From Flavihumibacter fluvii (GTDB taxonomy: Bacteria > Bacteroidota > Bacteroidia > Chitinophagales > Chitinophagaceae), in assembly GCF_018595675.2 (NCBI RefSeq), contig NZ_CP092333.1:1016001-1080000 (forward strand): a stretch of DNA of 64,000 bases, read 5' to 3'. The notes below the pieces were generated by a model. The model did not search any database. It saw only the letters and a program-made list of their open reading frames with translations, and was not told the DNA's origin. Position numbers and translations under genes: made by a program. How positions within the stretch are numbered: the stretch's first letter is position 1; every line of letters begins with the position of its first letter. Of this stretch, positions 1 to 64,000 are shown in pieces.

Positions 1-643
1 GAGCGCTTAATATCGAAATGCCTCCGCCGCTGCCTCCGGGTGCAGAAAAATGGTTAGGATTTGGTATCTCAATACCTTCCATTCGCCACAGTAGTCCTGT
101 AGGTGAATTCCCCCGTATGACAATGTTGTTATTACCATCATCGGCACTGACCACGCCTGCGAAACTAGTTGCCATTCTTGAGGGGTCATTCACTGATGCA
201 GCGTACCGCTGGGTTTCTTCCACGGTAAACGCCCTTGCGCTTACCATACTTAAATCATTTAAGGGTTTACTTCGCAAGGCCTTCGCCTTTACAACAACTT
301 CCTGCTGCTCCACGATGTTTAGTTCCAGGGCAATGGTCAGCACCATTTCTTTTCCGGTATTAATGGTGATATTATCCAGTTGGCTGGGTTTATAGGCCGA
401 ATGGCTGACCTTTATCTGGTGCACTCCAATGGGTACATTCGGAAACCTGAAATTGCCATCGGCATCTGTTGTGGTGGTCCTGTTTTGTGCGGTGACCACA
501 ACTGTTGCGCCACTCACTGGTTTTTGTAATACCTGGTCAATGATCTGACCCCTGAGTGTTTGTACGGCTTGTGGATATCCGCGGAATGGAAGATGGAAAA
601 GAAGGAAAAAAATGATAAGGTTTACTTTGAATCTGTTGTGCAT
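1..643 (-). CDS. TonB-dependent receptor, N-terminal part (cut by window edge)
   Basis: The minus frame from an ATG at 643 stays open to the left edge, giving about 214 residues and no stop, so the C-terminal beta-barrel lies outside the window. Residues 1-25 form a signal peptide ending near GYPQA. Residues 28-110 look like a carboxypeptidase-regulatory-like (CarboxypepD_reg) domain, with DADGNFRFPNVPIG. The start of the plug domain follows, with DDGNNNIVIRGNSPTGLLW. Family knowledge: such outer-membrane receptors import large ligands with TonB energy. It is the last visible gene of a sigma/anti-sigma/STN/receptor operon, 66 bases after the STN protein. It has no STN domain of its own. The substrate cannot be told. 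Confidence 0.85.
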   Translation of the reverse strand, partial: MHNRFKVNLIIFFLLFHLPFRGYPQAVQTLRGQIIDQVLQKPVSGATVVVTAQNRTTTTDADGNFRFPNVPIGVHQIKVSHSAYKPSQLDNITINTGKEMVLTIALELNIVEQQEVVVKAKALRSKPLNDLSMVSARAFTVEETQRYAASVNDPSRMATSFAGVVSADDGNNNIVIRGNSPTGLLWRMEGIEIPNPNHFSAPGGSGGGISILSA

Positions 644-709
644 ATTGCTCCAATTTGGAGGTACGACAACCAACATTTATTTTACCCCCATTAGCACTTG
701 ATAAGATGA

Positions 710-2506
710 TCAGAAAATGTGAATTCCGGCATTCCAGCCAAACCAACCTGTCCATTGTTCACCCAGGTTGATCGTTTTGTAGCGAGTTGGTGGAATCGGG
801 AATTGATAACCTGTAGTGCCTTCCAGTTGATTTGAATAAAAACCGTTAAATGCAGGACCGGCATATATTGCAAGGTATTTTCCGAATTTAATCTCCAGGT
901 TTAAAGAAGCCCTGTTGAGTAAATTGATGTGCTCCCAGCTACCCAGGTAAAGGTACTGTGAACTCAATTCGGCATTCATTCCAAAAGTATTGTTAAAGGA
1001 AGTAGAATTGCCCAGTCCATAACCAAAAGCGAATGATTTTTGCTGGCCTGAACTGGCTCCTGCCAGTAGTATGCTGTATAATTTGTGATTGCCGGTTTTA
1101 AAAGCTGCGTTAAATGCCGTCACTTCATTGGAGTACAACGCAAGTTTATGGTAACCTTTAAAAATAATGTTTATTAAGCCAATGCTGTAACCATCGGAAC
1201 TATCTGCAATATTGATCAGTCCAAATTGCAGGCCATTTAGTTTTTTGGTATAATTGAAAATCCCGGCCATCTGCACACCATTTATTTTTTCGGCGCTTAT
1301 GTTTCCAATGCCGGCAAATTGCCAACCCCTTGTTTTCCGGCGGGTGAAATTCACCAGACCAGCTAACTGAACGCCCCGTGTATTACCACTAACATGATTG
1401 TATAAACCACCTAACTGAAACCCTTTCACGGAATCCAGAACAGTATTATTCAGCCCACCTATTTGAATTCCCGTCATCTTGCCACCCACCATATTAAATA
1501 GCCCCCCAATTTGAAAATATTGGACAGATTTTTTATCAAGGTTAAACAACCCGGCTAATTCAAATCCATTTATACCTCCTGAATATCCGCCAAAAACGTT
1601 GAATGAAAAGTTATTGACAACCTGTGAATTCAGTTTTCCATTGGTGGATAATCCTGGTGTAAGCGAAAATTGCACGGGTCGCACGGTAAAAAATTTCCCG
1701 AGGTTGACACTCTGTAATTTTAGTCTGGAGGACAATAAAAATTTCCCCATAGCTGTCCTTTGTACACGAATAGAATCCATTTTTTTGTACAGGTAGATCA
1801 GGTCGGTACTATCTGGTTGTGGTATACTGATGTAGATGGAGTCCGGGGCAATTCGGGTGCCTGGACCAACAATGATCGTGGCGCTGTTTATAGTGGCCGG
1901 AGATAGGGTAATCGTGATTTCCTGGTTATATCCAGACTGGATATTAACCGTGGTATCTTCGTAAAACTCTTTACTGACAGATAATGCAGCAGTTTTGTAC
2001 CTGGATTTGAGTTTTAATTTAAAATAGCCATTCCCGTTAGTAATGGCTGATGCCAGTCGTTGCTTCTCATAAACGCTGGCATCTGTAATTTTTTCTCCTG
2101 TCTGGTCATCCCTTACATATCCGGATACCTGGTAGTAGTTATCGTTACTCTCGCTTTGCTCGGTCACAAGGGTTAATTTTAAAGGCGCGCGCCGGATGAT
2201 GAGGTAATTACCCGATTCCTTAAATTCAAATCCTGATGGGAATAGTTGTTCAAGTACCGATCGCACTGTTCTGTTACCCTCGGGTATACTGACAAGGCTG
2301 TCTTTCTTGATGATATTACTGTTATAACTAAAATAGAAATTGGCCTGGTTACTGATGAGTTCCAATACATCGGGAACAGATTGCCGGTTGACTGAAATAT
2401 TTATTGTTTTGTTTAACAAGGACTGTGCCTTTATGCCGGCGGGAAATGAAAGGAGTAGTAATAACCATGAGATTGTTTTCCCGAATTTTAATAAAGATTG
2501 TTCCAT
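710..2506 (-). CDS. STN-domain secreted protein with carboxypeptidase-like domain and GLxN repeats
   Basis: 598 residues. A signal peptide (1-28, ending GIKAQ) is followed by a secretin/TonB short N-terminal (STN) domain at about 32-106, then a CarboxypepD_reg-like domain at about 125-200 (YQVSGYVRDDQTGEKITDAS). The C-terminal half carries about eight imperfect repeats of roughly 16 residues around GxQxAGLxN (314-448). It ends in an aromatic-rich, probably beta-barrel region. In the FecA system the STN domain is on the receptor and contacts the anti-sigma regulator. Here it is on a separate protein, 15 bases downstream of the FecR-like gene and just upstream of a receptor without STN. I infer an outer-membrane signalling component. 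The repeats resemble LA_2272-type surface repeats, but that label needs a profile search. Confidence 0.75.
   Translation of the reverse strand: MEQSLLKFGKTISWLLLLLSFPAGIKAQSLLNKTINISVNRQSVPDVLELISNQANFYFSYNSNIIKKDSLVSIPEGNRTVRSVLEQLFPSGFEFKESGNYLIIRRAPLKLTLVTEQSESNDNYYQVSGYVRDDQTGEKITDASVYEKQRLASAITNGNGYFKLKLKSRYKTAALSVSKEFYEDTTVNIQSGYNQEITITLSPATINSATIIVGPGTRIAPDSIYISIPQPDSTDLIYLYKKMDSIRVQRTAMGKFLLSSRLKLQSVNLGKFFTVRPVQFSLTPGLSTNGKLNSQVVNNFSFNVFGGYSGGINGFELAGLFNLDKKSVQYFQIGGLFNMVGGKMTGIQIGGLNNTVLDSVKGFQLGGLYNHVSGNTRGVQLAGLVNFTRRKTRGWQFAGIGNISAEKINGVQMAGIFNYTKKLNGLQFGLINIADSSDGYSIGLINIIFKGYHKLALYSNEVTAFNAAFKTGNHKLYSILLAGASSGQQKSFAFGYGLGNSTSFNNTFGMNAELSSQYLYLGSWEHINLLNRASLNLEIKFGKYLAIYAGPAFNGFYSNQLEGTTGYQFPIPPTRYKTINLGEQWTGWFGWNAGIHIF
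1163..1567 (-). repeat. Tandem ~16-residue coding repeats (GxQxAGLxN)
   Basis: Inside the STN protein, residues about 314-448 repeat a pattern of aromatic or Val, Gln, hydrophobic, (A/G)G(L/I), any residue, Asn. Examples are FQIGGLFN, IQIGGLNN, FQLGGLYN, VQLAGLVN, WQFAGIGN and VQMAGIFN. The last two units are shorter (LQFGLIN, YSIGLIN). The regular alternation suggests beta-strands of a solenoid or barrel. The repeats are divergent at DNA level, so they look old and not recently expanded. Confidence 0.8.
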
Positions 2507-2521
2507 AACTGATCGGGTATA

Positions 2522-3526
2522 CTATTTCAGAATGATTATATTGCCTGTCTTCTCAACTTTTATTTCCAAAGTCTGGGCAATAATATTCAGTATTGTATCT
2601 ATTGGCTCCTCTTCAAATGTAGTAGTTAGTGGAAGGTCTCTTAGTACTGGATTTGCAATTTCTATTTGTACTTCATATGCTTCATTGAGTACCTCCACCA
2701 GTTTCCACAGCGGTGTATTATCACAGGTAAAACTTTTAGTACGGTAATAATTGTACAGGAAATCTTTCTGTTGCTCTTTTTGTAAGGAACTGTCTGCCGG
2801 ATCTATGACCACTCTTTCCTTTGGATGCAATTCAATAGTCTTACGCCTGCCAATTACCTGTACAATTCCTGATTCCACAATTACTTCAGTTCTGCCTGCA
2901 ACTTCCCTGATATTAAAAGAGGTGCCCACTACTTTTATGGTAATGTCATTTACTTTTACCACAAATGGTTTTTTCTTATTTGGCTGGATGGAAAAAAAGC
3001 CTTCACCATGCAGTGTTACCACGCGTTCTTCACCTTTGAATCTTGATGGATAATTTAAAGATGAATGTTTATTAAGGATAACTGTAGAGCCGTCTTGTAA
3101 CCGTTGCGTTTCCGCTTTAAGGTTAGTTACCAGTTGCAATTGCCTGGGATTTGAAAATTCATAGAATGAAAAATACGCTATTGCGAATGTTGTAATGGCG
3201 ATTATAACAGATGCGGCTAACCGAAATAACGGACTTTTCAACAAAGCCGGAATCCGGTGTATTTCCTGTTTTGGGTTTCCCTGAAGGGATGATGTGTTTT
3301 TTACTCTTTCCTGAAACCTTGTCCAGGCGGAATCTTCATCAATTTCAATATTTTTGGTCATGGGCAGGCTTTTCTCCCAAACCTGCCTGAACTGGTGGAA
3401 ATAAGTTTCATTTTCCCTGCTCGCTGAAATCCAATTACTGGCCTCCTCGGCCTCAGTGGGGGTTGCTTCCCCTAAAAGGAATTTCACCAGTAATTTATCG
3501 GTTTGATATGGTAAAGGTTTACTCAA
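2522..3526 (-). CDS. FecR family anti-sigma factor
   Basis: 334 residues. An N-terminal cytoplasmic segment carries the usual start of the family ([20 protein letters not shown]). One transmembrane helix lies at about 96-116 (SVIIAITTFAIAYFSFY). A periplasmic FecR domain spans about 125-230 (VTLHGEGFFSIQPNKKKPF) and a DUF4974 C-terminal domain about 262-334 (FTCDNTPLWKLVEVLNEAY). Family knowledge: it holds the cognate ECF sigma factor and relays a signal from an STN domain. The start is a TTG at 3526, since no ATG occurs before residue 55. It begins 4 bases after the sigma stop, so the two are translationally linked. The partner STN domain is probably the next gene. Confidence 0.93.
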   Translation of the reverse strand: MSKPLPYQTDKLLVKFLLGEATPTEAEEASNWISASRENETYFHQFRQVWEKSLPMTKNIEIDEDSAWTRFQERVKNTSSLQGNPKQEIHRIPALLKSPLFRLAASVIIAITTFAIAYFSFYEFSNPRQLQLVTNLKAETQRLQDGSTVILNKHSSLNYPSRFKGEERVVTLHGEGFFSIQPNKKKPFVVKVNDITIKVVGTSFNIREVAGRTEVIVESGIVQVIGRRKTIELHPKERVVIDPADSSLQKEQQKDFLYNYYRTKSFTCDNTPLWKLVEVLNEAYEVQIEIANPVLRDLPLTTTFEEEPIDTILNIIAQTLEIKVEKTGNIIILK

Positions 3527-3530
3527 GGCG

Positions 3531-4103
3531 TTACAGGTTAAGCAGGATGATTAATAATAAGGGTAGAAAATCAACCAGTTTTTCGCGCATGATTCTTAGT
3601 GCTTTCCCCATCTGGTTTTCAACGGTCTTTATGGATAGTCCTAGCTTATCTGCAATTTCCTGGTACTTCAGTTCCTCATATCGGCTCATCTGGAAGATCG
3701 TACGACATTGATCGGGCAGCTCTTCCAATGCTTTGCTGATATGCCATTCCAGTTCACCTAACTGTAATTTTCCGGAAGCGGGCGCCAGTTCATTAGTTGG
3801 CCTGCTCAACATAAAGGAGTTGTAGGCCGCCTTAACCTTCTGGTGCTTTAAAAAATTAAGGCATTCATGGTAAACGGCCCGGTATAGATAGGCCGTTGCA
3901 GAAGAATGGATATCAAGCTGTTCTTTTTTTTCCCATAACCTGCAAAATACATTCTGAACCATTTCCTCTGCATTTGCCTCATCCTTAAGCAGCGTAACCG
4001 CATAAGCATGCAAGTTTTTAAAATGTGATTTAAAAACCTCTTCAAAGTTCATAATGCCTTTATCTGTGCGAAGCAGTTGGTCGCCCACCGTTGGTAATGC
4101 CAT
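3531..4103 (-). CDS. RNA polymerase ECF sigma-70 factor (Bacteroidota type)
   Basis: 190 residues from the ATG at 4103. Region 2 is at about 25-95 (LLKDEANAEEMVQNVFCRLW) and region 4 at about 125-175 (LPDQCRTIFQMSRYEELKYQ, then a helix-turn-helix KLGLSIKTVENQMGKAL). It ends in a hydrophobic tail (LPLLLIILLNL). The frame can be extended to a TTG at 4148, but a TATATTTG -7 box at 4134-4127 would place transcription start near 4122, inside that extension, so 4103 is preferred. An ATG at 4052 is also possible. It heads the FecR/STN/receptor operon and very likely directs RNA polymerase to it. Confidence 0.92.
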   Translation of the reverse strand: MALPTVGDQLLRTDKGIMNFEEVFKSHFKNLHAYAVTLLKDEANAEEMVQNVFCRLWEKKEQLDIHSSATAYLYRAVYHECLNFLKHQKVKAAYNSFMLSRPTNELAPASGKLQLGELEWHISKALEELPDQCRTIFQMSRYEELKYQEIADKLGLSIKTVENQMGKALRIMREKLVDFLPLLLIILLNL

Positions 4104-4126
4104 GCTGTAGGTATGGTATCTTCTTT

Positions 4127-4134
4127 CAAATATA
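4127..4134 (-). promoter_or_regulatory. -7 promoter element of the ECF sigma operon
   Basis: On the minus strand the octamer reads TATATTTG, a full match to the Bacteroidota -7 consensus TAnnTTTG, 23 bases upstream of the ATG at 4103. No good TTTG was found at the usual 19-21 base distance, so this is a partial match only. Confidence 0.45.
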
Positions 4135-4203
4135 ACCGCTTCTGCCAAAATTCCTTTTCTTTATGACAACTGGTAGTTGATTTACCCCTATGTGATTAAA
4201 AAA

Positions 4204-4752
4204 TTATTTCAGGCAGGTATCGCGAAGCATTTTCATGTAAATGAGACCTTTTTCCCGGGCAAAATCAACATTCCGACCTGGAATTTCTTCAGGATCGCCT
4301 TCATAATGGTCAAGGGCTTTTTCAATGCTCTCCTCCCTAAGCAGGTGTAGCATGGGGTAGGGCGAACGATTGGTGTAATTTGCGGCATCATCAGCAGGCG
4401 CACCTTCAAACCGGTACTCGGGATGAAAGCTGGCCAGTTGGTAAACCCCTTCATAACCTTCAGTTTCCAGCATTTCCTCCGCCAGAGACACAAGGTCGAG
4501 GTATGCCAAAAAATCAGGGAATCCTACAGGAAAAATCACGAAACTGGTTTCAGTATCGGGGTGCTCATCGAGGTGTTTGCATTCATTTACCAGCGCTTGC
4601 AGGCAATTGGCCACATCCGTGGAATGAATAACCTGGTAACGAACGCTGTTTCGTTTCATTTCACGGGCGGCAAACGGACAAAAATTACAGCCTACCACCA
4701 CATCGTTGATCCAAATTCTGGTTTGTTCAATAACTTTTTCGCTGGCAATCAT
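4204..4752 (-). CDS. DUF1415 family protein
   Basis: 182 residues from the ATG at 4752. A TTG extension to 4779 adds nine residues and is less likely. The protein matches the DUF1415 pattern: WINDVVVGCNFCPFA near the N-terminus with two closely spaced cysteines, FVIFPVGFPDF in the middle, YQLASFHPEYRFEG, and SPYPMLHLLRE near the C-terminus. Function is unknown. The CxxC with nearby His residues might bind metal, but that is inference only. It is transcribed towards the sigma gene with about 100 bases between, and has no clear operon partner. Confidence 0.88.
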   Translation of the reverse strand: MIASEKVIEQTRIWINDVVVGCNFCPFAAREMKRNSVRYQVIHSTDVANCLQALVNECKHLDEHPDTETSFVIFPVGFPDFLAYLDLVSLAEEMLETEGYEGVYQLASFHPEYRFEGAPADDAANYTNRSPYPMLHLLREESIEKALDHYEGDPEEIPGRNVDFAREKGLIYMKMLRDTCLK

Positions 4753-4916
4753 ACTGCAATTTAGGCAACCTTCCGTCAAACAGGCAGAGTTTGAGGCATT
4801 GGAAGTCTTCCCCTTTATCCGGCTCCATTTGTTAATGCAATAAGAATCCTGAAATTTGAAAGATTTTGATAATTTCTGTCGTATCTTTTACGGCCTTGAT
4901 AACCATCTGTTTGCGT

Positions 4917-5942
4917 ATGAAAAAAGTTTTATGTTTTGGTGAATTGTTATTGCGTTTGTCGCCAGTGCTGAACGGGGATTGGTTGCGTAAACACAATACG
5001 CCCATTTTCCCTGGTGGCGCAGAACTGAATGTAGCCATGGCTTTGAGCCGGTGGAACCTGAAAGTCAAATACATTACGGCACTGCCAGACCATTACCTGA
5101 GCCATGAAGTATTAGCGCACCTGCAGCAGCAGGGTATTGATACCAGTGGTATTGTTTTTTCTGGCCGCCGCATAGGTACCTATTACCTGCCAATTGGCCA
5201 GGATCTCAGGCATACTGATGTGATCTACGACAGGGAGCACTCTGCTTTTTCTGAAATTAAAACAGGGATGATTAATTGGGATGAATTATTTGACCAGGTG
5301 GGGTGGTTCCATTTCAGTGCTATCTGTCCGGCTCTGAATGAAAATGTGGCAGAAGTTTGCGAAGAGGCTTTACAGGTTGCCGCCAAAAAGGGGATCAGGA
5401 TTTCGCTGGACCTCAATTACAGGGCTAAACTATGGCAGTATGGAAAAAACCCTGTGGATATCATGCACCGTTTACTGCCGCATTGCCACCTGATCATGGG
5501 TAATATCTGGTCGGCCAATACCCTGGCGGGAATTCCGGTAGATGCTAATATCCACCAGGGGGCGAACCAGGACACTTACCTTGACCATGCCGCTAAAACA
5601 GCAACAGCCATTAAACAGGCTTACAAGAATTGTGAAACTGTTGCATTGACCTACCGTTTTGAAAAAGGGGAAGGCATTGATTATTTTGGTACCCTCCATC
5701 TGGCCAACGGCGATTATTGCTCCCCGTTATTTTCAACACCGCATGTTCTTGACAGGGTGGGTAGTGGTGATTGCTTTATGGCCGGATTGATCTATGGTAT
5801 CTATAATGAACACCGGCCTCACCATGTCATTTCCTTTGCCGCAGCAGCTGCTTTTGGAAAATTGCAGGAATATGGTGACGCTACTTACCAAACAATTGCT
5901 GAAGTGGAATCCTTATTGAAAGCTTATGAATACTACATCTGA
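4917..5942 (+). CDS. kdgK: PfkB family sugar kinase, probable 2-keto-3-deoxygluconate kinase
   Basis: 341 residues from the ATG at 4917 (MKKVLCFGELLLRLSP). A start at 4866 would add a hydrophobic stretch foreign to the family. The N-terminal FPGGAELNVAMALSRW is the PfkB substrate-binding region, and DRVGSGDCFMAGL near residue 280 is the PfkB C-terminal signature with the catalytic base. The next gene, a KDPG aldolase, overlaps it by 17 bases. The pair would convert 2-keto-3-deoxygluconate to KDPG and then to pyruvate and glyceraldehyde-3-phosphate. Substrate assignment rests mainly on this neighbour. The uronate-degradation genes usually found with such a pair are not here. Confidence 0.85.
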   Translation: MKKVLCFGELLLRLSPVLNGDWLRKHNTPIFPGGAELNVAMALSRWNLKVKYITALPDHYLSHEVLAHLQQQGIDTSGIVFSGRRIGTYYLPIGQDLRHTDVIYDREHSAFSEIKTGMINWDELFDQVGWFHFSAICPALNENVAEVCEEALQVAAKKGIRISLDLNYRAKLWQYGKNPVDIMHRLLPHCHLIMGNIWSANTLAGIPVDANIHQGANQDTYLDHAAKTATAIKQAYKNCETVALTYRFEKGEGIDYFGTLHLANGDYCSPLFSTPHVLDRVGSGDCFMAGLIYGIYNEHRPHHVISFAAAAAFGKLQEYGDATYQTIAEVESLLKAYEYYI

Positions 5943-6597
5943 TATTATTGCCTCGATCCGCGAACAAGGCATACTGCCACTTTTTTACCATGATGAGGCA
6001 ACAGTTTGTATTGCCATTGTTAATGCCCTGTACCATGCCGGAATAAGGGTTATTGAATTTACTAACCGGGGACCCGCAGCCCTGGAAAACTTTGCTGCGC
6101 TTATACAGTACCGTACCTTAAACTGGCCTGGTTTATTGTGTGGGGCCGGAACAATTAAAACGGTGGCAGATGCCCGTTCGTTTTTGGGAGCCGGGGCTGA
6201 TTTCCTGATCAGCCCGGCATTTATAACGCCGATCGCTGAAATTTCGCAACTTGAAAATTTTACCTGGATACCTGGTTGCACAACCCCCACCGAAATTGCC
6301 ACAGCCGAACAATATGGTTTTACTGCCATCAAATTATTCCCCGGGAACCTATTAGGACCTTCATTTGTAAGCGCGATCCGCGATATATTCCCTGGTATTT
6401 CTTTTATGCCAACGGGTGGTGTTACACAGGCACCTGAAAATTTAAAACAATGGTTTTCATCAGGAGTATTTGCAGTTGGCCTGGGGAGTCAATTGATCTC
6501 CAAAGACTTGCTGAATGAAAAAAATTATTCGCGGATAGGGGAGGACACTGCAAATTTATTAGAGGTGGTCCGTGCAATCAGAAATCCATCTCATTAG
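5926..6597 (+). CDS. eda: 2-dehydro-3-deoxyphosphogluconate (KDPG) aldolase
   Basis: 223 residues, a class I aldolase TIM barrel. Glu44 in VIEFTNRG is the general base. Lys136 in TAIKLFPG is the Schiff-base lysine. GAGTIKT and PTGGV bind phosphate. The reaction is cleavage of 2-keto-3-deoxy-6-phosphogluconate to pyruvate and glyceraldehyde-3-phosphate. The start lies inside the end of the kinase gene, so the two are translationally coupled. The stop overlaps that of the convergent Pr6Pr gene by 4 bases, leaving no room for a separate terminator. Confidence 0.93.
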   Translation: MNTTSDIIASIREQGILPLFYHDEATVCIAIVNALYHAGIRVIEFTNRGPAALENFAALIQYRTLNWPGLLCGAGTIKTVADARSFLGAGADFLISPAFITPIAEISQLENFTWIPGCTTPTEIATAEQYGFTAIKLFPGNLLGPSFVSAIRDIFPGISFMPTGGVTQAPENLKQWFSSGVFAVGLGSQLISKDLLNEKNYSRIGEDTANLLEVVRAIRNPSH

Positions 6598-7217
6598 ACT
6601 TTTATTCTATTGATCAAGGTGAGAATAGCCGATACGCTAATAAAAACAAAGAGCAATATGGCACTATTGTTCAAAACACGGGCATAACCCAGTTGGTTCA
6701 CTTCCACAAAAGGATATGGGTAAAAACCGGAAATGGCTCCCCTTGATAAAATATAAGCCAGATAAATTGCCGGATAAGCCAACCAGTAAAAAATATGCCT
6801 CCATTGGACAGATTTCACTGGTGTAAATAAAAACCAGTAGACCAGGAAATAGAATGGGATGACGGAATGCAACAATTCATCAATTATTCGCTGGAATCCT
6901 TGCGGTTGCCAGATACCACGCAACAGCAGCTGATATACTATTCCAACTATAAAAATATACACAGTGATTGCTGTAAGAATCACCGGCCTGTTAAAGAGCC
7001 CGGCTGTTTTACTGTTTGGCACCATCCACAAAACGCTAAAATAACCGGTCACCAGGATATTGGTAAGTATCGTAAAATAACTAAAGAATCGAATAATGGT
7101 CTCAGGTAGTGAAGCAACCCTGTTTTCAATAATCAGGTAGAATTGTCCTGATACAGCAATCCAGCCAAGGATTGCGCCAATGACCAGGAAAATTTTTCTT
7201 GATTTTATGGTTTGCAT
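6594..7217 (-). CDS. Pr6Pr family membrane protein
   Basis: 207 residues, with six predicted transmembrane helices (about 9-28, 43-63, 78-98, 115-133, 146-163, 183-203). The features recalled for the Pr6Pr family are present: FFSYFTILTNILV after the first helix, DELLHSVIPFYFLVYW in the middle, and ISRGAISGFYPYPF-like sequence (here LSRGAISGFYPYPFVEVNQL) before the last helix. Biochemical function is unknown; it belongs to the FAR-17a/AIG1-like group. Single gene, convergent with eda. Confidence 0.85.
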   Translation of the reverse strand: MQTIKSRKIFLVIGAILGWIAVSGQFYLIIENRVASLPETIIRFFSYFTILTNILVTGYFSVLWMVPNSKTAGLFNRPVILTAITVYIFIVGIVYQLLLRGIWQPQGFQRIIDELLHSVIPFYFLVYWFLFTPVKSVQWRHIFYWLAYPAIYLAYILSRGAISGFYPYPFVEVNQLGYARVLNNSAILLFVFISVSAILTLINRIKV

Positions 7218-7263
7218 GATATTGTTATTGTTCAGGTTAATTGAAAATAATTACTTTTACTTT

Positions 7264-7491
7264 ATGGCTAAAACAATAATTACTGTAAACAATAATGGTT
7301 CTTTAAGAGTTGAAGGCGATTTTGAGATCAGGGATAAAGAAGGCAATCTTTATGATTTGGGTGGACGTGAAATTGTGAGTATCTGCCGTTGTGGCTTATC
7401 AAAGAATAAACCGTTTTGTGATAGTTCCCATAAAGGTCATTTTGAGCATGAGGCAATTGCATTTGCGCTGCCACCCAAAAAGACTACCTGA
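7264..7491 (+). CDS. CDGSH iron-sulfur domain protein
   Basis: 75 residues from the ATG at 7264 (MAKTIITVNN). The track-length alternative from 7180 would reach into the divergent Pr6Pr gene. The motif CRCGLSKNKPFCDSSH (about 45-60) fits C-x-C-x(2)-S-x(3)-P-x-C-D-x-S-H of the mitoNEET/CDGSH type, where three Cys and one His hold a 2Fe-2S cluster. The canonical CDGSH is CDSSH here, a common variant. No signal or membrane segment, so probably cytosolic. A role in redox or iron-sulfur handling is inferred. Confidence 0.9.
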   Translation: MAKTIITVNNNGSLRVEGDFEIRDKEGNLYDLGGREIVSICRCGLSKNKPFCDSSHKGHFEHEAIAFALPPKKTT

Positions 7492-7511
7492 GTCAATTTT
7501 ATAGTAGTGAA

Positions 7512-7709
7512 CTAAAGTGTAATTGTGCGGTCTTCTTCAACCGACCTGATGCCCTTAATTTTGATGTCTGCCAATGAAAGTTGACCGGAATCTCCGGTGA
7601 TGACTCCGGTTATTTTCATGACCTGGTGAATGGAACAGCCCATTGATCGTAATTGATCAGCGATCGCCCGTATATTTTTTTTATTGTCCGCTACAGCAAT
7701 GAATTTCAT
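7512..7709 (-). CDS. Small protein resembling a subtilisin propeptide (I9-like)
   Basis: 65 residues, starting ATG at 7709. The C-terminus IKGIRSVEEDRTITL closely resembles the end of subtilisin propeptides, which finish in a pattern like SVxYVEEDH. The N-terminal part (MKFIAVADNKKNIRAIADQL) and MGCSIHQVMKITGVITGD fit a small alpha/beta fold of the I9 type. It lies 37 bases downstream of an S8 peptidase on the same strand. No signal peptide. I infer an intracellular folding helper or inhibitor of the neighbouring protease. Short relatives are sometimes mis-named as ketohydroxyglutarate aldolase in databases; nothing here supports an aldolase. Confidence 0.65.
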   Translation of the reverse strand: MKFIAVADNKKNIRAIADQLRSMGCSIHQVMKITGVITGDSGQLSLADIKIKGIRSVEEDRTITL

Positions 7710-7746
7710 GGCTTTCTTGTCTTCGGCCTAAATGTAGAATAAAAAG

Positions 7747-8997
7747 CTATATCCTGTTATAGGCCAATCCAGCGCCTGAATCACTAGCAGGAAGTGGCAG
7801 CCTTTTGGCATTTTGCGTAAGCTTCATCCAAAGTCCTGCCGCTGAGGTTTTTGGAGTGGACTGCAATATCAAAGCAGCTAATCCTGCAACAATTGGGGTA
7901 GCCATGGATGTTCCTGATTCACGACGGTAGCCTTTGTTTTTCCAGGTACTCCAGATATTTTCCCCGGGAGCTGCTATATCAACCTGGCCACCTTCGCTAT
8001 TTACTCCCCCACAGGAAAAATCTGCAATACCCAGGGTGGTTGTCAATGCTCCTACGGCCATAATAGACGGACAATTGGCAGGATGGCCTACCGGGGCTAT
8101 TTTATTACGGCTTCGCTCGCTTTCATTTCCGGCAGCTGCAATTATCAGGCAGTTATTGGCCAGAGCTTCACGGGCAACTGATTCATATACTTCTGAATAG
8201 GATTCACCTGGCATCATGGACCCACCAAGAGACAAGGAGATGATCTGGCATTTATTATGCAATGCCCATTCTATGCCTGCCAGGATACTACTATCGGTAC
8301 CTACGCCATCATTTGACAGCACCTTTCCTATATACAAGCTAGCTTCAGGGGCAACGCCATACCTGAACTTGCGGGTGGCATGGGTAAAACCGGCAACTAA
8401 TCCTGAGCAATGGGTTCCATGTCCATTCATGTCAAGCACCTGCTGTCCGGATATGAAAGTTTTTTTTCCTTTTATCCTTGCTTTTAAATCCGGATGGTTT
8501 GTATCGATACCCGTATCCAAAAGGCCCACCCGGACCCCCTTGCCATTGAAATTACTTGTGAGGACATGGACAGCCTGGATACCCCAGGTAGCGGTTGAAT
8601 TATCGGTAAAAGGAACTTTCCCGGGCTTTTTTTTACCAGGCGTCAGGGCATATAAAAATCGTTCCGCTTCAGATCTGAGGAAATTTTTTGCCGTGGCCCT
8701 TGATGCCAGCAAATGGTTCATGGGTTCTTCCAGCGCCTCATTAATGATCGCAACTTTCAATTTGTCAAAAACAATTCCATCGGCCTGCATCAGGGCCGTT
8801 GTTAAAAAATCCCCAGTCCGGCTTTTATTAAAATCAGCCGTATTTGCCAGTTTCAGGGATACTTTTTTTGCCTGGCTGGTGATCAGGCTGGTCTTTGCAG
8901 TATTGTTCAGTAAAACCAGTCGACGGCCGGTAAACCTGGGTTTATTTCCATCCTCACCGATAATACGTGCAGGAATTTGTGCTGGAGTAGTTGCCAT
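7747..8997 (-). CDS. S8 family serine peptidase (subtilase)
   Basis: 416 residues. The catalytic triad is visible: Asp161 in LLDTGIDTNHPD, His193 in NGHGTHCSG and Ser364 in SGTSMATP, plus the oxyanion Asn in AAAGNES. About 150 residues precede the catalytic domain. These have the look of a divergent prodomain (RRLVLLNN, then DGIVFDKLKVAIINE), not a signal peptide, so secretion is uncertain. There is no C-terminal T9SS sorting domain. A 65-residue propeptide-like protein follows 37 bases downstream. Targets cannot be told from sequence. Confidence 0.92.
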   Translation of the reverse strand: MATTPAQIPARIIGEDGNKPRFTGRRLVLLNNTAKTSLITSQAKKVSLKLANTADFNKSRTGDFLTTALMQADGIVFDKLKVAIINEALEEPMNHLLASRATAKNFLRSEAERFLYALTPGKKKPGKVPFTDNSTATWGIQAVHVLTSNFNGKGVRVGLLDTGIDTNHPDLKARIKGKKTFISGQQVLDMNGHGTHCSGLVAGFTHATRKFRYGVAPEASLYIGKVLSNDGVGTDSSILAGIEWALHNKCQIISLSLGGSMMPGESYSEVYESVAREALANNCLIIAAAGNESERSRNKIAPVGHPANCPSIMAVGALTTTLGIADFSCGGVNSEGGQVDIAAPGENIWSTWKNKGYRRESGTSMATPIVAGLAALILQSTPKTSAAGLWMKLTQNAKRLPLPASDSGAGLAYNRI

Positions 8998-9085
8998 GAA
9001 TAAGGTTTATTTATCAGCACAATAATCCTGCCAGCCATATTGGGCAATTTTATCAGGACGGCTTTATGTTTTTGATTATTTTAAG

Positions 9086-9106
9086 GGTATAAAGTTTTTT
9101 TATACC
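9086..9106. repeat. 8-bp inverted repeat in a divergent promoter region
   Basis: GGTATAAA at 9086-9093 and TTTATACC at 9099-9106 form a perfect inverted repeat with a T-rich spacer. It lies between the divergent S8 peptidase and sugar-isomerase genes, 88 bases before the latter. It could be an operator or a chance AT-rich palindrome; no family operator was recognised. Confidence 0.3.
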
Positions 9107-9193
9107 GGTCTAAAAGTGTTCAGCGGATACCAAATGGAGATAGCTAGGGTATGCGGTTTTGTTGTTACCGATTTTAAAGGAAATCTATAATAT

Positions 9194-10108
9194 ATGGTTA
9201 ACCGAAGAAGTTTTATCAGGCAGTCATCTGCCTTAGCAGGAGGTGTGTTGCTGGGTACGAATGTATTTGCCCATTATCAGCCTAATCCGCAATTGTCATT
9301 TTCGACCCTTGGTTGTCCAAAATGGACCCTCCGGCAAATCCTTGAATTTGGTGTAAAGAATGGTTATAATGGCATTGAGATCAGGGGTATTTTGGGTGAA
9401 ATGGATCTCACCAAGCGCGAGGAATTCAATACGCCTTCAGCAATTGCAGCCACAAAAAAACAATTTTCAGAGAAGGGGTTAAAGATCGTGAACCTGGGGT
9501 CGTCCGCAGAAATGCACCATTCCGATTTGGCTAAGCGCCGATTACAGCTGGATAGCGCAAAACAGTTCATTGACCTTGCAGCTGGATTGGCTTGCCCATT
9601 TATCCGGGTATTCCCAAATGCATTTCCTAAGGACCAGGGGAAGCCTGAAACGATTGATTTGATTATTGATGGTTTGCTGCAATTAGGGAATTATGCAAAA
9701 GGCAGCGGCGTAACCGTGCTGTTGGAAACCCATGGTGATATTGTGGTAACCGAAGACCTGTTGTATATCATGAAGCATGCAGCAGGGCCAAACGTAGGAT
9801 TAATCTGGGATTTTTATAATATGTGGACCATTACACAAGAAGCTCCGGCAGAGGTATATTCTAAATTAGCCCCTTATATCAGGCATACCCATCTCAAGGA
9901 TTCAAAAAAAACGGATGGTAAGGAGAGCTATGTGTTCCTGGGCCAGGGCGATGGCCCTGCAGCAGAAGCAATCACAGCTTTACGAAAAGGTGGCTATAAA
10001 GGATTTTATAGTTTTGAATGGGAGAAAATGTGGCACCCTGAAATCGCAGAACCAGAGTTAGCCCTGGCTGATTTTCCGATGGCCTTCAAAAAAATCTTTA
10101 AAAGTTAA
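9194..10108 (+). CDS. Exported sugar phosphate isomerase/epimerase-like TIM-barrel protein
   Basis: 304 residues. The N-terminus MVNRRSFIRQSSALAGGVLLGTNVFA is a twin-arginine-type signal (NRRSFIRQSS then a hydrophobic stretch), so export in folded form is likely. The rest is an AP-endonuclease-2-like xylose isomerase barrel: YNGIEIRG, LLETHGDIV near residue 177, and the metal-binding set IWDFYNMW, IRHTHLKDS and FYSFEWEKMWHPE. Family knowledge: many Bacteroidota carry several such exported proteins in carbohydrate or inositol metabolism, often with unknown substrate. It stands alone, ahead of a strong terminator. Confidence 0.87.
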   Translation: MVNRRSFIRQSSALAGGVLLGTNVFAHYQPNPQLSFSTLGCPKWTLRQILEFGVKNGYNGIEIRGILGEMDLTKREEFNTPSAIAATKKQFSEKGLKIVNLGSSAEMHHSDLAKRRLQLDSAKQFIDLAAGLACPFIRVFPNAFPKDQGKPETIDLIIDGLLQLGNYAKGSGVTVLLETHGDIVVTEDLLYIMKHAAGPNVGLIWDFYNMWTITQEAPAEVYSKLAPYIRHTHLKDSKKTDGKESYVFLGQGDGPAAEAITALRKGGYKGFYSFEWEKMWHPEIAEPELALADFPMAFKKIFKS

Positions 10109-10172
10109 TGCTGGGTAACAGAATAAAACTAACAGGTTGGAGTAATAGGCAGCTATCAATATTGGTATGCTG

Positions 10173-10222
10173 TTTCATAAAAAAGAGACTGCCTGGTATC
10201 GGCAGTCTCTTTTTTTATGAAA
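10173..10222. terminator. Bidirectional intrinsic terminator
   Basis: A long inverted repeat: TTTCATAAAAAAGAGACTGCC at 10173-10193 (core AAAGAGACTGCC) and its complement at 10201-10222 with one extra T, around a 7-base loop. The stem core is GAGACTGCC/GGCAGTCTC and is flanked by A- and T-runs, so it can stop both the sugar-isomerase gene (+) and the convergent sucC (-). Confidence 0.9.
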
Positions 10223-10232
10223 TAAAGCGTTC

Positions 10233-11450
10233 TTACGCAGCTGTTACAGCCTTGTTCACCAATTCACCGGCCTCGCTAAGAAGTATAGCGCTCTGTACTT
10301 TTAATCCGCTTGCGTCCAACAGTTTTTTTCCTTCTTCCGCATTTGTACCTTGTAACCTGACAATGATCGGAATCTGGATATTACCCAATGTTTGGTAAGC
10401 TTCGATTACACCTGCAGCAACCCGGTCGCAACGTACGATTCCTCCGAATATATTAATGAGGATGGCTTTTACTTTGGGGTCTTTCAGAATGATCCTGAAT
10501 CCAGCTTCTACTGTTTGGGCATTGGCAGAACCGCCTACATCAAGGAAGTTGGCCGGTTCACCACCACTTAGTTTAATGATATCCATAGTGGCCATGGCCA
10601 GACCTGCTCCGTTTACCATACAGCCTACATTCCCATCGAGTTTTACAAAGTTGAGATTGTATTTGCCTGCCTCAACTTCTGTAGGGTCCTCTTCAGAGAT
10701 ATCACGTAATGAAGCGACTGAAGGGTGACGGGCAATAGCGCTGTCATCAATACTCATTTTACAATCTACGGCAATGATCTTTTCATCCGATGTTTTGAAC
10801 AATGGGTTGATTTCGAGCATTGCACAATCAAGGCCCACGTAGGCATTATATAAATTGGTAACGAATTTCACGCAATTCCTGAATGCCTCACCACTAAGGC
10901 CCAGGTTAAAGGCAATCTTACGCGCCTGGAAGGGTTGGAGCGGACTCCCGGGATGTACCCACTCTTTAAATATTTTTTCCGGGGTGTTATGGGCAACTTC
11001 TTCAATATCCATACCCCCTTCGGTACTATACATGACCACATTCTGGCCTTTGGTGCGATCCAGTAAAATAGAGAGGTAAAATTCTTTAACCGGATTTGGT
11101 CCTTCATAGTAAACATCCTGGGCAACCAGGACCTTGTTCACCAGTTTTCCGGCTTCACCGGTCTGGATGGTCACCAATGTTCCACCGAGAATATTTCCGG
11201 CAATTTGCTTAACAGCTTCAGCATTCTTTCCAACCGCTACACCGCGCTGCTCAGTACCACGAATTTTCCCCTTACCGCGACCACCCGCATGTATCTGGGC
11301 TTTAACAACAGCAAACTGGCTGCCATATTGGGTATGGATCTGGCGATAGGCTTCTTCCGCTTCAGTAGGTGTGTTACAGGCAATGCCTTCCTGTACGGGC
11401 ACCTGGTAATTCTTCAGTAATTCCTTAGCTTGGTATTCGTGCAAGTTCAT
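10233..11450 (-). CDS. sucC: Succinyl-CoA ligase (ADP-forming) subunit beta
   Basis: 405 residues from the ATG at 11450 ([15 protein letters not shown]), the normal start of the family. The frame extends to 11507, but a -7-like box TATCTTCG lies inside that extension. An ATP-grasp N-terminal domain ([46 protein letters not shown]) is followed by the CoA-ligase domain ([21 protein letters not shown]). It forms succinyl-CoA synthetase of the TCA cycle with SucD, which is not adjacent. Ends at the bidirectional terminator. Confidence 0.97.
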
Positions 11451-11467
11451 ATAGGAAAAAATTTGGG

Positions 11468-11475
11468 CGAAGATA
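11468..11475 (-). promoter_or_regulatory. -7-like element of sucC
   Basis: On the minus strand TATCTTCG (one base off TAnnTTTG), with a TTG 20 bases further upstream. Transcription would start about 13 bases before the sucC ATG at 11450, which supports that start codon. Confidence 0.5.
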
Positions 11476-11556
11476 AGGAAAATGAGGTACCCCATCAAGA
11501 TGCTCACTCCAACAAATTGACAGGCCGCTGAACCATGTTTGCTGCACCGTAAACCC

Positions 11557-11564
11557 TAAATTTG
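11557..11564 (+). promoter_or_regulatory. -7 element TAAATTTG directly before the YrdC-like gene
   Basis: TAAATTTG is a perfect TAnnTTTG match and ends only 5 bases before the ATG at 11570. Using the spacing seen at the SRP RNA (about 4-5 bases from box to RNA start), the mRNA would begin at or next to the start codon. A TTTG lies 15 bases upstream, shorter than usual. Confidence 0.45.
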
Positions 11565-11569
11565 CTGCA

Positions 11570-12085
11570 ATGGATTTTACTGATGACCTTAACCAATGCC
11601 TGCAGGCCCTAAGGGAAGGGCAGTTGGTAGGAATTCCCGGCAGGGCAGGATGGATGCTGGCTGGAAATGCAGCGGATGGTCAGGTCATGTCTGTATTGAT
11701 GGGTATCTGGCAGGAAAATTTTTTTGCTGCTGATGAAAACCTTCGTCCGGTTATTTTGATCGCTGATGAACGGGATCTTTTACAATATGTAAGCGCACTG
11801 GACCTGGCCGTTTTTGACTGGATGGATCGGCAGGAAGACACTGTCGCTGTATGGTTTGATGGTATTGTCGGATTGCCAGATTGCCTGCTCACTGAAAAGG
11901 GTGCTGTTGCCATAAGCCTTGCAAGGGATGATTTTAATTTTCATTTGATTAAACGTTTCCGCCATCCGTTAGCTGTTTTCCCGGTTGACCGGAACCTTTT
12001 GCCTGGACTGGCTCGCTTTGTTACCAGGGAACATACCATGGCTTTGAAGGCGGGGTTTGACTGTAAATATTCCTTAATAGACTAA
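11570..12085 (+). CDS. Degenerate YrdC/Sua5-family protein
   Basis: 171 residues that line up over most of their length with the YrdC domain of the true Sua5 encoded at 31426-32430. LREGQLVGIPGRAGWMLAGN matches LKAGELVAIPTETVYGLAAN, LRPVILIADERDLLQY matches FNPLILHIANLAQLEK, and KGAVAISL matches TPAVAIRI. The substrate-binding motifs are lost: PTETVYG has become PGRAGWM (23-29), the KxRP loop lysine is missing, and SAN has become VDRN (about 139-142). It is therefore unlikely to make threonylcarbamoyl-AMP. It sits 2 bases before a GT9 gene, so the two are co-translated. Function unknown. Confidence 0.7.
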   Translation: MDFTDDLNQCLQALREGQLVGIPGRAGWMLAGNAADGQVMSVLMGIWQENFFAADENLRPVILIADERDLLQYVSALDLAVFDWMDRQEDTVAVWFDGIVGLPDCLLTEKGAVAISLARDDFNFHLIKRFRHPLAVFPVDRNLLPGLARFVTREHTMALKAGFDCKYSLID

Positions 12086-12087
12086 GC

Positions 12088-13098
12088 ATGTTGCGATTCC
12101 TGATCATACAAACAGCTTTTATCGGTGATGTGGTGCTGGCCACAGGTATCCTAGAAAAACTGCACCAGCATTATCCGGAAGCAAAAATTGATTTCCTCTT
12201 ACGGAAAGGCAATGAAGGACTACTGGCCAATCACCCGTACCTGAACGAGTTGTTGGTTTGGGAAAAGAAAGCTGGTAAAATAAAAAACCTGCTGCATTTG
12301 TTGAAAACCGTTAGGGCAAATAGATATGATAAAGTCATTAATGTACAAAGGTTTTCAGCCACTGGATTGCTTACGGCATTTTCAGGAGCGAAGGAAACCA
12401 TCGGATATGATAAAAATCCATTTAGCCGTTTGTTTACAATTAAAATCCCGCATAAACTTAGCAGCTCCGAAAACCCAATACATGAAATTCAACGGTGCAA
12501 TGACCTGATTGCTCATTTTACAGACCAACAGGCTTTCCCGCCGCATTTATATCCTTCCCGCTCTGATGAGCAAAAAGTTGCTTTATATACCGAAAAACCA
12601 TTTATTGTAGTGGCTCCGGCATCGGTATGGTTTACAAAACAATATCCCGCATCAAAATGGATCGCTTTCCTGAAAAGGATTCCTGATAATATTATGGTTT
12701 ACCTGATTGGTGCGCCAGGGGATGAAACCTTTGCTCAATTGATCATTTCAGGTTCCGGACATACCATGGCAACTTCCCTTTGCGGTCAATTGAACTTTTT
12801 GCAATCTGCGGCACTCATGAAAAAAGCACTGATGAATTATGTAAATGATTCTGCCCCTATGCATTTTGCTTCTGCCGTAAATGCACCTACTGCTGCTATT
12901 TATTGCAGTACGGTTCCATCGTTTGGTTTTGGACCATTATCCACAAAGGCAGTTGTAATAGAGGTCCAGGAACCCCTGACTTGCCGGCCCTGTGGTATTC
13001 ATGGCCATGCAGCTTGCCCTGAAGGCCATTTTAACTGCGCAATGCATATAAAAGATGAGCAATTACTGAATGCTTTGCCTAAACCCGATGCTTTATAA
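12088..13098 (+). CDS. Glycosyltransferase family 9 (heptosyltransferase-like)
   Basis: 336 residues. The N-terminal FLIIQTAFIGDVVLATGILE is the GT9 signature region. The C-terminal half has the nucleotide-sugar domain: IVVAPASVWFTKQYPASKW, then VNDSAPMHFASAVNAPTAAI, where the Asp-Ser followed by Pro-Met-His is typical. Two Cys pairs occur near the end (TCRPCGIHGHAACPEG), as in many GT9 enzymes. Family knowledge: transfers ADP-heptose or related sugars to lipopolysaccharide core at the inner membrane. It overlaps functionally with nothing nearby, but directly follows the YrdC-like gene. Confidence 0.9.
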   Translation: MLRFLIIQTAFIGDVVLATGILEKLHQHYPEAKIDFLLRKGNEGLLANHPYLNELLVWEKKAGKIKNLLHLLKTVRANRYDKVINVQRFSATGLLTAFSGAKETIGYDKNPFSRLFTIKIPHKLSSSENPIHEIQRCNDLIAHFTDQQAFPPHLYPSRSDEQKVALYTEKPFIVVAPASVWFTKQYPASKWIAFLKRIPDNIMVYLIGAPGDETFAQLIISGSGHTMATSLCGQLNFLQSAALMKKALMNYVNDSAPMHFASAVNAPTAAIYCSTVPSFGFGPLSTKAVVIEVQEPLTCRPCGIHGHAACPEGHFNCAMHIKDEQLLNALPKPDAL

Positions 13099-13279
13099 GT
13101 TTAGGACGGATCAATTGAGCTTCCGGGTTCTGCAATAATACCCGAACTGTGTTATACATTGTAAAGTGACGATATAGTGGTTGGGAATCTGTAGGGAAGT
13201 CTTACCTGGAACTGGCCATGGTATTGCGTTTAATGAGGATTGTCGTAAATATCCAAAATTCTTTTTCCATTAGGATGTG

Positions 13280-13287
13280 TACCTTTG
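13280..13287 (+). promoter_or_regulatory. -7 element of cca
   Basis: TACCTTTG is a perfect TAnnTTTG match ending 7 bases before the ATG at 13295. It supports that start over the ATG at 13277, which would lie upstream of the transcript. No convincing -33 TTTG was seen. Confidence 0.5.
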
Positions 13288-13294
13288 CATACCC

Positions 13295-14713
13295 ATGGAT
13301 ATTAATTGCTCAGATAAGGAACTATTCATATTTAAAAAGATCGCACATGCTGCAGAGGAACTAAAGCTACCCTGTTATGTGATTGGTGGATTCGTGCGGG
13401 ACAAAATCCTTGGCCGAAACAGTAAGGATGCCGATATAGTGTGCGTGGGCGACGGCATCGAGCTGGCACATCGGGTAGCAGAGCGTTTCCAGCCTAAGCC
13501 ACCTGTAGCTTTTTATAAAAATTTCGGTACCGCATCCATTAAAGTAGGTGATTTTGACATTGAATTTGTGGGAGCCAGAAAGGAGAGTTACCGCTACCAT
13601 ACCCGTAATCCGGAAGTGGCACCAGGAACGCTTGAGGAAGATCAGCTACGCCGTGATTTTACCATAAATGCACTCGCTATCAATTTAAGCGGAGCTGGTT
13701 ACGGGAAATTGATCGATCCATTTAATGGCCTTGATGACCTGAATGCAAAAGTCATCCGTACGCCATTGGAACCCGGCCAGACATTTTCGGATGACCCATT
13801 GCGGATGATGCGCGCCGTTAGGTTTGCTTCCCAACTGGGTTTTACTATCGATGAAAAAACCTGGGAAGGTATTTGCTTGCATGTGGACCGTATCAAAATA
13901 ATCTCACAGGAGCGGATAACAGAAGAATTCAATAAGATATTGCTCAGTAAAAAACCATCTGTCGGATTGGACCTGTTATACAGGTCCGGATTAATGCATA
14001 TTATTTTTCCGCAAATGGTTGACCTCGCCGGTGCTGAATATATTGATGGGAAAGGGCATAAGGATAATTTTTACCATACGCTGCAGGTGGTGGACAATAT
14101 ATCTGCAAATACAGAGGACCTTTGGCTGCGATGGGCTGCTGTTTTGCATGATATCGGGAAACCTGCAACCAAAAAATTCGAAAATGGTCATGGCTGGACT
14201 TTCCATGGCCATGAAGTAGTAGGTGGCCGAATGGTGCCAAAAATCTTTACCAGGTTGAAATTACCCCAGAATGAAAAAATGCGGTATGTCAGGAAATTGG
14301 TTGAGTTACACCTCCGTCCGATTAGCCTTACAAAGGAAAATATTACCGATAGCGCCATACGCAGGTTATTGTTTGATGCAGCAGATGAAATTGAAGACCT
14401 GATGACCTTGTGTTCAGCAGATATTACCTCGAAAAATAAATTCAAGGTAAAGCGATATCTCGAAAACTTCAATATGGTTCGGGATCGCCTGCGCGAAGTA
14501 GAAGAAAAAGACCGTATCCGAAACTGGCAGCCCCCCATTACCGGTGAAATGATTATGGTGGCTTTTAACCTTCCACCAGGCAGAATAGTTGGGGAAATCA
14601 AGAATGCCATCAGGGATGCCATCCTTGATGGGGAGATCGAAAATAACTATAATGCCGCCTACGGGTTAATGGTGAAAAAGGCCAGTGAATATAACCTTCA
14701 GCCTGTTCAATAA
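13295..14713 (+). CDS. cca: CCA tRNA nucleotidyltransferase / poly(A) polymerase family with HD domain
   Basis: 472 residues from the ATG at 13295 (MDINCSDKELFIF). An earlier ATG at 13277 is less likely because of the -7 box between them. The nucleotidyltransferase head has CYVIGGFVRDKILGR and the metal-binding pair DADIV. RRDFTINALAIN and DDPLRMMRAVRFASQLGF are the family flexible-loop and nucleotide-binding motifs. An HD phosphohydrolase domain follows (about 245-370, with LRWAAVLHDIGKPAT). It adds or repairs the 3' CCA of tRNA. Bacteria of this phylum usually have one such enzyme. Transcribed alone, with about 200 unremarkable bases upstream. Confidence 0.93.
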   Translation: MDINCSDKELFIFKKIAHAAEELKLPCYVIGGFVRDKILGRNSKDADIVCVGDGIELAHRVAERFQPKPPVAFYKNFGTASIKVGDFDIEFVGARKESYRYHTRNPEVAPGTLEEDQLRRDFTINALAINLSGAGYGKLIDPFNGLDDLNAKVIRTPLEPGQTFSDDPLRMMRAVRFASQLGFTIDEKTWEGICLHVDRIKIISQERITEEFNKILLSKKPSVGLDLLYRSGLMHIIFPQMVDLAGAEYIDGKGHKDNFYHTLQVVDNISANTEDLWLRWAAVLHDIGKPATKKFENGHGWTFHGHEVVGGRMVPKIFTRLKLPQNEKMRYVRKLVELHLRPISLTKENITDSAIRRLLFDAADEIEDLMTLCSADITSKNKFKVKRYLENFNMVRDRLREVEEKDRIRNWQPPITGEMIMVAFNLPPGRIVGEIKNAIRDAILDGEIENNYNAAYGLMVKKASEYNLQPVQ

Positions 14714-14750
14714 AAGAAGTTGTATTTTACGCACAAATCGCAGATAATTT

Positions 14751-15320
14751 ATGGCCATACTGAAGTTCCGAATCTATTTTGAAGAAGACGAGAGTGTTTA
14801 TCGTGATATTGCCATTCGTCATAAGCAAAGCTTCCAGGACCTGCATGAGGCAATTCTGAAAGCTTTTGAGTTTGATAACAAGCACGCTGCCACATTTTGC
14901 CGCAGTAATGATAGCTGGGCCAGGGGCCGTGAGATCAGTCTTGAGAAATACAACAAGACCTATCGTGCTGACCCTCTGATCATGGCTACCACCACCATCG
15001 GTTCCGAGATATTTGATCCTAACCAGAAATTCGTGTATGTGTATGATTTTGTGCGCAACTGGACTTTCCTGGTGGAATTGATCAATGTAACGAAGGAAGA
15101 GAATCCAAAGCTTGACTATCCGGCTACAGTTCGTGTGGAAGGGATAGCCCCATCACAATATGGCACAAAAGGGTTGGTGGGCGACAAACTCGCAGAAATG
15201 GAAGAAAAATACGACCTTGTTTCTGGAGCTGAAGGCTTTGGAACTGAGGGTGAAGCCAGTGATGAAGGTGATGCACAAGAAACTGGCGGAGAAGAACCTG
15301 AAGCAGAAGAGGAATTTTAG
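14751..15320 (+). CDS. Plasmid pRiA4b ORF-3-like protein with acidic tail
   Basis: 189 residues. Residues 1-140 fit the pRiA4b ORF-3 family (PF07929): LKFRIYFEEDESVYRDIAI, SFQDLHEAILKAFEFDNKH, and KFVYVYDFVRNWTFLVEL. The last 35 residues are almost only Glu, Gly, Ala and Asp. The family name comes from a plasmid, but chromosomal copies are widespread and of unknown function. It sits 11 bases before miaA, so the two are probably cotranscribed. The acidic tail suggests a protein or nucleic-acid-mimicking contact, which is a guess. Confidence 0.8.
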   Translation: MAILKFRIYFEEDESVYRDIAIRHKQSFQDLHEAILKAFEFDNKHAATFCRSNDSWARGREISLEKYNKTYRADPLIMATTTIGSEIFDPNQKFVYVYDFVRNWTFLVELINVTKEENPKLDYPATVRVEGIAPSQYGTKGLVGDKLAEMEEKYDLVSGAEGFGTEGEASDEGDAQETGGEEPEAEEEF

Positions 15321-15331
15321 CGGAAGAAATT

Positions 15332-16276
15332 TTGCCCGTGAACAGTCTATCTTCAAGTGCATATAAAAAAGTATATGTGATTGCCGGACCAACTGCTGTC
15401 GGGAAAACAGCAGTGGCGATACAACTTGCAGCGTACCTTGGTACCGAAATAATTTCTGCAGATTCAAGGCAGTGTTACCGCGAATTGAATATTGGGGTTG
15501 CCCGGCCAGCATCGGCTGAGCTTGCTCTAATAAAACACCATTTTATAGCTTCCCATTCCATTTCTGATGAAGTAAACGCCGGTGTGTTTGAAACATATGG
15601 GCTTGATAAGCTTGCACAAATTTTCAGTGTTAAAGATAACGCTGTAGTGGTTGGTGGTACAGGCTTGTATATAAAATCACTCTGCGAGGGAATTGATGAG
15701 TTGCCAAAGGTTGATGCTGGAATCAGGGCTGTTATTACCAGGGGTTATGCGATGAATGGGATCGCCTGGTTACAGGAACAAGTGGAAAAAAAGGATCCCA
15801 TGTTTTTTGCAGAAGGTGAAATTCAGAATCCACAGCGGATGATGCGGGCACTTGAAGTAGTTATGTCAACGGGGAAGAGTATACGTAGTTTTCAAAAGGG
15901 ACAAAAAGCAATCCGCCCATTTAGTATAAAAAAAATTGGATTAGACATTCCGCGTGAAGATTTGTATTCGAGGATAAACCTTCGTGTTGATCATATGATG
16001 GATGCAGGATTGCTTGATGAGGCAGAATCTTTATTTATTGAATATGGATTGGCAAATAGACCTGCGTACCAGCTGCCTCCTGCATTGAATACAGTAGGGT
16101 ATGCTGAGTTGTTTGCCCATTTTAAAGGCGAACTTTCCTTGCCTGCTGCTATAGAACAGATTAAACAACATACCCGTAATTACGCCAAACGCCAACTCAC
16201 CTGGTTCCGTAAGGACCCTGCCATTGAATGGATGACCCCTGACGAATTCACCCGCCGGCTAATTCCCGGTGGGTAG
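15332..16276 (+). CDS. miaA: tRNA dimethylallyltransferase
   Basis: 314 residues. The P-loop GPTAVGKT is at about 19-26. EIISADSRQCYRELNIGVAR is the tRNA-binding signature, VVVGGTGLYIKSLCEG follows, and QQHTRNYAKRQLTWFRKD-like sequence (QIKQHTRNYAKRQLTWF) near the C-terminus completes the family. It prenylates adenosine 37 of tRNAs reading U-starting codons. No ATG precedes the P-loop: the start is TTG at 15332 or GTG at 15338, with GGAAG about 8 bases upstream of the first. Follows the pRiA4b-like gene closely. Confidence 0.95.
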   Translation: MPVNSLSSSAYKKVYVIAGPTAVGKTAVAIQLAAYLGTEIISADSRQCYRELNIGVARPASAELALIKHHFIASHSISDEVNAGVFETYGLDKLAQIFSVKDNAVVVGGTGLYIKSLCEGIDELPKVDAGIRAVITRGYAMNGIAWLQEQVEKKDPMFFAEGEIQNPQRMMRALEVVMSTGKSIRSFQKGQKAIRPFSIKKIGLDIPREDLYSRINLRVDHMMDAGLLDEAESLFIEYGLANRPAYQLPPALNTVGYAELFAHFKGELSLPAAIEQIKQHTRNYAKRQLTWFRKDPAIEWMTPDEFTRRLIPGG

Positions 16277-16311
16277 TAGCCAGCAGGCAGCAAAAATCAC
16301 GAATTGATAAT

Positions 16312-17727
16312 ATGGTAGAGGTAGAGAAGTCGCGAATTTTGGAGATGCTCAGTGAACAAAGTTTTTCTTTCCTTAATCAGGGACCGCTGAAAGCTGCTGC
16401 TTTTGGCCCGGATTTTCATTTCGGGGTGGCCATTTCGGCTACGCAAAATGAAGGTGCTGCGACAATAGATGGCCGAAGCCCATCAATTTGGGATGTATAT
16501 GCAAGACGGAAAGGTGTAATAAGGAATAAGGCCAAACCCACTGTTACATGTGATTTCTATCATCGCTATAAAGATGACCTCCTATTGGTCAAAGCCCTGG
16601 GTTTCAGTTGTTTCCGTTTTTCTATTTCCTGGTCCAGGATTCTTCCGGATGGTACAGGGAAGGCAAATGTCGCAGGAATAAATTTTGACAATGATGTGAT
16701 CAACGAATGCCTTCGTCTGGGATTAATCCCTTTTGTAACGCTGTACCATTGGGACCTGCCCCAGGTCCTTCAACAGGAAGGCGGTTGGGCAAGCCCCCTG
16801 ATTAATCGCTGGTTCAGGCATTTTGTAAAAATATGTGCAAAGGCTTTTGGCAATCGGGTAAAATATTGGCTTGTCTTAAATGAACCAGTTGGATTCACTT
16901 CGCTGGGTTATATGTTGGGGAAACATGCCCCGGGAAAAAGAAACCTCGAACAATTCCTCAAAACAGTGCACCATGCTGCCATTGCCCAGGCAGAAGGTGG
17001 CCACGTGCTTCGAGAACTTGTTCCGAATGCCCAAATTGGAACTTGTTTTTCTTGTTCAGAAATAGTTCCATATACTTCAAAGCCCGCGGATTTATCTGCC
17101 GCCCGCAGAATAGACCTTTTAATAAACCGGCTGTTCATTGAACCTTTACTGGGAAAAGGATTTCCAGAAGATGATAAAGGGCTAATGGATAAAATGGCCC
17201 GGCAAAATCTATCATGGCGGTTTACAGAAAGGATGCAATTTGATATGGATTTTATTGGCCTACAGAATTATTTTCCCCTTGTAATAAGGCACAATCCTTT
17301 CATGCCATTCGTACAAGCCTCAGTTGTTAAGGCAAGTTCAAGGAAAGTTCCATTTACATCATTAGACTGGGAGATTAATCCAGGCAGTTTTCTTCAAATC
17401 ATTAAAAGGTTTTGGAAATATGGTGGCATAAGGGAAATAATGATTACAGAAAACGGTGCCGCTTTCAAAGATAGGTTTTCTCAAGGTCGGATAAATGATA
17501 CTGAACGCATTGACTATTTTAAGTCACACCTTTCCGCACTATTGCAGGCCAAAAAGGAAGGTGTAAATCTGAAAGGGTATTTCGCTTGGACATTAATGGA
17601 TAATTTTGAATGGGCAGAAGGCTTTGATGCCCGCTTTGGATTGGTACATGTTGATTTTAATACGCAACTACGTACCGTTAAAAATTCCGGGTATTGGTGG
17701 CGGGATTTCCTGAACAGTTACTCTTAA
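16312..17727 (+). CDS. Glycoside hydrolase family 1 (beta-glucosidase-like)
   Basis: 471 residues, a full-length GH1 barrel. The acid/base is Glu191 in VLNEP and the nucleophile Glu380 in ITENGAA. Other conserved stretches are FRFSISWSRILPDG, LYHWDLPQVL and AWTLMDNFEWAEGFDARFG. No signal peptide is seen, so it likely acts in the cytosol on beta-linked disaccharides; substrate is open. It begins 35 bases after miaA and its stop overlaps that of the convergent porin gene by 4 bases. Confidence 0.95.
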   Translation: MVEVEKSRILEMLSEQSFSFLNQGPLKAAAFGPDFHFGVAISATQNEGAATIDGRSPSIWDVYARRKGVIRNKAKPTVTCDFYHRYKDDLLLVKALGFSCFRFSISWSRILPDGTGKANVAGINFDNDVINECLRLGLIPFVTLYHWDLPQVLQQEGGWASPLINRWFRHFVKICAKAFGNRVKYWLVLNEPVGFTSLGYMLGKHAPGKRNLEQFLKTVHHAAIAQAEGGHVLRELVPNAQIGTCFSCSEIVPYTSKPADLSAARRIDLLINRLFIEPLLGKGFPEDDKGLMDKMARQNLSWRFTERMQFDMDFIGLQNYFPLVIRHNPFMPFVQASVVKASSRKVPFTSLDWEINPGSFLQIIKRFWKYGGIREIMITENGAAFKDRFSQGRINDTERIDYFKSHLSALLQAKKEGVNLKGYFAWTLMDNFEWAEGFDARFGLVHVDFNTQLRTVKNSGYWWRDFLNSYS

Positions 17728-19277
17728 AACTTTAATCCAACAGTAACCAAAACACTTCCGCCGCTTCCGTTTACGTCAGCATAAGTATTGGCTTTGTCTG
17801 GTAAACGATAAGGGAAATTCACATCATTTGAGATGCAATGCACATAAGCCAGGTCAACAAAATAACCTTTGTTACGGTAACCGAGCCCGCCGCTGATATA
17901 CATTCTGCTTCCCTTGTACGGCTGGTCACGGTAGGGGTTGCCATAATAGGCAAAGCCTGCACGGGCCATAATGGTATTGAATTTTAGTTCGCCACCGATT
18001 TTTCCATTAAATGCTCCTCTGTAGATTTCCTTGATGGCACTGTTCACTGAATTGAAGTATGACTGTTCTTCTGCGGAACCTACATCAGCATTACTGATTT
18101 TATTGCTGGCATACGTCACATATTCAATGTCAGCAGAGATAAATCCGCGTTGCTGGCGGGTATCAGCTATTTCCCTGAATACATAAGATACACTTCCGAG
18201 GAATCGCCATGGAGAACTCTGGTCATAATTATATTGAGGTATTACTCCATTATTTAAAGTGGTTACATTAACAGAGCTGGGCGTATTATAATTTTCAAGG
18301 TCAGTTTCCATTGTTGCATCATATGTATCTTTCATGCCATAAATGGTCGGTGTATGAATAGCCGCACCCACACGTATGTTGTCAACAGGCTTAAAAATCA
18401 ATCCCAGTTTCAGGTTAAGGCCAACACCTTTGCTCTGATACCATTCAGTCAACGTAGCTGATTTGAAGTAATTCCTACCGTTTGAACTGGAATCAGATTC
18501 TGTATAAACATTAACCCTTTCATAATTCAGGATGGGTACTCCAATACTGCCACCCCAATATAATTTGTCGTTCTTGTTTCCTGCGAAACTAAATGCAATC
18601 TCAGTAATACCGCCTGAGGTCTTGACATCATTACTCTGGTTCAAAAGGAATGCCGTATCATTTTCATAGGCATAACGTAGTGGTGTTGCAACAACTTCTG
18701 TCCCGCCCTGAAGGGTTGTTAATGTATCTGTCAGGTAGGTGTAAATAGACATCCTGGCCGGGAAAGAGATTGAATTACTGTTCAATGCATTGTCGAGCGT
18801 TAGGCCGGAATTGGCAATTTCAGCGGCATATTCTTCCGCAAAAGAACTGAAATCATTGATGCCTGAATAAGTAATGTGGTTATTGAAACTGGCCGACCGG
18901 TTTACTGCAATACTGAATGCGCTGCTTCTGTTTGGGCGGTATGCATCGTTAATGCCAAATACAAATCCGGATGTCCCTATGAAAAAGGCATCGCCTTTCT
19001 GGCCGGTTTTGGTATCCCTGTAATTGGATGAATTGTTATAGAAAGTATATCCTGGTGAAAGCACCAGTTCGCTGGTACGATATAAACCAATGCCGGCAGG
19101 GTTTATAAAATTGGCACTGATATCCCCACCAAGAGAGGTCATCACACCGCCGATGGCCTGGTTACGGGCGGTACCACTGGGTGTTGTCCAGGAAACCCTC
19201 AGCGCATCTTCAGGAACCTGGGCTGAAGCTACCCATGAAATTAATGTCGTAGATAACAGGATTAAACATTTTCGCAT
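17724..19277 (-). CDS. FadL/OmpP1-like outer membrane transport protein
   Basis: 517 residues. Signal peptide 1-19 (ISWVASA-Q). The mature start has WTTPSGTARNQAIGGVMTSL and ISANFINPAGIGLYRTSELV, the pattern of the OmpP1/FadL/TodX family in Bacteroidota. The rest is rich in alternating aromatic beta-strands. It ends VLVTVGLKF, a typical barrel C-terminus with final Phe. Family knowledge: 14-stranded barrels that let hydrophobic compounds pass. Convergent with the GH1 gene, with no intervening DNA. Confidence 0.85.
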   Translation of the reverse strand: MRKCLILLSTTLISWVASAQVPEDALRVSWTTPSGTARNQAIGGVMTSLGGDISANFINPAGIGLYRTSELVLSPGYTFYNNSSNYRDTKTGQKGDAFFIGTSGFVFGINDAYRPNRSSAFSIAVNRSASFNNHITYSGINDFSSFAEEYAAEIANSGLTLDNALNSNSISFPARMSIYTYLTDTLTTLQGGTEVVATPLRYAYENDTAFLLNQSNDVKTSGGITEIAFSFAGNKNDKLYWGGSIGVPILNYERVNVYTESDSSSNGRNYFKSATLTEWYQSKGVGLNLKLGLIFKPVDNIRVGAAIHTPTIYGMKDTYDATMETDLENYNTPSSVNVTTLNNGVIPQYNYDQSSPWRFLGSVSYVFREIADTRQQRGFISADIEYVTYASNKISNADVGSAEEQSYFNSVNSAIKEIYRGAFNGKIGGELKFNTIMARAGFAYYGNPYRDQPYKGSRMYISGGLGYRNKGYFVDLAYVHCISNDVNFPYRLPDKANTYADVNGSGGSVLVTVGLKF

Positions 19278-19305
19278 TTGCCTGCGCTTTAGTTACTTTC
19301 TTTTG

Positions 19306-19354
19306 GATATAAAAAGGAGGAAACAAATGCAGTGTTAGCCAGGTTGTTTCCTCC
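19306..19354 (-). terminator. Intrinsic terminator of the Tyr/Asn-rich lipoprotein gene
   Basis: A perfect 11-bp stem, GGAGGAAACAA at 19316-19326 with TTGTTTCCTCC at 19344-19354. On the minus strand the stem is followed by TTTTTATATC, so it would stop the lipoprotein gene before the porin gene. Confidence 0.75.
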
Positions 19355-19375
19355 GTTAAATCTAAACCGTCCTAA

Positions 19376-20173
19376 TTAGTTTCCCCCGGTGCGGGTCGGG
19401 CGACTAACCCCGCCACCTCCGCTGCTACCAGAACTGCTCCTTGAACCGCTGCTGCCGGAATTGTTTGAAGGTGTGTAACTCCGGCTTGTGCGCTCATAGG
19501 ATGAATTATTTGAATTGTTGGTATTTCCACCGAACAAAGACCTGCGATTATTGCTGGAATTGTAATTTGAATTACGGGTACCATTGGAATTATTATAGCT
19601 GTTACTATAGTATTTTCCTGTCGAATAGCCGCTCCTGTTATTTGTACCATTAGTGTTCAGGTAACTGCTCATACTGAATGCAGAAGCTGGCCGGCTGGGA
19701 CGCGGGATTGAATACCCCCCATTGCCGCCATAACCCCCTTTGCCCGGATAATAATATACCGGTGCACAATAGGGATTATAAAAACTGTTCCAATACCACA
19801 TCGAATTCCAGGGACTATTAAAACCACTGTTCCATATCATGTAGCTGTTCCAGCGCCAGTTATTATATAGCCATGGATCCATCATCATGGCATAACCACT
19901 ATAATAAGAGCCTGGATAATAGCCAGCACTTATCATCAGCCTCAGGTATCGGTCATCCCGATAGCTATAGTCATCATATGGGGCGTTCTTTCGGGAACTA
20001 CCGTTCCTTGGGCTGGCTTCCTGGTAATCATCGCCCTTTACCACTGCCGCCGCTGGTTTTCCCGGAGAAAAATAGACATCATCCGGGGTTTGGCCAGATT
20101 TATATAGCGAAGAGCAGCTGCTCAAAGCTACCAGGGCAGTCCCTGCAATTAATCCGGAAAATTTGAGGTTCAT
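19376..20173 (-). CDS. Low-complexity Tyr/Asn/Ser/Gly-rich lipoprotein
   Basis: 265 residues. The N-terminus has a lipoprotein signal with lipobox LSSC (MNLKFSGLIAGTALVALSSC). The mature part has a central Trp/Tyr/Asn-rich region (MDPWLYNNWRWNSYM, YWNSFYNPYCAPVYYYPGKG) and a C-terminal Ser/Asn/Gly-rich tail ending in a glycine run. Similar lipoproteins are common in Chitinophagaceae without a known role. Composition suggests a disordered, surface-exposed adhesive or matrix protein, but this is inference. Transcribed alone, with its own terminator. Confidence 0.75.
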   Translation of the reverse strand: MNLKFSGLIAGTALVALSSCSSLYKSGQTPDDVYFSPGKPAAAVVKGDDYQEASPRNGSSRKNAPYDDYSYRDDRYLRLMISAGYYPGSYYSGYAMMMDPWLYNNWRWNSYMIWNSGFNSPWNSMWYWNSFYNPYCAPVYYYPGKGGYGGNGGYSIPRPSRPASAFSMSSYLNTNGTNNRSGYSTGKYYSNSYNNSNGTRNSNYNSSNNRRSLFGGNTNNSNNSSYERTSRSYTPSNNSGSSGSRSSSGSSGGGGVSRPTRTGGN

Positions 20174-20292
20174 GGCTCAGCTATTAATGGTTTGAAAAAA
20201 TTACTTTTGCTCCCACTGTTAAAAGTACAAATTAAAGACAGTGTTTCGCAACCAAATGTTGCAAGCTAATTGTTAAAACCCAACTACTTATA

Positions 20293-21768
20293 ATGAGTAA
20301 AGAGATCACGAGCCGGCAGGAAGATTATTCGCAATGGTATAATGACCTGGTCATCAAAGGCGGATTGGCAGATTATTCGGCTGTTCGCGGTTGTATGGTC
20401 ATCAAACCGCACGGATTTGCCCTATGGGAGAATATGCGGGACCAGCTGGACCGTATGTTTAAGGAAACAGGCCATGTTAATGCTTATTTCCCACTGTTTA
20501 TCCCAAAAAGTTTCTTGTCCAAAGAGGCAGCCCACGTGGAAGGATTCGCTAAGGAATGTGCAGTAGTCACACATTACCGGCTAAAAAACGATCCCAATGG
20601 GGGCGGGGTTATTGTTGATCCTGAAGCCAAACTTGAAGAAGAGCTTATTGTTCGGCCCACATCGGAAACTATAATCTGGAATACTTACAAAGACTGGATT
20701 CAAAGTTACCGCGACTTGCCCATCCTTATCAACCAGTGGGCTAATGTGGTACGCTGGGAGATGCGCACCCGCTTATTCCTGCGCACTGCAGAGTTTTTAT
20801 GGCAGGAAGGTCATACAGCCCATGCCACAAAAGAAGAAGCAATGGATGAAAGTCGCAAAATGCTGGAGGTATATGCCACTTTTGTGGAAGAATTTATGGC
20901 ATTACCGGTGATAAAGGGTGTAAAAACCGAAAGTGAAAGATTTGCAGGAGCAGAAGAAACGTACTGCATTGAAGCATTGATGCAAGACGGGAAAGCCCTT
21001 CAGGCGGGAACTTCTCATTTCCTGGGCCAAAATTTTGCTAAGGCATTTGATGTAAAATTTCTGACCAAAGAGAATAAGCTGGAGTATGTATGGGCCACCA
21101 GCTGGGGGGTTAGCACCCGCCTCATTGGAGCGCTTGTTATGGCTCATAGTGATGACCAGGGACTGATTTTACCACCAAAGATCGCCCCGCTTCAAGTGGT
21201 GATCGTACCTATTTACAAAGGCGAAGAGCAAAAAGCCATGATTGGCCAAAAAGTACTTGAAATCACCAAAGGCCTGAAAGAACTGGGCATTTCTGTAAAA
21301 TATGATGAAAGTGACAATACCCGCCCGGGTTGGAAATTCGCCGAATATGAAATGAAGGGCGTGCCTGTAAGGATAGCCATTGGTGCCCGGGACCTTGCAA
21401 ATAATGTGGTAGAGATCGCCCGCCGCGATACCAAAGAAAAAATGACCGTATCATTAGATGGACTGCCATTATATGTGAAAACCTTGCTGGACGATATTCA
21501 ATTAAATATGTTCAATAAGGCCAGGGATTATCGCGATAGCCATATCACAGAAGTGGATACCTGGGACGATTTTGTTCGATTATTGGATGAAAAAGGTGGT
21601 TTCTTGTCTGCACATTGGGATGGGACCGCGGCTACTGAAGAGGCCATTAAGGATAAAACCAAGGCTACGATCCGATGTATTCCTTTGGATAATATAGTGT
21701 CGGAAGGCAGCTGCATTTTAACTGGAAACCCCAGTAAGCAACGGGTTCTATTCGCCAGGGCCTATTAA
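20293..21768 (+). CDS. proS: Prolyl-tRNA synthetase, archaeal/eukaryotic type (type 3)
   Basis: 491 residues, a class II synthetase without the bacterial insertion editing domain. Motif features include [18 protein letters not shown] at the start, [36 protein letters not shown], and the anticodon-binding domain from about 295 ([13 protein letters not shown]). The last residues (VLFARAY) fit the family ending in Tyr. It charges tRNA-Pro. This type is usual in Bacteroidota. A terminator lies 24 bases past the stop. Confidence 0.97.
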
Positions 21769-21791
21769 AACCATTCAATAACTGAATATAT

Positions 21792-21832
21792 AACGTGCAT
21801 GGCTTTGAGGGTTGTGCATGTTTTTTTATTTT
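21792..21832 (+). terminator. Intrinsic terminator after proS
   Basis: AACGTGCA at 21792-21799 pairs with TGCATGTT at 21815-21822 (one G-U), followed by TTTTTATTTT. Its position also argues against an upstream start at 21812 for the next gene. Confidence 0.65.
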
Positions 21833-21859
21833 ACCCTGCATAAAACAAACGCCACTTCA

Positions 21860-22306
21860 ATGGAGCCTTCAAACAACAACCATTTTGAACTTGTAATAGA
21901 TGAAATTGGCAAAGGATACCTCGCAGAAACAGCCAAATGGGCGAAATTCCTGTCTATTATGGGATTTATGCTGTGTGGCTTGCTGTTAATCCTGGGACTG
22001 GTGATGGGGACTGCCATGGGTACCATGTTCGCTTCATCTCAAATGGGGGCCGGTAAAAGCTTAATTTTTTCTGTCGGGTATATCCTTATTGCTGCCCTAT
22101 ATTTTTTACCATGCCTCTACCTCTATAAATTTTCCAGAAGTATGCAAGTCGCTTTAAAAGCGGGCGATCTCGTTCAATTGGATGAAGGACTGAAGAACCT
22201 TAAGTCCTGCTTCAAATTCATGGGTGTTCTCACCATCATATTACTTTCCTTATATGGAATTGCATTTTTGGTAGGGGGAATAGCTGCAGCTTTTTCGGTT
22301 AATTAG
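21860..22306 (+). CDS. DUF5362 family membrane protein
   Basis: 148 residues from the ATG at 21860 (MEPSNNNHFELVID). An earlier in-frame start at 21812 would lie within the proS terminator. A soluble N-terminus is followed by four hydrophobic segments: LSIMGFMLCGLLLILGLVMG, FSVGYILIAALYFLPCLYLY, and after an amphipathic stretch (DLVQLDEGLKNLKSCFKFMG) a final helix with GIAFLVGGIAAAF. The pattern of AKWAKFLSIMGF plus QLDEGLKNLKSCFKF fits DUF5362. Function unknown. Confidence 0.8.
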   Translation: MEPSNNNHFELVIDEIGKGYLAETAKWAKFLSIMGFMLCGLLLILGLVMGTAMGTMFASSQMGAGKSLIFSVGYILIAALYFLPCLYLYKFSRSMQVALKAGDLVQLDEGLKNLKSCFKFMGVLTIILLSLYGIAFLVGGIAAAFSVN

Positions 22307-22513
22307 ACAGCCCATCCTTAAAGTAAAAAACTTATCGGTTTCATTTTGAACCGCTATTTATTCAACCAATCGCAGGAAAAATAATTCCTGCAAAATACGA
22401 GAGGGCGAGAGAAATATACAATTATGGTATTCTTTGTATGTAGACCTCCCCTAAACAAGACAGGAATTTTTCTGTTACTAATTTGGAACTAAAGACAAGG
22501 CAATTTATCTGCT

Positions 22514-23602
22514 ATGGAAAGTCCTGCAATAGTATATTATAGTCCATCCAGATTGGGAACACCTGTTCCTGTAAGGATGCTTTTATTCAATAATGCCATC
22601 CAGCTTTATGACGAAACCGGGACCGATTTCCTGGCAGCATTCCCATACCAGGACATAATTCGGTTAAGCGAAGAGGGAAATAAGGTAACATTTGCCCTGC
22701 TTTCCGACCGGTCACAAGTACTTGAAGTTCCCTTGGATCATTTTTTTCTGCCGGAATTATTACAGAAAACCGGCGCCTCAAAGAAGAGGGGGTGGCCAGG
22801 ATGGAGAAAATTGCAAGTCCCGGTATTTGCAATTTTGGTGTTATTTGTGATGATTGGAGGGTATTATTTGCTGGTGGCTTCAATAGCCCGTTTCGGGGTA
22901 CAGTTTATTTCTCCTAAGAAAGAAGCTGAGTTGGGGCAAATGATGTACAATGCTATGATGGAACAGGAAAAAATTGATACCCTGTCCACCGCATATGTGC
23001 AACAATTTGCCGCCCCCCTTAAACTGAGTGAAAACTACCAGATAAGGATTACAGTGGTAGATGAAAAGGAGGTCAACGCCTTTGCAATACCTGGTGGCAA
23101 TATTGTGATTTACAAAGGCATACTAAAAAATATGCGGCACCCCGGCGAATTGGTAGCCTTGTTAGGCCATGAAGCATCCCATGTGAACGAACGTCATAGC
23201 CTTCGGAATATCCTGCAGGAAATGACCGGATCCATGTTGTTGTCGATGGTTTTTGGTGATCTTGGTTCAATTGGCGGAGCAATTGCGGGCCGTGCAAATA
23301 TGATACGCAGCCTGTCTTATTCCCGTGGGCTGGAAGAGGAGGCTGATGAACTGGGTATGGAAAGAATGTTAAGGAATAAAGTGGATCCCCAGGGGATGGT
23401 ATTATTGATGGATCGTCTTGAAGAATCAGAAAAGGATGTCAGCTTACCAGGTTTTCTAAGTACCCATCCGGTAACATCTGCGCGTAAGGCCCACGCGCAA
23501 AAATTTGTTGCTGCACATCCCTTTCGTGAAGCATTGCCTGCCGACTTGTCAGCTTCGTGGAAATTATTGAAGATCGCTTTGGCTGATTCAGATAATTGGT
23601 AA
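22514..23602 (+). CDS. M48 family metallopeptidase, membrane anchored
   Basis: 362 residues. About 100 residues of unassigned N-terminal domain are followed by a transmembrane helix (about 103-125, FAILVLFVMIGGYYLLVASI) and a periplasmic M48 domain. Zinc ligands: His219 and His223 in GHEASH, with Glu220 as catalytic base, and Glu274 in SRGLEEEADELG. NAFAIPGGNIVIYKG is the usual lead-in strand. Family knowledge: BepA/LoiP-like M48 proteases work in envelope quality control. The N-terminal domain resembles a PH-like or DUF3592-like fold, but I could not name it. Next to truB, separated by 33 bases with a promoter. Confidence 0.9.
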   Translation: MESPAIVYYSPSRLGTPVPVRMLLFNNAIQLYDETGTDFLAAFPYQDIIRLSEEGNKVTFALLSDRSQVLEVPLDHFFLPELLQKTGASKKRGWPGWRKLQVPVFAILVLFVMIGGYYLLVASIARFGVQFISPKKEAELGQMMYNAMMEQEKIDTLSTAYVQQFAAPLKLSENYQIRITVVDEKEVNAFAIPGGNIVIYKGILKNMRHPGELVALLGHEASHVNERHSLRNILQEMTGSMLLSMVFGDLGSIGGAIAGRANMIRSLSYSRGLEEEADELGMERMLRNKVDPQGMVLLMDRLEESEKDVSLPGFLSTHPVTSARKAHAQKFVAAHPFREALPADLSASWKLLKIALADSDNW

Positions 23603-23614
23603 GAATTCGCACCT

Positions 23615-23622
23615 TACCTTTG
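23615..23622 (+). promoter_or_regulatory. -7 element of truB
   Basis: TACCTTTG, a perfect TAnnTTTG match, 13 bases before the GTG start at 23636. An ATTG lies 16 bases upstream of it, shorter than ideal. The 5' leader would be under 10 bases. Confidence 0.45.
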
Positions 23623-23635
23623 CAAAAATTTTGTT

Positions 23636-24334
23636 GTGGAGCCCTTAATCAATAATCCCTTTTCGGAGGGCCAGGTTTTACTGATCGACAAACCCATTGA
23701 ATGGACTTCTTTTGATGCAGTGAGGAAGATCCGGAATATGGTCAAGACCAAAAAAGTCGGACACGCGGGCACCCTGGATCCACTGGCCACCGGATTACTG
23801 ATCATCTGCACCGGGAAATACACCAAAAAAATCAATGAATATATGGCCCGTGAAAAGGAATATACGGGTACAATTTTTCTTGGTGCGACCACGCCAACTT
23901 TCGACCTTGAATCCGATCCAATTCCGCAGTACGATCCCATGGGTATCACGCCCGAACAGTTGAAAGCAGCTACAGGCCGGTTCATCGGTGAAATATTACA
24001 GGTGCCGCCTATTCATTCAGCCATCAAGATCAATGGGAAAAGGGTATATGAACTGGCGCGGAAAGGGGTGGATGTACGCCTGGAGCCCAGACCAGTAACT
24101 ATTTCAGCTTTTGAAATAACGGCAGTGAATATGCCGGAAATTTCCTTCAGGGTGGTGTGTTCAACGGGAACCTACATACGAAGCCTTGCAAATGATTATG
24201 GTGTTGCATTAGGATGCGGAGCCTACCTAAGCAGTTTGCGCAGAACCAGGATTGGTGAGTTTTCAGTTGATGACGCGATGTCTATGGATCAGGCTGGAAC
24301 GATGATCAGTGAGCGACTAAGGCAAGATGGGTGA
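23636..24334 (+). CDS. truB: tRNA pseudouridine(55) synthase
   Basis: 232 residues with a GTG start at 23636. The catalytic Asp48 lies in GHAGTLDPLATGLL. VPPIHSAIKINGKRVYELAR and CSTGTYIRSLANDYG are the other family motifs. It makes pseudouridine 55 in the T-loop of tRNAs. It lacks the C-terminal PUA extension of the E. coli enzyme, which is normal for this phylum. Convergent with tamL, 12 bases between stops. Confidence 0.95.
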   Translation: MEPLINNPFSEGQVLLIDKPIEWTSFDAVRKIRNMVKTKKVGHAGTLDPLATGLLIICTGKYTKKINEYMAREKEYTGTIFLGATTPTFDLESDPIPQYDPMGITPEQLKAATGRFIGEILQVPPIHSAIKINGKRVYELARKGVDVRLEPRPVTISAFEITAVNMPEISFRVVCSTGTYIRSLANDYGVALGCGAYLSSLRRTRIGEFSVDDAMSMDQAGTMISERLRQDG

Positions 24335-24346
24335 GTTTTTATCATA

Positions 24347-26683
24347 TTAAAAAGGATAATTTATTCCAAGCTGAAACTGGCCTTTTAAAAGCGTTAAATT
24401 TTGGAACCAGCCATTATTGATTTCTGCATAAATTGGATTCTTAAGTTTGTAGGCCCAGTCGAATCGTATCAGGAAATAACTAAAATCAAACCGAAGGCTG
24501 GTACCACCGGCAACCGCAAGATCTTTATAGAGTTTGTTCAGTTTGAAAACAGCACCATCGAGTTGTGGGTTTCCCTGGTTATTTCTGTACCATATATTTC
24601 CAAAGTCTGTAAAGAAGGCACTTTTAACTTTAATACCAAATAAGGTTCCTAGCGAAAAGCGATATTCGATATTTCCTTCCAGCTGGATGTCTCCGAAACG
24701 ATCGGTACTGGTGGAATCATATATTTTGGAAGAGCCTGGTCCAAGTTGCCTGATCTGCCAGGCCCGCATACTTACCGGACCACCAGCTGAATATGATTTA
24801 AAAAAAGGCAGGGTCAGTTCTTTTTGAATATTCCCTAAAGAATCATACTGTTTTCCGTAGGGAAACCCTACTCCGCCAAATATCCTGAAAGCCCATGTAT
24901 GACGCGGATGGTTGGTATAATACCTGAAATCAATATCACCTTTTATAAATCGTGACAACCTGTTCTTGAGATCGAGGGATTGGATATTTCCGAAAATGGC
25001 ACCACTTTCTTCTGTTTGCATCCGCAGGTAAAAAACTTTATTATCTTTTGACCAGCCATTTATTAAACGCAGGTATTGGCTGATAATTAAGCCATCGTTA
25101 AAAAGGTTCCTGTAATTTGGAATAGTTTTGGCCTGGGCCCTGAAGCTATCCGTTTCAAATTTCCTGAGGAATTCAATGTTTAAAGGGCTATATAGCCATG
25201 TGCGCTTCTTTTTATTTGCCCATTCATAACCAATAGAGGTATTGAGGCTTTGTATTGTTAAGAAGTCTCGCCGTATGGTGTAGGAAGCGTTCGCGTTCAG
25301 ATTTGTACGGGTACTAAGCAGGTTTTTTTCTGCTTTTATTTTGAAGGGGGCTACAAATTTCGGGATGCTGAAATTTTGCGATAAAGTTGTCTGGTAGGTT
25401 TGAATGATCGTCGCCTTATTTCCTAATTCAATACCAAAGCGAAGGTTGGTAGTGGAAAGAATTGACTGCTTGTTAACATTCCTGTTTTTGAGCCCAAAGT
25501 TTACAGCAAGCCCCAGCAAATTTCCGGTTACAACCGAAGCTACCACGTCAGCTGTATTACTGCTGGCTTCAAGATCAACATTCAGGTATTGCTTCTTGGC
25601 CGGATACATATTGATATTCACATCCAGTTTGGAAATACTGTCAATTGGGAAAACATCTATGCCAACCTGCGCCCACGCGCCCATTTGTCCAAATGCATTA
25701 TTAGTTCTGTATACATCAGCCTGTTTGTATAAAGCGCCAGGGTTAAGGTGATTATTTCGTAAAAGGAAGGATGGCTTAAAAAGGTTGCGAGTAGAGAATA
25801 TTTCAATCCCGTTTCTTTTGATCGTGTCGGCGAAATACCTGACAGTGTCCTGCACCAGCGCACGTTCCGGGAATATCCGGACGTTCCTGATATAATATTG
25901 TTGCAGATGTTCAGGATTCTCAGTGGCTCTTTGTTTGAAGATTACGGTGATTTTTGGGTTTTCACGTCTTTTTTGCACTTCCTCCAATAACCGGATCTGT
26001 TCAAAAGGATCCAGTCCCGGGTCGATCAATCCTGCCACCACCGTATCTACCTCAGCATAAATATCATCCCGGTTTATTTTCAGGTATCCATTATCGCGGT
26101 AAATAGCCAGCATCCGGTCAATTTCCCTGGAAATTTTATCCTTGGTATAGGTATCTCCTTTTTTGAGGATCGAATTGCCCTTGTTAACGAGAGCAAGGGT
26201 TTGAAGCGTAGAATCCCTGAAAGAAAATGACATGGAGTCAAGCCGGAGGACTTTGCCCGTAACCACATTAAAGTTCAGTGTTACCCTTTTTTCGTCACCT
26301 TTGACAGTAAGGCTGCTATCCCAGTTCACCGAACTGTAGAGGTACCCATTTGCGTGTAACAGGTCATTGATAAAGGTAGCGGACTTCACAGCGTTTGTGG
26401 TATCGAAAACAGGGGGCTTTTTTAAGATTTTCTTTATAAATAGCTTACTCGTCCATTTTACTTTAACGCTGTCATCCACCTGGTTCTCTATCTTGGTCAA
26501 TAGTAATTGACGCTCCGATTGGGGTAGTTTTGTTTCAAGTTTGAAATTGGTCTTATAGACAAAAGCTTTATCAGGGGGATAATTTTTTGTAACCTTACAG
26601 CCTGAAGCCAGAAGCAGGCAAAACCCGAAAAACATCCGCCAATGCACATTTCGGATGAGGGTGTTGGTTATTCGGTCTGGCAT
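24347..26683 (-). CDS. tamL: BamA/TamA-family outer membrane lipoprotein (TamL-like)
   Basis: 778 residues. The N-terminus carries a lipoprotein signal with lipobox LASGC (Cys29), then POTRA-like repeats (about 35-330; for example INDLLHANGYLYSSVNWD, and YYIRNVRIFPE), and a C-terminal Omp85 beta-barrel with GGPVSMRAWQIRQLGPGSSK, the lid-loop type motif, ending LGINYPF. Family knowledge: in Bacteroidota the TamA partner of TamB is replaced by a lipidated form called TamL. TamB is not in the window. Divergent from the trmH-type gene with only 26 bases between starts, an arrangement I believe is common in the phylum. Confidence 0.85.
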   Translation of the reverse strand: MPDRITNTLIRNVHWRMFFGFCLLLASGCKVTKNYPPDKAFVYKTNFKLETKLPQSERQLLLTKIENQVDDSVKVKWTSKLFIKKILKKPPVFDTTNAVKSATFINDLLHANGYLYSSVNWDSSLTVKGDEKRVTLNFNVVTGKVLRLDSMSFSFRDSTLQTLALVNKGNSILKKGDTYTKDKISREIDRMLAIYRDNGYLKINRDDIYAEVDTVVAGLIDPGLDPFEQIRLLEEVQKRRENPKITVIFKQRATENPEHLQQYYIRNVRIFPERALVQDTVRYFADTIKRNGIEIFSTRNLFKPSFLLRNNHLNPGALYKQADVYRTNNAFGQMGAWAQVGIDVFPIDSISKLDVNINMYPAKKQYLNVDLEASSNTADVVASVVTGNLLGLAVNFGLKNRNVNKQSILSTTNLRFGIELGNKATIIQTYQTTLSQNFSIPKFVAPFKIKAEKNLLSTRTNLNANASYTIRRDFLTIQSLNTSIGYEWANKKKRTWLYSPLNIEFLRKFETDSFRAQAKTIPNYRNLFNDGLIISQYLRLINGWSKDNKVFYLRMQTEESGAIFGNIQSLDLKNRLSRFIKGDIDFRYYTNHPRHTWAFRIFGGVGFPYGKQYDSLGNIQKELTLPFFKSYSAGGPVSMRAWQIRQLGPGSSKIYDSTSTDRFGDIQLEGNIEYRFSLGTLFGIKVKSAFFTDFGNIWYRNNQGNPQLDGAVFKLNKLYKDLAVAGGTSLRFDFSYFLIRFDWAYKLKNPIYAEINNGWFQNLTLLKGQFQLGINYPF

Positions 26684-26709
26684 AAATAACTAAGGAAAAT
26701 ATTCAGGTG

Positions 26710-27438
26710 ATGATAACAAAAAATCAGGTCAAATATATCCAAAGTTTGAGCCAGAAAAAATTAAGGGATGAGGAATCTGTCTTTGTTGCGGAAGGTCCCA
26801 AGATAATTATTGAATTATTAACTATGTCACATATGCAGCCGGTAAGCATATACGGTACACCGGAATGGTGGCAGCAACACCCTGCAGGAAAGACTGCAGA
26901 ATGGGGTTTTGAGGTAAGTGAGGATGAATTGGAAAGGATATCATTTCTTAAAGCACCTAACCAGGTTCTTGGGATATTTAAAAAACCTGAACTATCGATC
27001 ATCGCAGGAGGTTGGCAGCTATTGCTGGATGGCATCCAGGATCCTGGTAACCTTGGCACCCTTATCCGGATTGCTGATTGGTTTGGGGTTCAGCAGGTTA
27101 TTTGCAGTGAAGATTCAGCCGATGCCTTCAATCCAAAAGTGATCCAAAGTAGCATGGCAAGTATCGGGCGTGTTGAGGTCATATATACCAACCTGGTTGA
27201 TTTTGTGCGGGCCCATCCGCACAGGCATTTTTACGCAGCAGTACTGGATGGCGAACCTCTGCGGGAAGCTAAACCGCAGGGAGCTTCTGCATTGGTGATT
27301 GGTAATGAATCGAAAGGTATCCGGCCGGAGTTATTGCAGGAATTGACGCATTTTGTAACCATTTCCCGCGTTGGCCAGGCAGAATCCCTGAATGCGGCCG
27401 TAGCAGCAGGAATAATTTTATCCCACCTGGTAGTTTAA
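26710..27438 (+). CDS. TrmH/SpoU family RNA methyltransferase
   Basis: 242 residues from the ATG at 26710; a GTG directly before it at 26707 is an alternative. A short substrate-binding N-terminal domain (about 1-90) leads into the SPOUT knot with its three motifs: DGIQDPGNLGTLIRIADWFG, LVIGNESKGIRPEL and QAESLNAAVAAGIIL. It 2'-O-methylates ribose in rRNA or tRNA using SAM. The exact target cannot be told. The stop lies in a palindrome shared with the stop of the convergent permease. Confidence 0.92.
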   Translation: MITKNQVKYIQSLSQKKLRDEESVFVAEGPKIIIELLTMSHMQPVSIYGTPEWWQQHPAGKTAEWGFEVSEDELERISFLKAPNQVLGIFKKPELSIIAGGWQLLLDGIQDPGNLGTLIRIADWFGVQQVICSEDSADAFNPKVIQSSMASIGRVEVIYTNLVDFVRAHPHRHFYAAVLDGEPLREAKPQGASALVIGNESKGIRPELLQELTHFVTISRVGQAESLNAAVAAGIILSHLVV

Positions 27439-27450
27439 ATTATTTAAACT
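27432..27450. repeat. Palindrome spanning two convergent stop codons
   Basis: AGTTTAAAT at 27432-27440 and ATTTAAACT at 27442-27450 form a perfect inverted repeat around one base. The TAA of the methyltransferase gene and the TAA of the permease gene both lie in it. An AT-rich stem without a T-run, so weak as a terminator. Confidence 0.5.
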
Positions 27451-28672
27451 GGATAGCTTTCACCGGCTGGATTTTACGGATGATAAGGGTAGGTATCAGT
27501 AGTACAAGCATACAAATAATAAAAGTGCCCAGGTTTACTGCAATCACCTGCCAGGGGATGACCAATACCTCGGCTTTATCAATATAGTACATTTCTTCTG
27601 GCAACCTGATAAGGCTGTATTTTTTCTGCAGGAAGATAATAGTGAAAGCGAGAATATTCCCCAACGAGATGCCCACCAGGGTGATAAATGCGCCATGGTA
27701 TAAAAAGATGCGCTGGATGGTTCCATTATAGGCTCCAAGGGCTTTTAAAATGCCCACCATCCTTGTCCTTTCTAAAACTAATATGATGAGGCAGGTGATC
27801 AGGTTCAATACAGCTACAATAATCATGATGATCAAAACAATGGCGATGGTCTTATCCTGCAAACCCAGCCAGTCGAAAATGTTTGGGTAAATTTCCTTGA
27901 TGGTCCGGCTGTTCCAGAGTACAGGAAGCTTGCTGAAAATGGTTTCATTCAGTGTATCGATCTGTTTGTAATCACTTAAAATGATTTCATAACCGCCGAT
28001 CTGGTTCTCGGGCCAGTTGTTCAAACGCTGCACCAGCCTTATATCGCCAAGTGCAATTAGTTTATCATATTCCTCAATCCCGGTTTTGTATATACCGGAA
28101 ATAGTCAGTTTCCGGGCCCTTGGCGGCGAACCGTCATTCTGTATAAAATAGATAAGCACCGGGTCATTCACCTTAAGGTTCAATTGTTTGGCAGTATAGG
28201 CACTGAGTACAATATCATTGCTATAGCCACTATCGGGGTATTTCATCCATCTGCCCTCTTTCAGGAAAGAAGTGAGTCTTCCTGTATCATAGGTTTTTTC
28301 AATGCCTTTGAACAAAACGCCTTCAATAGTTTCTGTGGTTTTAAGAATAGCATTTCTCGTGGCAAATGGCTGGATCGATGCAATGCCGGGAACGCTCCTG
28401 ACGAGGTCTCTTACTGTGTCGTTCTTTTCAATGGGATACTCCTCGGCGATCAGGGCCTTGCTGGGTTCATAATGCTGTACGCGGATATGCCCCCAGAAGT
28501 TGAATATCTTCTGGCTGATTACATATTGGAACCCGTTGGTAAAGGCCATGGCAATGATCATGGCCATTACGCTGATGGTGGTAGCAGCAACAGCCAGGCG
28601 GATGATAAAACGTGAAAATGATTTGCTGGCATTAAAGGCTACTTTCCTGGCAATGTATCCGGCTAGATTCAA
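27440..28672 (-). CDS. LolC/LolE-type ABC transporter permease (FtsX/MacB family)
   Basis: 410 residues. One N-terminal helix (about 24-48, LAVAATTISVMAMIIAMAF), a periplasmic domain with GIASIQPFATRNAILK and ISGIYKTGIEEYDKLIALG, then three C-terminal helices (about 275-300, 320-345 and 372-400). This is the layout of lipoprotein-releasing permeases that extract lipoproteins from the inner membrane with an ATPase such as LolD. No ATPase gene lies near. The start is TTG at 28672, since no in-frame ATG occurs before the first helix. A TATATTTG box at 28699-28692 fits this start. Confidence 0.88.
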   Translation of the reverse strand: MNLAGYIARKVAFNASKSFSRFIIRLAVAATTISVMAMIIAMAFTNGFQYVISQKIFNFWGHIRVQHYEPSKALIAEEYPIEKNDTVRDLVRSVPGIASIQPFATRNAILKTTETIEGVLFKGIEKTYDTGRLTSFLKEGRWMKYPDSGYSNDIVLSAYTAKQLNLKVNDPVLIYFIQNDGSPPRARKLTISGIYKTGIEEYDKLIALGDIRLVQRLNNWPENQIGGYEIILSDYKQIDTLNETIFSKLPVLWNSRTIKEIYPNIFDWLGLQDKTIAIVLIIMIIVAVLNLITCLIILVLERTRMVGILKALGAYNGTIQRIFLYHGAFITLVGISLGNILAFTIIFLQKKYSLIRLPEEMYYIDKAEVLVIPWQVIAVNLGTFIICMLVLLIPTLIIRKIQPVKAIQFK

Positions 28673-28691
28673 TCTGCATGGTTTTAGTCGC

Positions 28692-28699
28692 CAAATATA
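28692..28699 (-). promoter_or_regulatory. -7 element of the LolC/E-type gene
   Basis: Minus strand TATATTTG, a full TAnnTTTG match, about 20 bases before the TTG start at 28672. No -33 element at the usual distance was found. Confidence 0.4.
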
Positions 28700-28782
28700 A
28701 TGGAGAAAAGCATCTGGATGCCGGTTGCAATTTGTACACTTGTACAGGATTTGGGATTAGTTGCTTAAAAGAAGGATGGATT

Positions 28783-30087
28783 ATGCAAAAAAATAAGTGC
28801 TTTCAATGGATGCTTTTAACCGGATGGCTGCTATTTTGCAGTGGGCTGCTGAAGGCCCAGGAGCCCGACATGGTTTATTCCAGTAATATCCAGACAGTGA
28901 AACTGCATATGCTTGGAAATCCACTGGGGTACCCGATCCTGAGGTTGAACAGTGATGATCAGCTGGAATTACATTTTGATGACCGTGAAGGCGGTGTAAA
29001 AGCGTATTCCTATGCCTGGCAGTTGTGTAATGCTGATTGGACGGTTGCCAATCTGAGCACGATGGATTATGTGCGGGGATTTACCCAACAGCGGATCATC
29101 ACCTACCGCAGTTCATCATTAGCCCTAACTCATTATACGCACTACCAGCAAGTTTTACCCGATCGTAATAGTGGCCCTTCCAGATCAGGCAATTACCTGG
29201 TGAAGGTTTTTTTGAATGGAGATCCTTCGAAGCTGGTATTTACCCGACGGGTTTTGGTGGTGCAGCAAAACAAAGCAGGGGTAAATACAATGGTGCAGCA
29301 ACCTTTCAATAACCAGTTATATACTTCGCACCAGAAAATTTCATTTATTGTAGATACCAAGAACCTGAACCTGGTAAATCCAATGCAGCAGGTAAGTGTC
29401 GTCATATTGCAGAATAACAGATGGGATAACCGCAAAACACTTCAGCGGCCAACCTTTATCCGCCAGAACCAATTGGAATATAATACAGAGCAGGATGCTG
29501 TATTTGCTGCGGGCCGGGAATGGCGGTGGCTTGACCTTCGCAGTTTTCGTCTCCAAAGTGACCGGGTAGACAGCGCGGAATACCATCCCACATCCACTGA
29601 TATTTTCGTGGTGCAGGATGTAGATCGCGCTGCTTTGCGTTTTGTATTTTACCGTGACGCAAATGGCCAGTTCTATTCCGAGACACTGGATGGCACGAAT
29701 CCATATTGGGAGGGTGATTATGCCACGGTTTTCTTCAGCTTTAAACCACCGGGCGGAATACCATTTCCGGCAGATTTATACCTATTTGGTGAGTTGACCA
29801 ATTGGGGCAAGGATCCCGCTTCTAAAATGGTATTCAGCAAAGAACGGAAACGGTATGAAACAAGTATCTGGCTGAAGCAGGGATATTACGACTATGGTTA
29901 TGCGCTAAAAACAGGAGAAGGTGAAAAGGCCGTGTTTTCGCTCGATAAAACTGATGGTAATAATTGGGAAACTGAGAATAATTATACGGTCCTGGTTTAT
30001 TACCGTTCCTTGGGCGGACGATCAGATGAACTTGTGGCTATTGGTACAATTAATTCGCTGGCAGGCAGGCAGGGGCTGGGAAATTGA
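28783..30087 (+). CDS. Type IX secretion system plug protein (DUF5103 family)
   Basis: 434 residues from the ATG at 28783, preceded by GAAGGA and followed by a signal peptide (MLLTGWLLFCSGLLKAQ). The region after it (YSSNIQTVKLHMLGNPLGYP) and REGGVKAYSYAWQLCNADW-like sequence (here DREGGVKAYSYAWQLCNADW) match the T9SS plug, first domain. A later part (YLFGELTNWGKD, IWLKQGYYDYGYAL) resembles the E-set glycogen-binding-like second domain. Family knowledge: Plug closes the SprA channel on the periplasmic side in the type IX secretion system. Its presence implies the organism has T9SS, though no other component is here. Confidence 0.88.
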   Translation: MQKNKCFQWMLLTGWLLFCSGLLKAQEPDMVYSSNIQTVKLHMLGNPLGYPILRLNSDDQLELHFDDREGGVKAYSYAWQLCNADWTVANLSTMDYVRGFTQQRIITYRSSSLALTHYTHYQQVLPDRNSGPSRSGNYLVKVFLNGDPSKLVFTRRVLVVQQNKAGVNTMVQQPFNNQLYTSHQKISFIVDTKNLNLVNPMQQVSVVILQNNRWDNRKTLQRPTFIRQNQLEYNTEQDAVFAAGREWRWLDLRSFRLQSDRVDSAEYHPTSTDIFVVQDVDRAALRFVFYRDANGQFYSETLDGTNPYWEGDYATVFFSFKPPGGIPFPADLYLFGELTNWGKDPASKMVFSKERKRYETSIWLKQGYYDYGYALKTGEGEKAVFSLDKTDGNNWETENNYTVLVYYRSLGGRSDELVAIGTINSLAGRQGLGN

Positions 30088-30114
30088 ACCTTTGGCAAAT
30101 TTTATCAGATAAGA

Positions 30115-30146
30115 TTTGTTGGGTAAAACATCGCACCTTATCTTTG
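30115..30146 (+). promoter_or_regulatory. Promoter of the SRP RNA gene
   Basis: TTTG at 30115-30118, 20 bases, then TATCTTTG at 30139-30146. Both elements match the Bacteroidota sigma-ABfr consensus exactly. The RNA fold begins about 4-5 bases after the box, which gives a ruler for the other promoters in this window. Confidence 0.85.
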
Positions 30147-30149
30147 CGC

Positions 30150-30246
30150 CGGCAGGTCTTACACGGCCAGCTCCTGCTGAACTCCCCCAGGGTCGGAAGA
30201 CAGCAAGGGTAGGTGGTTGTAGCGGTGCGATGTAATCAGCCTGCCA
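30150..30246 (+). ncRNA. ffs: Signal recognition particle RNA, small bacterial type
   Basis: About 97 bases. The conserved tip loop is read directly: GGTCGGAAGACAGCAAGGGT at 30191-30210, the SRP RNA helix 8 with GGAA tetraloop and the asymmetric AGCA loop that binds Ffh. The ends pair, GGCAGGT near 30151 with GCCTGCC at 30239-30245. A T-run (30247-30253) follows. It directs ribosomes making membrane proteins to the Sec translocon with Ffh and FtsY. Ends are estimated to within a few bases. Confidence 0.93.
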
Positions 30247-30264
30247 TTTTTTTCCCCTTTTTTT
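30247..30264 (+). terminator. T-rich terminator of SRP RNA
   Basis: The closing stem of the SRP RNA is followed directly by ATTTTTTT, then CCCC and another run of seven Ts, which can act as its intrinsic terminator. Confidence 0.6.
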
Positions 30265-30333
30265 GGGTATCCTCCCTGTTTAGCTTTACCGCATGTTTCA
30301 TATCTTCGTGCCTGTTTAATCAAATACATCTAC

Positions 30334-30984
30334 ATGAAATTTTTTATTGATACCGCCAACCTGGCCCAGATCAAAGAAGCAAATGAGTTGGGAATACTGG
30401 ATGGTGTAACAACAAATCCTTCCCTGATGGCAAAAGAAGGCATCAAGGGGGAAGAAAATATCAACAATCATTATAAGGCCATTTGCGAAATGGTTGATGG
30501 TGATATCAGTGCCGAAGTGCTTTCCACAGATTTTAAAACAATGGTGGAAGAAGGTCAGAAACTGGCTGCCATACATCCGAATATTATTGTTAAAGTGCCT
30601 ATGATAAAGGATGGTATTAAGGCGATTAAATGGTTTACCGACAACGGTATTAAAACTAATTGTACCCTGGTGTTTTCAGCTGGTCAGGCCATTTTGGCGG
30701 CAAAAGCCGGTGCTACGTATGTTTCACCCTTTATTGGCCGTATAGATGATAGTGGTTGGGAGGGTACCGAATTAATTGGGCAAATTTCCAATATCTACAG
30801 CATCCAGGGTTTCAAAACAGAGATATTAGCTGCTTCGATCAGGAATCCTAACCATATTATCAAGTGTGCAGAACTGGGTGCCGACGTATGCACCTGTCCA
30901 CTCGAGTCCATCCTGGGTTTATTAAAACACCCGCTTACCGATATCGGTTTGGCCAAGTTCCTGGAAGATGCGAAAAAAATGTAA
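30334..30984 (+). CDS. Transaldolase / fructose-6-phosphate aldolase-like (MipB/TalC)
   Basis: 216 residues, the short class of the family. The Schiff-base lysine is Lys87 in NIIVKVPM. MKFFIDTANLAQIKEANELG, DGVTTNPSLMAKEG, TNCTLVFSAGQAILAAKAGA and VSPFIGRIDD are the conserved blocks. Most short enzymes of this type act as transaldolase in the pentose phosphate pathway; a few cleave fructose-6-phosphate. Sequence alone does not decide. A TATCTTCG box (30301-30308) lies 25 bases before the start. A terminator hairpin follows the stop. Confidence 0.93.
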   Translation: MKFFIDTANLAQIKEANELGILDGVTTNPSLMAKEGIKGEENINNHYKAICEMVDGDISAEVLSTDFKTMVEEGQKLAAIHPNIIVKVPMIKDGIKAIKWFTDNGIKTNCTLVFSAGQAILAAKAGATYVSPFIGRIDDSGWEGTELIGQISNIYSIQGFKTEILAASIRNPNHIIKCAELGADVCTCPLESILGLLKHPLTDIGLAKFLEDAKKM

Positions 30985-30994
30985 GATATTATAT

Positions 30995-31025
30995 AAAGGC
31001 AGCCTAACGGTTGCCTTTTCTCTTT
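30995..31025 (+). terminator. Terminator after the transaldolase gene
   Basis: AAAGGCA at 30995-31001 pairs with TGCCTTT at 31012-31018, followed by a pyrimidine run TTCTCTTTCTCTT. It overlaps the 3' end of the convergent secreted-protein gene. Confidence 0.55.
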
Positions 31026-31429
31026 CTCTTCGGTGTATTGACCGATGTCTCTGCTGGTAGTGATTCGTTATCCTCATTCACCTTGATGAATAGGGTAGTG
31101 GTGAGCGATAATTTCGGATTGCGTTTATAGGTTGCAGTTATAGTAACCTTTTCTCCCCGGAAATTACGGTCGATAATCAGGTTGTTCCCTTCGAAACTGC
31201 CACTGGTACTGCTAAAGTCGAGGTCCTTACCGGTGAGTGGCACCCATTTCCCTCCAAAGGGTTGTCCATCTACATTAATATAATTGTGCACCCCTTTTTT
31301 CAGGCTGTCAGTATACAGGTGAAAGGCAATAGTATCGATGCCCTGCGCCTTTACCGTTGTGGTTGTACAGGTGCTGAACACAATCCCGCAAAGTATTAAT
31401 AGAGAAGTTGGTCGCGCTGCCTTTTTCAT
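31004..31429 (-). CDS. Secreted protein of unknown function
   Basis: 141 residues. Signal peptide 1-28, ending VKAQG; a Cys at 21 in STCTTTT might be a weak lipobox. The mature part has two or three predicted beta-strand stretches (FHLYTDSLKKGVHNYINVDG, NLIIDRNFRGEKVTITATY, LSLTTTLFIKV) and a basic tail KRKRKGNR. It looks like a small immunoglobulin-like or jelly-roll domain. No family was recognised. Its ATG overlaps the sua5 stop by 4 bases, so it is translationally coupled to sua5, although the link in function is not evident. Confidence 0.7.
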   Translation of the reverse strand: MKKAARPTSLLILCGIVFSTCTTTTVKAQGIDTIAFHLYTDSLKKGVHNYINVDGQPFGGKWVPLTGKDLDFSSTSGSFEGNNLIIDRNFRGEKVTITATYKRNPKLSLTTTLFIKVNEDNESLPAETSVNTPKRKRKGNR

Positions 31430-32430
31430 TGGGTTAGGGGTTTTAGAAACTGTCCGGCCTCAGTTGATGCCCGCTTAAGCCGGTCATTGATCGCCCTCCC
31501 CAGTCCGCGATCGGGAAATTCTTGTGCAATGATCAGGTCAATATCCATCTCATCAGCAAGTCGCATAGTTGCAAAAAGACGGCGAGCAGCTTCTGAGAGG
31601 TCTGCCGATGGGGATAATTGAAACTGGTAGGCAGTTGGGATTTCCTTGTAAGTCTGGTTCAGAGATATGGTTACGATACGTGGAATAGGATCTGTTTGAT
31701 GGGCCTGGGCGATCAGGCTATCTGCATTACCTAACAATAGCGGGTGATTGGTGGCATAATGCCTGGCCAGCATTCCGGGGGCAACCGGGTTATCCACAAA
31801 TCCGCCTTCCGGCAGGTTCACTGGACCAATGACTGCCTCAATAGCTTCGGTCGTGATGCCCCCATATCGCAGTATTCGTGGAATAGGTTCCAGAAAGGAT
31901 ATTATAGTAGATTCAAGGCCTATCTGGCATTCTCCACCATCAAGTATATAATTGACCTGGTCGCCCAATTGCTCAGATACATGTGATGCCTTTGTCGGAC
32001 TCACTAGTCCGGATGGGTTAGCACTAGGGGCAGCCAGTGGAAAGTCCAGAAGGTTCAGCAATTGAAGGGTCATGGGATGGTTAGGGATCCTGATAGCGAC
32101 TGCCGGCGTTCCGGCTGTAACAATTCCGGGGACTTTTGATGAAGTTGGAATAAGGTAGGTGAGGGGGCCCGGACTGAATTTTTCAGCTAGTGCAAGTGCC
32201 TTGGCTGGAAACCGGAGGTCAAGTTTTTCTAATTGTGCCAGGTTGGCAATGTGAAGGATAAGCGGATTGAATTGCGGCCGGTTCTTAACTTCAAAAATCC
32301 TGGTCACAGCGACTTCATCCAGGGCATTTGCTGCCAGTCCATATACCGTTTCAGTCGGAATGGCCACCAACTCACCCGCTTTCAGGTGGCTGGCCGCCCT
32401 CTTTATATCAGTTCCAACTTTTTCGTTCAT
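31426..32430 (-). CDS. sua5: L-threonylcarbamoyladenylate synthase
   Basis: 334 residues from the ATG at 32430 (MNEKVGTDIKRAASHLKAGE). The frame extends to 32514, but that stretch holds no family sequence. The YrdC domain has PTETVYG at 25-31, KNRP at 49-52 and SAN at 136-138, the ATP/bicarbonate/threonine site. The C-terminal Sua5 domain covers about 205-334. It makes threonylcarbamoyl-AMP for the t6A37 modification of tRNA. All key residues are intact, unlike the paralogue at 11570-12085. Confidence 0.96.
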   Translation of the reverse strand: MNEKVGTDIKRAASHLKAGELVAIPTETVYGLAANALDEVAVTRIFEVKNRPQFNPLILHIANLAQLEKLDLRFPAKALALAEKFSPGPLTYLIPTSSKVPGIVTAGTPAVAIRIPNHPMTLQLLNLLDFPLAAPSANPSGLVSPTKASHVSEQLGDQVNYILDGGECQIGLESTIISFLEPIPRILRYGGITTEAIEAVIGPVNLPEGGFVDNPVAPGMLARHYATNHPLLLGNADSLIAQAHQTDPIPRIVTISLNQTYKEIPTAYQFQLSPSADLSEAARRLFATMRLADEMDIDLIIAQEFPDRGLGRAINDRLKRASTEAGQFLKPLTQ

Positions 32431-32478
32431 TCCCCAAATATACACCCACTGGGTAGTACCTGTCAGCTGAAGAAAAGA

Positions 32479-32511
32479 TTTGGTAGTTTGGTTGGATTCG
32501 CTATATTTTTG
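32479..32511 (+). promoter_or_regulatory. Promoter of the his operon
   Basis: TTTG at 32479-32482, a 21-base spacer, and TATTTTTG at 32504-32511, a full Bacteroidota promoter match. Transcription should start at about 32515-32517, only 3-5 bases before the ATG of the leader peptide. It lies in the divergent region between sua5 and hisG. Confidence 0.75.
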
Positions 32512-32519
32512 CACCCATT

Positions 32520-32570
32520 ATGAAACAATTTACGCAACAACATCACCATCATTTCTTGCCATCGAGGTAG
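32520..32570 (+). CDS. hisL: his operon leader peptide with four consecutive His codons
   Basis: A 16-residue reading frame, MKQFTQQHHHHFLPSR, with His codons CAT-CAC-CAT-CAT at 32541-32552 and a TAG stop at 32568-32570. It is read between a perfect promoter and a terminator placed just before hisG, the classic layout of ribosome-mediated attenuation. When charged tRNA-His is short, a ribosome stalls on the four codons. The leader starts 8 bases after the -7 box, so it has almost no 5' leader and no Shine-Dalgarno sequence. By analogy it has no function as a protein. Confidence 0.88.
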   Translation: MKQFTQQHHHHFLPSR

Positions 32571-32636
32571 GCGATGATGTTTTGCGTGGATCTATAAAAC
32601 ATTTGAAGGCTTACCTCTGGTAAGCTTTTTTCTTTT
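32532..32636 (+). promoter_or_regulatory. his attenuator with mutually exclusive RNA helices
   Basis: Three helices can be drawn. First, ACGCAA-c-AACATCA (32532-32545), covering the first His codons, pairs with TGATGTTTTGCGT (32575-32587), 13 bp with one bulge. Second, the antiterminator: GAGGTAGGC (32564-32572), overlapping the leader stop codon, pairs with GCTTACCTC (32609-32617), 9 bp with one G-U. Third, the terminator: GCTTACC (32609-32615) with GGTAAGC (32619-32625). A ribosome that reaches the stop codon covers the antiterminator arm, so the terminator forms. A ribosome stalled on the His codons leaves it free, so hisG is read. This logic is inferred; pairings are direct. Confidence 0.82.
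32606..32636 (+). terminator. his attenuator terminator
   Basis: Stem GCTTACC/GGTAAGC (32609-32615 with 32619-32625), extended by G-U and A-T pairs, three-base loop, followed by TTTTTTCTTTT. It lies 12 bases before the hisG ATG. Confidence 0.85.
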
Positions 32637-32647
32637 AATACCTGTGT

Positions 32648-33508
32648 ATGCAACAAAAACTAAGGATCGCCATACAAAAGAGCGGTCGATTGTATGAAGA
32701 ATCCGTCAAACTACTGAAAGATTGCGGGGTTGATGTTAAAAATGGCATCAATAAACTCAAAACCGAAGCAGAGAATTTTCCCCTGGAGATCTATTTTCTC
32801 CGTGATGATGATATCCCTCAGTATGTGGAAGACGCCGTTGCCGATATCGGTATAGTTGGTGAAAATGTTGTATATGAAAAGAATAAAAAAGTGCAGATTG
32901 TTGAAGAATTGGGTTTTGGGAAATGTCGGTTAAGCGTTGCCGTTGGGCGGAAGGAAGAGTACTCAGGAATTGCCTATCTGCAGGGAAAACGGATCGCAAC
33001 CACTTATCCGGTATTAGTCAAAAAATTCCTGGATGAAAAAGGTGTCCAGGCTGAAATACATGAGATCAGCGGATCTGTTGAAATAGCACCCGGTATTGGT
33101 TTGGCAGATGCCATTGTGGACCTTGTGAGCAGTGGGTCTACCTTGTTCATGAATGGTTTAAAGGAAGTTGAACCCGTATTGAAAAGCCAGGCAGTCTTAA
33201 TCCGTAATGAACAGCTGGATGCCGGCAAATTGAAAATACTGGATAGGCTATTATTCCGTATTCGGGCAGTTAAAAAAGCCAAAAACAATAAATATGTGTT
33301 ATTAAATGCTCCGAATGATAAACTTCAGGATATTATTGCACTGCTGCCTGGAATGAAAAGCCCAACCGTATTGCCTCTCGCCGAAGAAGGCTGGAGTAGT
33401 GTTCACAGTGTATTGAGTGAAAACCAGTTCTGGGATATCATTGAGCAATTGAAGGAAGCGGGGGCGCAGGGAATTCTTGTGATACCTATTGAAAAAATGA
33501 TTATTTAA
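32648..33508 (+). CDS. hisG: ATP phosphoribosyltransferase (long form)
   Basis: 286 residues, catalysing the first step of histidine synthesis (PRPP plus ATP). The catalytic part has LRIAIQKSGRLYEESVKLL, YFLRDDDIPQYVEDAVADIG and DAIVDLVSSGSTL, the PRPP-binding loop. The C-terminal 75 residues form the HisG_C regulatory domain (LNAPNDKLQDIIALLPG) that binds histidine for feedback inhibition, so it needs no HisZ. First gene of the left his unit and directly downstream of the his attenuator. Confidence 0.97.
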   Translation: MQQKLRIAIQKSGRLYEESVKLLKDCGVDVKNGINKLKTEAENFPLEIYFLRDDDIPQYVEDAVADIGIVGENVVYEKNKKVQIVEELGFGKCRLSVAVGRKEEYSGIAYLQGKRIATTYPVLVKKFLDEKGVQAEIHEISGSVEIAPGIGLADAIVDLVSSGSTLFMNGLKEVEPVLKSQAVLIRNEQLDAGKLKILDRLLFRIRAVKKAKNNKYVLLNAPNDKLQDIIALLPGMKSPTVLPLAEEGWSSVHSVLSENQFWDIIEQLKEAGAQGILVIPIEKMII

Positions 33509-33519
33509 ACAGTTGATCC

Positions 33520-34827
33520 ATGCAAGTATTTAAATACCCTGAACCGGAAAACTGGACAGATATCCTCCGGCGTCCGGTAATGGATAATCTTCGTTTATTG
33601 GATACCGTTCAGGAAATTCTGAAAACTGTTCGCGAAAAGGGCGATACTGCGTTATTAGATTTTACCAGACGGTTTGATGGGGTGGAATTGGACTCATTGG
33701 AAGTGAACCAGTGGGAAATTGATACAGCAGGAGTAGTATTACCTGTAAATTTAAAAGCTGCAATCCAGGTCGCAGCTAACAATATCCGGAAATTTCACCT
33801 GGCGCAGGTACAGCGCCCGGAAGTAATTGAAACAATGCCTGGCATAAGGTGCTGGCGGAAATCTGTTGGTATTGAAAAGGTTGGACTTTATATTCCCGGC
33901 GGCACTGCACCATTGTTCTCAACCATACTGATGCTCGGAATACCAGCCTCAATCGCGGGTTGTAATGAGATTGTTTTATGCTCCCCACCAGATAAAACAG
34001 GAAAACTTCACCCGGCTATTTTATATACAGCATCACTTGTTGGCATTACAAAAATCTATAAAATTGGTGGTGTTCAGGCCATTGCTGCGATGGCATTTGG
34101 TACAACCACCGTACCGAGGGTATTTAAAATATTCGGTCCGGGTAATCAGTATGTTACAGCTGCCAAACAACTGGTACAACAACAAGGTATAGCCATTGAC
34201 ATGCCTGCTGGTCCCAGCGAAGTAGCGATTTTTGCCGATTCCAGTGCAAATGCAGATTTTGTTGCTGCCGACCTGTTGAGCCAGGCTGAACATGGAGTGG
34301 ATAGCCAGGTCTTATTGGTGACCACTGATGAAAGTCTGATCGGGAAGGTCAAGGCAGCAATTATGCAACAAATTGAACACCTGGGCAGGAAAAATTTTGC
34401 GGCAAAAGCCCTTGATAACAGTAAGGCAGTACTTGTACCCGATGAAAATATTGGCATTCAGCTTTTGAATCAATATGCACCTGAGCACCTGATCCTGGCA
34501 ACAGACCGGGCAACAGCCCTTGCAGAAAAAGTTATTAATGCAGGATCTGTATTCATTGGGCATTTTTCCCCGGAAAGTGTTGGGGACTATGCCAGTGGCA
34601 CTAACCATACTTTGCCTACCAACGGATATGCAACAGCGTACAGCGGGGTAAGTCTTGATAGTTTTGTTAAGAAGATTACTTTCCAGCAATTGGAAGAACA
34701 TGGATTACAGCAGATTGCTGCCACCGTAATTACCATGGCTGAAGCTGAAGGGCTGGATGCCCATGCAAGGGCAGTTAGCCTGAGAACGGAAAGTGCCAGA
34801 TTTACCGGTGAAATAAAACCTGATTAA
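33520..34827 (+). CDS. hisD: Histidinol dehydrogenase
   Basis: 435 residues, full length for the NAD-dependent enzyme that oxidises histidinol to histidine in two steps. Family motifs: GLYIPGGTAPLFSTILMLGI, IAAMAFGTTTVPRVFKIFGP, DMPAGPSEVAI, DLLSQAEHG, QYAPEHLIL and DYASGTNHTLPT. The zinc-binding and catalytic His residues fall in these last three. It follows hisG by 11 bases and is followed by hisC after 22. Confidence 0.97.
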   Translation: MQVFKYPEPENWTDILRRPVMDNLRLLDTVQEILKTVREKGDTALLDFTRRFDGVELDSLEVNQWEIDTAGVVLPVNLKAAIQVAANNIRKFHLAQVQRPEVIETMPGIRCWRKSVGIEKVGLYIPGGTAPLFSTILMLGIPASIAGCNEIVLCSPPDKTGKLHPAILYTASLVGITKIYKIGGVQAIAAMAFGTTTVPRVFKIFGPGNQYVTAAKQLVQQQGIAIDMPAGPSEVAIFADSSANADFVAADLLSQAEHGVDSQVLLVTTDESLIGKVKAAIMQQIEHLGRKNFAAKALDNSKAVLVPDENIGIQLLNQYAPEHLILATDRATALAEKVINAGSVFIGHFSPESVGDYASGTNHTLPTNGYATAYSGVSLDSFVKKITFQQLEEHGLQQIAATVITMAEAEGLDAHARAVSLRTESARFTGEIKPD

Positions 34828-34849
34828 TTATTTGCTAAACAACATTGTT

Positions 34850-35902
34850 ATGTTCAACCTGGATGTCCTGATCCGCCCCAATATAAAATCACTGGTGCCT
34901 TATTCTTCAGCACGTGATGAATTTAAGGGAGATGCCAAAGTATTCCTTGATGCCAATGAGAACTCATTGGGATCACCACTGACAAAATGGTATAACCGCT
35001 ATCCTGATCCTTTGCAATGGGCTATAAAGGAAAAGCTCTCCATCGTAAAGGGGGTTGCCCCAAAAAATATTTTCCTGGGTAATGGAAGCGATGAATGTAT
35101 TGATATCCTGATCAGGGCGTTTTGTGAGCCCGGGATGGATAATATTGTTATTGTGCCGCCAACTTACGGAATGTATGAAGTAAGCGCCAATATTAATAAT
35201 GTTGCCATCAGGAAAGTACCGCTGACGACTGATTTCCAGCTGGACCTGCCTGCGCTGGAAGAAGCTGTTGATGAACGTACCAAAATAATATTTTTATGTT
35301 CGCCCAATAATCCCACCGCAAACTCACTGAACCGGGAAGATGTCGAGATCCTGCTGAACAATTATTTTGGTATTGTTGTGATGGATGAGGCCTATATCAA
35401 TTTCTCCCGGCAGAAATCCTTTGTGCTTGAACTGGAAGATTATCCTAACATGGTGGTTTTGCAAACCCTTTCCAAAGCATGGGGACTGGCGGCATTAAGG
35501 GTGGGTATGGCTTTTGCTTCTGAAGCAATAATTGGTGTCATGAATAAAATCAAACCGCCTTATAATATTAACCAGGCTTCACAAGACCTGGTATTAAAGG
35601 CCCTTGATGAGGTTGACCAGGTAAATGAAATGATCAGGTTACTGGTGCAGGAAAGAACAAGACTTGAAAATACTTTACCAGGGCTAAATTGCGTATTGAA
35701 AGTCTATCCATCTGATGCTAATTTCCTGCTGGTTAAAGTAATCGATGCAAAAAAGATCTACAAGGATCTTTTAGAAAAAGGGATTGTGGTCCGTGACAGA
35801 AGTAATGTAATACTTTGTGACGATTGCCTCAGGATTACTGTTGGTACTGAAAAAGAGAATGATGCACTGATACAGGCTTTAAAATATCATAACAACCCTT
35901 AA
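34850..35902 (+). CDS. hisC: Histidinol-phosphate aminotransferase
   Basis: 350 residues from the ATG at 34850 (MFNLDVLIRPNIKSL); a TTG at 34832 would add six residues. PLP-dependent fold type I. The Schiff-base lysine is in TLSKAWGLAALRVG at about residue 209. Also seen are LDANENSLGSP, GNGSDECIDILIRAF, CSPNNPTAN and VVMDEAYINF. It converts imidazole-acetol phosphate to histidinol phosphate. The next gene, an unrelated dehydrogenase, begins one base after its stop. Confidence 0.95.
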   Translation: MFNLDVLIRPNIKSLVPYSSARDEFKGDAKVFLDANENSLGSPLTKWYNRYPDPLQWAIKEKLSIVKGVAPKNIFLGNGSDECIDILIRAFCEPGMDNIVIVPPTYGMYEVSANINNVAIRKVPLTTDFQLDLPALEEAVDERTKIIFLCSPNNPTANSLNREDVEILLNNYFGIVVMDEAYINFSRQKSFVLELEDYPNMVVLQTLSKAWGLAALRVGMAFASEAIIGVMNKIKPPYNINQASQDLVLKALDEVDQVNEMIRLLVQERTRLENTLPGLNCVLKVYPSDANFLLVKVIDAKKIYKDLLEKGIVVRDRSNVILCDDCLRITVGTEKENDALIQALKYHNNP

Positions 35903-35903
35903 A

Positions 35904-37196
35904 ATGAATTTTATGGTAAAATACATATTCATTTTTGTCTTAATTGTTTCTGTGTGCACCTGTACTTTATGGGCCAGGGATACGACCGCACTTAAAATTC
36001 TGGCAGGTTCACCAGAAGGTACCGGATTGGTTCTGCCAACTGGGTTTACGGCTGACATTGTTGCTGATGACCTGGGCAATGCCCGGCATATTGCTACAGC
36101 ACCGAATGGTGTATTTTTTGTTAAGCTCGAAAAGCTGAAAAATGGAAAGGGCATTTTCCGCTTTGAAGACAAAGACAAGGATGGGAAATATGAAACAGTA
36201 TCGGGTTTTGGTAGTTATGCAGGGACCGGAATTGCCATTAAAAATCAATGGTTGTATGCATCTTCCGATGACCAGGTTTTTCGCTATAGGTTAAATGAGA
36301 AATTTGAAGTGTTGGATCCTGATAACCCAAATTTGGTAATTACCGGATTAGTCAACAAGCACCAGCATTCGTCAAAAAGTATTGCATTGGATAATGCAGG
36401 GAATATTTATGTAAATATTGGTGCACCTTCAAATGCATGCCAGCTTGCTGACCGTACCAAGGGATCGCCAGGACAGGATCCTTGCCCGATCCTTGAAACT
36501 GCTGGTGGTATCTGGCGCTTTAAAGCTGATAAGGGCAATCAATCCTATAAAGAAGGTACCCGGTACGCAACAGGTCTTAGAAATGTAGTTGGACTCGACT
36601 GGAACACTGAAAATGAAGCATTATTCGTGATGCAGCATGGTCGTGATCAATTGGCGCAATTGCATGGTGAAAAATATACAGCCGGTCAGGGTGCGGAACT
36701 GCCGGCAGAAGAAATGTTTATGGTTAAAGAAGGCGCTAATTGCGGTTGGCCCTATTGTTATTATGATCCGGTTCAAAAGAAAAAAGTACTTGGTCCGGAA
36801 TATGGTGGTGATGGCCAAAAGGAAGACCGTTGTTCGGGTATGCAAATGCCCGTGATTGCCTTTCCTGCACATATGGCACCAAATGCATTACTTTTTTATA
36901 CGGGTGATTTATTTCCTTCCAGGTATAAGAATGGGGCTTTCATCGCTTTCCATGGTTCCTGGAACCGTGCCCCGTTGAAACAGGAGGGCTATTTTGTGGC
37001 TTTTGTACCTTTTTCAAAAGGGCAGCCAAGTGGTGATTGGGAAATTTTTGCCAACGGATTTGCAGGCGTTTCGGAAGTGAAATCACCCAGGGATGCGAAA
37101 CATCGGCCTTGCGGACTTGCACAAGGTGCAGATGGTGCCCTGTATGTTACTGATGATGCGAAAGGAACAGTTTTCAGGATAAACTTTCATAAATAG
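35904..37196 (+). CDS. PQQ-type sugar dehydrogenase-like protein (sorbosone dehydrogenase family)
   Basis: 430 residues with a signal peptide (1-24, VSVCTCTLWA). Beta-propeller sequence of the soluble glucose/L-sorbosone dehydrogenase type: ADDLGNARHIATAPNGVFFV near the start, GLVNKHQHSSKSIALDNAGN, TGLRNVVGLDWNTENEALFV, FPAHMAPNALLFYTG and FIAFHGSWNRAP. Such periplasmic enzymes oxidise sugars or related aldehydes, often passing electrons to cytochrome c. The cytochrome c gene follows 9 bases later. Odd: the pair lies inside the his operon between hisC and hisB, with no link to histidine synthesis. Substrate and cofactor need experiment. Confidence 0.85.
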   Translation: MNFMVKYIFIFVLIVSVCTCTLWARDTTALKILAGSPEGTGLVLPTGFTADIVADDLGNARHIATAPNGVFFVKLEKLKNGKGIFRFEDKDKDGKYETVSGFGSYAGTGIAIKNQWLYASSDDQVFRYRLNEKFEVLDPDNPNLVITGLVNKHQHSSKSIALDNAGNIYVNIGAPSNACQLADRTKGSPGQDPCPILETAGGIWRFKADKGNQSYKEGTRYATGLRNVVGLDWNTENEALFVMQHGRDQLAQLHGEKYTAGQGAELPAEEMFMVKEGANCGWPYCYYDPVQKKKVLGPEYGGDGQKEDRCSGMQMPVIAFPAHMAPNALLFYTGDLFPSRYKNGAFIAFHGSWNRAPLKQEGYFVAFVPFSKGQPSGDWEIFANGFAGVSEVKSPRDAKHRPCGLAQGADGALYVTDDAKGTVFRINFHK

Positions 37197-37205
37197 CAGG
37201 ATTGA

Positions 37206-37622
37206 ATGAAAAGTATCAAATTGCTTGTTGGATTGGTCTTAATGGTAGAAATTTTATTTAGTTTCACATATCCCCAACCACTTCCCAAAGGATCAATGGC
37301 CAGGGGAAAAAAAGTCTACGAAACGTATTGCCTCGCCTGCCACCAGGCAGATGGAAGTGGGGTTCAGCGGATGAATCCACCGCTGATCAGGAGTGAGTAC
37401 GTTTCCGGTGATACCAAACGACTTATCAATATTGTTTTACAAGGCTTAAATGAAGAAATTGAAATTGATGGGGATACCTATTCCACGCCAATGCCTGCAC
37501 AGGGGCATTTAAATGACAGGGAAATTGCAGATGTTTTGACGTATATCAGGAATAGTTTTGGTAATAAAGGTAAAAGCATTGATCCGGTCCAGGTAAATAC
37601 TGAAAGAAAAAAGTTGAAATAA
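37206..37622 (+). CDS. Cytochrome c, class I
   Basis: 138 residues. Signal-like hydrophobic N-terminus (1-21). One haem site CLACH (Cys42, Cys45, His46). The probable distal ligand Met lies in [10 protein letters not shown]. The C-terminal half is very similar to the cytochrome domain fused to the large lipoprotein at 55976-58234: both have LINIVLxGL and a [11 protein letters not shown] ending. Likely electron acceptor of the sorbosone dehydrogenase-like protein encoded just before it. Sits 5 bases before hisB. Confidence 0.93.
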
Positions 37623-37627
37623 TATAT

Positions 37628-38773
37628 ATGGCTAAGCGAATTTTATTTATCGATAGAGATGGCACCCTTATTTATGAAGCTCCGCCAACCTATCAGCTCG
37701 ATTCTTTTGATAAGCTCACTTTTTACCCGAAGATGTTTGAATATATGGGCAGGATCGCCAGGGAGCTGGATTATGAATTGGTTTTAGTAACCAACCAGGA
37801 TGGACTAGGTACAGCATCTTTCCCTGAAAATACATTTTGGCCGCTGCAGAATATGGTGATGAAAAGCCTGGAAGGCGAAGGGATATTTTTCAGTGCAGTA
37901 CATATCGACAAGAGTTATCCGTCGGAAAACCTTCATACCCGGAAACCTGGAATTGGAATGCTTACAGGGTATCTGAATAACCCTGATTATGACATTGAAA
38001 ACTCTTTGGTAATTGGTGACCGTATAACGGATGTTCAGCTCGCTAAAAACCTTGGTTGTAAAGCGATCTGGATGAACCTCGATCCAGAACTGGGTGGTGA
38101 TGAAATTAAAGACCAGGCAGCAGCATTACGCAAGGATACAGTCGCGTTGGAAAGCACTGATTGGGCTGAGATATATTCCTTCCTTAAGCTCGGGTTACGT
38201 AAAGTTGTACATGAACGTAATACCAATGAAACTAAAATAAAAGTGGCCGTTAATATGGATGGCAGCGGAATATCAGCCATCTCAACAGGATTAGGTTTTT
38301 TTGACCACATGCTTGACCAGATCGCCCGTCATGGGAAAATCGACCTTAGCATTGAAACAAAGGGTGACCTGCATATTGATGAACACCATACCATCGAAGA
38401 TACAGCGCTGGCGTTAGGCGAAGCCTTTGCCAAAGCCCTTGCGGATAAACGTGGAATGGAACGATATGGATTTGCATTGCCCATGGATGAAGCAGATGCT
38501 AAAGTGTTAATTGATTTCGGTGGCCGGAACTGGCTGGTTTGGAATACCTCCTTCCAGCGTGAAAAGATAGGTGAAGTGCCCACTGAAATGTTCTTCCATT
38601 TTTTTAAATCATTCAGTGATGCTGCGAAATGCAACCTGAATATTGAATGCAAAGGTGAAAATGAACACCATAAAATAGAAGCAATTTTCAAGGCATTCGC
38701 AAAAGCAATACGTATGGCAGTAAAAAGGGATCCAATCAGTAATTACTTGCCTTCAACAAAAGGGGTATTATAG
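37628..38773 (+). CDS. hisB: Bifunctional histidinol-phosphatase / imidazoleglycerol-phosphate dehydratase
   Basis: 381 residues, a fusion. Residues 1-165 are a HAD phosphatase (FIDRDGTL with Asp9 and Asp11, [23 protein letters not shown]). Residues about 188-381 are the IGP dehydratase ([53 protein letters not shown]), the His-rich motifs that bind Mn. It carries out the dehydratase and phosphatase steps. Last gene of the left his unit; the next gene is convergent. Confidence 0.97.
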
Positions 38774-38780
38774 TTCCCTG

Positions 38781-39410
38781 TTATATTTCGCTTATGCCCA
38801 CACGTTGGTGAATGTACTCGTTCCTTTCCTGTTCCTGCAACATAAAAAGAGCGAGGTCACCAGCGTTCACCCTTCCATTGTCGGGTAAAGGCGGGATGTT
38901 TGATGAGGTGATAAATTCCCCTGTCGGGTCAGCCTGGATTATATCTGGTGAGCAGATGAAGGTCCAGTCAAGGTCAGAATCCCGCAATATCTCCCAGGCT
39001 TTCTGGTGTTCACGGCCAACCGGCACAAATTCCTGTGGGTAATCTTCCTGGTCAATTAACAAACCTCCATCAGGTGCATCCAGGACCCCTTTACCCCCAA
39101 GGGCAATGATCCGCTTTATGCCAGCCTTCTTCATTTCTGAAGAGATTACTTTCATTCCCAGTGAGCGGGTTTTATCAGTGCCATCTGATGCGCCACCCAA
39201 TACACTGAACACTGCATCCACGCCTTCAATGGCTTTATAGACATCGGCCTCATCAAAAACACCCCCTTTAATCAACTGGAGGTTTTTATTGATATCGGGC
39301 AGTTCATGCACATTCCGGCCATATGCCCGTACTTTATAGCCTTTTAACAAACCCTGACTGACAAGGTGCCTTCCTACTTGTCCTGTTGCTCCAAAAATGA
39401 CGATTTCCAT
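38781..39410 (-). CDS. NAD(P)-binding SDR-like protein (NmrA/epimerase type)
   Basis: 209 residues. N-terminal Rossmann motif GATGQVG (8-14), then KGGVFDEADVYKAIEGVDAV, typical of atypical short-chain dehydrogenases that bind NAD(P)H and often act as flavin-type reductases or redox sensors. No Tyr-x-x-x-Lys active site was seen. Oriented against both his and trp units, so it separates them. Substrate unknown. Confidence 0.87.
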   Translation of the reverse strand: MEIVIFGATGQVGRHLVSQGLLKGYKVRAYGRNVHELPDINKNLQLIKGGVFDEADVYKAIEGVDAVFSVLGGASDGTDKTRSLGMKVISSEMKKAGIKRIIALGGKGVLDAPDGGLLIDQEDYPQEFVPVGREHQKAWEILRDSDLDWTFICSPDIIQADPTGEFITSSNIPPLPDNGRVNAGDLALFMLQEQERNEYIHQRVGISEI

Positions 39411-39473
39411 ACTTTAGATTTTATTCAACCGCCGGATAAAACCCGCCGGGTGATAGTGCAACTTAAAAAAAAT

Positions 39474-39505
39474 TTTGTTCATTCCGATTTGGGAGTGCAT
39501 ATTTG
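39474..39505 (+). promoter_or_regulatory. Promoter of the trp operon
   Basis: TTTG at 39474-39477, a 20-base spacer, and CATATTTG at 39498-39505 (one base off TAnnTTTG). Transcription would start near 39510, at most a few bases before the leader ATG at 39513. Confidence 0.7.
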
Positions 39506-39512
39506 TGCTCGC

Positions 39513-39575
39513 ATGAACATGAATCTTAACAATCTACAGTGGTGGTGGCATACAAACTCTTCAGGGGTGCTGTAA
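39513..39575 (+). CDS. trpL: trp operon leader peptide with three consecutive Trp codons
   Basis: A 20-residue frame, MNMNLNNLQWWWHTNSSGVL, with TGG-TGG-TGG at 39540-39548 and a TAA stop at 39573-39575; a second ATG at 39519 is possible. It precedes a terminator and trpE, so it fits a tryptophan-sensing attenuator leader. Rfam describes a Bacteroid-trp motif upstream of trp genes in this phylum with Trp-rich leader frames, and this should be a member. The ATG lies 7 bases after the -7 box, giving almost no 5' leader. Confidence 0.9.
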   Translation: MNMNLNNLQWWWHTNSSGVL

Positions 39576-39634
39576 TGTTATTACTGTGTTTGAACACATA
39601 ATTCAGGGCCCCGATTTACCATCGGGGCTTTTTT
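39561..39634 (+). promoter_or_regulatory. trp attenuator (antiterminator and terminator)
   Basis: The segment TCAGGGGT (39561-39568), just after the Trp codons, can pair with GCCCCGA (39608-39614), seven pairs with one bulged A and one G-U. This competes with the terminator stem, GCCCCGAT (39608-39615) with ATCGGGGC (39621-39628). A ribosome at the leader stop would cover 39561-39568 and allow termination; one stalled on the first Trp codon would leave it free. A small hairpin TGTGTT/AACACA lies between (39585-39598). Pairings are read from sequence, the mechanism is inferred. Confidence 0.78.
39608..39634 (+). terminator. trp attenuator terminator
   Basis: Perfect 8-bp stem GCCCCGAT/ATCGGGGC around TTACC, followed by TTTTTT. 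33 bases before the trpE ATG. Confidence 0.9.
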
Positions 39635-39667
39635 ATTGCTGAATTTGAAAGGATAATTTTAAATGAA

Positions 39668-41080
39668 ATGAGAAAGATCAGGATTGAAACGGACGTTAAA
39701 CAGATGCTGGCAGATATATTCACGCCGGTAGGCATTTACCTGCGGCTACGGGACAGGTTCCGGGATACTATATTGCTGGAAAGTACCGATCACCATGCGG
39801 CTGATAATAGTTATTCCTTTATCGGTATCAATGCCATTGCCGGCATGGAAATCAGTTCAACCCGCCAGCTGGAATACAAGTTTCCCGGACAAAAACCGGA
39901 GAAAATGACGATCAGCGATCCTGCTAAAGTGCCCGACCAGTTATGGGATTTTATGCAGCAGTTTGAACTTGCCCCAGCTTTCCATAAGGCTGCACGGTTT
40001 GCCCAGGGCTTGTATGGTTATACAACATATGATGCTGTACAGTTTTTTGATAGTGTTGCATTCAATGACAAAGACCATGGGGCAATTATCCCATTAATGC
40101 GGTACAGGCTTTACCAGTATGTTATAGCGATCAATCATTTCAAAGATGAACTGTACCTCTGTGAAAACAAGATTGAAGGGTTGGAATCAGACAGTGCGGT
40201 AGTAGAATCCCTGATACGTAGTAAGGATGTACCCGTTTTCCCATTCCGGATCATTGGTTCAGAAGAGGCGAATATGACTGATGAATCATACATGGATATG
40301 GTTAAAAAAGGAATGGCCAGTTGTTTGCGTGGTGATGTATTCCAGATTGTACTAAGCAGGCGTTTTCGTCAGGCCTTCCAGGGCGATGAGTTCAATGTTT
40401 ACCGGGCATTAAGAAGCATTAATCCTTCTCCATATCTGTTCTTTTTTGACTATGGCGATTATAAACTGATGGGCTCATCTCCTGAGGCACAATTGATCAT
40501 TGCCAATGGAAAAGCTGTGGTACACCCAATTGCAGGTACCTATAAAAGAAGTGGCGATGATACAGTAGATCAGCTGGAAACAGAAAAATTACTTAAAGAT
40601 GCCAAGGAAAATGCTGAACATGTGATGTTGGTTGATCTTGCCCGGAATGACCTGAGCCGGCTCTGTGATGCAGTGCAGGTTACACACTACCGGCAGGTAC
40701 AGTATTTTTCACATGTTATTCATTTAGTGAGTGAAGTGACAGGAAGGGTTCGCCCGGGTACCAATCCGTTTTTACTCATCGCAAAAACATTTCCGGCCGG
40801 AACACTGAGTGGTGCTCCAAAAATCCGGGCTATGCAACTAATTGATCACTTTGAGCCAACTACCCGAAGTTATTATGGCGGGGCCATCGGGTTTATGGGT
40901 TTTGATGGCAGTTGTAACCATGCCATTATGATCAGGACTTTCCTGAGCAAACAAAATACACTTACCTACCAGGCCGGAGCTGGTGTGGTGGCCGCAAGTA
41001 ATCCGGCCAGCGAATTAGCAGAAGTCAATAACAAATTAGGTGCCTTGAAAAAAGCCCTTGAACTGGCCAAAGAAATCTGA
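39668..41080 (+). CDS. trpE: Anthranilate synthase component I
   Basis: 470 residues. It makes anthranilate from chorismate with ammonia supplied by TrpG. The LLES motif at 36-39 is the tryptophan feedback site. The chorismate-binding core has VFQIVLSRRFRQAF, SINPSPYLFFFDYG, HPIAGTYKRSGDD, LARNDLSRLCD and AGTLSGAPKIRAMQLID. First structural gene after the trp attenuator, so it is probably controlled both by transcript attenuation and by Trp inhibition. Confidence 0.97.
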   Translation: MRKIRIETDVKQMLADIFTPVGIYLRLRDRFRDTILLESTDHHAADNSYSFIGINAIAGMEISSTRQLEYKFPGQKPEKMTISDPAKVPDQLWDFMQQFELAPAFHKAARFAQGLYGYTTYDAVQFFDSVAFNDKDHGAIIPLMRYRLYQYVIAINHFKDELYLCENKIEGLESDSAVVESLIRSKDVPVFPFRIIGSEEANMTDESYMDMVKKGMASCLRGDVFQIVLSRRFRQAFQGDEFNVYRALRSINPSPYLFFFDYGDYKLMGSSPEAQLIIANGKAVVHPIAGTYKRSGDDTVDQLETEKLLKDAKENAEHVMLVDLARNDLSRLCDAVQVTHYRQVQYFSHVIHLVSEVTGRVRPGTNPFLLIAKTFPAGTLSGAPKIRAMQLIDHFEPTTRSYYGGAIGFMGFDGSCNHAIMIRTFLSKQNTLTYQAGAGVVAASNPASELAEVNNKLGALKKALELAKEI

Positions 41081-41098
41081 AATAACCATTCCAACAAC

Positions 41099-41680
41099 AT
41101 GAAGATCCTAGTATTCGATAATTACGACTCATTTACGTATAACCTGGTACACCTTGTCAAAAAAATCATTGGTGAGGATGTGGAGGTTTTCCGCAATGAC
41201 CAGATCCCACTGGAAGAAGTATCCCGGTTTGATAAGATCATTTTATCTCCCGGACCTGGTATCCCTGAGGAAGCCGGACTGTTATTACCCCTGATAAAAG
41301 CATATGCATCCAGTAAATCGATACTGGGAGTTTGTTTGGGGCATCAGGCAATCGGCCAGGCTTTTGGGGGAACCCTGGTGAACCTTGCAAATGTTTACCA
41401 TGGCGTGGCAACGCCTATCATGGTGGAGCCTGATCGGAAAATGAGCAGCAATGATGTATTTCAGGGATTACCGCCAACCATTGAAGTAGGCCGGTATCAT
41501 TCCTGGGTAATCAGCGATGAAAATTTCCCTGATGAATTGGAAGTCACAGCCCGGGATTCAGGCGGGCAGATCATGGCACTCAGGCATAACACGTATGATG
41601 TACAGGGTGTGCAATTCCATCCTGAAAGCGTATTGACTCCGGATGGGGAAAGAATGATGCGGAATTGGCTTAAATCGTGA
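41099..41680 (+). CDS. trpG: Anthranilate synthase component II (glutamine amidotransferase)
   Basis: 193 residues, a class I amidotransferase. The nucleophile is Cys79 in GVCLGHQ, with SPGPGIP before it and the His-Glu pair in VQFHPESVLTPDG. It supplies ammonia to TrpE. As the only such gene here, it may also serve aminodeoxychorismate synthase (PabA) in folate synthesis, as in some bacteria. 18 bases after trpE. A G/C-rich hairpin lies in the gap to trpD. Confidence 0.96.
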   Translation: MKILVFDNYDSFTYNLVHLVKKIIGEDVEVFRNDQIPLEEVSRFDKIILSPGPGIPEEAGLLLPLIKAYASSKSILGVCLGHQAIGQAFGGTLVNLANVYHGVATPIMVEPDRKMSSNDVFQGLPPTIEVGRYHSWVISDENFPDELEVTARDSGGQIMALRHNTYDVQGVQFHPESVLTPDGERMMRNWLKS

Positions 41681-41704
41681 ATCGTGGGGGAGGCTTCCCC
41701 GATT
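41680..41704 (+). other. Hairpin between trpG and trpD
   Basis: AATCG then GGGG at 41680-41689 pairs with CCCC-GATT at 41697-41704 with one bulged T. No T-run follows, so it is not a normal terminator. It may stabilise a processed end or be incidental. Confidence 0.4.
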
Positions 41705-41724
41705 AATTTAGATAGCATTTTATC

Positions 41725-42717
41725 ATGAAAAAGATTTTACAGTTTTTATTTGAGCATAAATCCCTGTCAAGGGAAATGGCAAAGGAAGTACTCTTCAATA
41801 TTGGCAAAGGGCAGTTCAACGAACACGAGATTACCGCATTCATGACGGTGTACCTTATGCGCAGTGTAACTATTGAAGAATTACAGGGCTTCAGGGATGC
41901 TTTGCTGGAATTGTGTGTTCCTGTGAATTTCAATGGTGAAAGGGTGTTGGATATCGTGGGAACCGGCGGTGATGGCAAGAATACATTTAATATTTCCACC
42001 CTGGCCTGTTTTATTGTAGCGGGAACCGGGCAAAAAGTTGCCAAACATGGCAATTACGGAGCGTCTTCCATTAGCGGTGCATCAAATGTTATGGAACAAT
42101 TGGGGTACAAATTCAAAAACAGCAATGAAGCCCTTCAACGCGAATTGGATGCTGCTGATATTTGTTTCCTGCATGCCCCATTGTTTCACCCGGCATTAAA
42201 AGTGGTAGGTCCAATCCGGAAAAACCTAGGTATGCGAACTTTTTTTAATATGCTCGGACCTATGGTAAACCCAGCTGATCCTGCTTTCCAGTTGGTAGGC
42301 GTATATAACCTCGAAATGGCGCGTATTTACAATTACCTATTACAACAAACCGGCCGGCAATTTACCATTATTCATAGCCTCGATGGATACGATGAAATCT
42401 CATTGACCAGCGATACCAAGGTGATTACGAATTCCGGTGAACAAATATTTACCCCCGAACAATTGGGCAAGCGTATGGTTAATGCTTCCGATATTTACGG
42501 TGGCAATACGGTAGAAGAATCGGCGAAATTATTCCGTATTATCCTGGATGGAAAAGGAAGCTGGGCGCAGAATGCAGTTGTGCTGGCCAACGCAGGCATG
42601 GCTTTGCATAGTACTGGTTCCTATACTAATTATGATAATGCATACGCTGCAGCTGTAGAAAGCCTCGAAAGCGGCAGGGCAAAGGCTGCATTGGATAAAC
42701 TAATTCAAGTTCAATGA
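41725..42717 (+). CDS. trpD: Anthranilate phosphoribosyltransferase
   Basis: 330 residues. Transfers phosphoribosyl from PRPP to anthranilate. The PRPP loop GTGGDGKNTFNIST, then KHGNYGASSISGASNVMEQLG, and NMLGPMVNPADPAFQLVGVY are the family motifs. Ends with a 4-base ATGA overlap with trpC, so translation is coupled. Confidence 0.97.
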   Translation: MKKILQFLFEHKSLSREMAKEVLFNIGKGQFNEHEITAFMTVYLMRSVTIEELQGFRDALLELCVPVNFNGERVLDIVGTGGDGKNTFNISTLACFIVAGTGQKVAKHGNYGASSISGASNVMEQLGYKFKNSNEALQRELDAADICFLHAPLFHPALKVVGPIRKNLGMRTFFNMLGPMVNPADPAFQLVGVYNLEMARIYNYLLQQTGRQFTIIHSLDGYDEISLTSDTKVITNSGEQIFTPEQLGKRMVNASDIYGGNTVEESAKLFRIILDGKGSWAQNAVVLANAGMALHSTGSYTNYDNAYAAAVESLESGRAKAALDKLIQVQ

Positions 42718-43505
42718 ATATCCTAGATACAATAATAGCCGCAAAACGAATTGAAGTGGCCGGCCGGAAGTTACAATTACCGGTTTCTTTGCTTGAAAAA
42801 TCAGCGGGATTTAAGCGCCAGAAAATTTCCCTGGAGCAATTTTTATTGGATGATAACCGAACGGGCATTATTGCTGAATTCAAAAGACGGTCCCCTTCCA
42901 AAGGTATTATCAATGCAAACGCTGATGTGGTCGAAGTTACCCGGGCCTATGCTGAAAATGGCGCTTCGGCTTTATCCGTTTTAACAGATGAACTGTTTTT
43001 TGGCGGGTCGACTGCAGACCTGGAAGCTGCCCGGATTAACCAGATTCCAATACTCCGAAAGGATTTTATCATAGATGAGTACCAGCTGGTTGAAGCTAAA
43101 TCAATGGGTGCTGATGTGATTCTGCTCATCGCCGCCTGCCTGTCACCAGGAGAAGTGAAATTCCTTGCCAGGGCCGCTACCGACCTTGGCCTTGAAGTTT
43201 TGCTGGAATTACATGATAATGATGAACTGGGCCATGTGAATGAGTTTACACCAATTGTGGGCATCAATAATCGAAATTTAAAGACCTTTACCGTGGATAT
43301 CGACAGGAGCCTGTCCATGGCATCATTGCTTCCGGCAAATACCGTAAAGGTTGCTGAAAGCGGAATTGATAAAGTGGATAACATTAAATTGTTTCGCGAA
43401 AATGGTTTCCGGGGATTTCTGATGGGGGAATTCTTTATGAAGTCTCCTGATCCGGGTGAGGCTTTCCGTCATTTCGTACATCAATTGAAAACGGCATCTT
43501 TATAA
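42714..43505 (+). CDS. trpC: Indole-3-glycerol phosphate synthase
   Basis: 263 residues, TIM barrel. IIAEFKRRSPSKG holds the catalytic Lys and Glu region; LSVLTDELFFGGS, ILRKDFIIDEYQL, GINNRNLKTF and VAESGI follow in order. It closes the indole ring from CdRP. Not fused to TrpF here, which follows as a separate gene. Confidence 0.97.
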   Translation: MNILDTIIAAKRIEVAGRKLQLPVSLLEKSAGFKRQKISLEQFLLDDNRTGIIAEFKRRSPSKGIINANADVVEVTRAYAENGASALSVLTDELFFGGSTADLEAARINQIPILRKDFIIDEYQLVEAKSMGADVILLIAACLSPGEVKFLARAATDLGLEVLLELHDNDELGHVNEFTPIVGINNRNLKTFTVDIDRSLSMASLLPANTVKVAESGIDKVDNIKLFRENGFRGFLMGEFFMKSPDPGEAFRHFVHQLKTASL

Positions 43506-43566
43506 TATAGCCGGCCACTGTCACTGGTCGTTCACTGAATAGTAACACTTAAAATCCGAGCACTGT

Positions 43567-44196
43567 ATGAGAGTAAAAGTTTGCGGGATGACCCAGTTAA
43601 ACCAGGTGGATCAATTGGAGAAACTGGGCGCCACATTTGCAGGATTCATTTTTTATCCAAGGAGTCCGCGATATGTTTTAAGGTATATGACAACTACCCA
43701 ATTGAAAAAGGAGAATAATATTAATAAAGTAGGTGTTTTTGTAAATGCAGGTGCTGATGAGGTTTTGCAGATGGTGGATGAATGCCGTTTGCATATGGTT
43801 CAGTTGCATGGTGATGAAACACCAAAATACTGCGAGAAGATATCCGACTATGTTTCTGTCGTAAAAGCTTTTCGGTTAAGCGACAATGATAGCATCGAAT
43901 GGATGGTTAAACCCTACATGGATGTATGTGACATGTTCCTGTTTGATACCATGGGTGTAGGTTATGGCGGAACAGGAAAAAAATTCGACTGGAACCTGCT
44001 GAATAACCAAAAAATCGGTAAGCCCTATTTCCTTAGCGGGGGCATAGAACCGAATGATGAGACAGCGTTAAAGGAATTTTCAAAAAGCGATGCCGCCAAA
44101 GGCTTATTTGCCATTGATATCAACAGCCAGTTTGAATCTAGTCCGGGTGTAAAAGACCTAGATAAAGTCAGCAAATTTATTTCGCGGATACTCTGA
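43567..44196 (+). CDS. trpF: Phosphoribosylanthranilate isomerase
   Basis: 209 residues. [14 protein letters not shown] carries the catalytic Cys, [12 protein letters not shown] and VQLHGDE follow, and [17 protein letters not shown] has the catalytic Asp. LSGGIEPND ends the barrel. 61 bases after trpC with no clear signal between, and 11 bases before trpB. Confidence 0.96.
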
Positions 44197-44207
44197 AAAA
44201 AATAATT

Positions 44208-45413
44208 ATGGATACCAGAATGACCTACCAGCAGCCCAATGAACACGGATATTACGGGAAATTTGGCGGTGCCTATATCCCTGAAATGTTACACCCCAAT
44301 GTAACCGAATTGCAGGCGCGTTACCTTGAAATCATGCAGGAGCCGGCGTTCCAGCTGGAATTCCGGGACCTGTTACGTGATTACGTGGGCCGGCCAACCC
44401 CGTTATACTATGCAAAAAGGCTTAGCCAGCAATTCAATAGTAATATTTACCTGAAGCGGGAAGACCTTTGCCATACCGGTGCGCATAAGATCAATAATAC
44501 CATTGGACAAATCCTGCTCGCCAACCGGTTAGGTAAAAAACGCATTATTGCAGAAACAGGTGCCGGCCAGCATGGCGTAGCAACTGCTACTGTTTGTGCT
44601 TTGAAGGGCGTGGAATGCATTGTTTATATGGGAGAGAAAGATATCGAAAGGCAAGCCCCGAATGTTGCCCGGATGCGCATGCTCGGTGCAAAGGTTGTTC
44701 CTGCAATGAGTGGTAGCAAAACCCTGAAAGATGCTACCAATGAAGCCATTCGCGATTGGATCAATAATGCAAAAGACACCCACTATATCATTGGAAGTGT
44801 GGTTGGTCCCCATCCTTATCCTGATATGGTGGCCCGGTTTCAAAGTGTTATCAGTGAAGAAACGCGCTGGCAACTAAAGGAAAAAACGGGCAGTGAATTG
44901 CCTTCACATGTCATTGCCTGCGTAGGCGGCGGAAGTAATGCCGCAGGTGCATTCTATCATTTTTTGGATGAAATGAGCGTGCAGCTTGTAGCAGTGGAAG
45001 CTGCAGGCCATGGAGTTAACAGTGGCCTGAGCGCAGCAACAACGGCACTTGGCAAAGCGGGTATATTACATGGCAGTAAAAGTCTTGTAATGCAAACAGA
45101 GGATGGGCAGGTGGTTGAACCACACAGTATTTCAGCCGGATTGGATTATCCGGGTATAGGACCACTGCACGCACATTTGTATGAAAGTGGAAGAGGGCTT
45201 TTCCTGAATGTGACAGACGAAGAAGCGTTACGTGCAGCATTTGATATTGCCCGGCTCGAAGGAATAATACCAGCATTAGAAACAGCCCATGCTTTTGCTG
45301 CACTTAAACAGCTGAACCTTACAAGAAAAGATCAGTTGGTGTTGTGCCTTAGTGGCAGGGGCGATAAGGACCTGGGTACCTATATGAAACAAATGGATAT
45401 GATGAATGCATAA
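44208..45413 (+). CDS. trpB: Tryptophan synthase beta chain
   Basis: 401 residues. PLP lysine Lys94 in [20 protein letters not shown], and the phosphate loop [10 protein letters not shown]. Condenses indole and serine in complex with TrpA. An internal ATG at 44220 is a possible start four residues later. In operon order directly before trpA, with 12 bases between. Confidence 0.98.
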
Positions 45414-45425
45414 GAATAAAAATCT

Positions 45426-46202
45426 ATGAGTCGGATTAAAGAATTATTTGCACAAAAAAACAGTCGCGTATTAAACGTGTATTGCACTGCCGGGTATCCT
45501 GAATTGAATAGTACCCTTGAGTTGATGGAAGCATTACAAGCCAATGGCGCTGACCTGATCGAACTGGGGATGCCATACAGCGATCCCCTGGCTGATGGTC
45601 CGGTTATCCAGGCCAGCAGCAGTATCGCACTGGAAAACGGAATGACCATCGCTGTTTTATTTGAGCAATTAAAAGATTTCAGGAAGAACATACAGGTCCC
45701 TGTTATCCTGATGGGATACATGAACCCGGTATTACAATATGGGTTTGAAAGGTTTTGCCGCGATGCTGCTGCTGTTGGAATCGATGGATTGATTTTACCA
45801 GACCTTCCCGAGTTTGAGTTTGAAACTGAATATGGCACAATCATCCATAAATACGGACTCGATTTTATCTTCCTGGTAACTCCTGAAACTACTGAAGCCC
45901 GGGTCCGTAAGCTTGACCAGTTGAGCGGCGGATTTTTATATGCTGTATCATCATCTTCCACTACCGGTGGTCAAAAGAATATGACTAATGTGAGCGATTA
46001 CCTGCAACGGTTAAGGGGGTATGGACTTCATAATCCGGTCCTGGTTGGTTTTGGTATCAAGGACAAAGCCGGATTTGATGCGGCCTGTGAAAATGCACAG
46101 GGAGCTATCATTGGATCCGCATTTATTAAAGCACTGGAGGGTACAGACAATATCCAGGCAACAACAAAAGCATTTATGGAAGAGGTGCTTTCCATTTCAT
46201 GA
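45426..46202 (+). CDS. trpA: Tryptophan synthase alpha chain
   Basis: 258 residues. The catalytic pair is Glu46 in IELGMPYSDPLADGP and Asp57 in the same stretch. VPVILMGYMNPVLQYG and LVGFGIKD are further marks. It cleaves indole-3-glycerol phosphate and channels indole to TrpB. The trp series ends here, but no terminator is seen, and hisH follows after 27 bases. Confidence 0.97.
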   Translation: MSRIKELFAQKNSRVLNVYCTAGYPELNSTLELMEALQANGADLIELGMPYSDPLADGPVIQASSSIALENGMTIAVLFEQLKDFRKNIQVPVILMGYMNPVLQYGFERFCRDAAAVGIDGLILPDLPEFEFETEYGTIIHKYGLDFIFLVTPETTEARVRKLDQLSGGFLYAVSSSSTTGGQKNMTNVSDYLQRLRGYGLHNPVLVGFGIKDKAGFDAACENAQGAIIGSAFIKALEGTDNIQATTKAFMEEVLSIS

Positions 46203-46229
46203 ATGGACCATTAATAATGAAAAGTAGTT

Positions 46230-46820
46230 ATGGATCTAGCTATAGTTAAATACAATGCCGGTAATATTCAAAGCGTACTGTATGCGCTGGAGAGAATTGG
46301 CGCAACAGCAACTGTGACAGATGATCATGCCATTTTGCAGAATGCCGATAAGGTTATTTTTCCTGGTGTAGGTGAGGCCAGCAGTGCTATGCGTTACCTG
46401 CGTGAAAAGGGATTAGATGTGATACTGAAAAACCTTCAGCAACCTGTATTGGGAATATGCCTGGGAATGCAATTGATGTGCACCTGGTCAGAAGAAAATG
46501 ATACCACCTGCCTGGGAATTTTCGATGAGCCGGTAAAACAATTCAGGCCAACAAATCGCAATTTAAAAGTTCCCCAGATAGGTTGGAATACGATCAGTTC
46601 ATTACAATCTCCTTTATTCGACAAAATTCCTGAAGACAGTTATTGTTATTTTGTCCATGGCTATTATGCAGCACTAGGCAACCAGACTATTGCCGTAACG
46701 GATTATGTGCAACCCTATAGTTCTGCCCTACAGCATAAAAATTTTTACGGGGTACAATTTCACCCCGAAAAATCTGCTAAAGTAGGAGAACAGATCCTTA
46801 GAAATTTTTTAGCGATTTAA
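46230..46820 (+). CDS. hisH: Imidazole glycerol phosphate synthase, glutaminase subunit
   Basis: 196 residues. Class I glutaminase with Cys77 in GICLGMQLM, FPGVGEASSAM and YGVQFHPEKS. It feeds ammonia to HisF. First of the second group of his genes, placed directly behind trpA and therefore probably transcribed from the trp promoter. Confidence 0.96.
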   Translation: MDLAIVKYNAGNIQSVLYALERIGATATVTDDHAILQNADKVIFPGVGEASSAMRYLREKGLDVILKNLQQPVLGICLGMQLMCTWSEENDTTCLGIFDEPVKQFRPTNRNLKVPQIGWNTISSLQSPLFDKIPEDSYCYFVHGYYAALGNQTIAVTDYVQPYSSALQHKNFYGVQFHPEKSAKVGEQILRNFLAI

Positions 46821-46823
46821 GAC

Positions 46824-48236
46824 ATGGGTACACAATTACATGAAGACCTCAGGCAATTACCTCAGATTTTGCAAAGTGCCATGCAACTTGGCCTGCAGTA
46901 CCTGGAAGGTATCGACCAGCGTCCCACCTCCGTTCAACACCCCAATATAGTTTGGCCCGGACTTCCATTGGATGGTTTAGGAGGTGCTGGTGCGCAACAG
47001 GTTTTCGAGAAAGTTTTTTTACCTGCAATTGTAGCATCCTCGGGTCCGCGATATTGGGGTTTTGTAACTGGAGGAACTACACCAGCTGCCATTGCCGGTG
47101 ACTGGTTGAGTGCTGTCTTTGACCAGAATACCCAAAGTACAACTGGAACTGGCGATGCTTCGGCCTTGCTGGAATTGCAGACGGTACAATTGTTACTGGA
47201 CCTTTTTGGTTTGCCTGGCCATTTCATGGGGGCATTTGTAACCGGGGCAACAATGGCCAACTTCTCCGGACTCGCTGTAGCCCGGCAATGGGTAGGGCAG
47301 CAGCTACAGTATGATATTGCCAGGGACGGTTTAAGAAAAGACATTAAGGTTTTCGCCGGGTCACCTCATTCCAGTTCCTTAAAAGCCCTGGCCATGCTCG
47401 GTATAGGAAGTAAACAAGTGGTCAGCGTTCCACTCCTGCATGGCCGTGAAGCAATGGATACCGCAGCTTTACAGCAACTGCTTCCAGCAGATCCATCAGA
47501 ACCTTTCATTATTATAGCCAGCGCGGGAACTGTGAACACAGTTGATTTTGATGATTTTGAAGCTATACTTTCTTTACGTAAGAGCTATAATTTCTGGTTG
47601 CATATTGATGCAGCATTTGGTGCTTTCGCGGCTTGTTCACCTGCGCACTCCCGCTTGCTGCAAGGATGGGAGCATGCGGATAGTATCACCGTTGATTTCC
47701 ACAAATGGCTGAATGTGCCTTATGACAGCGCCATGATATTCACACGTAAAGAGCATGGAAGGTTGCAAATGCAGAGTTTTCAGAATTCATCTGCACCATA
47801 CCTTGGGAATCCCGAAGAACAATTCAGTTACCTGAATTTTGTTCCTGAAAATTCGCGCCGTTTCAGGGCTTTGCCAGTCTGGTTCACACTGATGGCATAT
47901 GGAAAAGAAGGCTATCGTGTTTTAGTAGAACAAAGTATAGCCCTGGCTAATGATTTGGCTGCTGTAATAGTAGAGACCGGTTATTTTCATATGGCGGCAC
48001 CTGTCAGGCTAAACACAGTTTGTTTTTCAGTACATCCTGATTATACCGAACGGATCAACCAGGATAAATTATTGCAATATATTAATGAAGAAGGCAAGGT
48101 CTTTATGACTCCAACAAATTATGGCGGGAAACCATGTATAAGGGCAGCCCTGGTGAATTTCCGCACTAATCCGGAAGATATAGGTATTGCCATTATATCC
48201 ATAAAATCAGCTGTACAAAAAATTTTACATCCTTAA
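46824..48236 (+). CDS. PLP-dependent decarboxylase, group II (aromatic amino acid decarboxylase-like)
   Basis: 470 residues, fold type I. The PLP lysine is Lys294 in DFHKWLN. Asp262 in LHIDAAFGAFA pairs with the pyridine nitrogen, and His182 in SPHSSSLKA stacks on the ring. The N-terminal half has YWGFVTGGTTPAAIAGDWL. Family members decarboxylate aromatic amino acids, glutamate or histidine, and some act as aldehyde synthases; sequence does not show which. It lies 3 bases after hisH and 7 before hisA, so it is expressed with them. A link to histidine or tryptophan use is suggested by location only. Confidence 0.85.
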   Translation: MGTQLHEDLRQLPQILQSAMQLGLQYLEGIDQRPTSVQHPNIVWPGLPLDGLGGAGAQQVFEKVFLPAIVASSGPRYWGFVTGGTTPAAIAGDWLSAVFDQNTQSTTGTGDASALLELQTVQLLLDLFGLPGHFMGAFVTGATMANFSGLAVARQWVGQQLQYDIARDGLRKDIKVFAGSPHSSSLKALAMLGIGSKQVVSVPLLHGREAMDTAALQQLLPADPSEPFIIIASAGTVNTVDFDDFEAILSLRKSYNFWLHIDAAFGAFAACSPAHSRLLQGWEHADSITVDFHKWLNVPYDSAMIFTRKEHGRLQMQSFQNSSAPYLGNPEEQFSYLNFVPENSRRFRALPVWFTLMAYGKEGYRVLVEQSIALANDLAAVIVETGYFHMAAPVRLNTVCFSVHPDYTERINQDKLLQYINEEGKVFMTPTNYGGKPCIRAALVNFRTNPEDIGIAIISIKSAVQKILHP

Positions 48237-48243
48237 AAATACT

Positions 48244-48960
48244 ATGGAAATAATACCTGCAATAGATATCATAGATGGAAAATGTGTCCGGTTAATCCAG
48301 GGTGATTATGAACTGAAAACCGTGTACAATGAGCATCCGCTGGAAGTGGCTAAAGCGTTTGAAGGTGCCGGCCTGAAAAGGTTACACCTTGTAGACCTGG
48401 ATGGTGCCAAAGCCGGGACAGTTAAGAACTGGAAAGTATTGGAATCAATTGCCGGTAAAACAAAACTGGTGATCGATTTTGGTGGTGGTATTAAGGAATT
48501 AAATGATGTGAATATAGTATTTGAATCAGGCGCCAGTCTTGCAACTATTGGCAGCATGGCTGTAAAATCGGAAGACCGCTTTGTACAATGGCTACAGCAA
48601 TTTGGCGCACATCGCTTTCTGCTGGGAGCTGATGTAAGGGAGGAAAAGATAGCAGTTGGCGGATGGCTGGAAACCACCAATATATGGATCTATGATTTCC
48701 TCCGAAAGTATATTGACCATGGCGTTCAGCAGGTTTTTTGCACAGATGTTAGCAAAGATGGTAAACTCGAAGGTCCGGCCCTTGAGCTATATAGAAATAT
48801 TTTAGCAGAATTTCCCAAGCTGCAGTTCATCGCTTCGGGTGGAGTTAGCAAAATTGATGATCTCTACCAGTTGGCTGATATTGGTTGCAGTGGCGCTATT
48901 GTAGGGAAAGCCATTTATGAAAACAGGATCAGCCTGGCTGACCTTACCCAGTTTAGGTAG
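48244..48960 (+). CDS. hisA: ProFAR isomerase (phosphoribosylformimino-AICAR isomerase)
   Basis: 238 residues, half-barrel duplicated TIM barrel. IIPAIDIIDGKCVRL starts the protein with the first catalytic Asp; LIVGG-type phosphate sites appear as IDFGGGIKELND and IASGGVSKIDDL, and CTDVSKDGKLEGPAL holds the second Asp. Carries out the Amadori step before HisHF. Confidence 0.96.
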   Translation: MEIIPAIDIIDGKCVRLIQGDYELKTVYNEHPLEVAKAFEGAGLKRLHLVDLDGAKAGTVKNWKVLESIAGKTKLVIDFGGGIKELNDVNIVFESGASLATIGSMAVKSEDRFVQWLQQFGAHRFLLGADVREEKIAVGGWLETTNIWIYDFLRKYIDHGVQQVFCTDVSKDGKLEGPALELYRNILAEFPKLQFIASGGVSKIDDLYQLADIGCSGAIVGKAIYENRISLADLTQFR

Positions 48961-48989
48961 AACCATGAATACTGAAAGCACAAATAACT

Positions 48990-49748
48990 ATGCTAACTAA
49001 AAGAATCATTCCCTGCCTCGATATAAAAGATGGCCGCACAGTCAAGGGGACCAATTTTGTGGACCTTCGTGATGCCGGCGATCCGGTTGAATTGGGAAAA
49101 TTGTATGCAGAACAGGGAGCTGATGAATTGGTCTTCCTTGATATCACAGCCACAGTGGAAAGAAGGAAAACATTAAGTGAATTGGTCAACAGGATCAGTC
49201 ACGAGATTAACATCCCCTTTACAGTAGGTGGTGGTATCAGTAGTGTGGAGGATGTTCGGGTATTATTACAAAATGGTGCTGATAAAATATCGGTCAATAC
49301 GGCCGCCTTTAAAAGGCCGGCATTGCTTACTGAACTCGAAAAGGATTTTGGCAGCCAATGTGTGGTACTGGCTATCGATACCCGACAGGAAGATGACGGT
49401 GAATGGTATGTTTACCTAAATGGGGGAAGGACGCCTACCGGCAGGCTTTGTATGGATTGGGCAGAAGAAGCCGTGGCACTTGGTGCCGGTGAAATATTAC
49501 TGACTTCGATGAACCATGACGGAACTAAAAAAGGCTTTGCCATTGATATTACAAGGCGGCTTGCTGATCGATTATCTGTTCCTGTTATAGCTTCCGGTGG
49601 GGGTGGCGCAATGGAACATTTTGTGGATGTATTTGAACTGGGGCATGCGGACGCCGCACTGGCCGCCAGTATTTTCCACTTTAAGGAAATCGGCATTCCT
49701 CAACTAAAGGAATACCTGGCTTCCAAAGGCATTGTGGTAAGGCGTTAA
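48990..49748 (+). CDS. hisF: Imidazole glycerol phosphate synthase, cyclase subunit
   Basis: 252 residues. [20 protein letters not shown] carries the catalytic Asp11 and the phosphate site, [35 protein letters not shown] with the second Asp, and [11 protein letters not shown]. It forms the imidazole ring with ammonia from HisH, releasing AICAR. Confidence 0.97.
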
Positions 49749-49764
49749 GGCTGGAAAATAGTTG

Positions 49765-49772
49765 TAAATTTG
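49765..49772 (+). promoter_or_regulatory. Possible internal -7 element before hisIE
   Basis: TAAATTTG, a full TAnnTTTG match, 4 bases before the hisIE ATG at 49777. No -33 TTTG at the right distance. If active, the transcript would be leaderless. It may also be chance. Confidence 0.3.
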
Positions 49773-49776
49773 TGTC

Positions 49777-50373
49777 ATGAAAGTGGATTTTGCAAAATAT
49801 ACAGATGGTCTTGTCCCTGCAATTGTGCAGGATCACCAGACCCAAAAAGTACTGATGCTTGGGTTCATGAACCAGGAAGCGTTGAACCATACGGAATCTA
49901 CCGGTAAAGTGACTTTCTACAGCCGGTCAAAAAACCGGTTGTGGACCAAGGGCGAGGAAAGTGGTCACTTTTTGGACGTGAAATCCATCGCAGCTGATTG
50001 CGATAACGATACTTTACTGATCAAGGCCCATCCCAATGGCCCAACCTGCCATACCGGGGCCGATACCTGCTGGAGTGAACGCAACCATACGGAGAATTTC
50101 CTTTTTTACCTGGAAGATATTATTGACCTCCGCAAGCAGGCTTCACCAGATGAATCCTATGTGGCAAAGTTGTTTTCCAAAGGAATCAATAAAGTTGCAC
50201 AAAAAGTTGGTGAAGAGGCCGTGGAAATGGTGATTGAGTCGAAAGACAATAATGACGCTTTGTTCCTGAATGAATCTGCTGACCTCTTGTTCCATTATTT
50301 GCTTTTACTTAACGCTAAAGGTTTTAGCTTACAGGATGTAATTGATATCTTGAAAGACAGGCATTCAAAATAA
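49777..50373 (+). CDS. hisI: Bifunctional phosphoribosyl-AMP cyclohydrolase / phosphoribosyl-ATP pyrophosphatase
   Basis: 198 residues, a HisI-HisE fusion. The N-terminal cyclohydrolase has MLGFMNQEAL, SRSKNRLWTKGEESGH and the metal sites ADCDNDTLLI and CHTGADTCW. The C-terminal pyrophosphatase (about 108-198) has YVAKLFSKGINKVAQKVGEE, the EEAVEM metal site and ADLLFHYLLLL. It does steps two and three of histidine synthesis. Last his gene of the cluster. Confidence 0.96.
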   Translation: MKVDFAKYTDGLVPAIVQDHQTQKVLMLGFMNQEALNHTESTGKVTFYSRSKNRLWTKGEESGHFLDVKSIAADCDNDTLLIKAHPNGPTCHTGADTCWSERNHTENFLFYLEDIIDLRKQASPDESYVAKLFSKGINKVAQKVGEEAVEMVIESKDNNDALFLNESADLLFHYLLLLNAKGFSLQDVIDILKDRHSK

Positions 50374-50387
50374 ACCGCAACCCGCAC

Positions 50388-51470
50388 ATGAAAAAATGCT
50401 TTTATACTTTATTGTTATGCATACCCGTTATGGGGTGGGCACAAAATAGCCGATTTGAAATCACTGGAACCGTGGCAGGCCTGGCAGATAAATCGAAGAT
50501 ATTCCTTACGAACCCTGATGATCCCACTGACACGATCGCCAGTACTGTTTCCAACAAAAACTCATTTGTTATAAAAGGTACTTTGCCTGAAAGTAAGCTG
50601 TATTATCTCAGTTTTTTTCCTGCTGAAAAAAAGAGTTTGTTATTCCTGGACAATAATAAAATCATTCTGAAAGGCGATATCACAAAAGTGCAGCTATTTG
50701 AGTTAAATGGATCACCCGCACATACTTCATTCCTGCAATTCCAGCAGAAATTCGATCCATACTTTAAAGAATATGCGAAGTTGAGTGAAGCTGCCAATAA
50801 AACCGGTGTAAATGATAGCCTGTTGCAGTTATATAAGAGCCTGGTGAACCAGGTTGCAGAGGCCGGTGATGAATTTGCCAGTGCACATAAGGACCAGAAT
50901 ATAGCACCATTTATGTGGGCTACCATCATGCAGGTAGTGAATGATTTGCCACGGGTGGAAAGAAGTTTTCTTTCCATGTCACCTGCAGTTAAAGCGAGCT
51001 TTTATGGAAAATATTTGTCCGACCGGATTAATGAAAGCAAAATCGGTAGCATCGGTTCTCCGGCCATGGAGTTTGTCCAGGCCGATACAAGTGGTAAGCC
51101 TGTTGCTTTGTCCTCTTTTAAAGGCAAATACGTATTGGTAGATTTCTGGGCAAGTTGGTGTGGCCCATGCCGTAAGGAAAACCCCAATCTTGTTGCAGCG
51201 CATTCACGTTTCCGGGATAAGAATTTTACAGTTCTGGGTGTTTCATTGGATAATAACCGGGATCGCTGGATCAAAGCAATCAGTGATGACCAGCTGAACT
51301 GGACCCAGGTGAGCGACTTGCAATACTGGCAAAATGAAGTGGCAGTTAAATATAAGATCCAGACTATTCCGCAAAACCTTTTAATTGATCCAAATGGTGT
51401 CATTATAGGGAAAAATTTACGTGGCCAGGAATTGCAATTAAAACTCTGTGAATTGCTTGGCTGTAATTGA
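50388..51470 (+). CDS. TlpA-like thiol-disulfide oxidoreductase with DUF4369 domain
   Basis: 360 residues. Signal peptide 1-18 (MGWAQ). An N-terminal DUF4369 domain (about 22-115, RFEITGTVAGLADKSKIFL) precedes a helical linker and a thioredoxin domain (from about 225) with active site WCGPC, Cys258 and Cys261. Such periplasmic proteins reduce disulfides in other exported proteins, for example for cytochrome c maturation. 14 bases after hisIE, so it may be the last gene of the trp-his unit. A 14-bp hairpin lies 34 bases past its stop. Confidence 0.92.
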   Translation: MKKCFYTLLLCIPVMGWAQNSRFEITGTVAGLADKSKIFLTNPDDPTDTIASTVSNKNSFVIKGTLPESKLYYLSFFPAEKKSLLFLDNNKIILKGDITKVQLFELNGSPAHTSFLQFQQKFDPYFKEYAKLSEAANKTGVNDSLLQLYKSLVNQVAEAGDEFASAHKDQNIAPFMWATIMQVVNDLPRVERSFLSMSPAVKASFYGKYLSDRINESKIGSIGSPAMEFVQADTSGKPVALSSFKGKYVLVDFWASWCGPCRKENPNLVAAHSRFRDKNFTVLGVSLDNNRDRWIKAISDDQLNWTQVSDLQYWQNEVAVKYKIQTIPQNLLIDPNGVIIGKNLRGQELQLKLCELLGCN

Positions 51471-51504
51471 TATAAATTAATACCGTTATTTCACGCTGGA
51501 TTAA

Positions 51505-51536
51505 ACAATGCCTGCAAAGTATTTTGCAGGCATTGT
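51505..51536. terminator. Long hairpin after the TlpA-like gene
   Basis: ACAATGCCTGCAAA (51505-51518) pairs perfectly with its complement at 51523-51536 around a 4-base loop. No T-run follows, so it could be an RNA-stability element or a weak terminator at the end of the trp-his unit. The remaining 51537-51716 shows nothing clear. Confidence 0.55.
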
Positions 51537-51716
51537 TGTGTGTAAAGAAGAGGAAGGGTAATCCGGACCCTTTGAAAGCTAATTTGTAAATATGGATATT
51601 ATCCGCATCTGCCGCCCACGGCCATATCCAGGGTTTGGGCCACTATCCATAAGGGTGAGCAGGAAACCGGATAATTCAAAATATTTATTTTATCTTTTAT
51701 TCAAGTTAAACTTCTG

Positions 51717-52790
51717 ATGACTACGATCGGGAATATTATATTGGCCATAGCTGCTATTATTTTTTTTGCATTGGTATCTGCACTTTTCGGGAAAACACCT
51801 CCAAGGAGTGGTGATGCCGCTGTCGGCTATGTATGGGGCATAATTCTATTGAACCTGGCTTTCCTGGCCTGTATGATTGTTGTTACATTTATTATTGGCC
51901 GGAATGGCGGGTTTGTCTGGATTTCAACCAACTCAACCACTCGTTTTGTGACTGTTTGTTTTGGACTGCTGGCAGCCTGCATTACTGTCGCATTAAGCGG
52001 TTTGTTTAAATATGAAAATGGCCCGGTGCCTGCTTTACTGCGGTTATTTTCAGGGTTTGTTCCGGTGCTGGTTCCATTGATCCTTCTTGTGTCTGCCGTG
52101 ATTTTATTGAATACAGGGTTAAGGAATGCAGTCGCGGAAGGAATCTATAAATGGCCGCTAGTATTGTCTGTTTCTATTGGTTTTACCGGAATCGCTTCTG
52201 CTTCTTATGCCTTTATAGCACAAAGCCATCGTAATCAAACTGCCCGCATTAAACAGATGGTTCAGGACCAGGATGATAACCACCTACGTATTTTAAGGGA
52301 GATTGATAGCTGTGATATTTATAAGAACATTGTCTTTATCCTGGTTTTTACAGATGGGAACCAGGATGAAGATATCCGTAAAAGTGCCGTTACAAAAATT
52401 AAATCAAATCCTGATTGGCAAAAGGAACTCATCAGGATATTGAGTACCGATTGGGCGCCTGAAGCCTTTCATTTTCTGGCTTCCAATGAGGTAAACGAAA
52501 GGCAATTATTCCTGGAGCCAGTCCGGGGCGGGATACTGATACAAGCGAAGCTGATCAGGGAAAGTATCCGGCAGAGTTCCCACCCTTCCCATTTTTATCC
52601 GGACCTGTTTAGCTGGGAAGTTGAAAGGGTGCTAAGGACAGTTGACCGTTTCGATGGAATGGGTGCAGATTACCAGCCTGTTGTTAAGGAATTGCGTGCA
52701 GCATTGGATGAGCCTTCTGAATACAAAACAATTGAATTGAATTGTATGGCAACTTTGGATAAATGGATAAAGAGCCACCATGGAAAGTAA
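51717..52790 (+). CDS. Membrane protein of unknown function with cytosolic helical domain
   Basis: 357 residues. Five hydrophobic segments in the first half (about 5-25, 38-60, 75-97, 108-131, 144-167), then a soluble C-terminal half from about 170 that is helical, with IRKSAVTKIKSNPDWQKELI and HFLASNEVNERQLFLEPVRG, perhaps HEAT-like repeats. No family was recognised. Its last 11 bases overlap the start of the next gene, so the two are coupled and probably work together. Confidence 0.75.
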   Translation: MTTIGNIILAIAAIIFFALVSALFGKTPPRSGDAAVGYVWGIILLNLAFLACMIVVTFIIGRNGGFVWISTNSTTRFVTVCFGLLAACITVALSGLFKYENGPVPALLRLFSGFVPVLVPLILLVSAVILLNTGLRNAVAEGIYKWPLVLSVSIGFTGIASASYAFIAQSHRNQTARIKQMVQDQDDNHLRILREIDSCDIYKNIVFILVFTDGNQDEDIRKSAVTKIKSNPDWQKELIRILSTDWAPEAFHFLASNEVNERQLFLEPVRGGILIQAKLIRESIRQSSHPSHFYPDLFSWEVERVLRTVDRFDGMGADYQPVVKELRAALDEPSEYKTIELNCMATLDKWIKSHHGK

Positions 52791-53442
52791 AGATTTTTCT
52801 GCTGCAATGGAAAAGGCATTTAAAGATGCTTTAGAACAGGCTGACCTAATCATAGCCCATGCAGCTCAAATTCGTGAGGAGGCTTTCAGGGAATTGGATA
52901 AAGCAAAGGAGATCGCGTCAAAAGCAGAACAGGAGGCTGATCTATTGTTGGCGAATTATTTCAATGGTAAACAATTGCAATTCAGGGAAGCGGCAAGGAC
53001 TGAGTTATTGCGTACACTTACCCGGCAACACCTGGAAAATGGAATACCTGCACAGGAGATCAGCAACTGGCTGGACTGGCCATTATCATACATTGAACAG
53101 ATAGAGGTCCTGCTGCTGCGCCTGAAACACCAACATAAGGATTGCATTCAATTGGGAGGAAATCCAACATTGCAATATAGCAGCTTGGGGCGAGGGGGTA
53201 ATATCTGTTTCCAGAATGACCAGACACGGTTTGAACTTTGGTGGGAGTTCGCCTGGGGTGATGCCTTGCTGATCGTTGATATTCCAACTGAACTTGATTG
53301 GGAAAAACGTACGCACATCAGCCTTGCGGAACGGCAGAATACCCTGGTATTTATTGGTGAACATGTCATTAAAGACCAGTTGGCTGGAAATGGGTCATTT
53401 ATAATCGGTGAACAAGTCATGACCTTTTACCCTCGTAATTGA
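52780..53442 (+). CDS. Coiled-coil protein of unknown function
   Basis: 220 residues. Residues about 5-65 are a charged, Ala/Glu/Lys-rich coiled coil (ALEQADLIIAHAAQIREEAF, KAKEIASKAEQEADLLLANY), which can resemble ATP-synthase b-type stalks or phage-like scaffolds. A short helix pair at about 72-105 (HLENGIPAQEISNWLDWPLS) looks like a helix-turn-helix. The C-terminal half is beta-rich with many Trp (FELWWEFAWGDALLIVDIPT). No known family. Coupled to the membrane protein before it. Followed by about 130 bases without a gene. Confidence 0.7.
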   Translation: MESKDFSAAMEKAFKDALEQADLIIAHAAQIREEAFRELDKAKEIASKAEQEADLLLANYFNGKQLQFREAARTELLRTLTRQHLENGIPAQEISNWLDWPLSYIEQIEVLLLRLKHQHKDCIQLGGNPTLQYSSLGRGGNICFQNDQTRFELWWEFAWGDALLIVDIPTELDWEKRTHISLAERQNTLVFIGEHVIKDQLAGNGSFIIGEQVMTFYPRN

Positions 53443-53572
53443 GCGGGAAGAAAAGTGTTTATCTCTGAAATTTTCCTTTTTAGCTTGTAAATTCCGGGTT
53501 TAACCGCATTGTCGCAGCCCTAACCGCTTATTCTGCTATTTTGGGATAATATTCATCATTAAAACAACAGGT

Positions 53573-54097
53573 ATGAAAAGAAACATTTTTCCCCTAATGG
53601 CCATAACCTTGATAATCTGCTCGGCATTCACTGTAAAGTTTGCGCAGGAATGGAAGATTTCCGATAATTATTCCATCAGGTTTAACGGCGGAGATCCTTC
53701 TGGTGAATTCAAAGGCCTGATGGGTAGTCTCAGGTTTGACCCCAATGACCTGGCAGGTTCAAAGTTTGATGTTTCTGTTGAGGTTGCTTCTATCAATACA
53801 GGTAATGGTATGAAGAATACACATGCAAAAAGTGCCATGTGGTTTGACGCCGAAAAATACCCACTGATTAAATTTTCCTCTTCATCGATCACCAAAACTA
53901 CTTCAGGCTTTGAAACCAGGGGCATCATGGAAATGCATGGAGTCCAGAAAGAAGTGGTCATCCCATTTGCGTTTGAAGACAATACTTTTAAGGGAAGTTT
54001 TGAAGTAAACAGGATGGATTATAAAATCAATGTTGCTGAACCAGATCATGGCGCCAGCAAATTCAAACTGGAAATTTCTGTTCCTGTGACTAAATAA
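53573..54097 (+). CDS. YceI family protein
   Basis: 174 residues with a signal-like N-terminus (ITLIICSAFTVKFA). The YceI beta-barrel pattern is clear: YSIRFNGGDPSGEFKGLMGS, ASINTGNGMKNTHAKSAMWF, DAEKYPLIKFSSSSI, GIMEMHGVQKEVVIPFAF. Family knowledge: lipocalin-like fold that binds isoprenoid-type lipids in the periplasm; physiological role mostly open. 5 bases before the next membrane-protein gene. Confidence 0.92.
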   Translation: MKRNIFPLMAITLIICSAFTVKFAQEWKISDNYSIRFNGGDPSGEFKGLMGSLRFDPNDLAGSKFDVSVEVASINTGNGMKNTHAKSAMWFDAEKYPLIKFSSSSITKTTSGFETRGIMEMHGVQKEVVIPFAFEDNTFKGSFEVNRMDYKINVAEPDHGASKFKLEISVPVTK

Positions 54098-54102
54098 AAA
54101 AA

Positions 54103-54495
54103 ATGTATAAACGTATTTTTATTCATGCGCTGTTTGCCGCTGTTCTGGCGGCAATTGCAGCCTTGATCTATGACCGTATTTACTTTTTTGCCACCCAGGT
54201 TGATTTTTCAAGTATTGTAAATGTATACACCATTTTTGGCAGCAGCATATTGGTCTGCATGATATGCTCATTTATATTTTATGGCTTGTTGAATTGGCTA
54301 AAGGACAAAGGGGAAACACTGTTCAACTTCATTTTTTCAATAGTTTCCTTTACGGGTATCCTGCTTCCCCTTGGGATGAGTTTGCCATTGGAGGTAAAAT
54401 CCCCGGAATTATTTCCTGGACTGGCCGTTCCAATGGTTTTCTTTCCGGCACTTGCCTGGTTTACCATCAGGCCGTTGTTTTCGCATTCCGCCTGA
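54103..54495 (+). CDS. Small four-helix membrane protein
   Basis: 130 residues. Four hydrophobic segments at about 8-25 (ALFAAVLAAIAALIY), 43-66 (IFGSSILVCMICSFIFYGLL), 74-95 and 105-125. No family recognised. Directly behind YceI, which suggests a link with lipid or envelope handling; in some bacteria yceI is paired with cytochrome b561-type proteins, but no haem-binding His pairs are seen here. Confidence 0.7.
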   Translation: MYKRIFIHALFAAVLAAIAALIYDRIYFFATQVDFSSIVNVYTIFGSSILVCMICSFIFYGLLNWLKDKGETLFNFIFSIVSFTGILLPLGMSLPLEVKSPELFPGLAVPMVFFPALAWFTIRPLFSHSA

Positions 54496-55041
54496 TCTGA
54501 GTGAATTTGATTTGTAGAGTGCTAAATACAGGAATTAGAAACACAATAGCACCCTTGCTTTCGGTCAGGGGAAGCATAGCAGGTCAAGAATTCTATACAG
54601 AAACTTTTTTCCGCAATTGAGTTTTCCCGACTGGATAGAAATGATGGTAACGTTATTTCAAGACTGTCGGGGTGCAAAAATGGGTATTGGGTTGGTAAAG
54701 AATCCCCTGAGCATGGTAGTTTTAACCCTGAAATACTTGGTGGTGGCTGGGTTCGGCTGATTTTTACTGTTACATACCCGTTCTCGTTTTTTGGGAATAA
54801 TATACCATCCGGGGCTATACTTATTCATCCCGTCAGCGAAGAGCATGGTTGCTGCACAGGGAGGCTATCAAATCCTTTTGGCCATCATTGGGAAATTGGC
54901 AAACCTTTACCTTCGTGGTAGTATTCCAAGTTTTATGGCACTTATATTTTTTATCGTAATTGTGGTTGTTAGTTTTATTTTTATGGTCAGGAATAGCCAT
55001 AAAAAATAAAGCTATTTGTAAAGCTTACTAATATTACTGTA
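54496..55041. other. Gene-poor stretch
   Basis: No RNA gene or repeat was recognised here. The only reading frame of note is a short hydrophobic one listed separately (54845-55009). A -7-like TACCTTCG is seen at 54907-54914. Confidence 0.5.
54845..55009 (+). CDS. Possible small membrane protein
   Basis: 54 residues if started at 54845 (MVAAQGGYQILLAIIGKLAN), with a C-terminal helix (MALIFFIVIVVVSFIFMVRN) followed by SHKK. The frame is open further upstream to 54791. A -7-like TACCTTCG at 54907-54914 would instead give a 24-residue product from the ATG at 54934, made up of almost only the helix. Weak evidence: length, hydrophobicity and position only. Confidence 0.3.
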   Translation: MVAAQGGYQILLAIIGKLANLYLRGSIPSFMALIFFIVIVVVSFIFMVRNSHKK

Positions 55042-55743
55042 ATGCAAGCGCTAACGGTAAAACAGAAAACCTTACTCACTTACCTGGCATTTCTTTTTTT
55101 TAGTGGGATTGGTATAATATATGGAAATAGCCTTGGTGACCAGGTCCCAAACCTTAGAGTCTGGACATCAGCAAATTTATTTTGGCTGCTGCTTGGAATC
55201 CCCTTTGCCATGGTTCAGCCTGAAGCCAAATTACCCGAATTTTGGCAACCGGAAGTTTTTAACAAATCGCGGCTATGGAAACCAATTGCTGTGGGAATAT
55301 TGTTCGGGTTGCTGGATATTATTGTTGTAAAGGTCATCATGCATCCAGAGCCGTATACTGAATTGCCACCTTTCCTCCAACCATTTCCTTATTCCATTTT
55401 CTTATATTTTTCCGGTGCATTTGAAATAGAGGTTTTTTACCGGTTGATACCTATGACGCTGTTGCTCTTAATTGGCGCAAAATATAAGAATGGCCGATAT
55501 TGGTTACAATTTTTCTGGGTCGGCGCAATTCTGACTTCCCTCCGCGAACCGTTAGAACAGTTTCCACGCGGTTCAGTACTTTTTATAATGTATTCCTTGG
55601 CATCAGGTTTCCTGATGAACCTCCTTCAGGCCATGTATTTCAGGAATGCAGGATTCCTGGCTGCCATAGCCTTGCGGATAGGGCACTATTTATTATGGCA
55701 TATTTTGCTTGGTATGTATGTGCAATTCATTGAAATAAAGTAA
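55042..55743 (+). CDS. Membrane protein, divergent CPBP (CaaX protease-like) family
   Basis: 233 residues with about six transmembrane segments. A CPBP-like core is suggested by FEIEVFYRLIPMTLLLL in place of the usual EExxxR (here I-E-x-x-x-R, with the first Glu one place off) and RIGHYLLWHILL near the C-terminus in place of HxxxN/D. The family holds CaaX prenyl endopeptidase-like proteases and bacteriocin-processing proteins. The altered first motif raises doubt about activity. No operon partner. Confidence 0.55.
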   Translation: MQALTVKQKTLLTYLAFLFFSGIGIIYGNSLGDQVPNLRVWTSANLFWLLLGIPFAMVQPEAKLPEFWQPEVFNKSRLWKPIAVGILFGLLDIIVVKVIMHPEPYTELPPFLQPFPYSIFLYFSGAFEIEVFYRLIPMTLLLLIGAKYKNGRYWLQFFWVGAILTSLREPLEQFPRGSVLFIMYSLASGFLMNLLQAMYFRNAGFLAAIALRIGHYLLWHILLGMYVQFIEIK

Positions 55744-55975
55744 CCATGAAAGTCCTCATGATTTTCACCATCTTTTATCAAATGTTTTGGCAGAAGAAAA
55801 GTGCAGGTTTTTCTTTCTTAAGGAATATCCGCACTTTAAAAGCCAGTTCAAAAACAGATAAGTTCCGGGATCTGAATTTAACTTTCATGGTCAGATAGCT
55901 GGTTGTTCCTAATTTGGGTGTAAAGTTTTGTTTCTCCTTTACATATCTTCATTATGGAAAAATATCCATCAATTC
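55744..55975. other. Intergenic region before the large lipoprotein gene
   Basis: 232 bases without a recognised gene. It contains AT-rich stretches and a TATCTTCA close to the -7 consensus 26 bases before the next start. No clear terminator. Confidence 0.4.
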
Positions 55976-58234
55976 ATGCATCTTATTCATCGGTTTAGCA
56001 GTTCAGTTGTCCTGATTTTTTGCCTTTTTGCATGTAACCATGTACCGGAAGATGCGCCTCCGCCTGAAAGACCAGCTATAATAGACCCGAATCCCCCTTC
56101 TTCCTATTTATCGCCGGAAGAAAGCATGAAAACCATGCAACTGCCGCCAGGCTACCACCTCGAGCTAGTTGCCAGTGAGCCGGTTATCCAGGAACCTGTA
56201 TCCATTGTCTGGGATCCCAATGGTCGTTTGTATGTTGCAGAAATGCGCAGTTATATGCAGGATATAAAAGGTACAGGTGAACGGCTCCCGGTTTGCCGGA
56301 TAACCAGGCTGGAAGATACTGATGGTGATGGGAAAATGGATAAGCATTCCGTTTATATCGATAGCCTGGTCCTGCCCAGGATGATGCTGGCACTGGATGA
56401 CCGGTTGCTGGTGAATGAAACCTATACCTACAATTTATATGCCTACCGCGATAAAAATGGGGATGGCATTGCTGATGAAAAAATCCAGGTTTACGAGAAT
56501 AACAAACCTGATGATGCCAACCTGGAGCACCAGAAAAGCGGACTGATTTGGAATATTGATAATTGGATCTATGTTACCAGTAACCCGGTTCGTTACCAGT
56601 ATAATAAGGGAATGCTGAAAGTAGATACCCTTTCGAGTCCACCTGGCGGTCAATGGGGGCTCACACAGGATAATTATGGTCGTTTATTTTTCTCTTCAGC
56701 CGGAGGCGAAACACCTGCTCTGAATTTTCAGGAGAATCCGGTGTATGGTCAGCTCGATTTGGATAGCCAACTGGCCGGTGATTTTAATGAAGTATGGCCT
56801 ATTATCGGAACACCTGATGTGCAAGGCGGACAAGAGCGCTTAAGACCCGATAGTACATTGAATCATTTTACAGCTTCCTGTGGCCAGGCAGTATATCGCG
56901 GTGACAAGCTTCCGTCAGCCATGTATGGTGATCTCTTTATTTGTGAACCAGTGGGCCGACTGATCAGGAGAGCCAAAATGTATTATAAAGATGGGGTGGC
57001 AATTTTAAAGAATGCCTATGATAAGAGGGAATTCCTTTCCTCTAGCGATATGAATTTCAGGCCAGTAAATATGGCTACAGGACCGGATGGCTGTCTCTAT
57101 ATTGTAGATATGTACCACGGTATTATCCAGGAAAGCGCCTGGACCCAACCAGACAGTTATATTCATCCTCAGATTAAAAGGAAACAACTGGATCTGAATA
57201 TCAATCGCGGAAGAATTTATCGTGTTGTTTATGATGGTTTCAAACCCGGCCCACAACCACAAATGCTGAACGCTTCCAATGAAGAACTGGTAGCCATCCT
57301 TTCACACCCAAATGGGTGGTGGCGAGATAATGCCCAGAAATTATTGGTCATACATGATGATCTTTCTGTAGTTCCAGCGCTTAAAAAACTGGCATTGGGC
57401 GAACAATCAATCATAGAAAAATTAGCCTTCTGGAATAAAAGTCCGGCCGCTGTTTCGAGATTGCATGCCCTTTGGACACTGGAAGGCCTCTCTGCTATTG
57501 ATGAAGAAATACTAATCACTGCACTTTCTGATGAAGATGTGGAAATCAGGAAAGCTGCCATTCGCATATGCGAACCCTACCTTCAACAAAATAATACAAC
57601 CATCTTTACTGCGCTGCAAAAATTGAAAAACGACAAGGAAGCCGGTGTTAAAATTCAATTGGCATTATCACTCAGGTATAGTAAAAATCCCGAGGCGATA
57701 GCCTTAATTAAAGAGCTTCGGGCTGCAAATCCAGGTTACCCGTTATTAACGAAAGTGGCTACCAGGAGCCTTGAAGAAGGCGATGAATCATTAGCAGAGT
57801 TAAGGTCCAGTACAATGGACATGGATGGCGAAGACCGGGACCTTGTCTTCCAGGGAAGCACTAATTTTAAACAATTATGTGCAACATGTCATGGTATGGA
57901 TGGACGAGGTGTGGCTTCCAGGCTTGCACCCCCATTAGCTGGTTCAGCCAGGGTGAACGGAGAAAAGGATTTGCTTATTAATATTGTCCTGCATGGATTA
58001 AAAGGACCGGTAGATCAGCAGAAATATCCCGATGTAATGCCTGCGCAAAAGGAAAATACAGACGAGTATATAGCTTCTGTTTTAAGCTATGTACGCAATA
58101 GCTTTGGTAATAAAGGAAAGGTTGTTAGTATAGATGATGTTAAAGAATTGCGTGAAGCAACAAAAGAAAGACAGACATCCTGGACTTTAAGTGAATTGGC
58201 TGAATGGCAGCAGAATAAAATCAAGAAGCCCTGA
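55976..58234 (+). CDS. Large lipoprotein: sugar dehydrogenase-like propeller, HEAT-like region and cytochrome c
   Basis: 752 residues from the ATG at 55976, giving a lipoprotein signal with lipobox LFAC; the frame opens at a TTG (55928). Order: propeller of the PVC-type membrane-bound dehydrogenase family (LPPGYHLELVASEPVIQEPV, RLYVAEMRSYMQDIKG, GPDGCLYIVDMYHGIIQESA), a helical HEAT-like part at about 425-590 (LSDEDVEIRKAAIRICEPYL), and a C-terminal cytochrome c with CATCH at about 638. The cytochrome part is close to the separate cytochrome c at 37206-37622. Probably a periplasm-facing, lipid-anchored oxidase of sugars or other alcohols, with electrons passed to the respiratory chain. Substrate unknown. 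Confidence 0.85.
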   Translation: MHLIHRFSSSVVLIFCLFACNHVPEDAPPPERPAIIDPNPPSSYLSPEESMKTMQLPPGYHLELVASEPVIQEPVSIVWDPNGRLYVAEMRSYMQDIKGTGERLPVCRITRLEDTDGDGKMDKHSVYIDSLVLPRMMLALDDRLLVNETYTYNLYAYRDKNGDGIADEKIQVYENNKPDDANLEHQKSGLIWNIDNWIYVTSNPVRYQYNKGMLKVDTLSSPPGGQWGLTQDNYGRLFFSSAGGETPALNFQENPVYGQLDLDSQLAGDFNEVWPIIGTPDVQGGQERLRPDSTLNHFTASCGQAVYRGDKLPSAMYGDLFICEPVGRLIRRAKMYYKDGVAILKNAYDKREFLSSSDMNFRPVNMATGPDGCLYIVDMYHGIIQESAWTQPDSYIHPQIKRKQLDLNINRGRIYRVVYDGFKPGPQPQMLNASNEELVAILSHPNGWWRDNAQKLLVIHDDLSVVPALKKLALGEQSIIEKLAFWNKSPAAVSRLHALWTLEGLSAIDEEILITALSDEDVEIRKAAIRICEPYLQQNNTTIFTALQKLKNDKEAGVKIQLALSLRYSKNPEAIALIKELRAANPGYPLLTKVATRSLEEGDESLAELRSSTMDMDGEDRDLVFQGSTNFKQLCATCHGMDGRGVASRLAPPLAGSARVNGEKDLLINIVLHGLKGPVDQQKYPDVMPAQKENTDEYIASVLSYVRNSFGNKGKVVSIDDVKELREATKERQTSWTLSELAEWQQNKIKKP

Positions 58235-58262
58235 CCAGATAATTACCAAAAAACCTTTGCCA

Positions 58263-59366
58263 ATGAATAATTCAAGGCTAAAAACCAGGCGATTCATTTT
58301 CTTTTTTATGGTCATCACCCAATATTGTTTTGGCCAGGCATTTGATACCAGTAAGTATCTTATTAAGGCAGACAGTTCTGGGGCGGCAAGCCATTTTTTT
58401 CGGTCCGATAATACCTGGCTGGGCGCTGACGGCGCAGCTGCCATCGATCTTGGCAATGACAAGCTGCTCTGGTTGTTCAGTGATAGTTTTATTGGAAATG
58501 ATGCTACGAAGTCAAGGACAAATGCTGTTATGATTCGCAATAGTATTGCTATTCAGGATGGTTTCACCATTGACAAAGAGCCACCCAGGTTTATCTGGAA
58601 TACAGCTGATCATGCACCGCGGGATTTTTTTTATGAGCCTGGAAAAACCTGGTATTGGACCGGACATGGCACTATGGTAAAGGATAAACTCCTGGTCTTT
58701 CTTATGAAAGTGAAGGCTGTTAAAACCGGACTGGGATTTGAAGTCTGTGGCTGGACCGCCGTATTAGTTGCCAACCCCCATGCAGATCCTTTGCAATGGA
58801 AGATGAAGTACATTAATGGTACAGAAACCTTTGGATTGATTGCAGGCTCAGCCGCAGTGCTTAAAGATGACCGGTTTATATATGCCTATGGTGCCGTAGA
58901 ACCTGCTACCCATGAAGTTTACCTGTTGAGATGGAATATCGATAAAGTGTACAGGGGGGATATTAAACAACCCGACTGGTGGATTGATGGTCAATGGCGG
59001 AAACGCACAACCAAGGCGCCTATACCCGAACCTTTATTTATTGGGGGAACCGAGTTTTCAGTGCATTTTGACAACGCTATCAAAAAATTTGTACAGGTGC
59101 AGTCTTACGGTTTTGGCGAAGCTAAGATCGGTATCAGGTTAGCAGATAGCATACAAGGAAAATGGTCTGACCCCTATATGGTTTATACACCTAACTATAA
59201 GGGAGCCAGGCAACCATTCATGTATGCAGCAAAAGCACACCCCGAATTAAAGGGGAATGGAATTTATATTACCTATAATGTCAACAGCTTCGACTTTAAT
59301 GAAGTGCTTTCAAACCAATCATTGTATTATCCACGGTTCATGTTGTTGAACATCCAATTAAAGTAA
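58263..59366 (+). CDS. Secreted DUF4185/DUF5005-like beta-propeller protein
   Basis: 367 residues from the ATG at 58263; the frame opens upstream at 58191 within the previous gene. Signal peptide 1-23 (FMVITQYCFGQ). Motifs of GH43/GH117-like five-blade propellers appear: DNTWLGADGAAAIDLGNDKL, LWLFSDSFIG, FYEPGKTWYWTGHG, and VQVQSYGFGEAKIGIRLADS. It may act on a polysaccharide, but no catalytic triad was pinned down. 28 bases after the dehydrogenase lipoprotein, so cotranscribed. The stop overlaps leuB by 9 bases on the other strand. Confidence 0.65.
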   Translation: MNNSRLKTRRFIFFFMVITQYCFGQAFDTSKYLIKADSSGAASHFFRSDNTWLGADGAAAIDLGNDKLLWLFSDSFIGNDATKSRTNAVMIRNSIAIQDGFTIDKEPPRFIWNTADHAPRDFFYEPGKTWYWTGHGTMVKDKLLVFLMKVKAVKTGLGFEVCGWTAVLVANPHADPLQWKMKYINGTETFGLIAGSAAVLKDDRFIYAYGAVEPATHEVYLLRWNIDKVYRGDIKQPDWWIDGQWRKRTTKAPIPEPLFIGGTEFSVHFDNAIKKFVQVQSYGFGEAKIGIRLADSIQGKWSDPYMVYTPNYKGARQPFMYAAKAHPELKGNGIYITYNVNSFDFNEVLSNQSLYYPRFMLLNIQLK

Positions 59367-60431
59367 TTTCAATACTGCCTCGCCCATAGCTTCAGTGCCA
59401 AGGATATTTTCAGCAGGCGTCTGTTTGCCTGCGATATCCTTTGTACGGAATCCGGCTTTCAGCACCCGGTCCACAGCATTGATTACCGCTTCGGATTCAG
59501 CTTTCATTCCAAAGGAAATATCTAACAAGAGTGCTGCAGATAAAATAGATGCAAGAGGATTTGCTATGCCTTTACCAGTGATATCATGTGCTGAACCATG
59601 GATGGGTTCATATACACCGGTGCCATCACCTATGGATGCGCTGGCGAGCATACCCATGGAGCCTGCGATTTGAGAAGCTTCATCTGTAAGGATATCACCA
59701 AACAAATTAGCGGTAACCACCACATCAAAACGGCGGGGATCTTTGATCAGTAACATGGCCGTTGAATCAACAAATTGATGTTCAACTTCCACATCGGGAA
59801 ATTCAAGGGCCAGTTTCTGGATCACTTCACGCCATAAACGGGAGGTTTCAAGAACATTGGCTTTATCTACAGAACATAATTTCTTACGCCTGGTCCTTGC
59901 TGCAGTAAATGCCTTCCTGCCAATCCGTTCCACTTCATACCGGCTGTACTCAGCGACATCAAAAGCCGTATCGCCATTGTTCTTGCGGCCTTTCTCACCA
60001 AAATAAATATCGCCGGTAAGTTCCCTGAAAAAAAGAATATCAGCGCCTTTCAGGATTTCTGGTTTAATACTGGAAGCATCCAAAAGTTCATCAAACAATT
60101 TAATCGGCCGCAGGTTGGCATACAGGCCGAGTTCTTTTCTCATTTTCAGCAAGCCCTGTTCCGGCCTGACTTTCGCAGATGGATCGTTGTCATATTTTGG
60201 ATGTCCGACCGCACCAAACAATACAGCATCAGATTTCCTCATTTTTTCCAACGATTCATCGGGTAGGGGATTGCCGGTTGCTTCAATCGCTACATGGCCG
60301 ATCATAGCTTCATCATAGGTGAAGTTATGGCCGAATTTTTCGGCGATCTTGTCCAGTACTTTTTTTCCCACTGCAGTTACTTCCTGTCCGATGCCATCAC
60401 CCGGTACAATTAATATGTGTTTTGTTGCCAT
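59358..60431 (-). CDS. leuB: 3-isopropylmalate dehydrogenase
   Basis: 357 residues. Beta-decarboxylating dehydrogenase: VPGDGIGQEV, LGLYANLRPIKLF with the substrate Arg, RELTGDIYFGEKG, DKANVLETSRLWREV, VVTANLFGDILTDEASQIAG and EPIHGSAHDITGKGIANPLA. It oxidises and decarboxylates 3-isopropylmalate in leucine synthesis. In this operon it may also act on the methylmalate product of citramalate. Last gene of the leuCD-leuA/cimA-leuB unit. Confidence 0.97.
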   Translation of the reverse strand: MATKHILIVPGDGIGQEVTAVGKKVLDKIAEKFGHNFTYDEAMIGHVAIEATGNPLPDESLEKMRKSDAVLFGAVGHPKYDNDPSAKVRPEQGLLKMRKELGLYANLRPIKLFDELLDASSIKPEILKGADILFFRELTGDIYFGEKGRKNNGDTAFDVAEYSRYEVERIGRKAFTAARTRRKKLCSVDKANVLETSRLWREVIQKLALEFPDVEVEHQFVDSTAMLLIKDPRRFDVVVTANLFGDILTDEASQIAGSMGMLASASIGDGTGVYEPIHGSAHDITGKGIANPLASILSAALLLDISFGMKAESEAVINAVDRVLKAGFRTKDIAGKQTPAENILGTEAMGEAVLKLL

Positions 60432-60445
60432 TATTGAAAAATGAA

Positions 60446-61969
60446 TTAAATGATGTTGAGCATTTTCTGGGTGGCCTTGATAGCGGATACCGTTTGATCA
60501 CTATCCAGCCCCCTTGTTTTAAATTCTTTATTGTTATGCTGCCAGGTGATGATTGTTTCACACAATGCATCACTTTTACCACCCGGTGGAATGCGCACGG
60601 TATAGTCGGTTAGCAGGGGCAGTTCTGTTTTTTTGAGTTTGTATACTTTGATCAATGCATTCATAAATGCATCGTACTGGCCGTCACCCTGTGCCTGTTC
60701 TTCAAATATTTCTCCATTTACCAATACCTTAATCGTAACAGATGGATTCAGTCCCTTCGCATGGGTGAGCACATAATTTTCAATCCGCACTTTATCTTCT
60801 ATGGTATTGCTATCCAGTACATCAGAAATAATATACGGAAGGTCGGCCTGCGTTACCGTTTCTTTCCTGTCGCCCAGTTCAATAATACGCTGGGTTACTT
60901 TCTTGAGGTCATGATCTGATAATTGGATGCCCAGTTGTGCCAGGTTGTTCTCAATATTCGCCTTGCCACTTGTTTTTCCCAGGGCGTATTTTCTTTGACG
61001 ACCAAAACGCTCCGGCATCAGATCACTGAAGTATAATTTGTTCTTTTTATCGCCATCTGCATGAATACCGGCCGTTTGTGTAAATACATTTTCACCAACC
61101 ACAGGTTTATTCACCGGGATCCGGAAACCTGAAAATGTTTCCACAAGTTTACTTACAGTATACAAGGATTTTTCAGCAACACCAGTTTTAATGTTTGGCA
61201 TAAAATCATTCAACACTGCAATAGCGCTGGCCAGGGGAGCATTACCAGCTCTTTCCCCCATGCCGTTGATGGTGAGGTGCAAACCATGGGCACCGGCTTT
61301 TACCGCTTCAAGCACATTGGCTGTGCCGAGGTCATAATCATTGTGCGCATGAAAATCGAAATGAATGCCTGGGTAGCGCTGAACAATAGAAGAAACATAT
61401 TCAAACACTTCGGACGGGATAAGGACACCTAGTGTATCCGGAAGCATGATTCTCTTCACTGGCTGCGTAACCAGAAAATCGAGGTATTGGAATACATAAT
61501 CCCTCGAATGCCGCATGCCATTACTCCAGTCTTCAAGGTACACATTCGCTTCCAGGCCCTTTTTCTTAGCCAGGGCCAGCACTGCCGCAACATCTGCAAA
61601 ATGTTCTACGGGTGTTTTTTTCAGCTGGTGGGTGAGGTGGTTCAGGGAACCCTTGGTGAGCAGGTTCATCACTTTAGCGCCAGCTTCTTGCATCCATTGA
61701 ACTGAAACATCGCCATCCACAAAAGTCAGGACTTCCACCTTGTTCAGGAAACCATTTGCCTCTGCCCAACTGGTGATTCTTTTTACTGCATCAAATTCCC
61801 CTTCAGAAACACGGGCTGAAGCGATCTCAATACGGTCTACTTTCACTTCGGTCAGCAACAATTGTGCAATGGTCAGTTTTTCAGATGCTGAAAAAGATAC
61901 ACCGCTTGTTTGTTCACCATCGCGCAGTGTAGTATCCATTATCTCAATGGTTCTCTTGGTCTGGGGCAT
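60446..61969 (-). CDS. 2-isopropylmalate synthase / citramalate synthase family enzyme
   Basis: 507 residues. The N-terminal HMGL-like catalytic barrel starts IMDTTLRDGEQTSGVSFSAS. The metal site is HAHNDYDLGTANVLEAVKAG, and NGMGERAGNAPL follows. The C-terminal half has a LeuA allosteric domain (LNPSVTIKVLVNGEIFEEQA). The DGEQTSGVSFS stretch differs from typical LeuA (DGEQxPG), and this gene sits between leuD and leuB, not ahead of leuC. In many Bacteroidota this position is held by a citramalate-synthase-like paralogue while a shorter LeuA is elsewhere. Acceptor specificity (pyruvate or 2-oxoisovalerate) cannot be settled here. Confidence 0.85.
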   Translation of the reverse strand: MPQTKRTIEIMDTTLRDGEQTSGVSFSASEKLTIAQLLLTEVKVDRIEIASARVSEGEFDAVKRITSWAEANGFLNKVEVLTFVDGDVSVQWMQEAGAKVMNLLTKGSLNHLTHQLKKTPVEHFADVAAVLALAKKKGLEANVYLEDWSNGMRHSRDYVFQYLDFLVTQPVKRIMLPDTLGVLIPSEVFEYVSSIVQRYPGIHFDFHAHNDYDLGTANVLEAVKAGAHGLHLTINGMGERAGNAPLASAIAVLNDFMPNIKTGVAEKSLYTVSKLVETFSGFRIPVNKPVVGENVFTQTAGIHADGDKKNKLYFSDLMPERFGRQRKYALGKTSGKANIENNLAQLGIQLSDHDLKKVTQRIIELGDRKETVTQADLPYIISDVLDSNTIEDKVRIENYVLTHAKGLNPSVTIKVLVNGEIFEEQAQGDGQYDAFMNALIKVYKLKKTELPLLTDYTVRIPPGGKSDALCETIITWQHNNKEFKTRGLDSDQTVSAIKATQKMLNII

Positions 61970-61987
61970 TCGTTAAAGGGTTATAGT

Positions 61988-62584
61988 TTAGTACAGGCTT
62001 TTTGCCGCAAAGGTCAGGATCTCTTCTTTCATTGCCTGCAAATAATCTATATCATCGTACCCGTTGGTCATGTTATCCTTTTTATAATCATTGATATCAA
62101 AGGATTCCTTTTCACCGGTAGCGAGGATGGTTATGGTCTGGTTGGGCAGGTTTACTTCTAATTGGGTTTTCGGGTCAGCTTCAATTGCTTTGAATACCTT
62201 ATTCAGAAATTCTCCGCTTACCTGGACCGGCAAGATGCCAATATTGAGGGAGTTGTTTTTGAAGATATCCGCAAAGAAACTGGAAACCACACAACGGAAT
62301 CCATAATCATATATCGCCCATGCGGCATGTTCGCGGCTGCTGCCACTGCCAAAGTTTTTTCCGGCCACCAATATTTTTCCTGAATAGATAGGGTTATTCA
62401 GGACAAAATCCTTTTTCGGGGTATCATCGTTATTATACCGCCAGTCGCGGAATAAATTATCACCAAATCCTGTCCTTTCAGTTGCCTTAAGGAACCTTGC
62501 GGGAATGATCTGGTCTGTATCTACGTTTTCGATCGGCATGGGTACTGCCGTGCTGGTCAATACTGTGAATTTATCGTAAGCCAT
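61988..62584 (-). CDS. leuD: 3-isopropylmalate dehydratase small subunit
   Basis: 198 residues. [15 protein letters not shown] and [20 protein letters not shown] are the hallmarks of the aconitase swivel domain. With LeuC it isomerises 2-isopropylmalate to 3-isopropylmalate; the same complex can act on citramalate. 45 bases after leuC and 18 before the synthase gene. Confidence 0.97.
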
Positions 62585-62629
62585 TTTTTGGGTTGTTGTG
62601 TTCTTAAATCTGGATGTACGTGCTATATC

Positions 62630-64000
62630 CTACGCTAACAGTTCCCTGGGGTCTGTTACCACTCCTGTAACGGCAGCGGCTGCTGCAACAAGTGGACTGG
62701 CAAGCATAGTCCTTGCACCCGGGCCCTGCCTTCCTTCGAAATTCCTGTTACTGGTACTTACCGCATATTTACCGGCCGGGATCTTATCGTCATTCATGGC
62801 CAGGCAGGCACTGCAGCCTGGTTGCCTTAATTGGAAACCTGCTTCAGTAAGGATGTCCAGTATTCCTTCATCCTTGATCTGCTGTTCAACAATATGCGAA
62901 CCCGGAACGATCCAGGCGGTCACATGTTCGGCTTTTTTACGGCCTTTTACTATGGAGGCAAATGCGCGAAAATCTTCTATACGGCCATTGGTGCAACTTC
63001 CAACAAATACATAATCCACTTTTTTACCCAGCATCGCATCATCTTCATGGAAGCCCATATAATTCAACGATTTTTCATAGCTCGATTTTCCACTACCGGT
63101 TTCATGCGAAACAGGGATATGCTTTGAAATACCGATGCCCATACCCGGATTGGTTCCGAAGGTGATCATTGGCTCTATGTCAGCACCATTAAAATGGTAT
63201 TCTTTATCAAATTGGGCACCTGCATCTGTTTTTAAGGTCTTCCAATAAGCAAGGTCCTTTTCCCAGGCTTCTCCTTTAGGTGCTTTATCTTTTCCTTTGA
63301 TATATTTGAAAGTTGTTTCGTCTGGTGCTATCATACCGCCACGGGCACCCATCTCAATACTCATGTTACATACGGTCATCCGGCCTTCCATGCTCATCTG
63401 CTCAAACACCTCACCGGCAAACTCTACAAAATAACCCGTAGCACCTGCGGCAGTTAATTGTGAAATGATATACAGGACCACATCTTTAGGGGTTACGCCT
63501 ATACCCATCTTCCCGTTCACATTGATGCGCATTTTCTTAGGTTTCGGCTGCATGATGCATTGTGAAGCCAAAACCATTTCAACCTCCGATGTACCGATTC
63601 CAAACGCAATCGCACCAAATGCGCCATGTGTTGACGTATGGGAATCACCACATACGATGGTCATGCCCGGAAGAGTAATACCATTCTCCGGTCCAACCAC
63701 ATGCACAATACCATTTTTCGGATTGCCCAGGCCCCAATAAGAGATGCCATATTTGCCTGAATTTGTTTCCAGTGCTTTCAACTGGTTCGCAGACAAAGGA
63801 TCCTTAACCGGAAGATGCTGGTTGATCGTCGGGGTATTATGGTCAGCTGTAGCAAAAGTTTTATTGGCAAACATTACTTTCAAGCCCCGGGTTTCCAATC
63901 CCAGGAAGGCAACCGGACTGGTTACTTCATGGATAAAATGGCGGTCAATAAAAAAAACATCGGGGCCATTGGTGATATGACGAACCACATGCGCGTCCCA
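62630..64000 (-). CDS. leuC: 3-isopropylmalate dehydratase large subunit (start beyond window)
   Basis: The minus frame is open through the right edge: the last codons read W-D-A-H-V-V-R-H-I, which matches the normal LeuC N-terminus a dozen residues after the start. 456 residues are seen. Iron-sulfur ligands are in [12 protein letters not shown] and the paired cysteines of [33 protein letters not shown] and [13 protein letters not shown] are typical. It forms the 4Fe-4S isomerase with LeuD. Upstream control of this leu operon lies outside the window. Confidence 0.97.

Follow-up and report, generated by a model that had tools for sequence, protein, structure and literature searches.

The histidine biosynthesis genes of Flavihumibacter fluvii are preceded by a short region (32479-32647) which raises the question of whether, and how, their transcription is attenuated. 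We analysed this region within a window of 64,000 nucleotides, whose coordinates are used throughout; the genome is a single contig of 5,001,887 bases. On the plus strand, hisG (ATP phosphoribosyltransferase, 32648-33508; TIGR00070, 199.2 bits against a cut-off of 75.75) is followed by hisD (histidinol dehydrogenase, 33520-34827; TIGR00069, 514.5 bits), hisC (histidinol-phosphate transaminase, 34832-35902; TIGR01141, 365.6 bits) and hisB (bifunctional histidinol-phosphatase / imidazoleglycerol-phosphate dehydratase, 37628-38773; NF003937, 516.8 bits against 443). The interval between hisC and hisB (35904-37622) encodes on the same strand a glucose/sorbosone-dehydrogenase-like protein and a cytochrome c. 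Among named organisms, Flavihumibacter profundi has the closest HisG, with 92% identity. Upstream, the gene of an L-threonylcarbamoyladenylate synthase (31426-32514) lies on the minus strand, divergent from hisG. The sole match at Rfam gathering level in the window is a Bacteroidales small SRP RNA (30143-30250, 96.7 bits).

An initial annotation had proposed a complete ribosome-mediated attenuator in front of hisG. Direct reading of the sequence found the 16-residue His leader frame where it had been placed: MKQFTQQHHHHFLPSR occupies 32520-32570 on the plus strand, starts with ATG at 32520, stops with TAG at 32568-32570 and carries its His codons at 32541-32552. The promoter-like motifs are present as well. 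A TTTG at 32479-32482 is followed, after a spacer of 21 nt, by the -7 box TATTTTTG at 32504-32511, the two delimiting a predicted plus-strand promoter (32479-32511). In Flavobacterium the -7 box lies at -12 to -5, and the start is taken 5 nt past the last G of TAnnTTTG (PMC9723704). Judged from the position of the box, transcription is predicted to start at 32516 (plus or minus a few nucleotides), about 4-5 nt before the leader ATG.

Downstream of the promoter the plus-strand transcript can be divided into four segments. In the minimum-energy fold of 32479-32647, a 1:2 helix encloses an inner hairpin and the terminator is kept (z-score -2.75; equalled or exceeded in stability by 1 of 200 shuffles). 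The outer arm of segment 1 (arm A, 32528-32545), which holds Thr-Gln-Gln-His-His codons, pairs with arm C of segment 2 (32575-32591), and the inner arm (A2, CTTGCC, 32555-32560) pairs with 32566-32571. A helix between the His-codon region and segment 2 had been annotated as 13 pairs with 32575-32587; the helix exists, but it consists of 17 pairs and one bulge (32528-32545 with 32575-32591). Arm B, GAGGTAGGC (32564-32572), also in segment 2, holds the leader stop codon. Its pairing with 32609-32617, in an antiterminator of 9 pairs including one G-U that spans the stop codon, is borne out by the sequence. Positions 32576-32584 of arm C can alternatively pair with arm C' of segment 3 (32595-32603). 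This second antiterminator helix and the inner hairpin 32555-32560/32566-32571 were absent from the initial annotation. Segments 3 and 4 form an intrinsic terminator hairpin at 32605-32629, ahead of hisG as annotated, with a stem of 11 pairs (32605-32615/32619-32629), a loop of 3 and a T-rich stretch reaching 32636. The locus thus combines a leader ORF containing codons for the amino acid made by the operon with an intrinsic terminator between that ORF and the first structural gene.

The RNA from arm B to the terminator folds as the antiterminator, with 9 + 9 pairs at -20.2 kcal/mol, which is its minimum-energy fold. The RNA beyond a ribosome placed at the stop codon folds as the terminator (-12.4 kcal/mol). 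As far as predicted folding energies go, the proposed switch between two mutually exclusive folds works on paper, the antiterminator excluding the terminator and being freed by a stall on the His codons.

We then compared the region with its counterparts in Chitinophagaceae, where hisG is present in 112 of 147 genomes; these gave 109 loci (G129 and G033 were left out, and L030 lacked upstream sequence). Of the 109, 103 have a His-rich leader ahead of hisG. It is missing from L002, L006, L040, L061, L064 and L050, the last being cut by a contig end inside the leader region; L050 counts as a miss here and is left out of the 108 loci used below. Among named relatives, 80 loci were taken, 78 were evaluable (L198 and L239 being too short), and 74 of these have the leader. 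A strict pattern, requiring four or more His among 6 residues of a short ORF at most 300 nt from hisG, was found in 94/108 loci. The same density of His was found in none of 108 reverse strands, none of 108 stretches 600-900 nt upstream, none of 29 hisG interiors and none of 10 first-order-Markov shuffled sets. Within the His cluster, the third base of CAN codons is T in 631, C in 136, A in 1 and G in 1 (T or C in 767/769), a pattern indicative of selection on the encoded amino acid. In alignment A1, which comprises 109 loci selected from the 119 of standard layout among 161 unique leaders, most indels of the His run have a length divisible by three.

The terminator is present in all 161 unique leaders, at -9 kcal/mol or better in 160 of them as compared to 8 of 108 control stretches. 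None of seven leaderless loci (L002, L006, L040, L061, L064, L208 and L226) has a terminator of this strength; L002 keeps a weak hairpin that narrowly misses the cut-off (-8.6 kcal/mol). The terminator disappears along with the leader. Two loci scored as lacking a His-rich leader, L240 and L246, keep the terminator together with an apparent leader with few His codons. In L246, terminator and arm are kept and the leader has hardly any His codons, so that it may be decaying or re-targeted. Loss of the His codons or of the pairing arms in close relatives, which the initial annotation had named as evidence against its proposal, was not seen: both are kept in Chitinophagaceae.

The gaps introduced by MAFFT were uneven in the Leu-Pro codons, and we therefore compared pairing energies within and between loci. 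The energy of each pair of partners within its own locus was set against that obtained with the partners of other loci, uncorrected for the tree, with pairings that the model does not predict as controls. Pairing within the locus was favoured for A:C (p 1.3e-12), A2:B (p 6.6e-8), B:D (p 4.2e-9), D:E (p 5.9e-27) and C:C' (p 9.4e-4), and for the antiterminator as a whole (p 1.3e-7). None of the five control pairings (A:D, A:E, C:D, A:C' and C':E) was favoured within the locus; A:D and A:C' differed from the cross pairings at p <0.05, in the opposite direction.

Covariation, which had been suggested as a check of the helices, gave a clear answer for the terminator and a weak one for the antiterminator. 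On A1, the terminator shows compensatory changes in 8 of 10 pairs and covariation above that of all 500 shuffles. For the antiterminator B:D, 98.6% of the cells are paired, double changes occur in 2 of 7 pairs (6 cells), and the covariation score was reached by 16 of 500 shuffles. This weakness is explained by the sequence constraints on the helix, since the stop codon takes up three of its positions and its partner is also needed for pairing with the 3' arm of the terminator. An unguided scan of A1 ranked terminator pairs first, with no clear sign of 1:2 or 2:3, and RNAalifold likewise returned the terminator alone. Arm B is typically GGTAAGCC or GGTAGGCC, a near copy of the terminator 3' arm, so that both compete for the same 5' arm. 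Median energies in the family are -19.0 kcal/mol for 1:2, -18.8 kcal/mol for 2:3 and -16.4 kcal/mol for 3:4.

The spacing of these elements is compatible with a ribosome acting as the switch. The distance from the last His codon to arm B has a median of 12 nt (interquartile range 12-13), and distances from the His codons vary less for arm B (sd 3.8 nt) than for the stop codon (sd 6.8 nt). Assuming a ribosome footprint that extends 12 nt past the first A-site base, arm B is free in 156/161 loci when the last His codon is in the A site, and covered in 143/161 when the ribosome is at the stop codon (not fully covered in 18/161). Overlap of arm B with the stop codon is seen in 124/161 leaders and is absent from the other 37, some leaders stopping just before the arm and others up to about 26 nt after it. 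Where overlap or coverage is missing, the covering step must differ. In ten leaders (L055, L060, L066, L071, L074, L076, L077, L082, L089 and L109) the frame reads through arm B and stops about 14-29 nt later. These leaders keep the distance of arm B to the His codons, and covering at the stop must therefore work differently there. The parts, their conservation, their pairing within the locus, the two exclusive folds and the spacing are all apparent from sequence and comparison.

The promoter motifs are also widespread. A perfect TAnnTTTG lies at most 60 nt from the leader ATG in 147/161 unique leaders, 122 of which have a TTG 17-22 nt further upstream of the -7 box. The leader 5' UTR predicted from this motif has a median of 5 nt and is shorter than 10 nt in 106/147. 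If the farthest in-frame ATG is taken as the leader start instead, the box is found in 120/161, the median remains 5 nt and 96 are below 10 nt. A start downstream of 32570 had been named as a sign against the attenuator; the promoter motifs give no hint of one, the hisG ATG having a -7 box at 3-16 nt upstream in none of 103 Chitinophagaceae loci (the background is 10 of 3560 other ATGs). Judged from these promoter motifs, the leader of Chitinophagaceae is predicted to be entered by near-leaderless initiation. Ribosome-mediated attenuation needs a leading ribosome close to the RNA polymerase, and the retention of the leader in 103/109 loci with a predicted start less than 10 nt from the ATG (106/147) argues for tight coupling between the two. 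For comparison, 5' UTRs below 10 nt make up 3.7% in Bacteroides thetaiotaomicron (PMC7366714) and leaderless mRNAs 5.5% in Flavobacterium psychrophilum (PMC9723704). Shine-Dalgarno sites are hardly used in Bacteroidota (PMC9723704; also general knowledge).

Considered together, these data make it highly likely that the leader of the his genes is a four-segment, trp-like, ribosome-mediated transcription attenuator. From the parts of this attenuator we infer where transcription starts, that the leader is translated, that the ribosome stalls and the polymerase reads through, and that the genes respond to histidine. Transcription would start a few nucleotides before the leader ATG. With no translating ribosome, segment 1 (the His and Leu-Pro codons) would pair with segment 2, and the terminator 3:4 would form. 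With ample charged tRNA-His, the ribosome would reach the stop codon inside arm B and cover this arm, and the terminator would again form. When histidyl-tRNA is scarce, the ribosome would stall on the four His codons and open 1:2, leaving arm B free. B plus C would then pair with C' plus D, taking the 5' arm of the terminator, and the RNA polymerase would read on into hisGDC.

We extended the analysis to other leaders in the same genome. A scan with the leader pattern gave four matches, among which only the one before hisG was taken as a His leader; L260, the one other frame read, was rejected as a second one, not being in the His register. The covariance model R1 detected hisG and a region before asd (aspartate-semialdehyde dehydrogenase) at 32.8 bits. 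The latter was rejected as a second His copy, being a different (Lys/Thr) leader, and a quick look at three further matches (E 0.098 to 0.69) revealed no leader-like frame. The region before asd (L313 / L335) encodes the Lys/Thr leader MTMMKHTTKIKKQLPNQEGV, followed by a terminator. A KHTKRTKK-like leader with a terminator precedes asd in 17 of 29 Chitinophagaceae loci examined, and in none of the other 12. By its codons, such a leader would respond to lysine and threonine, both end products of the aspartate pathway. Another leader lies before trpE (39508-39632): it reads M(NM)NLNNLQWWWHTNSSGVL, with three Trp codons, and is followed by a strong terminator at 39605-39631. A tandem-Trp leader was found before trpE in 30 of 31 loci examined (the 30 best family loci and the window). 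The trpE leader did not match Bacteroid-trp (RF01692) and reached 21.2 bits against 41 for Trp_leader.

Across the phylum, hisG was found in 171 of 198 genomes. Outside Chitinophagaceae, 67 upstream regions were taken and 65 scored (L165 and L173 had no HisG match and were not scored; L157 is a weak match). Of the 65 scored loci, 52 have a frame with three or more His among 6 residues, with convincing sets in families f5 (6/6), f15 (10/10), f22 (14/14), f33 (4/4) and f3 (3/3). Such a frame was absent from single loci of f12, f16, f18, f24 and f34 and from two loci each of f13, f14 and f17. The candidates in f9, f10, f20, f28, L142 and L153 were chance-like or doubtful, and we rejected the idea that every family of the phylum has the leader. 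A covariance model built from A1 gave matches with E 0.001 or better in 87 of 198 genomes of the class; its 20 best loci comprise the window and 19 others, each of which has hisG downstream.

The stems vary in sequence from family to family. In f5, f15, f33 and partly in f2 and f8, the leader is followed by a terminator whose sequence differs strongly, with a matching arm near the leader stop codon. The match of this arm exceeded at least 95 of 100 shuffles in 4/6 loci of f5, 6/10 of f15, 3/4 of f33, 3/5 of f2 and 2/3 of f8. In f22 (L111-L115, L121, L129-L132, L134 and L169-L171) the terminator is absent from 12 of 14 loci and weak in two, and the spacer to hisG is poorer in G (6% versus 20%) and richer in C (25% versus 17%) than in Chitinophagaceae. 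The leaders of f22 often read ..HHAHHGHHH.., and in many the stop codon of the leader sits in the loop of a small hairpin. The output in f22 is possibly Rho-dependent. In f3 (L143-L145), His-rich leaders without detectable terminator were found in 3/3 loci. Extending the near-leaderless start to the whole phylum is unsupported: in f15 the box, found in 6/10 loci, lies at least 21 nt from the ATG.

One can imagine, and we raise it tentatively as a reading that we doubt more than we believe, an old His-sensing leader common to Bacteroidota whose outputs have been exchanged between lineages. Stems would have been replaced with the His spacing kept, f22 would have lost its terminator and acquired a rut-like spacer suggestive of Rho, and Chitinophagaceae would use near-leaderless entry (predicted 5' UTR median of 5 nt). 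If so, such entry would let a phylum that makes little use of Shine-Dalgarno sites couple the first ribosome to the RNA polymerase.

Other explanations of the hisG leader have to be weighed against attenuation by a translating ribosome. A structured 5' region that ends in a terminator would equally suit a riboswitch or a T-box-like element sensing histidine or tRNA-His directly, with an incidental His-rich ORF. We regard this as extremely unlikely: the 64-kb window contains no match at gathering level to an Rfam T-box or riboswitch model, and the His codons are kept at the level of the amino acid, as seen in their third bases and in the indels of the His run. Alternatively, the intrinsic terminator might not be the output, the leader affecting hisG translation or operating through Rho, and the G-poor, C/T-rich spacers of the f22 loci that have a His leader and lack the terminator lend this idea some support at a distance. 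Within Chitinophagaceae the terminator is universal among unique leaders and covaries strongly, and the start of hisG lies outside every conserved stem, which makes action at the level of translation or Rho very unlikely here.

Nor would the peptide need to be regulatory if the terminator merely ended an upstream transcript. His-rich peptides can bind metal, as is generally known, and MKQFTQQHHHHFLPSR could then be a small functional protein, for example a metal-binding one. The synthase gene upstream is on the opposite strand, transcribed away from hisG, so that the terminator does not end its transcript and none is needed here. Leader and terminator are moreover lost together, and the spacing from leader to arm is fixed. 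We give this explanation almost no credence, and the leader is very probably a real attenuator, working as the initial annotation proposed from its sequence.

The literature qualifies the novelty claimed by the initial annotation, for which such an attenuator had not been described in Bacteroidota. A 2021 study of Flavobacterium by Guerin and co-workers mentions strong indications of attenuation by leader peptides ahead of amino-acid operons, and a structured 5' element upstream of hisG common to Flavobacteriaceae, for which its main text gives no sequence, peptide or structure (PMC9723704). The idea is therefore partly in print, without such detail in that text. The element concerns the same phylum and the same gene, but the f5-type loci analysed here use other stem sequences. 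A his attenuator of Chitinophagaceae is not described in the literature searched, which included few subscription papers; the survey of attenuation in bacteria by Lopatovskaya (2010) may already list such leaders. The kind of attenuator is known, while its anatomy, spread and predicted near-leaderless start were not found in the literature searched. Its distinctive features are a predicted initiation almost at the 5' end, stems exchanged from one family to another, and the leaders of f22 and f3 that lack a terminator. The leader would also offer a ready reporter of histidine starvation.

Among known RNA families, His_leader (RF00514) scored best, and shares with this locus a leader peptide with His codons before hisG, an intrinsic terminator and alternative helices. 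The comparison, advised by the initial annotation, gave 17.5 bits (E 1.4), far below the gathering score of 49, and we therefore do not file the leader as a member of this family. His_leader likewise had no gathering-level match in 13 other his-leader loci, and a set of 18 related his, trp and asd loci matched no Rfam family at this level, Bacteroid-trp (RF01692) included. Bacteroid-trp is a candidate cis-regulatory RNA for trp genes in Bacteroidetes (PMC2864571), hence of the same phylum, and has no match at gathering score in the 64-kb window. The leader lacks an Rfam entry of its own though it is well kept in Chitinophagaceae, and an alignment of the A1 type supplies the basis for one.

Short upstream ORFs at or near the transcript 5' end also occur in mycobacteria, where leaderless upstream ORFs serve as cysteine attenuators; these belong to another phylum and differ in their output stage. 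In enterobacteria, the his leader has a layout of six segments (A-F), in contrast to the four found here as in trp; its peptide shares only the His run with MKQFTQQHHHHFLPSR, and the 5' UTR predicted here is a few nucleotides long. The trp attenuator of Escherichia coli shares the logic of 1:2, 2:3 and 3:4 and a stop codon close to segment 2; it responds to another amino acid, whereas in Chitinophagaceae the stop codon lies inside the antiterminator arm itself in 124/161 leaders.
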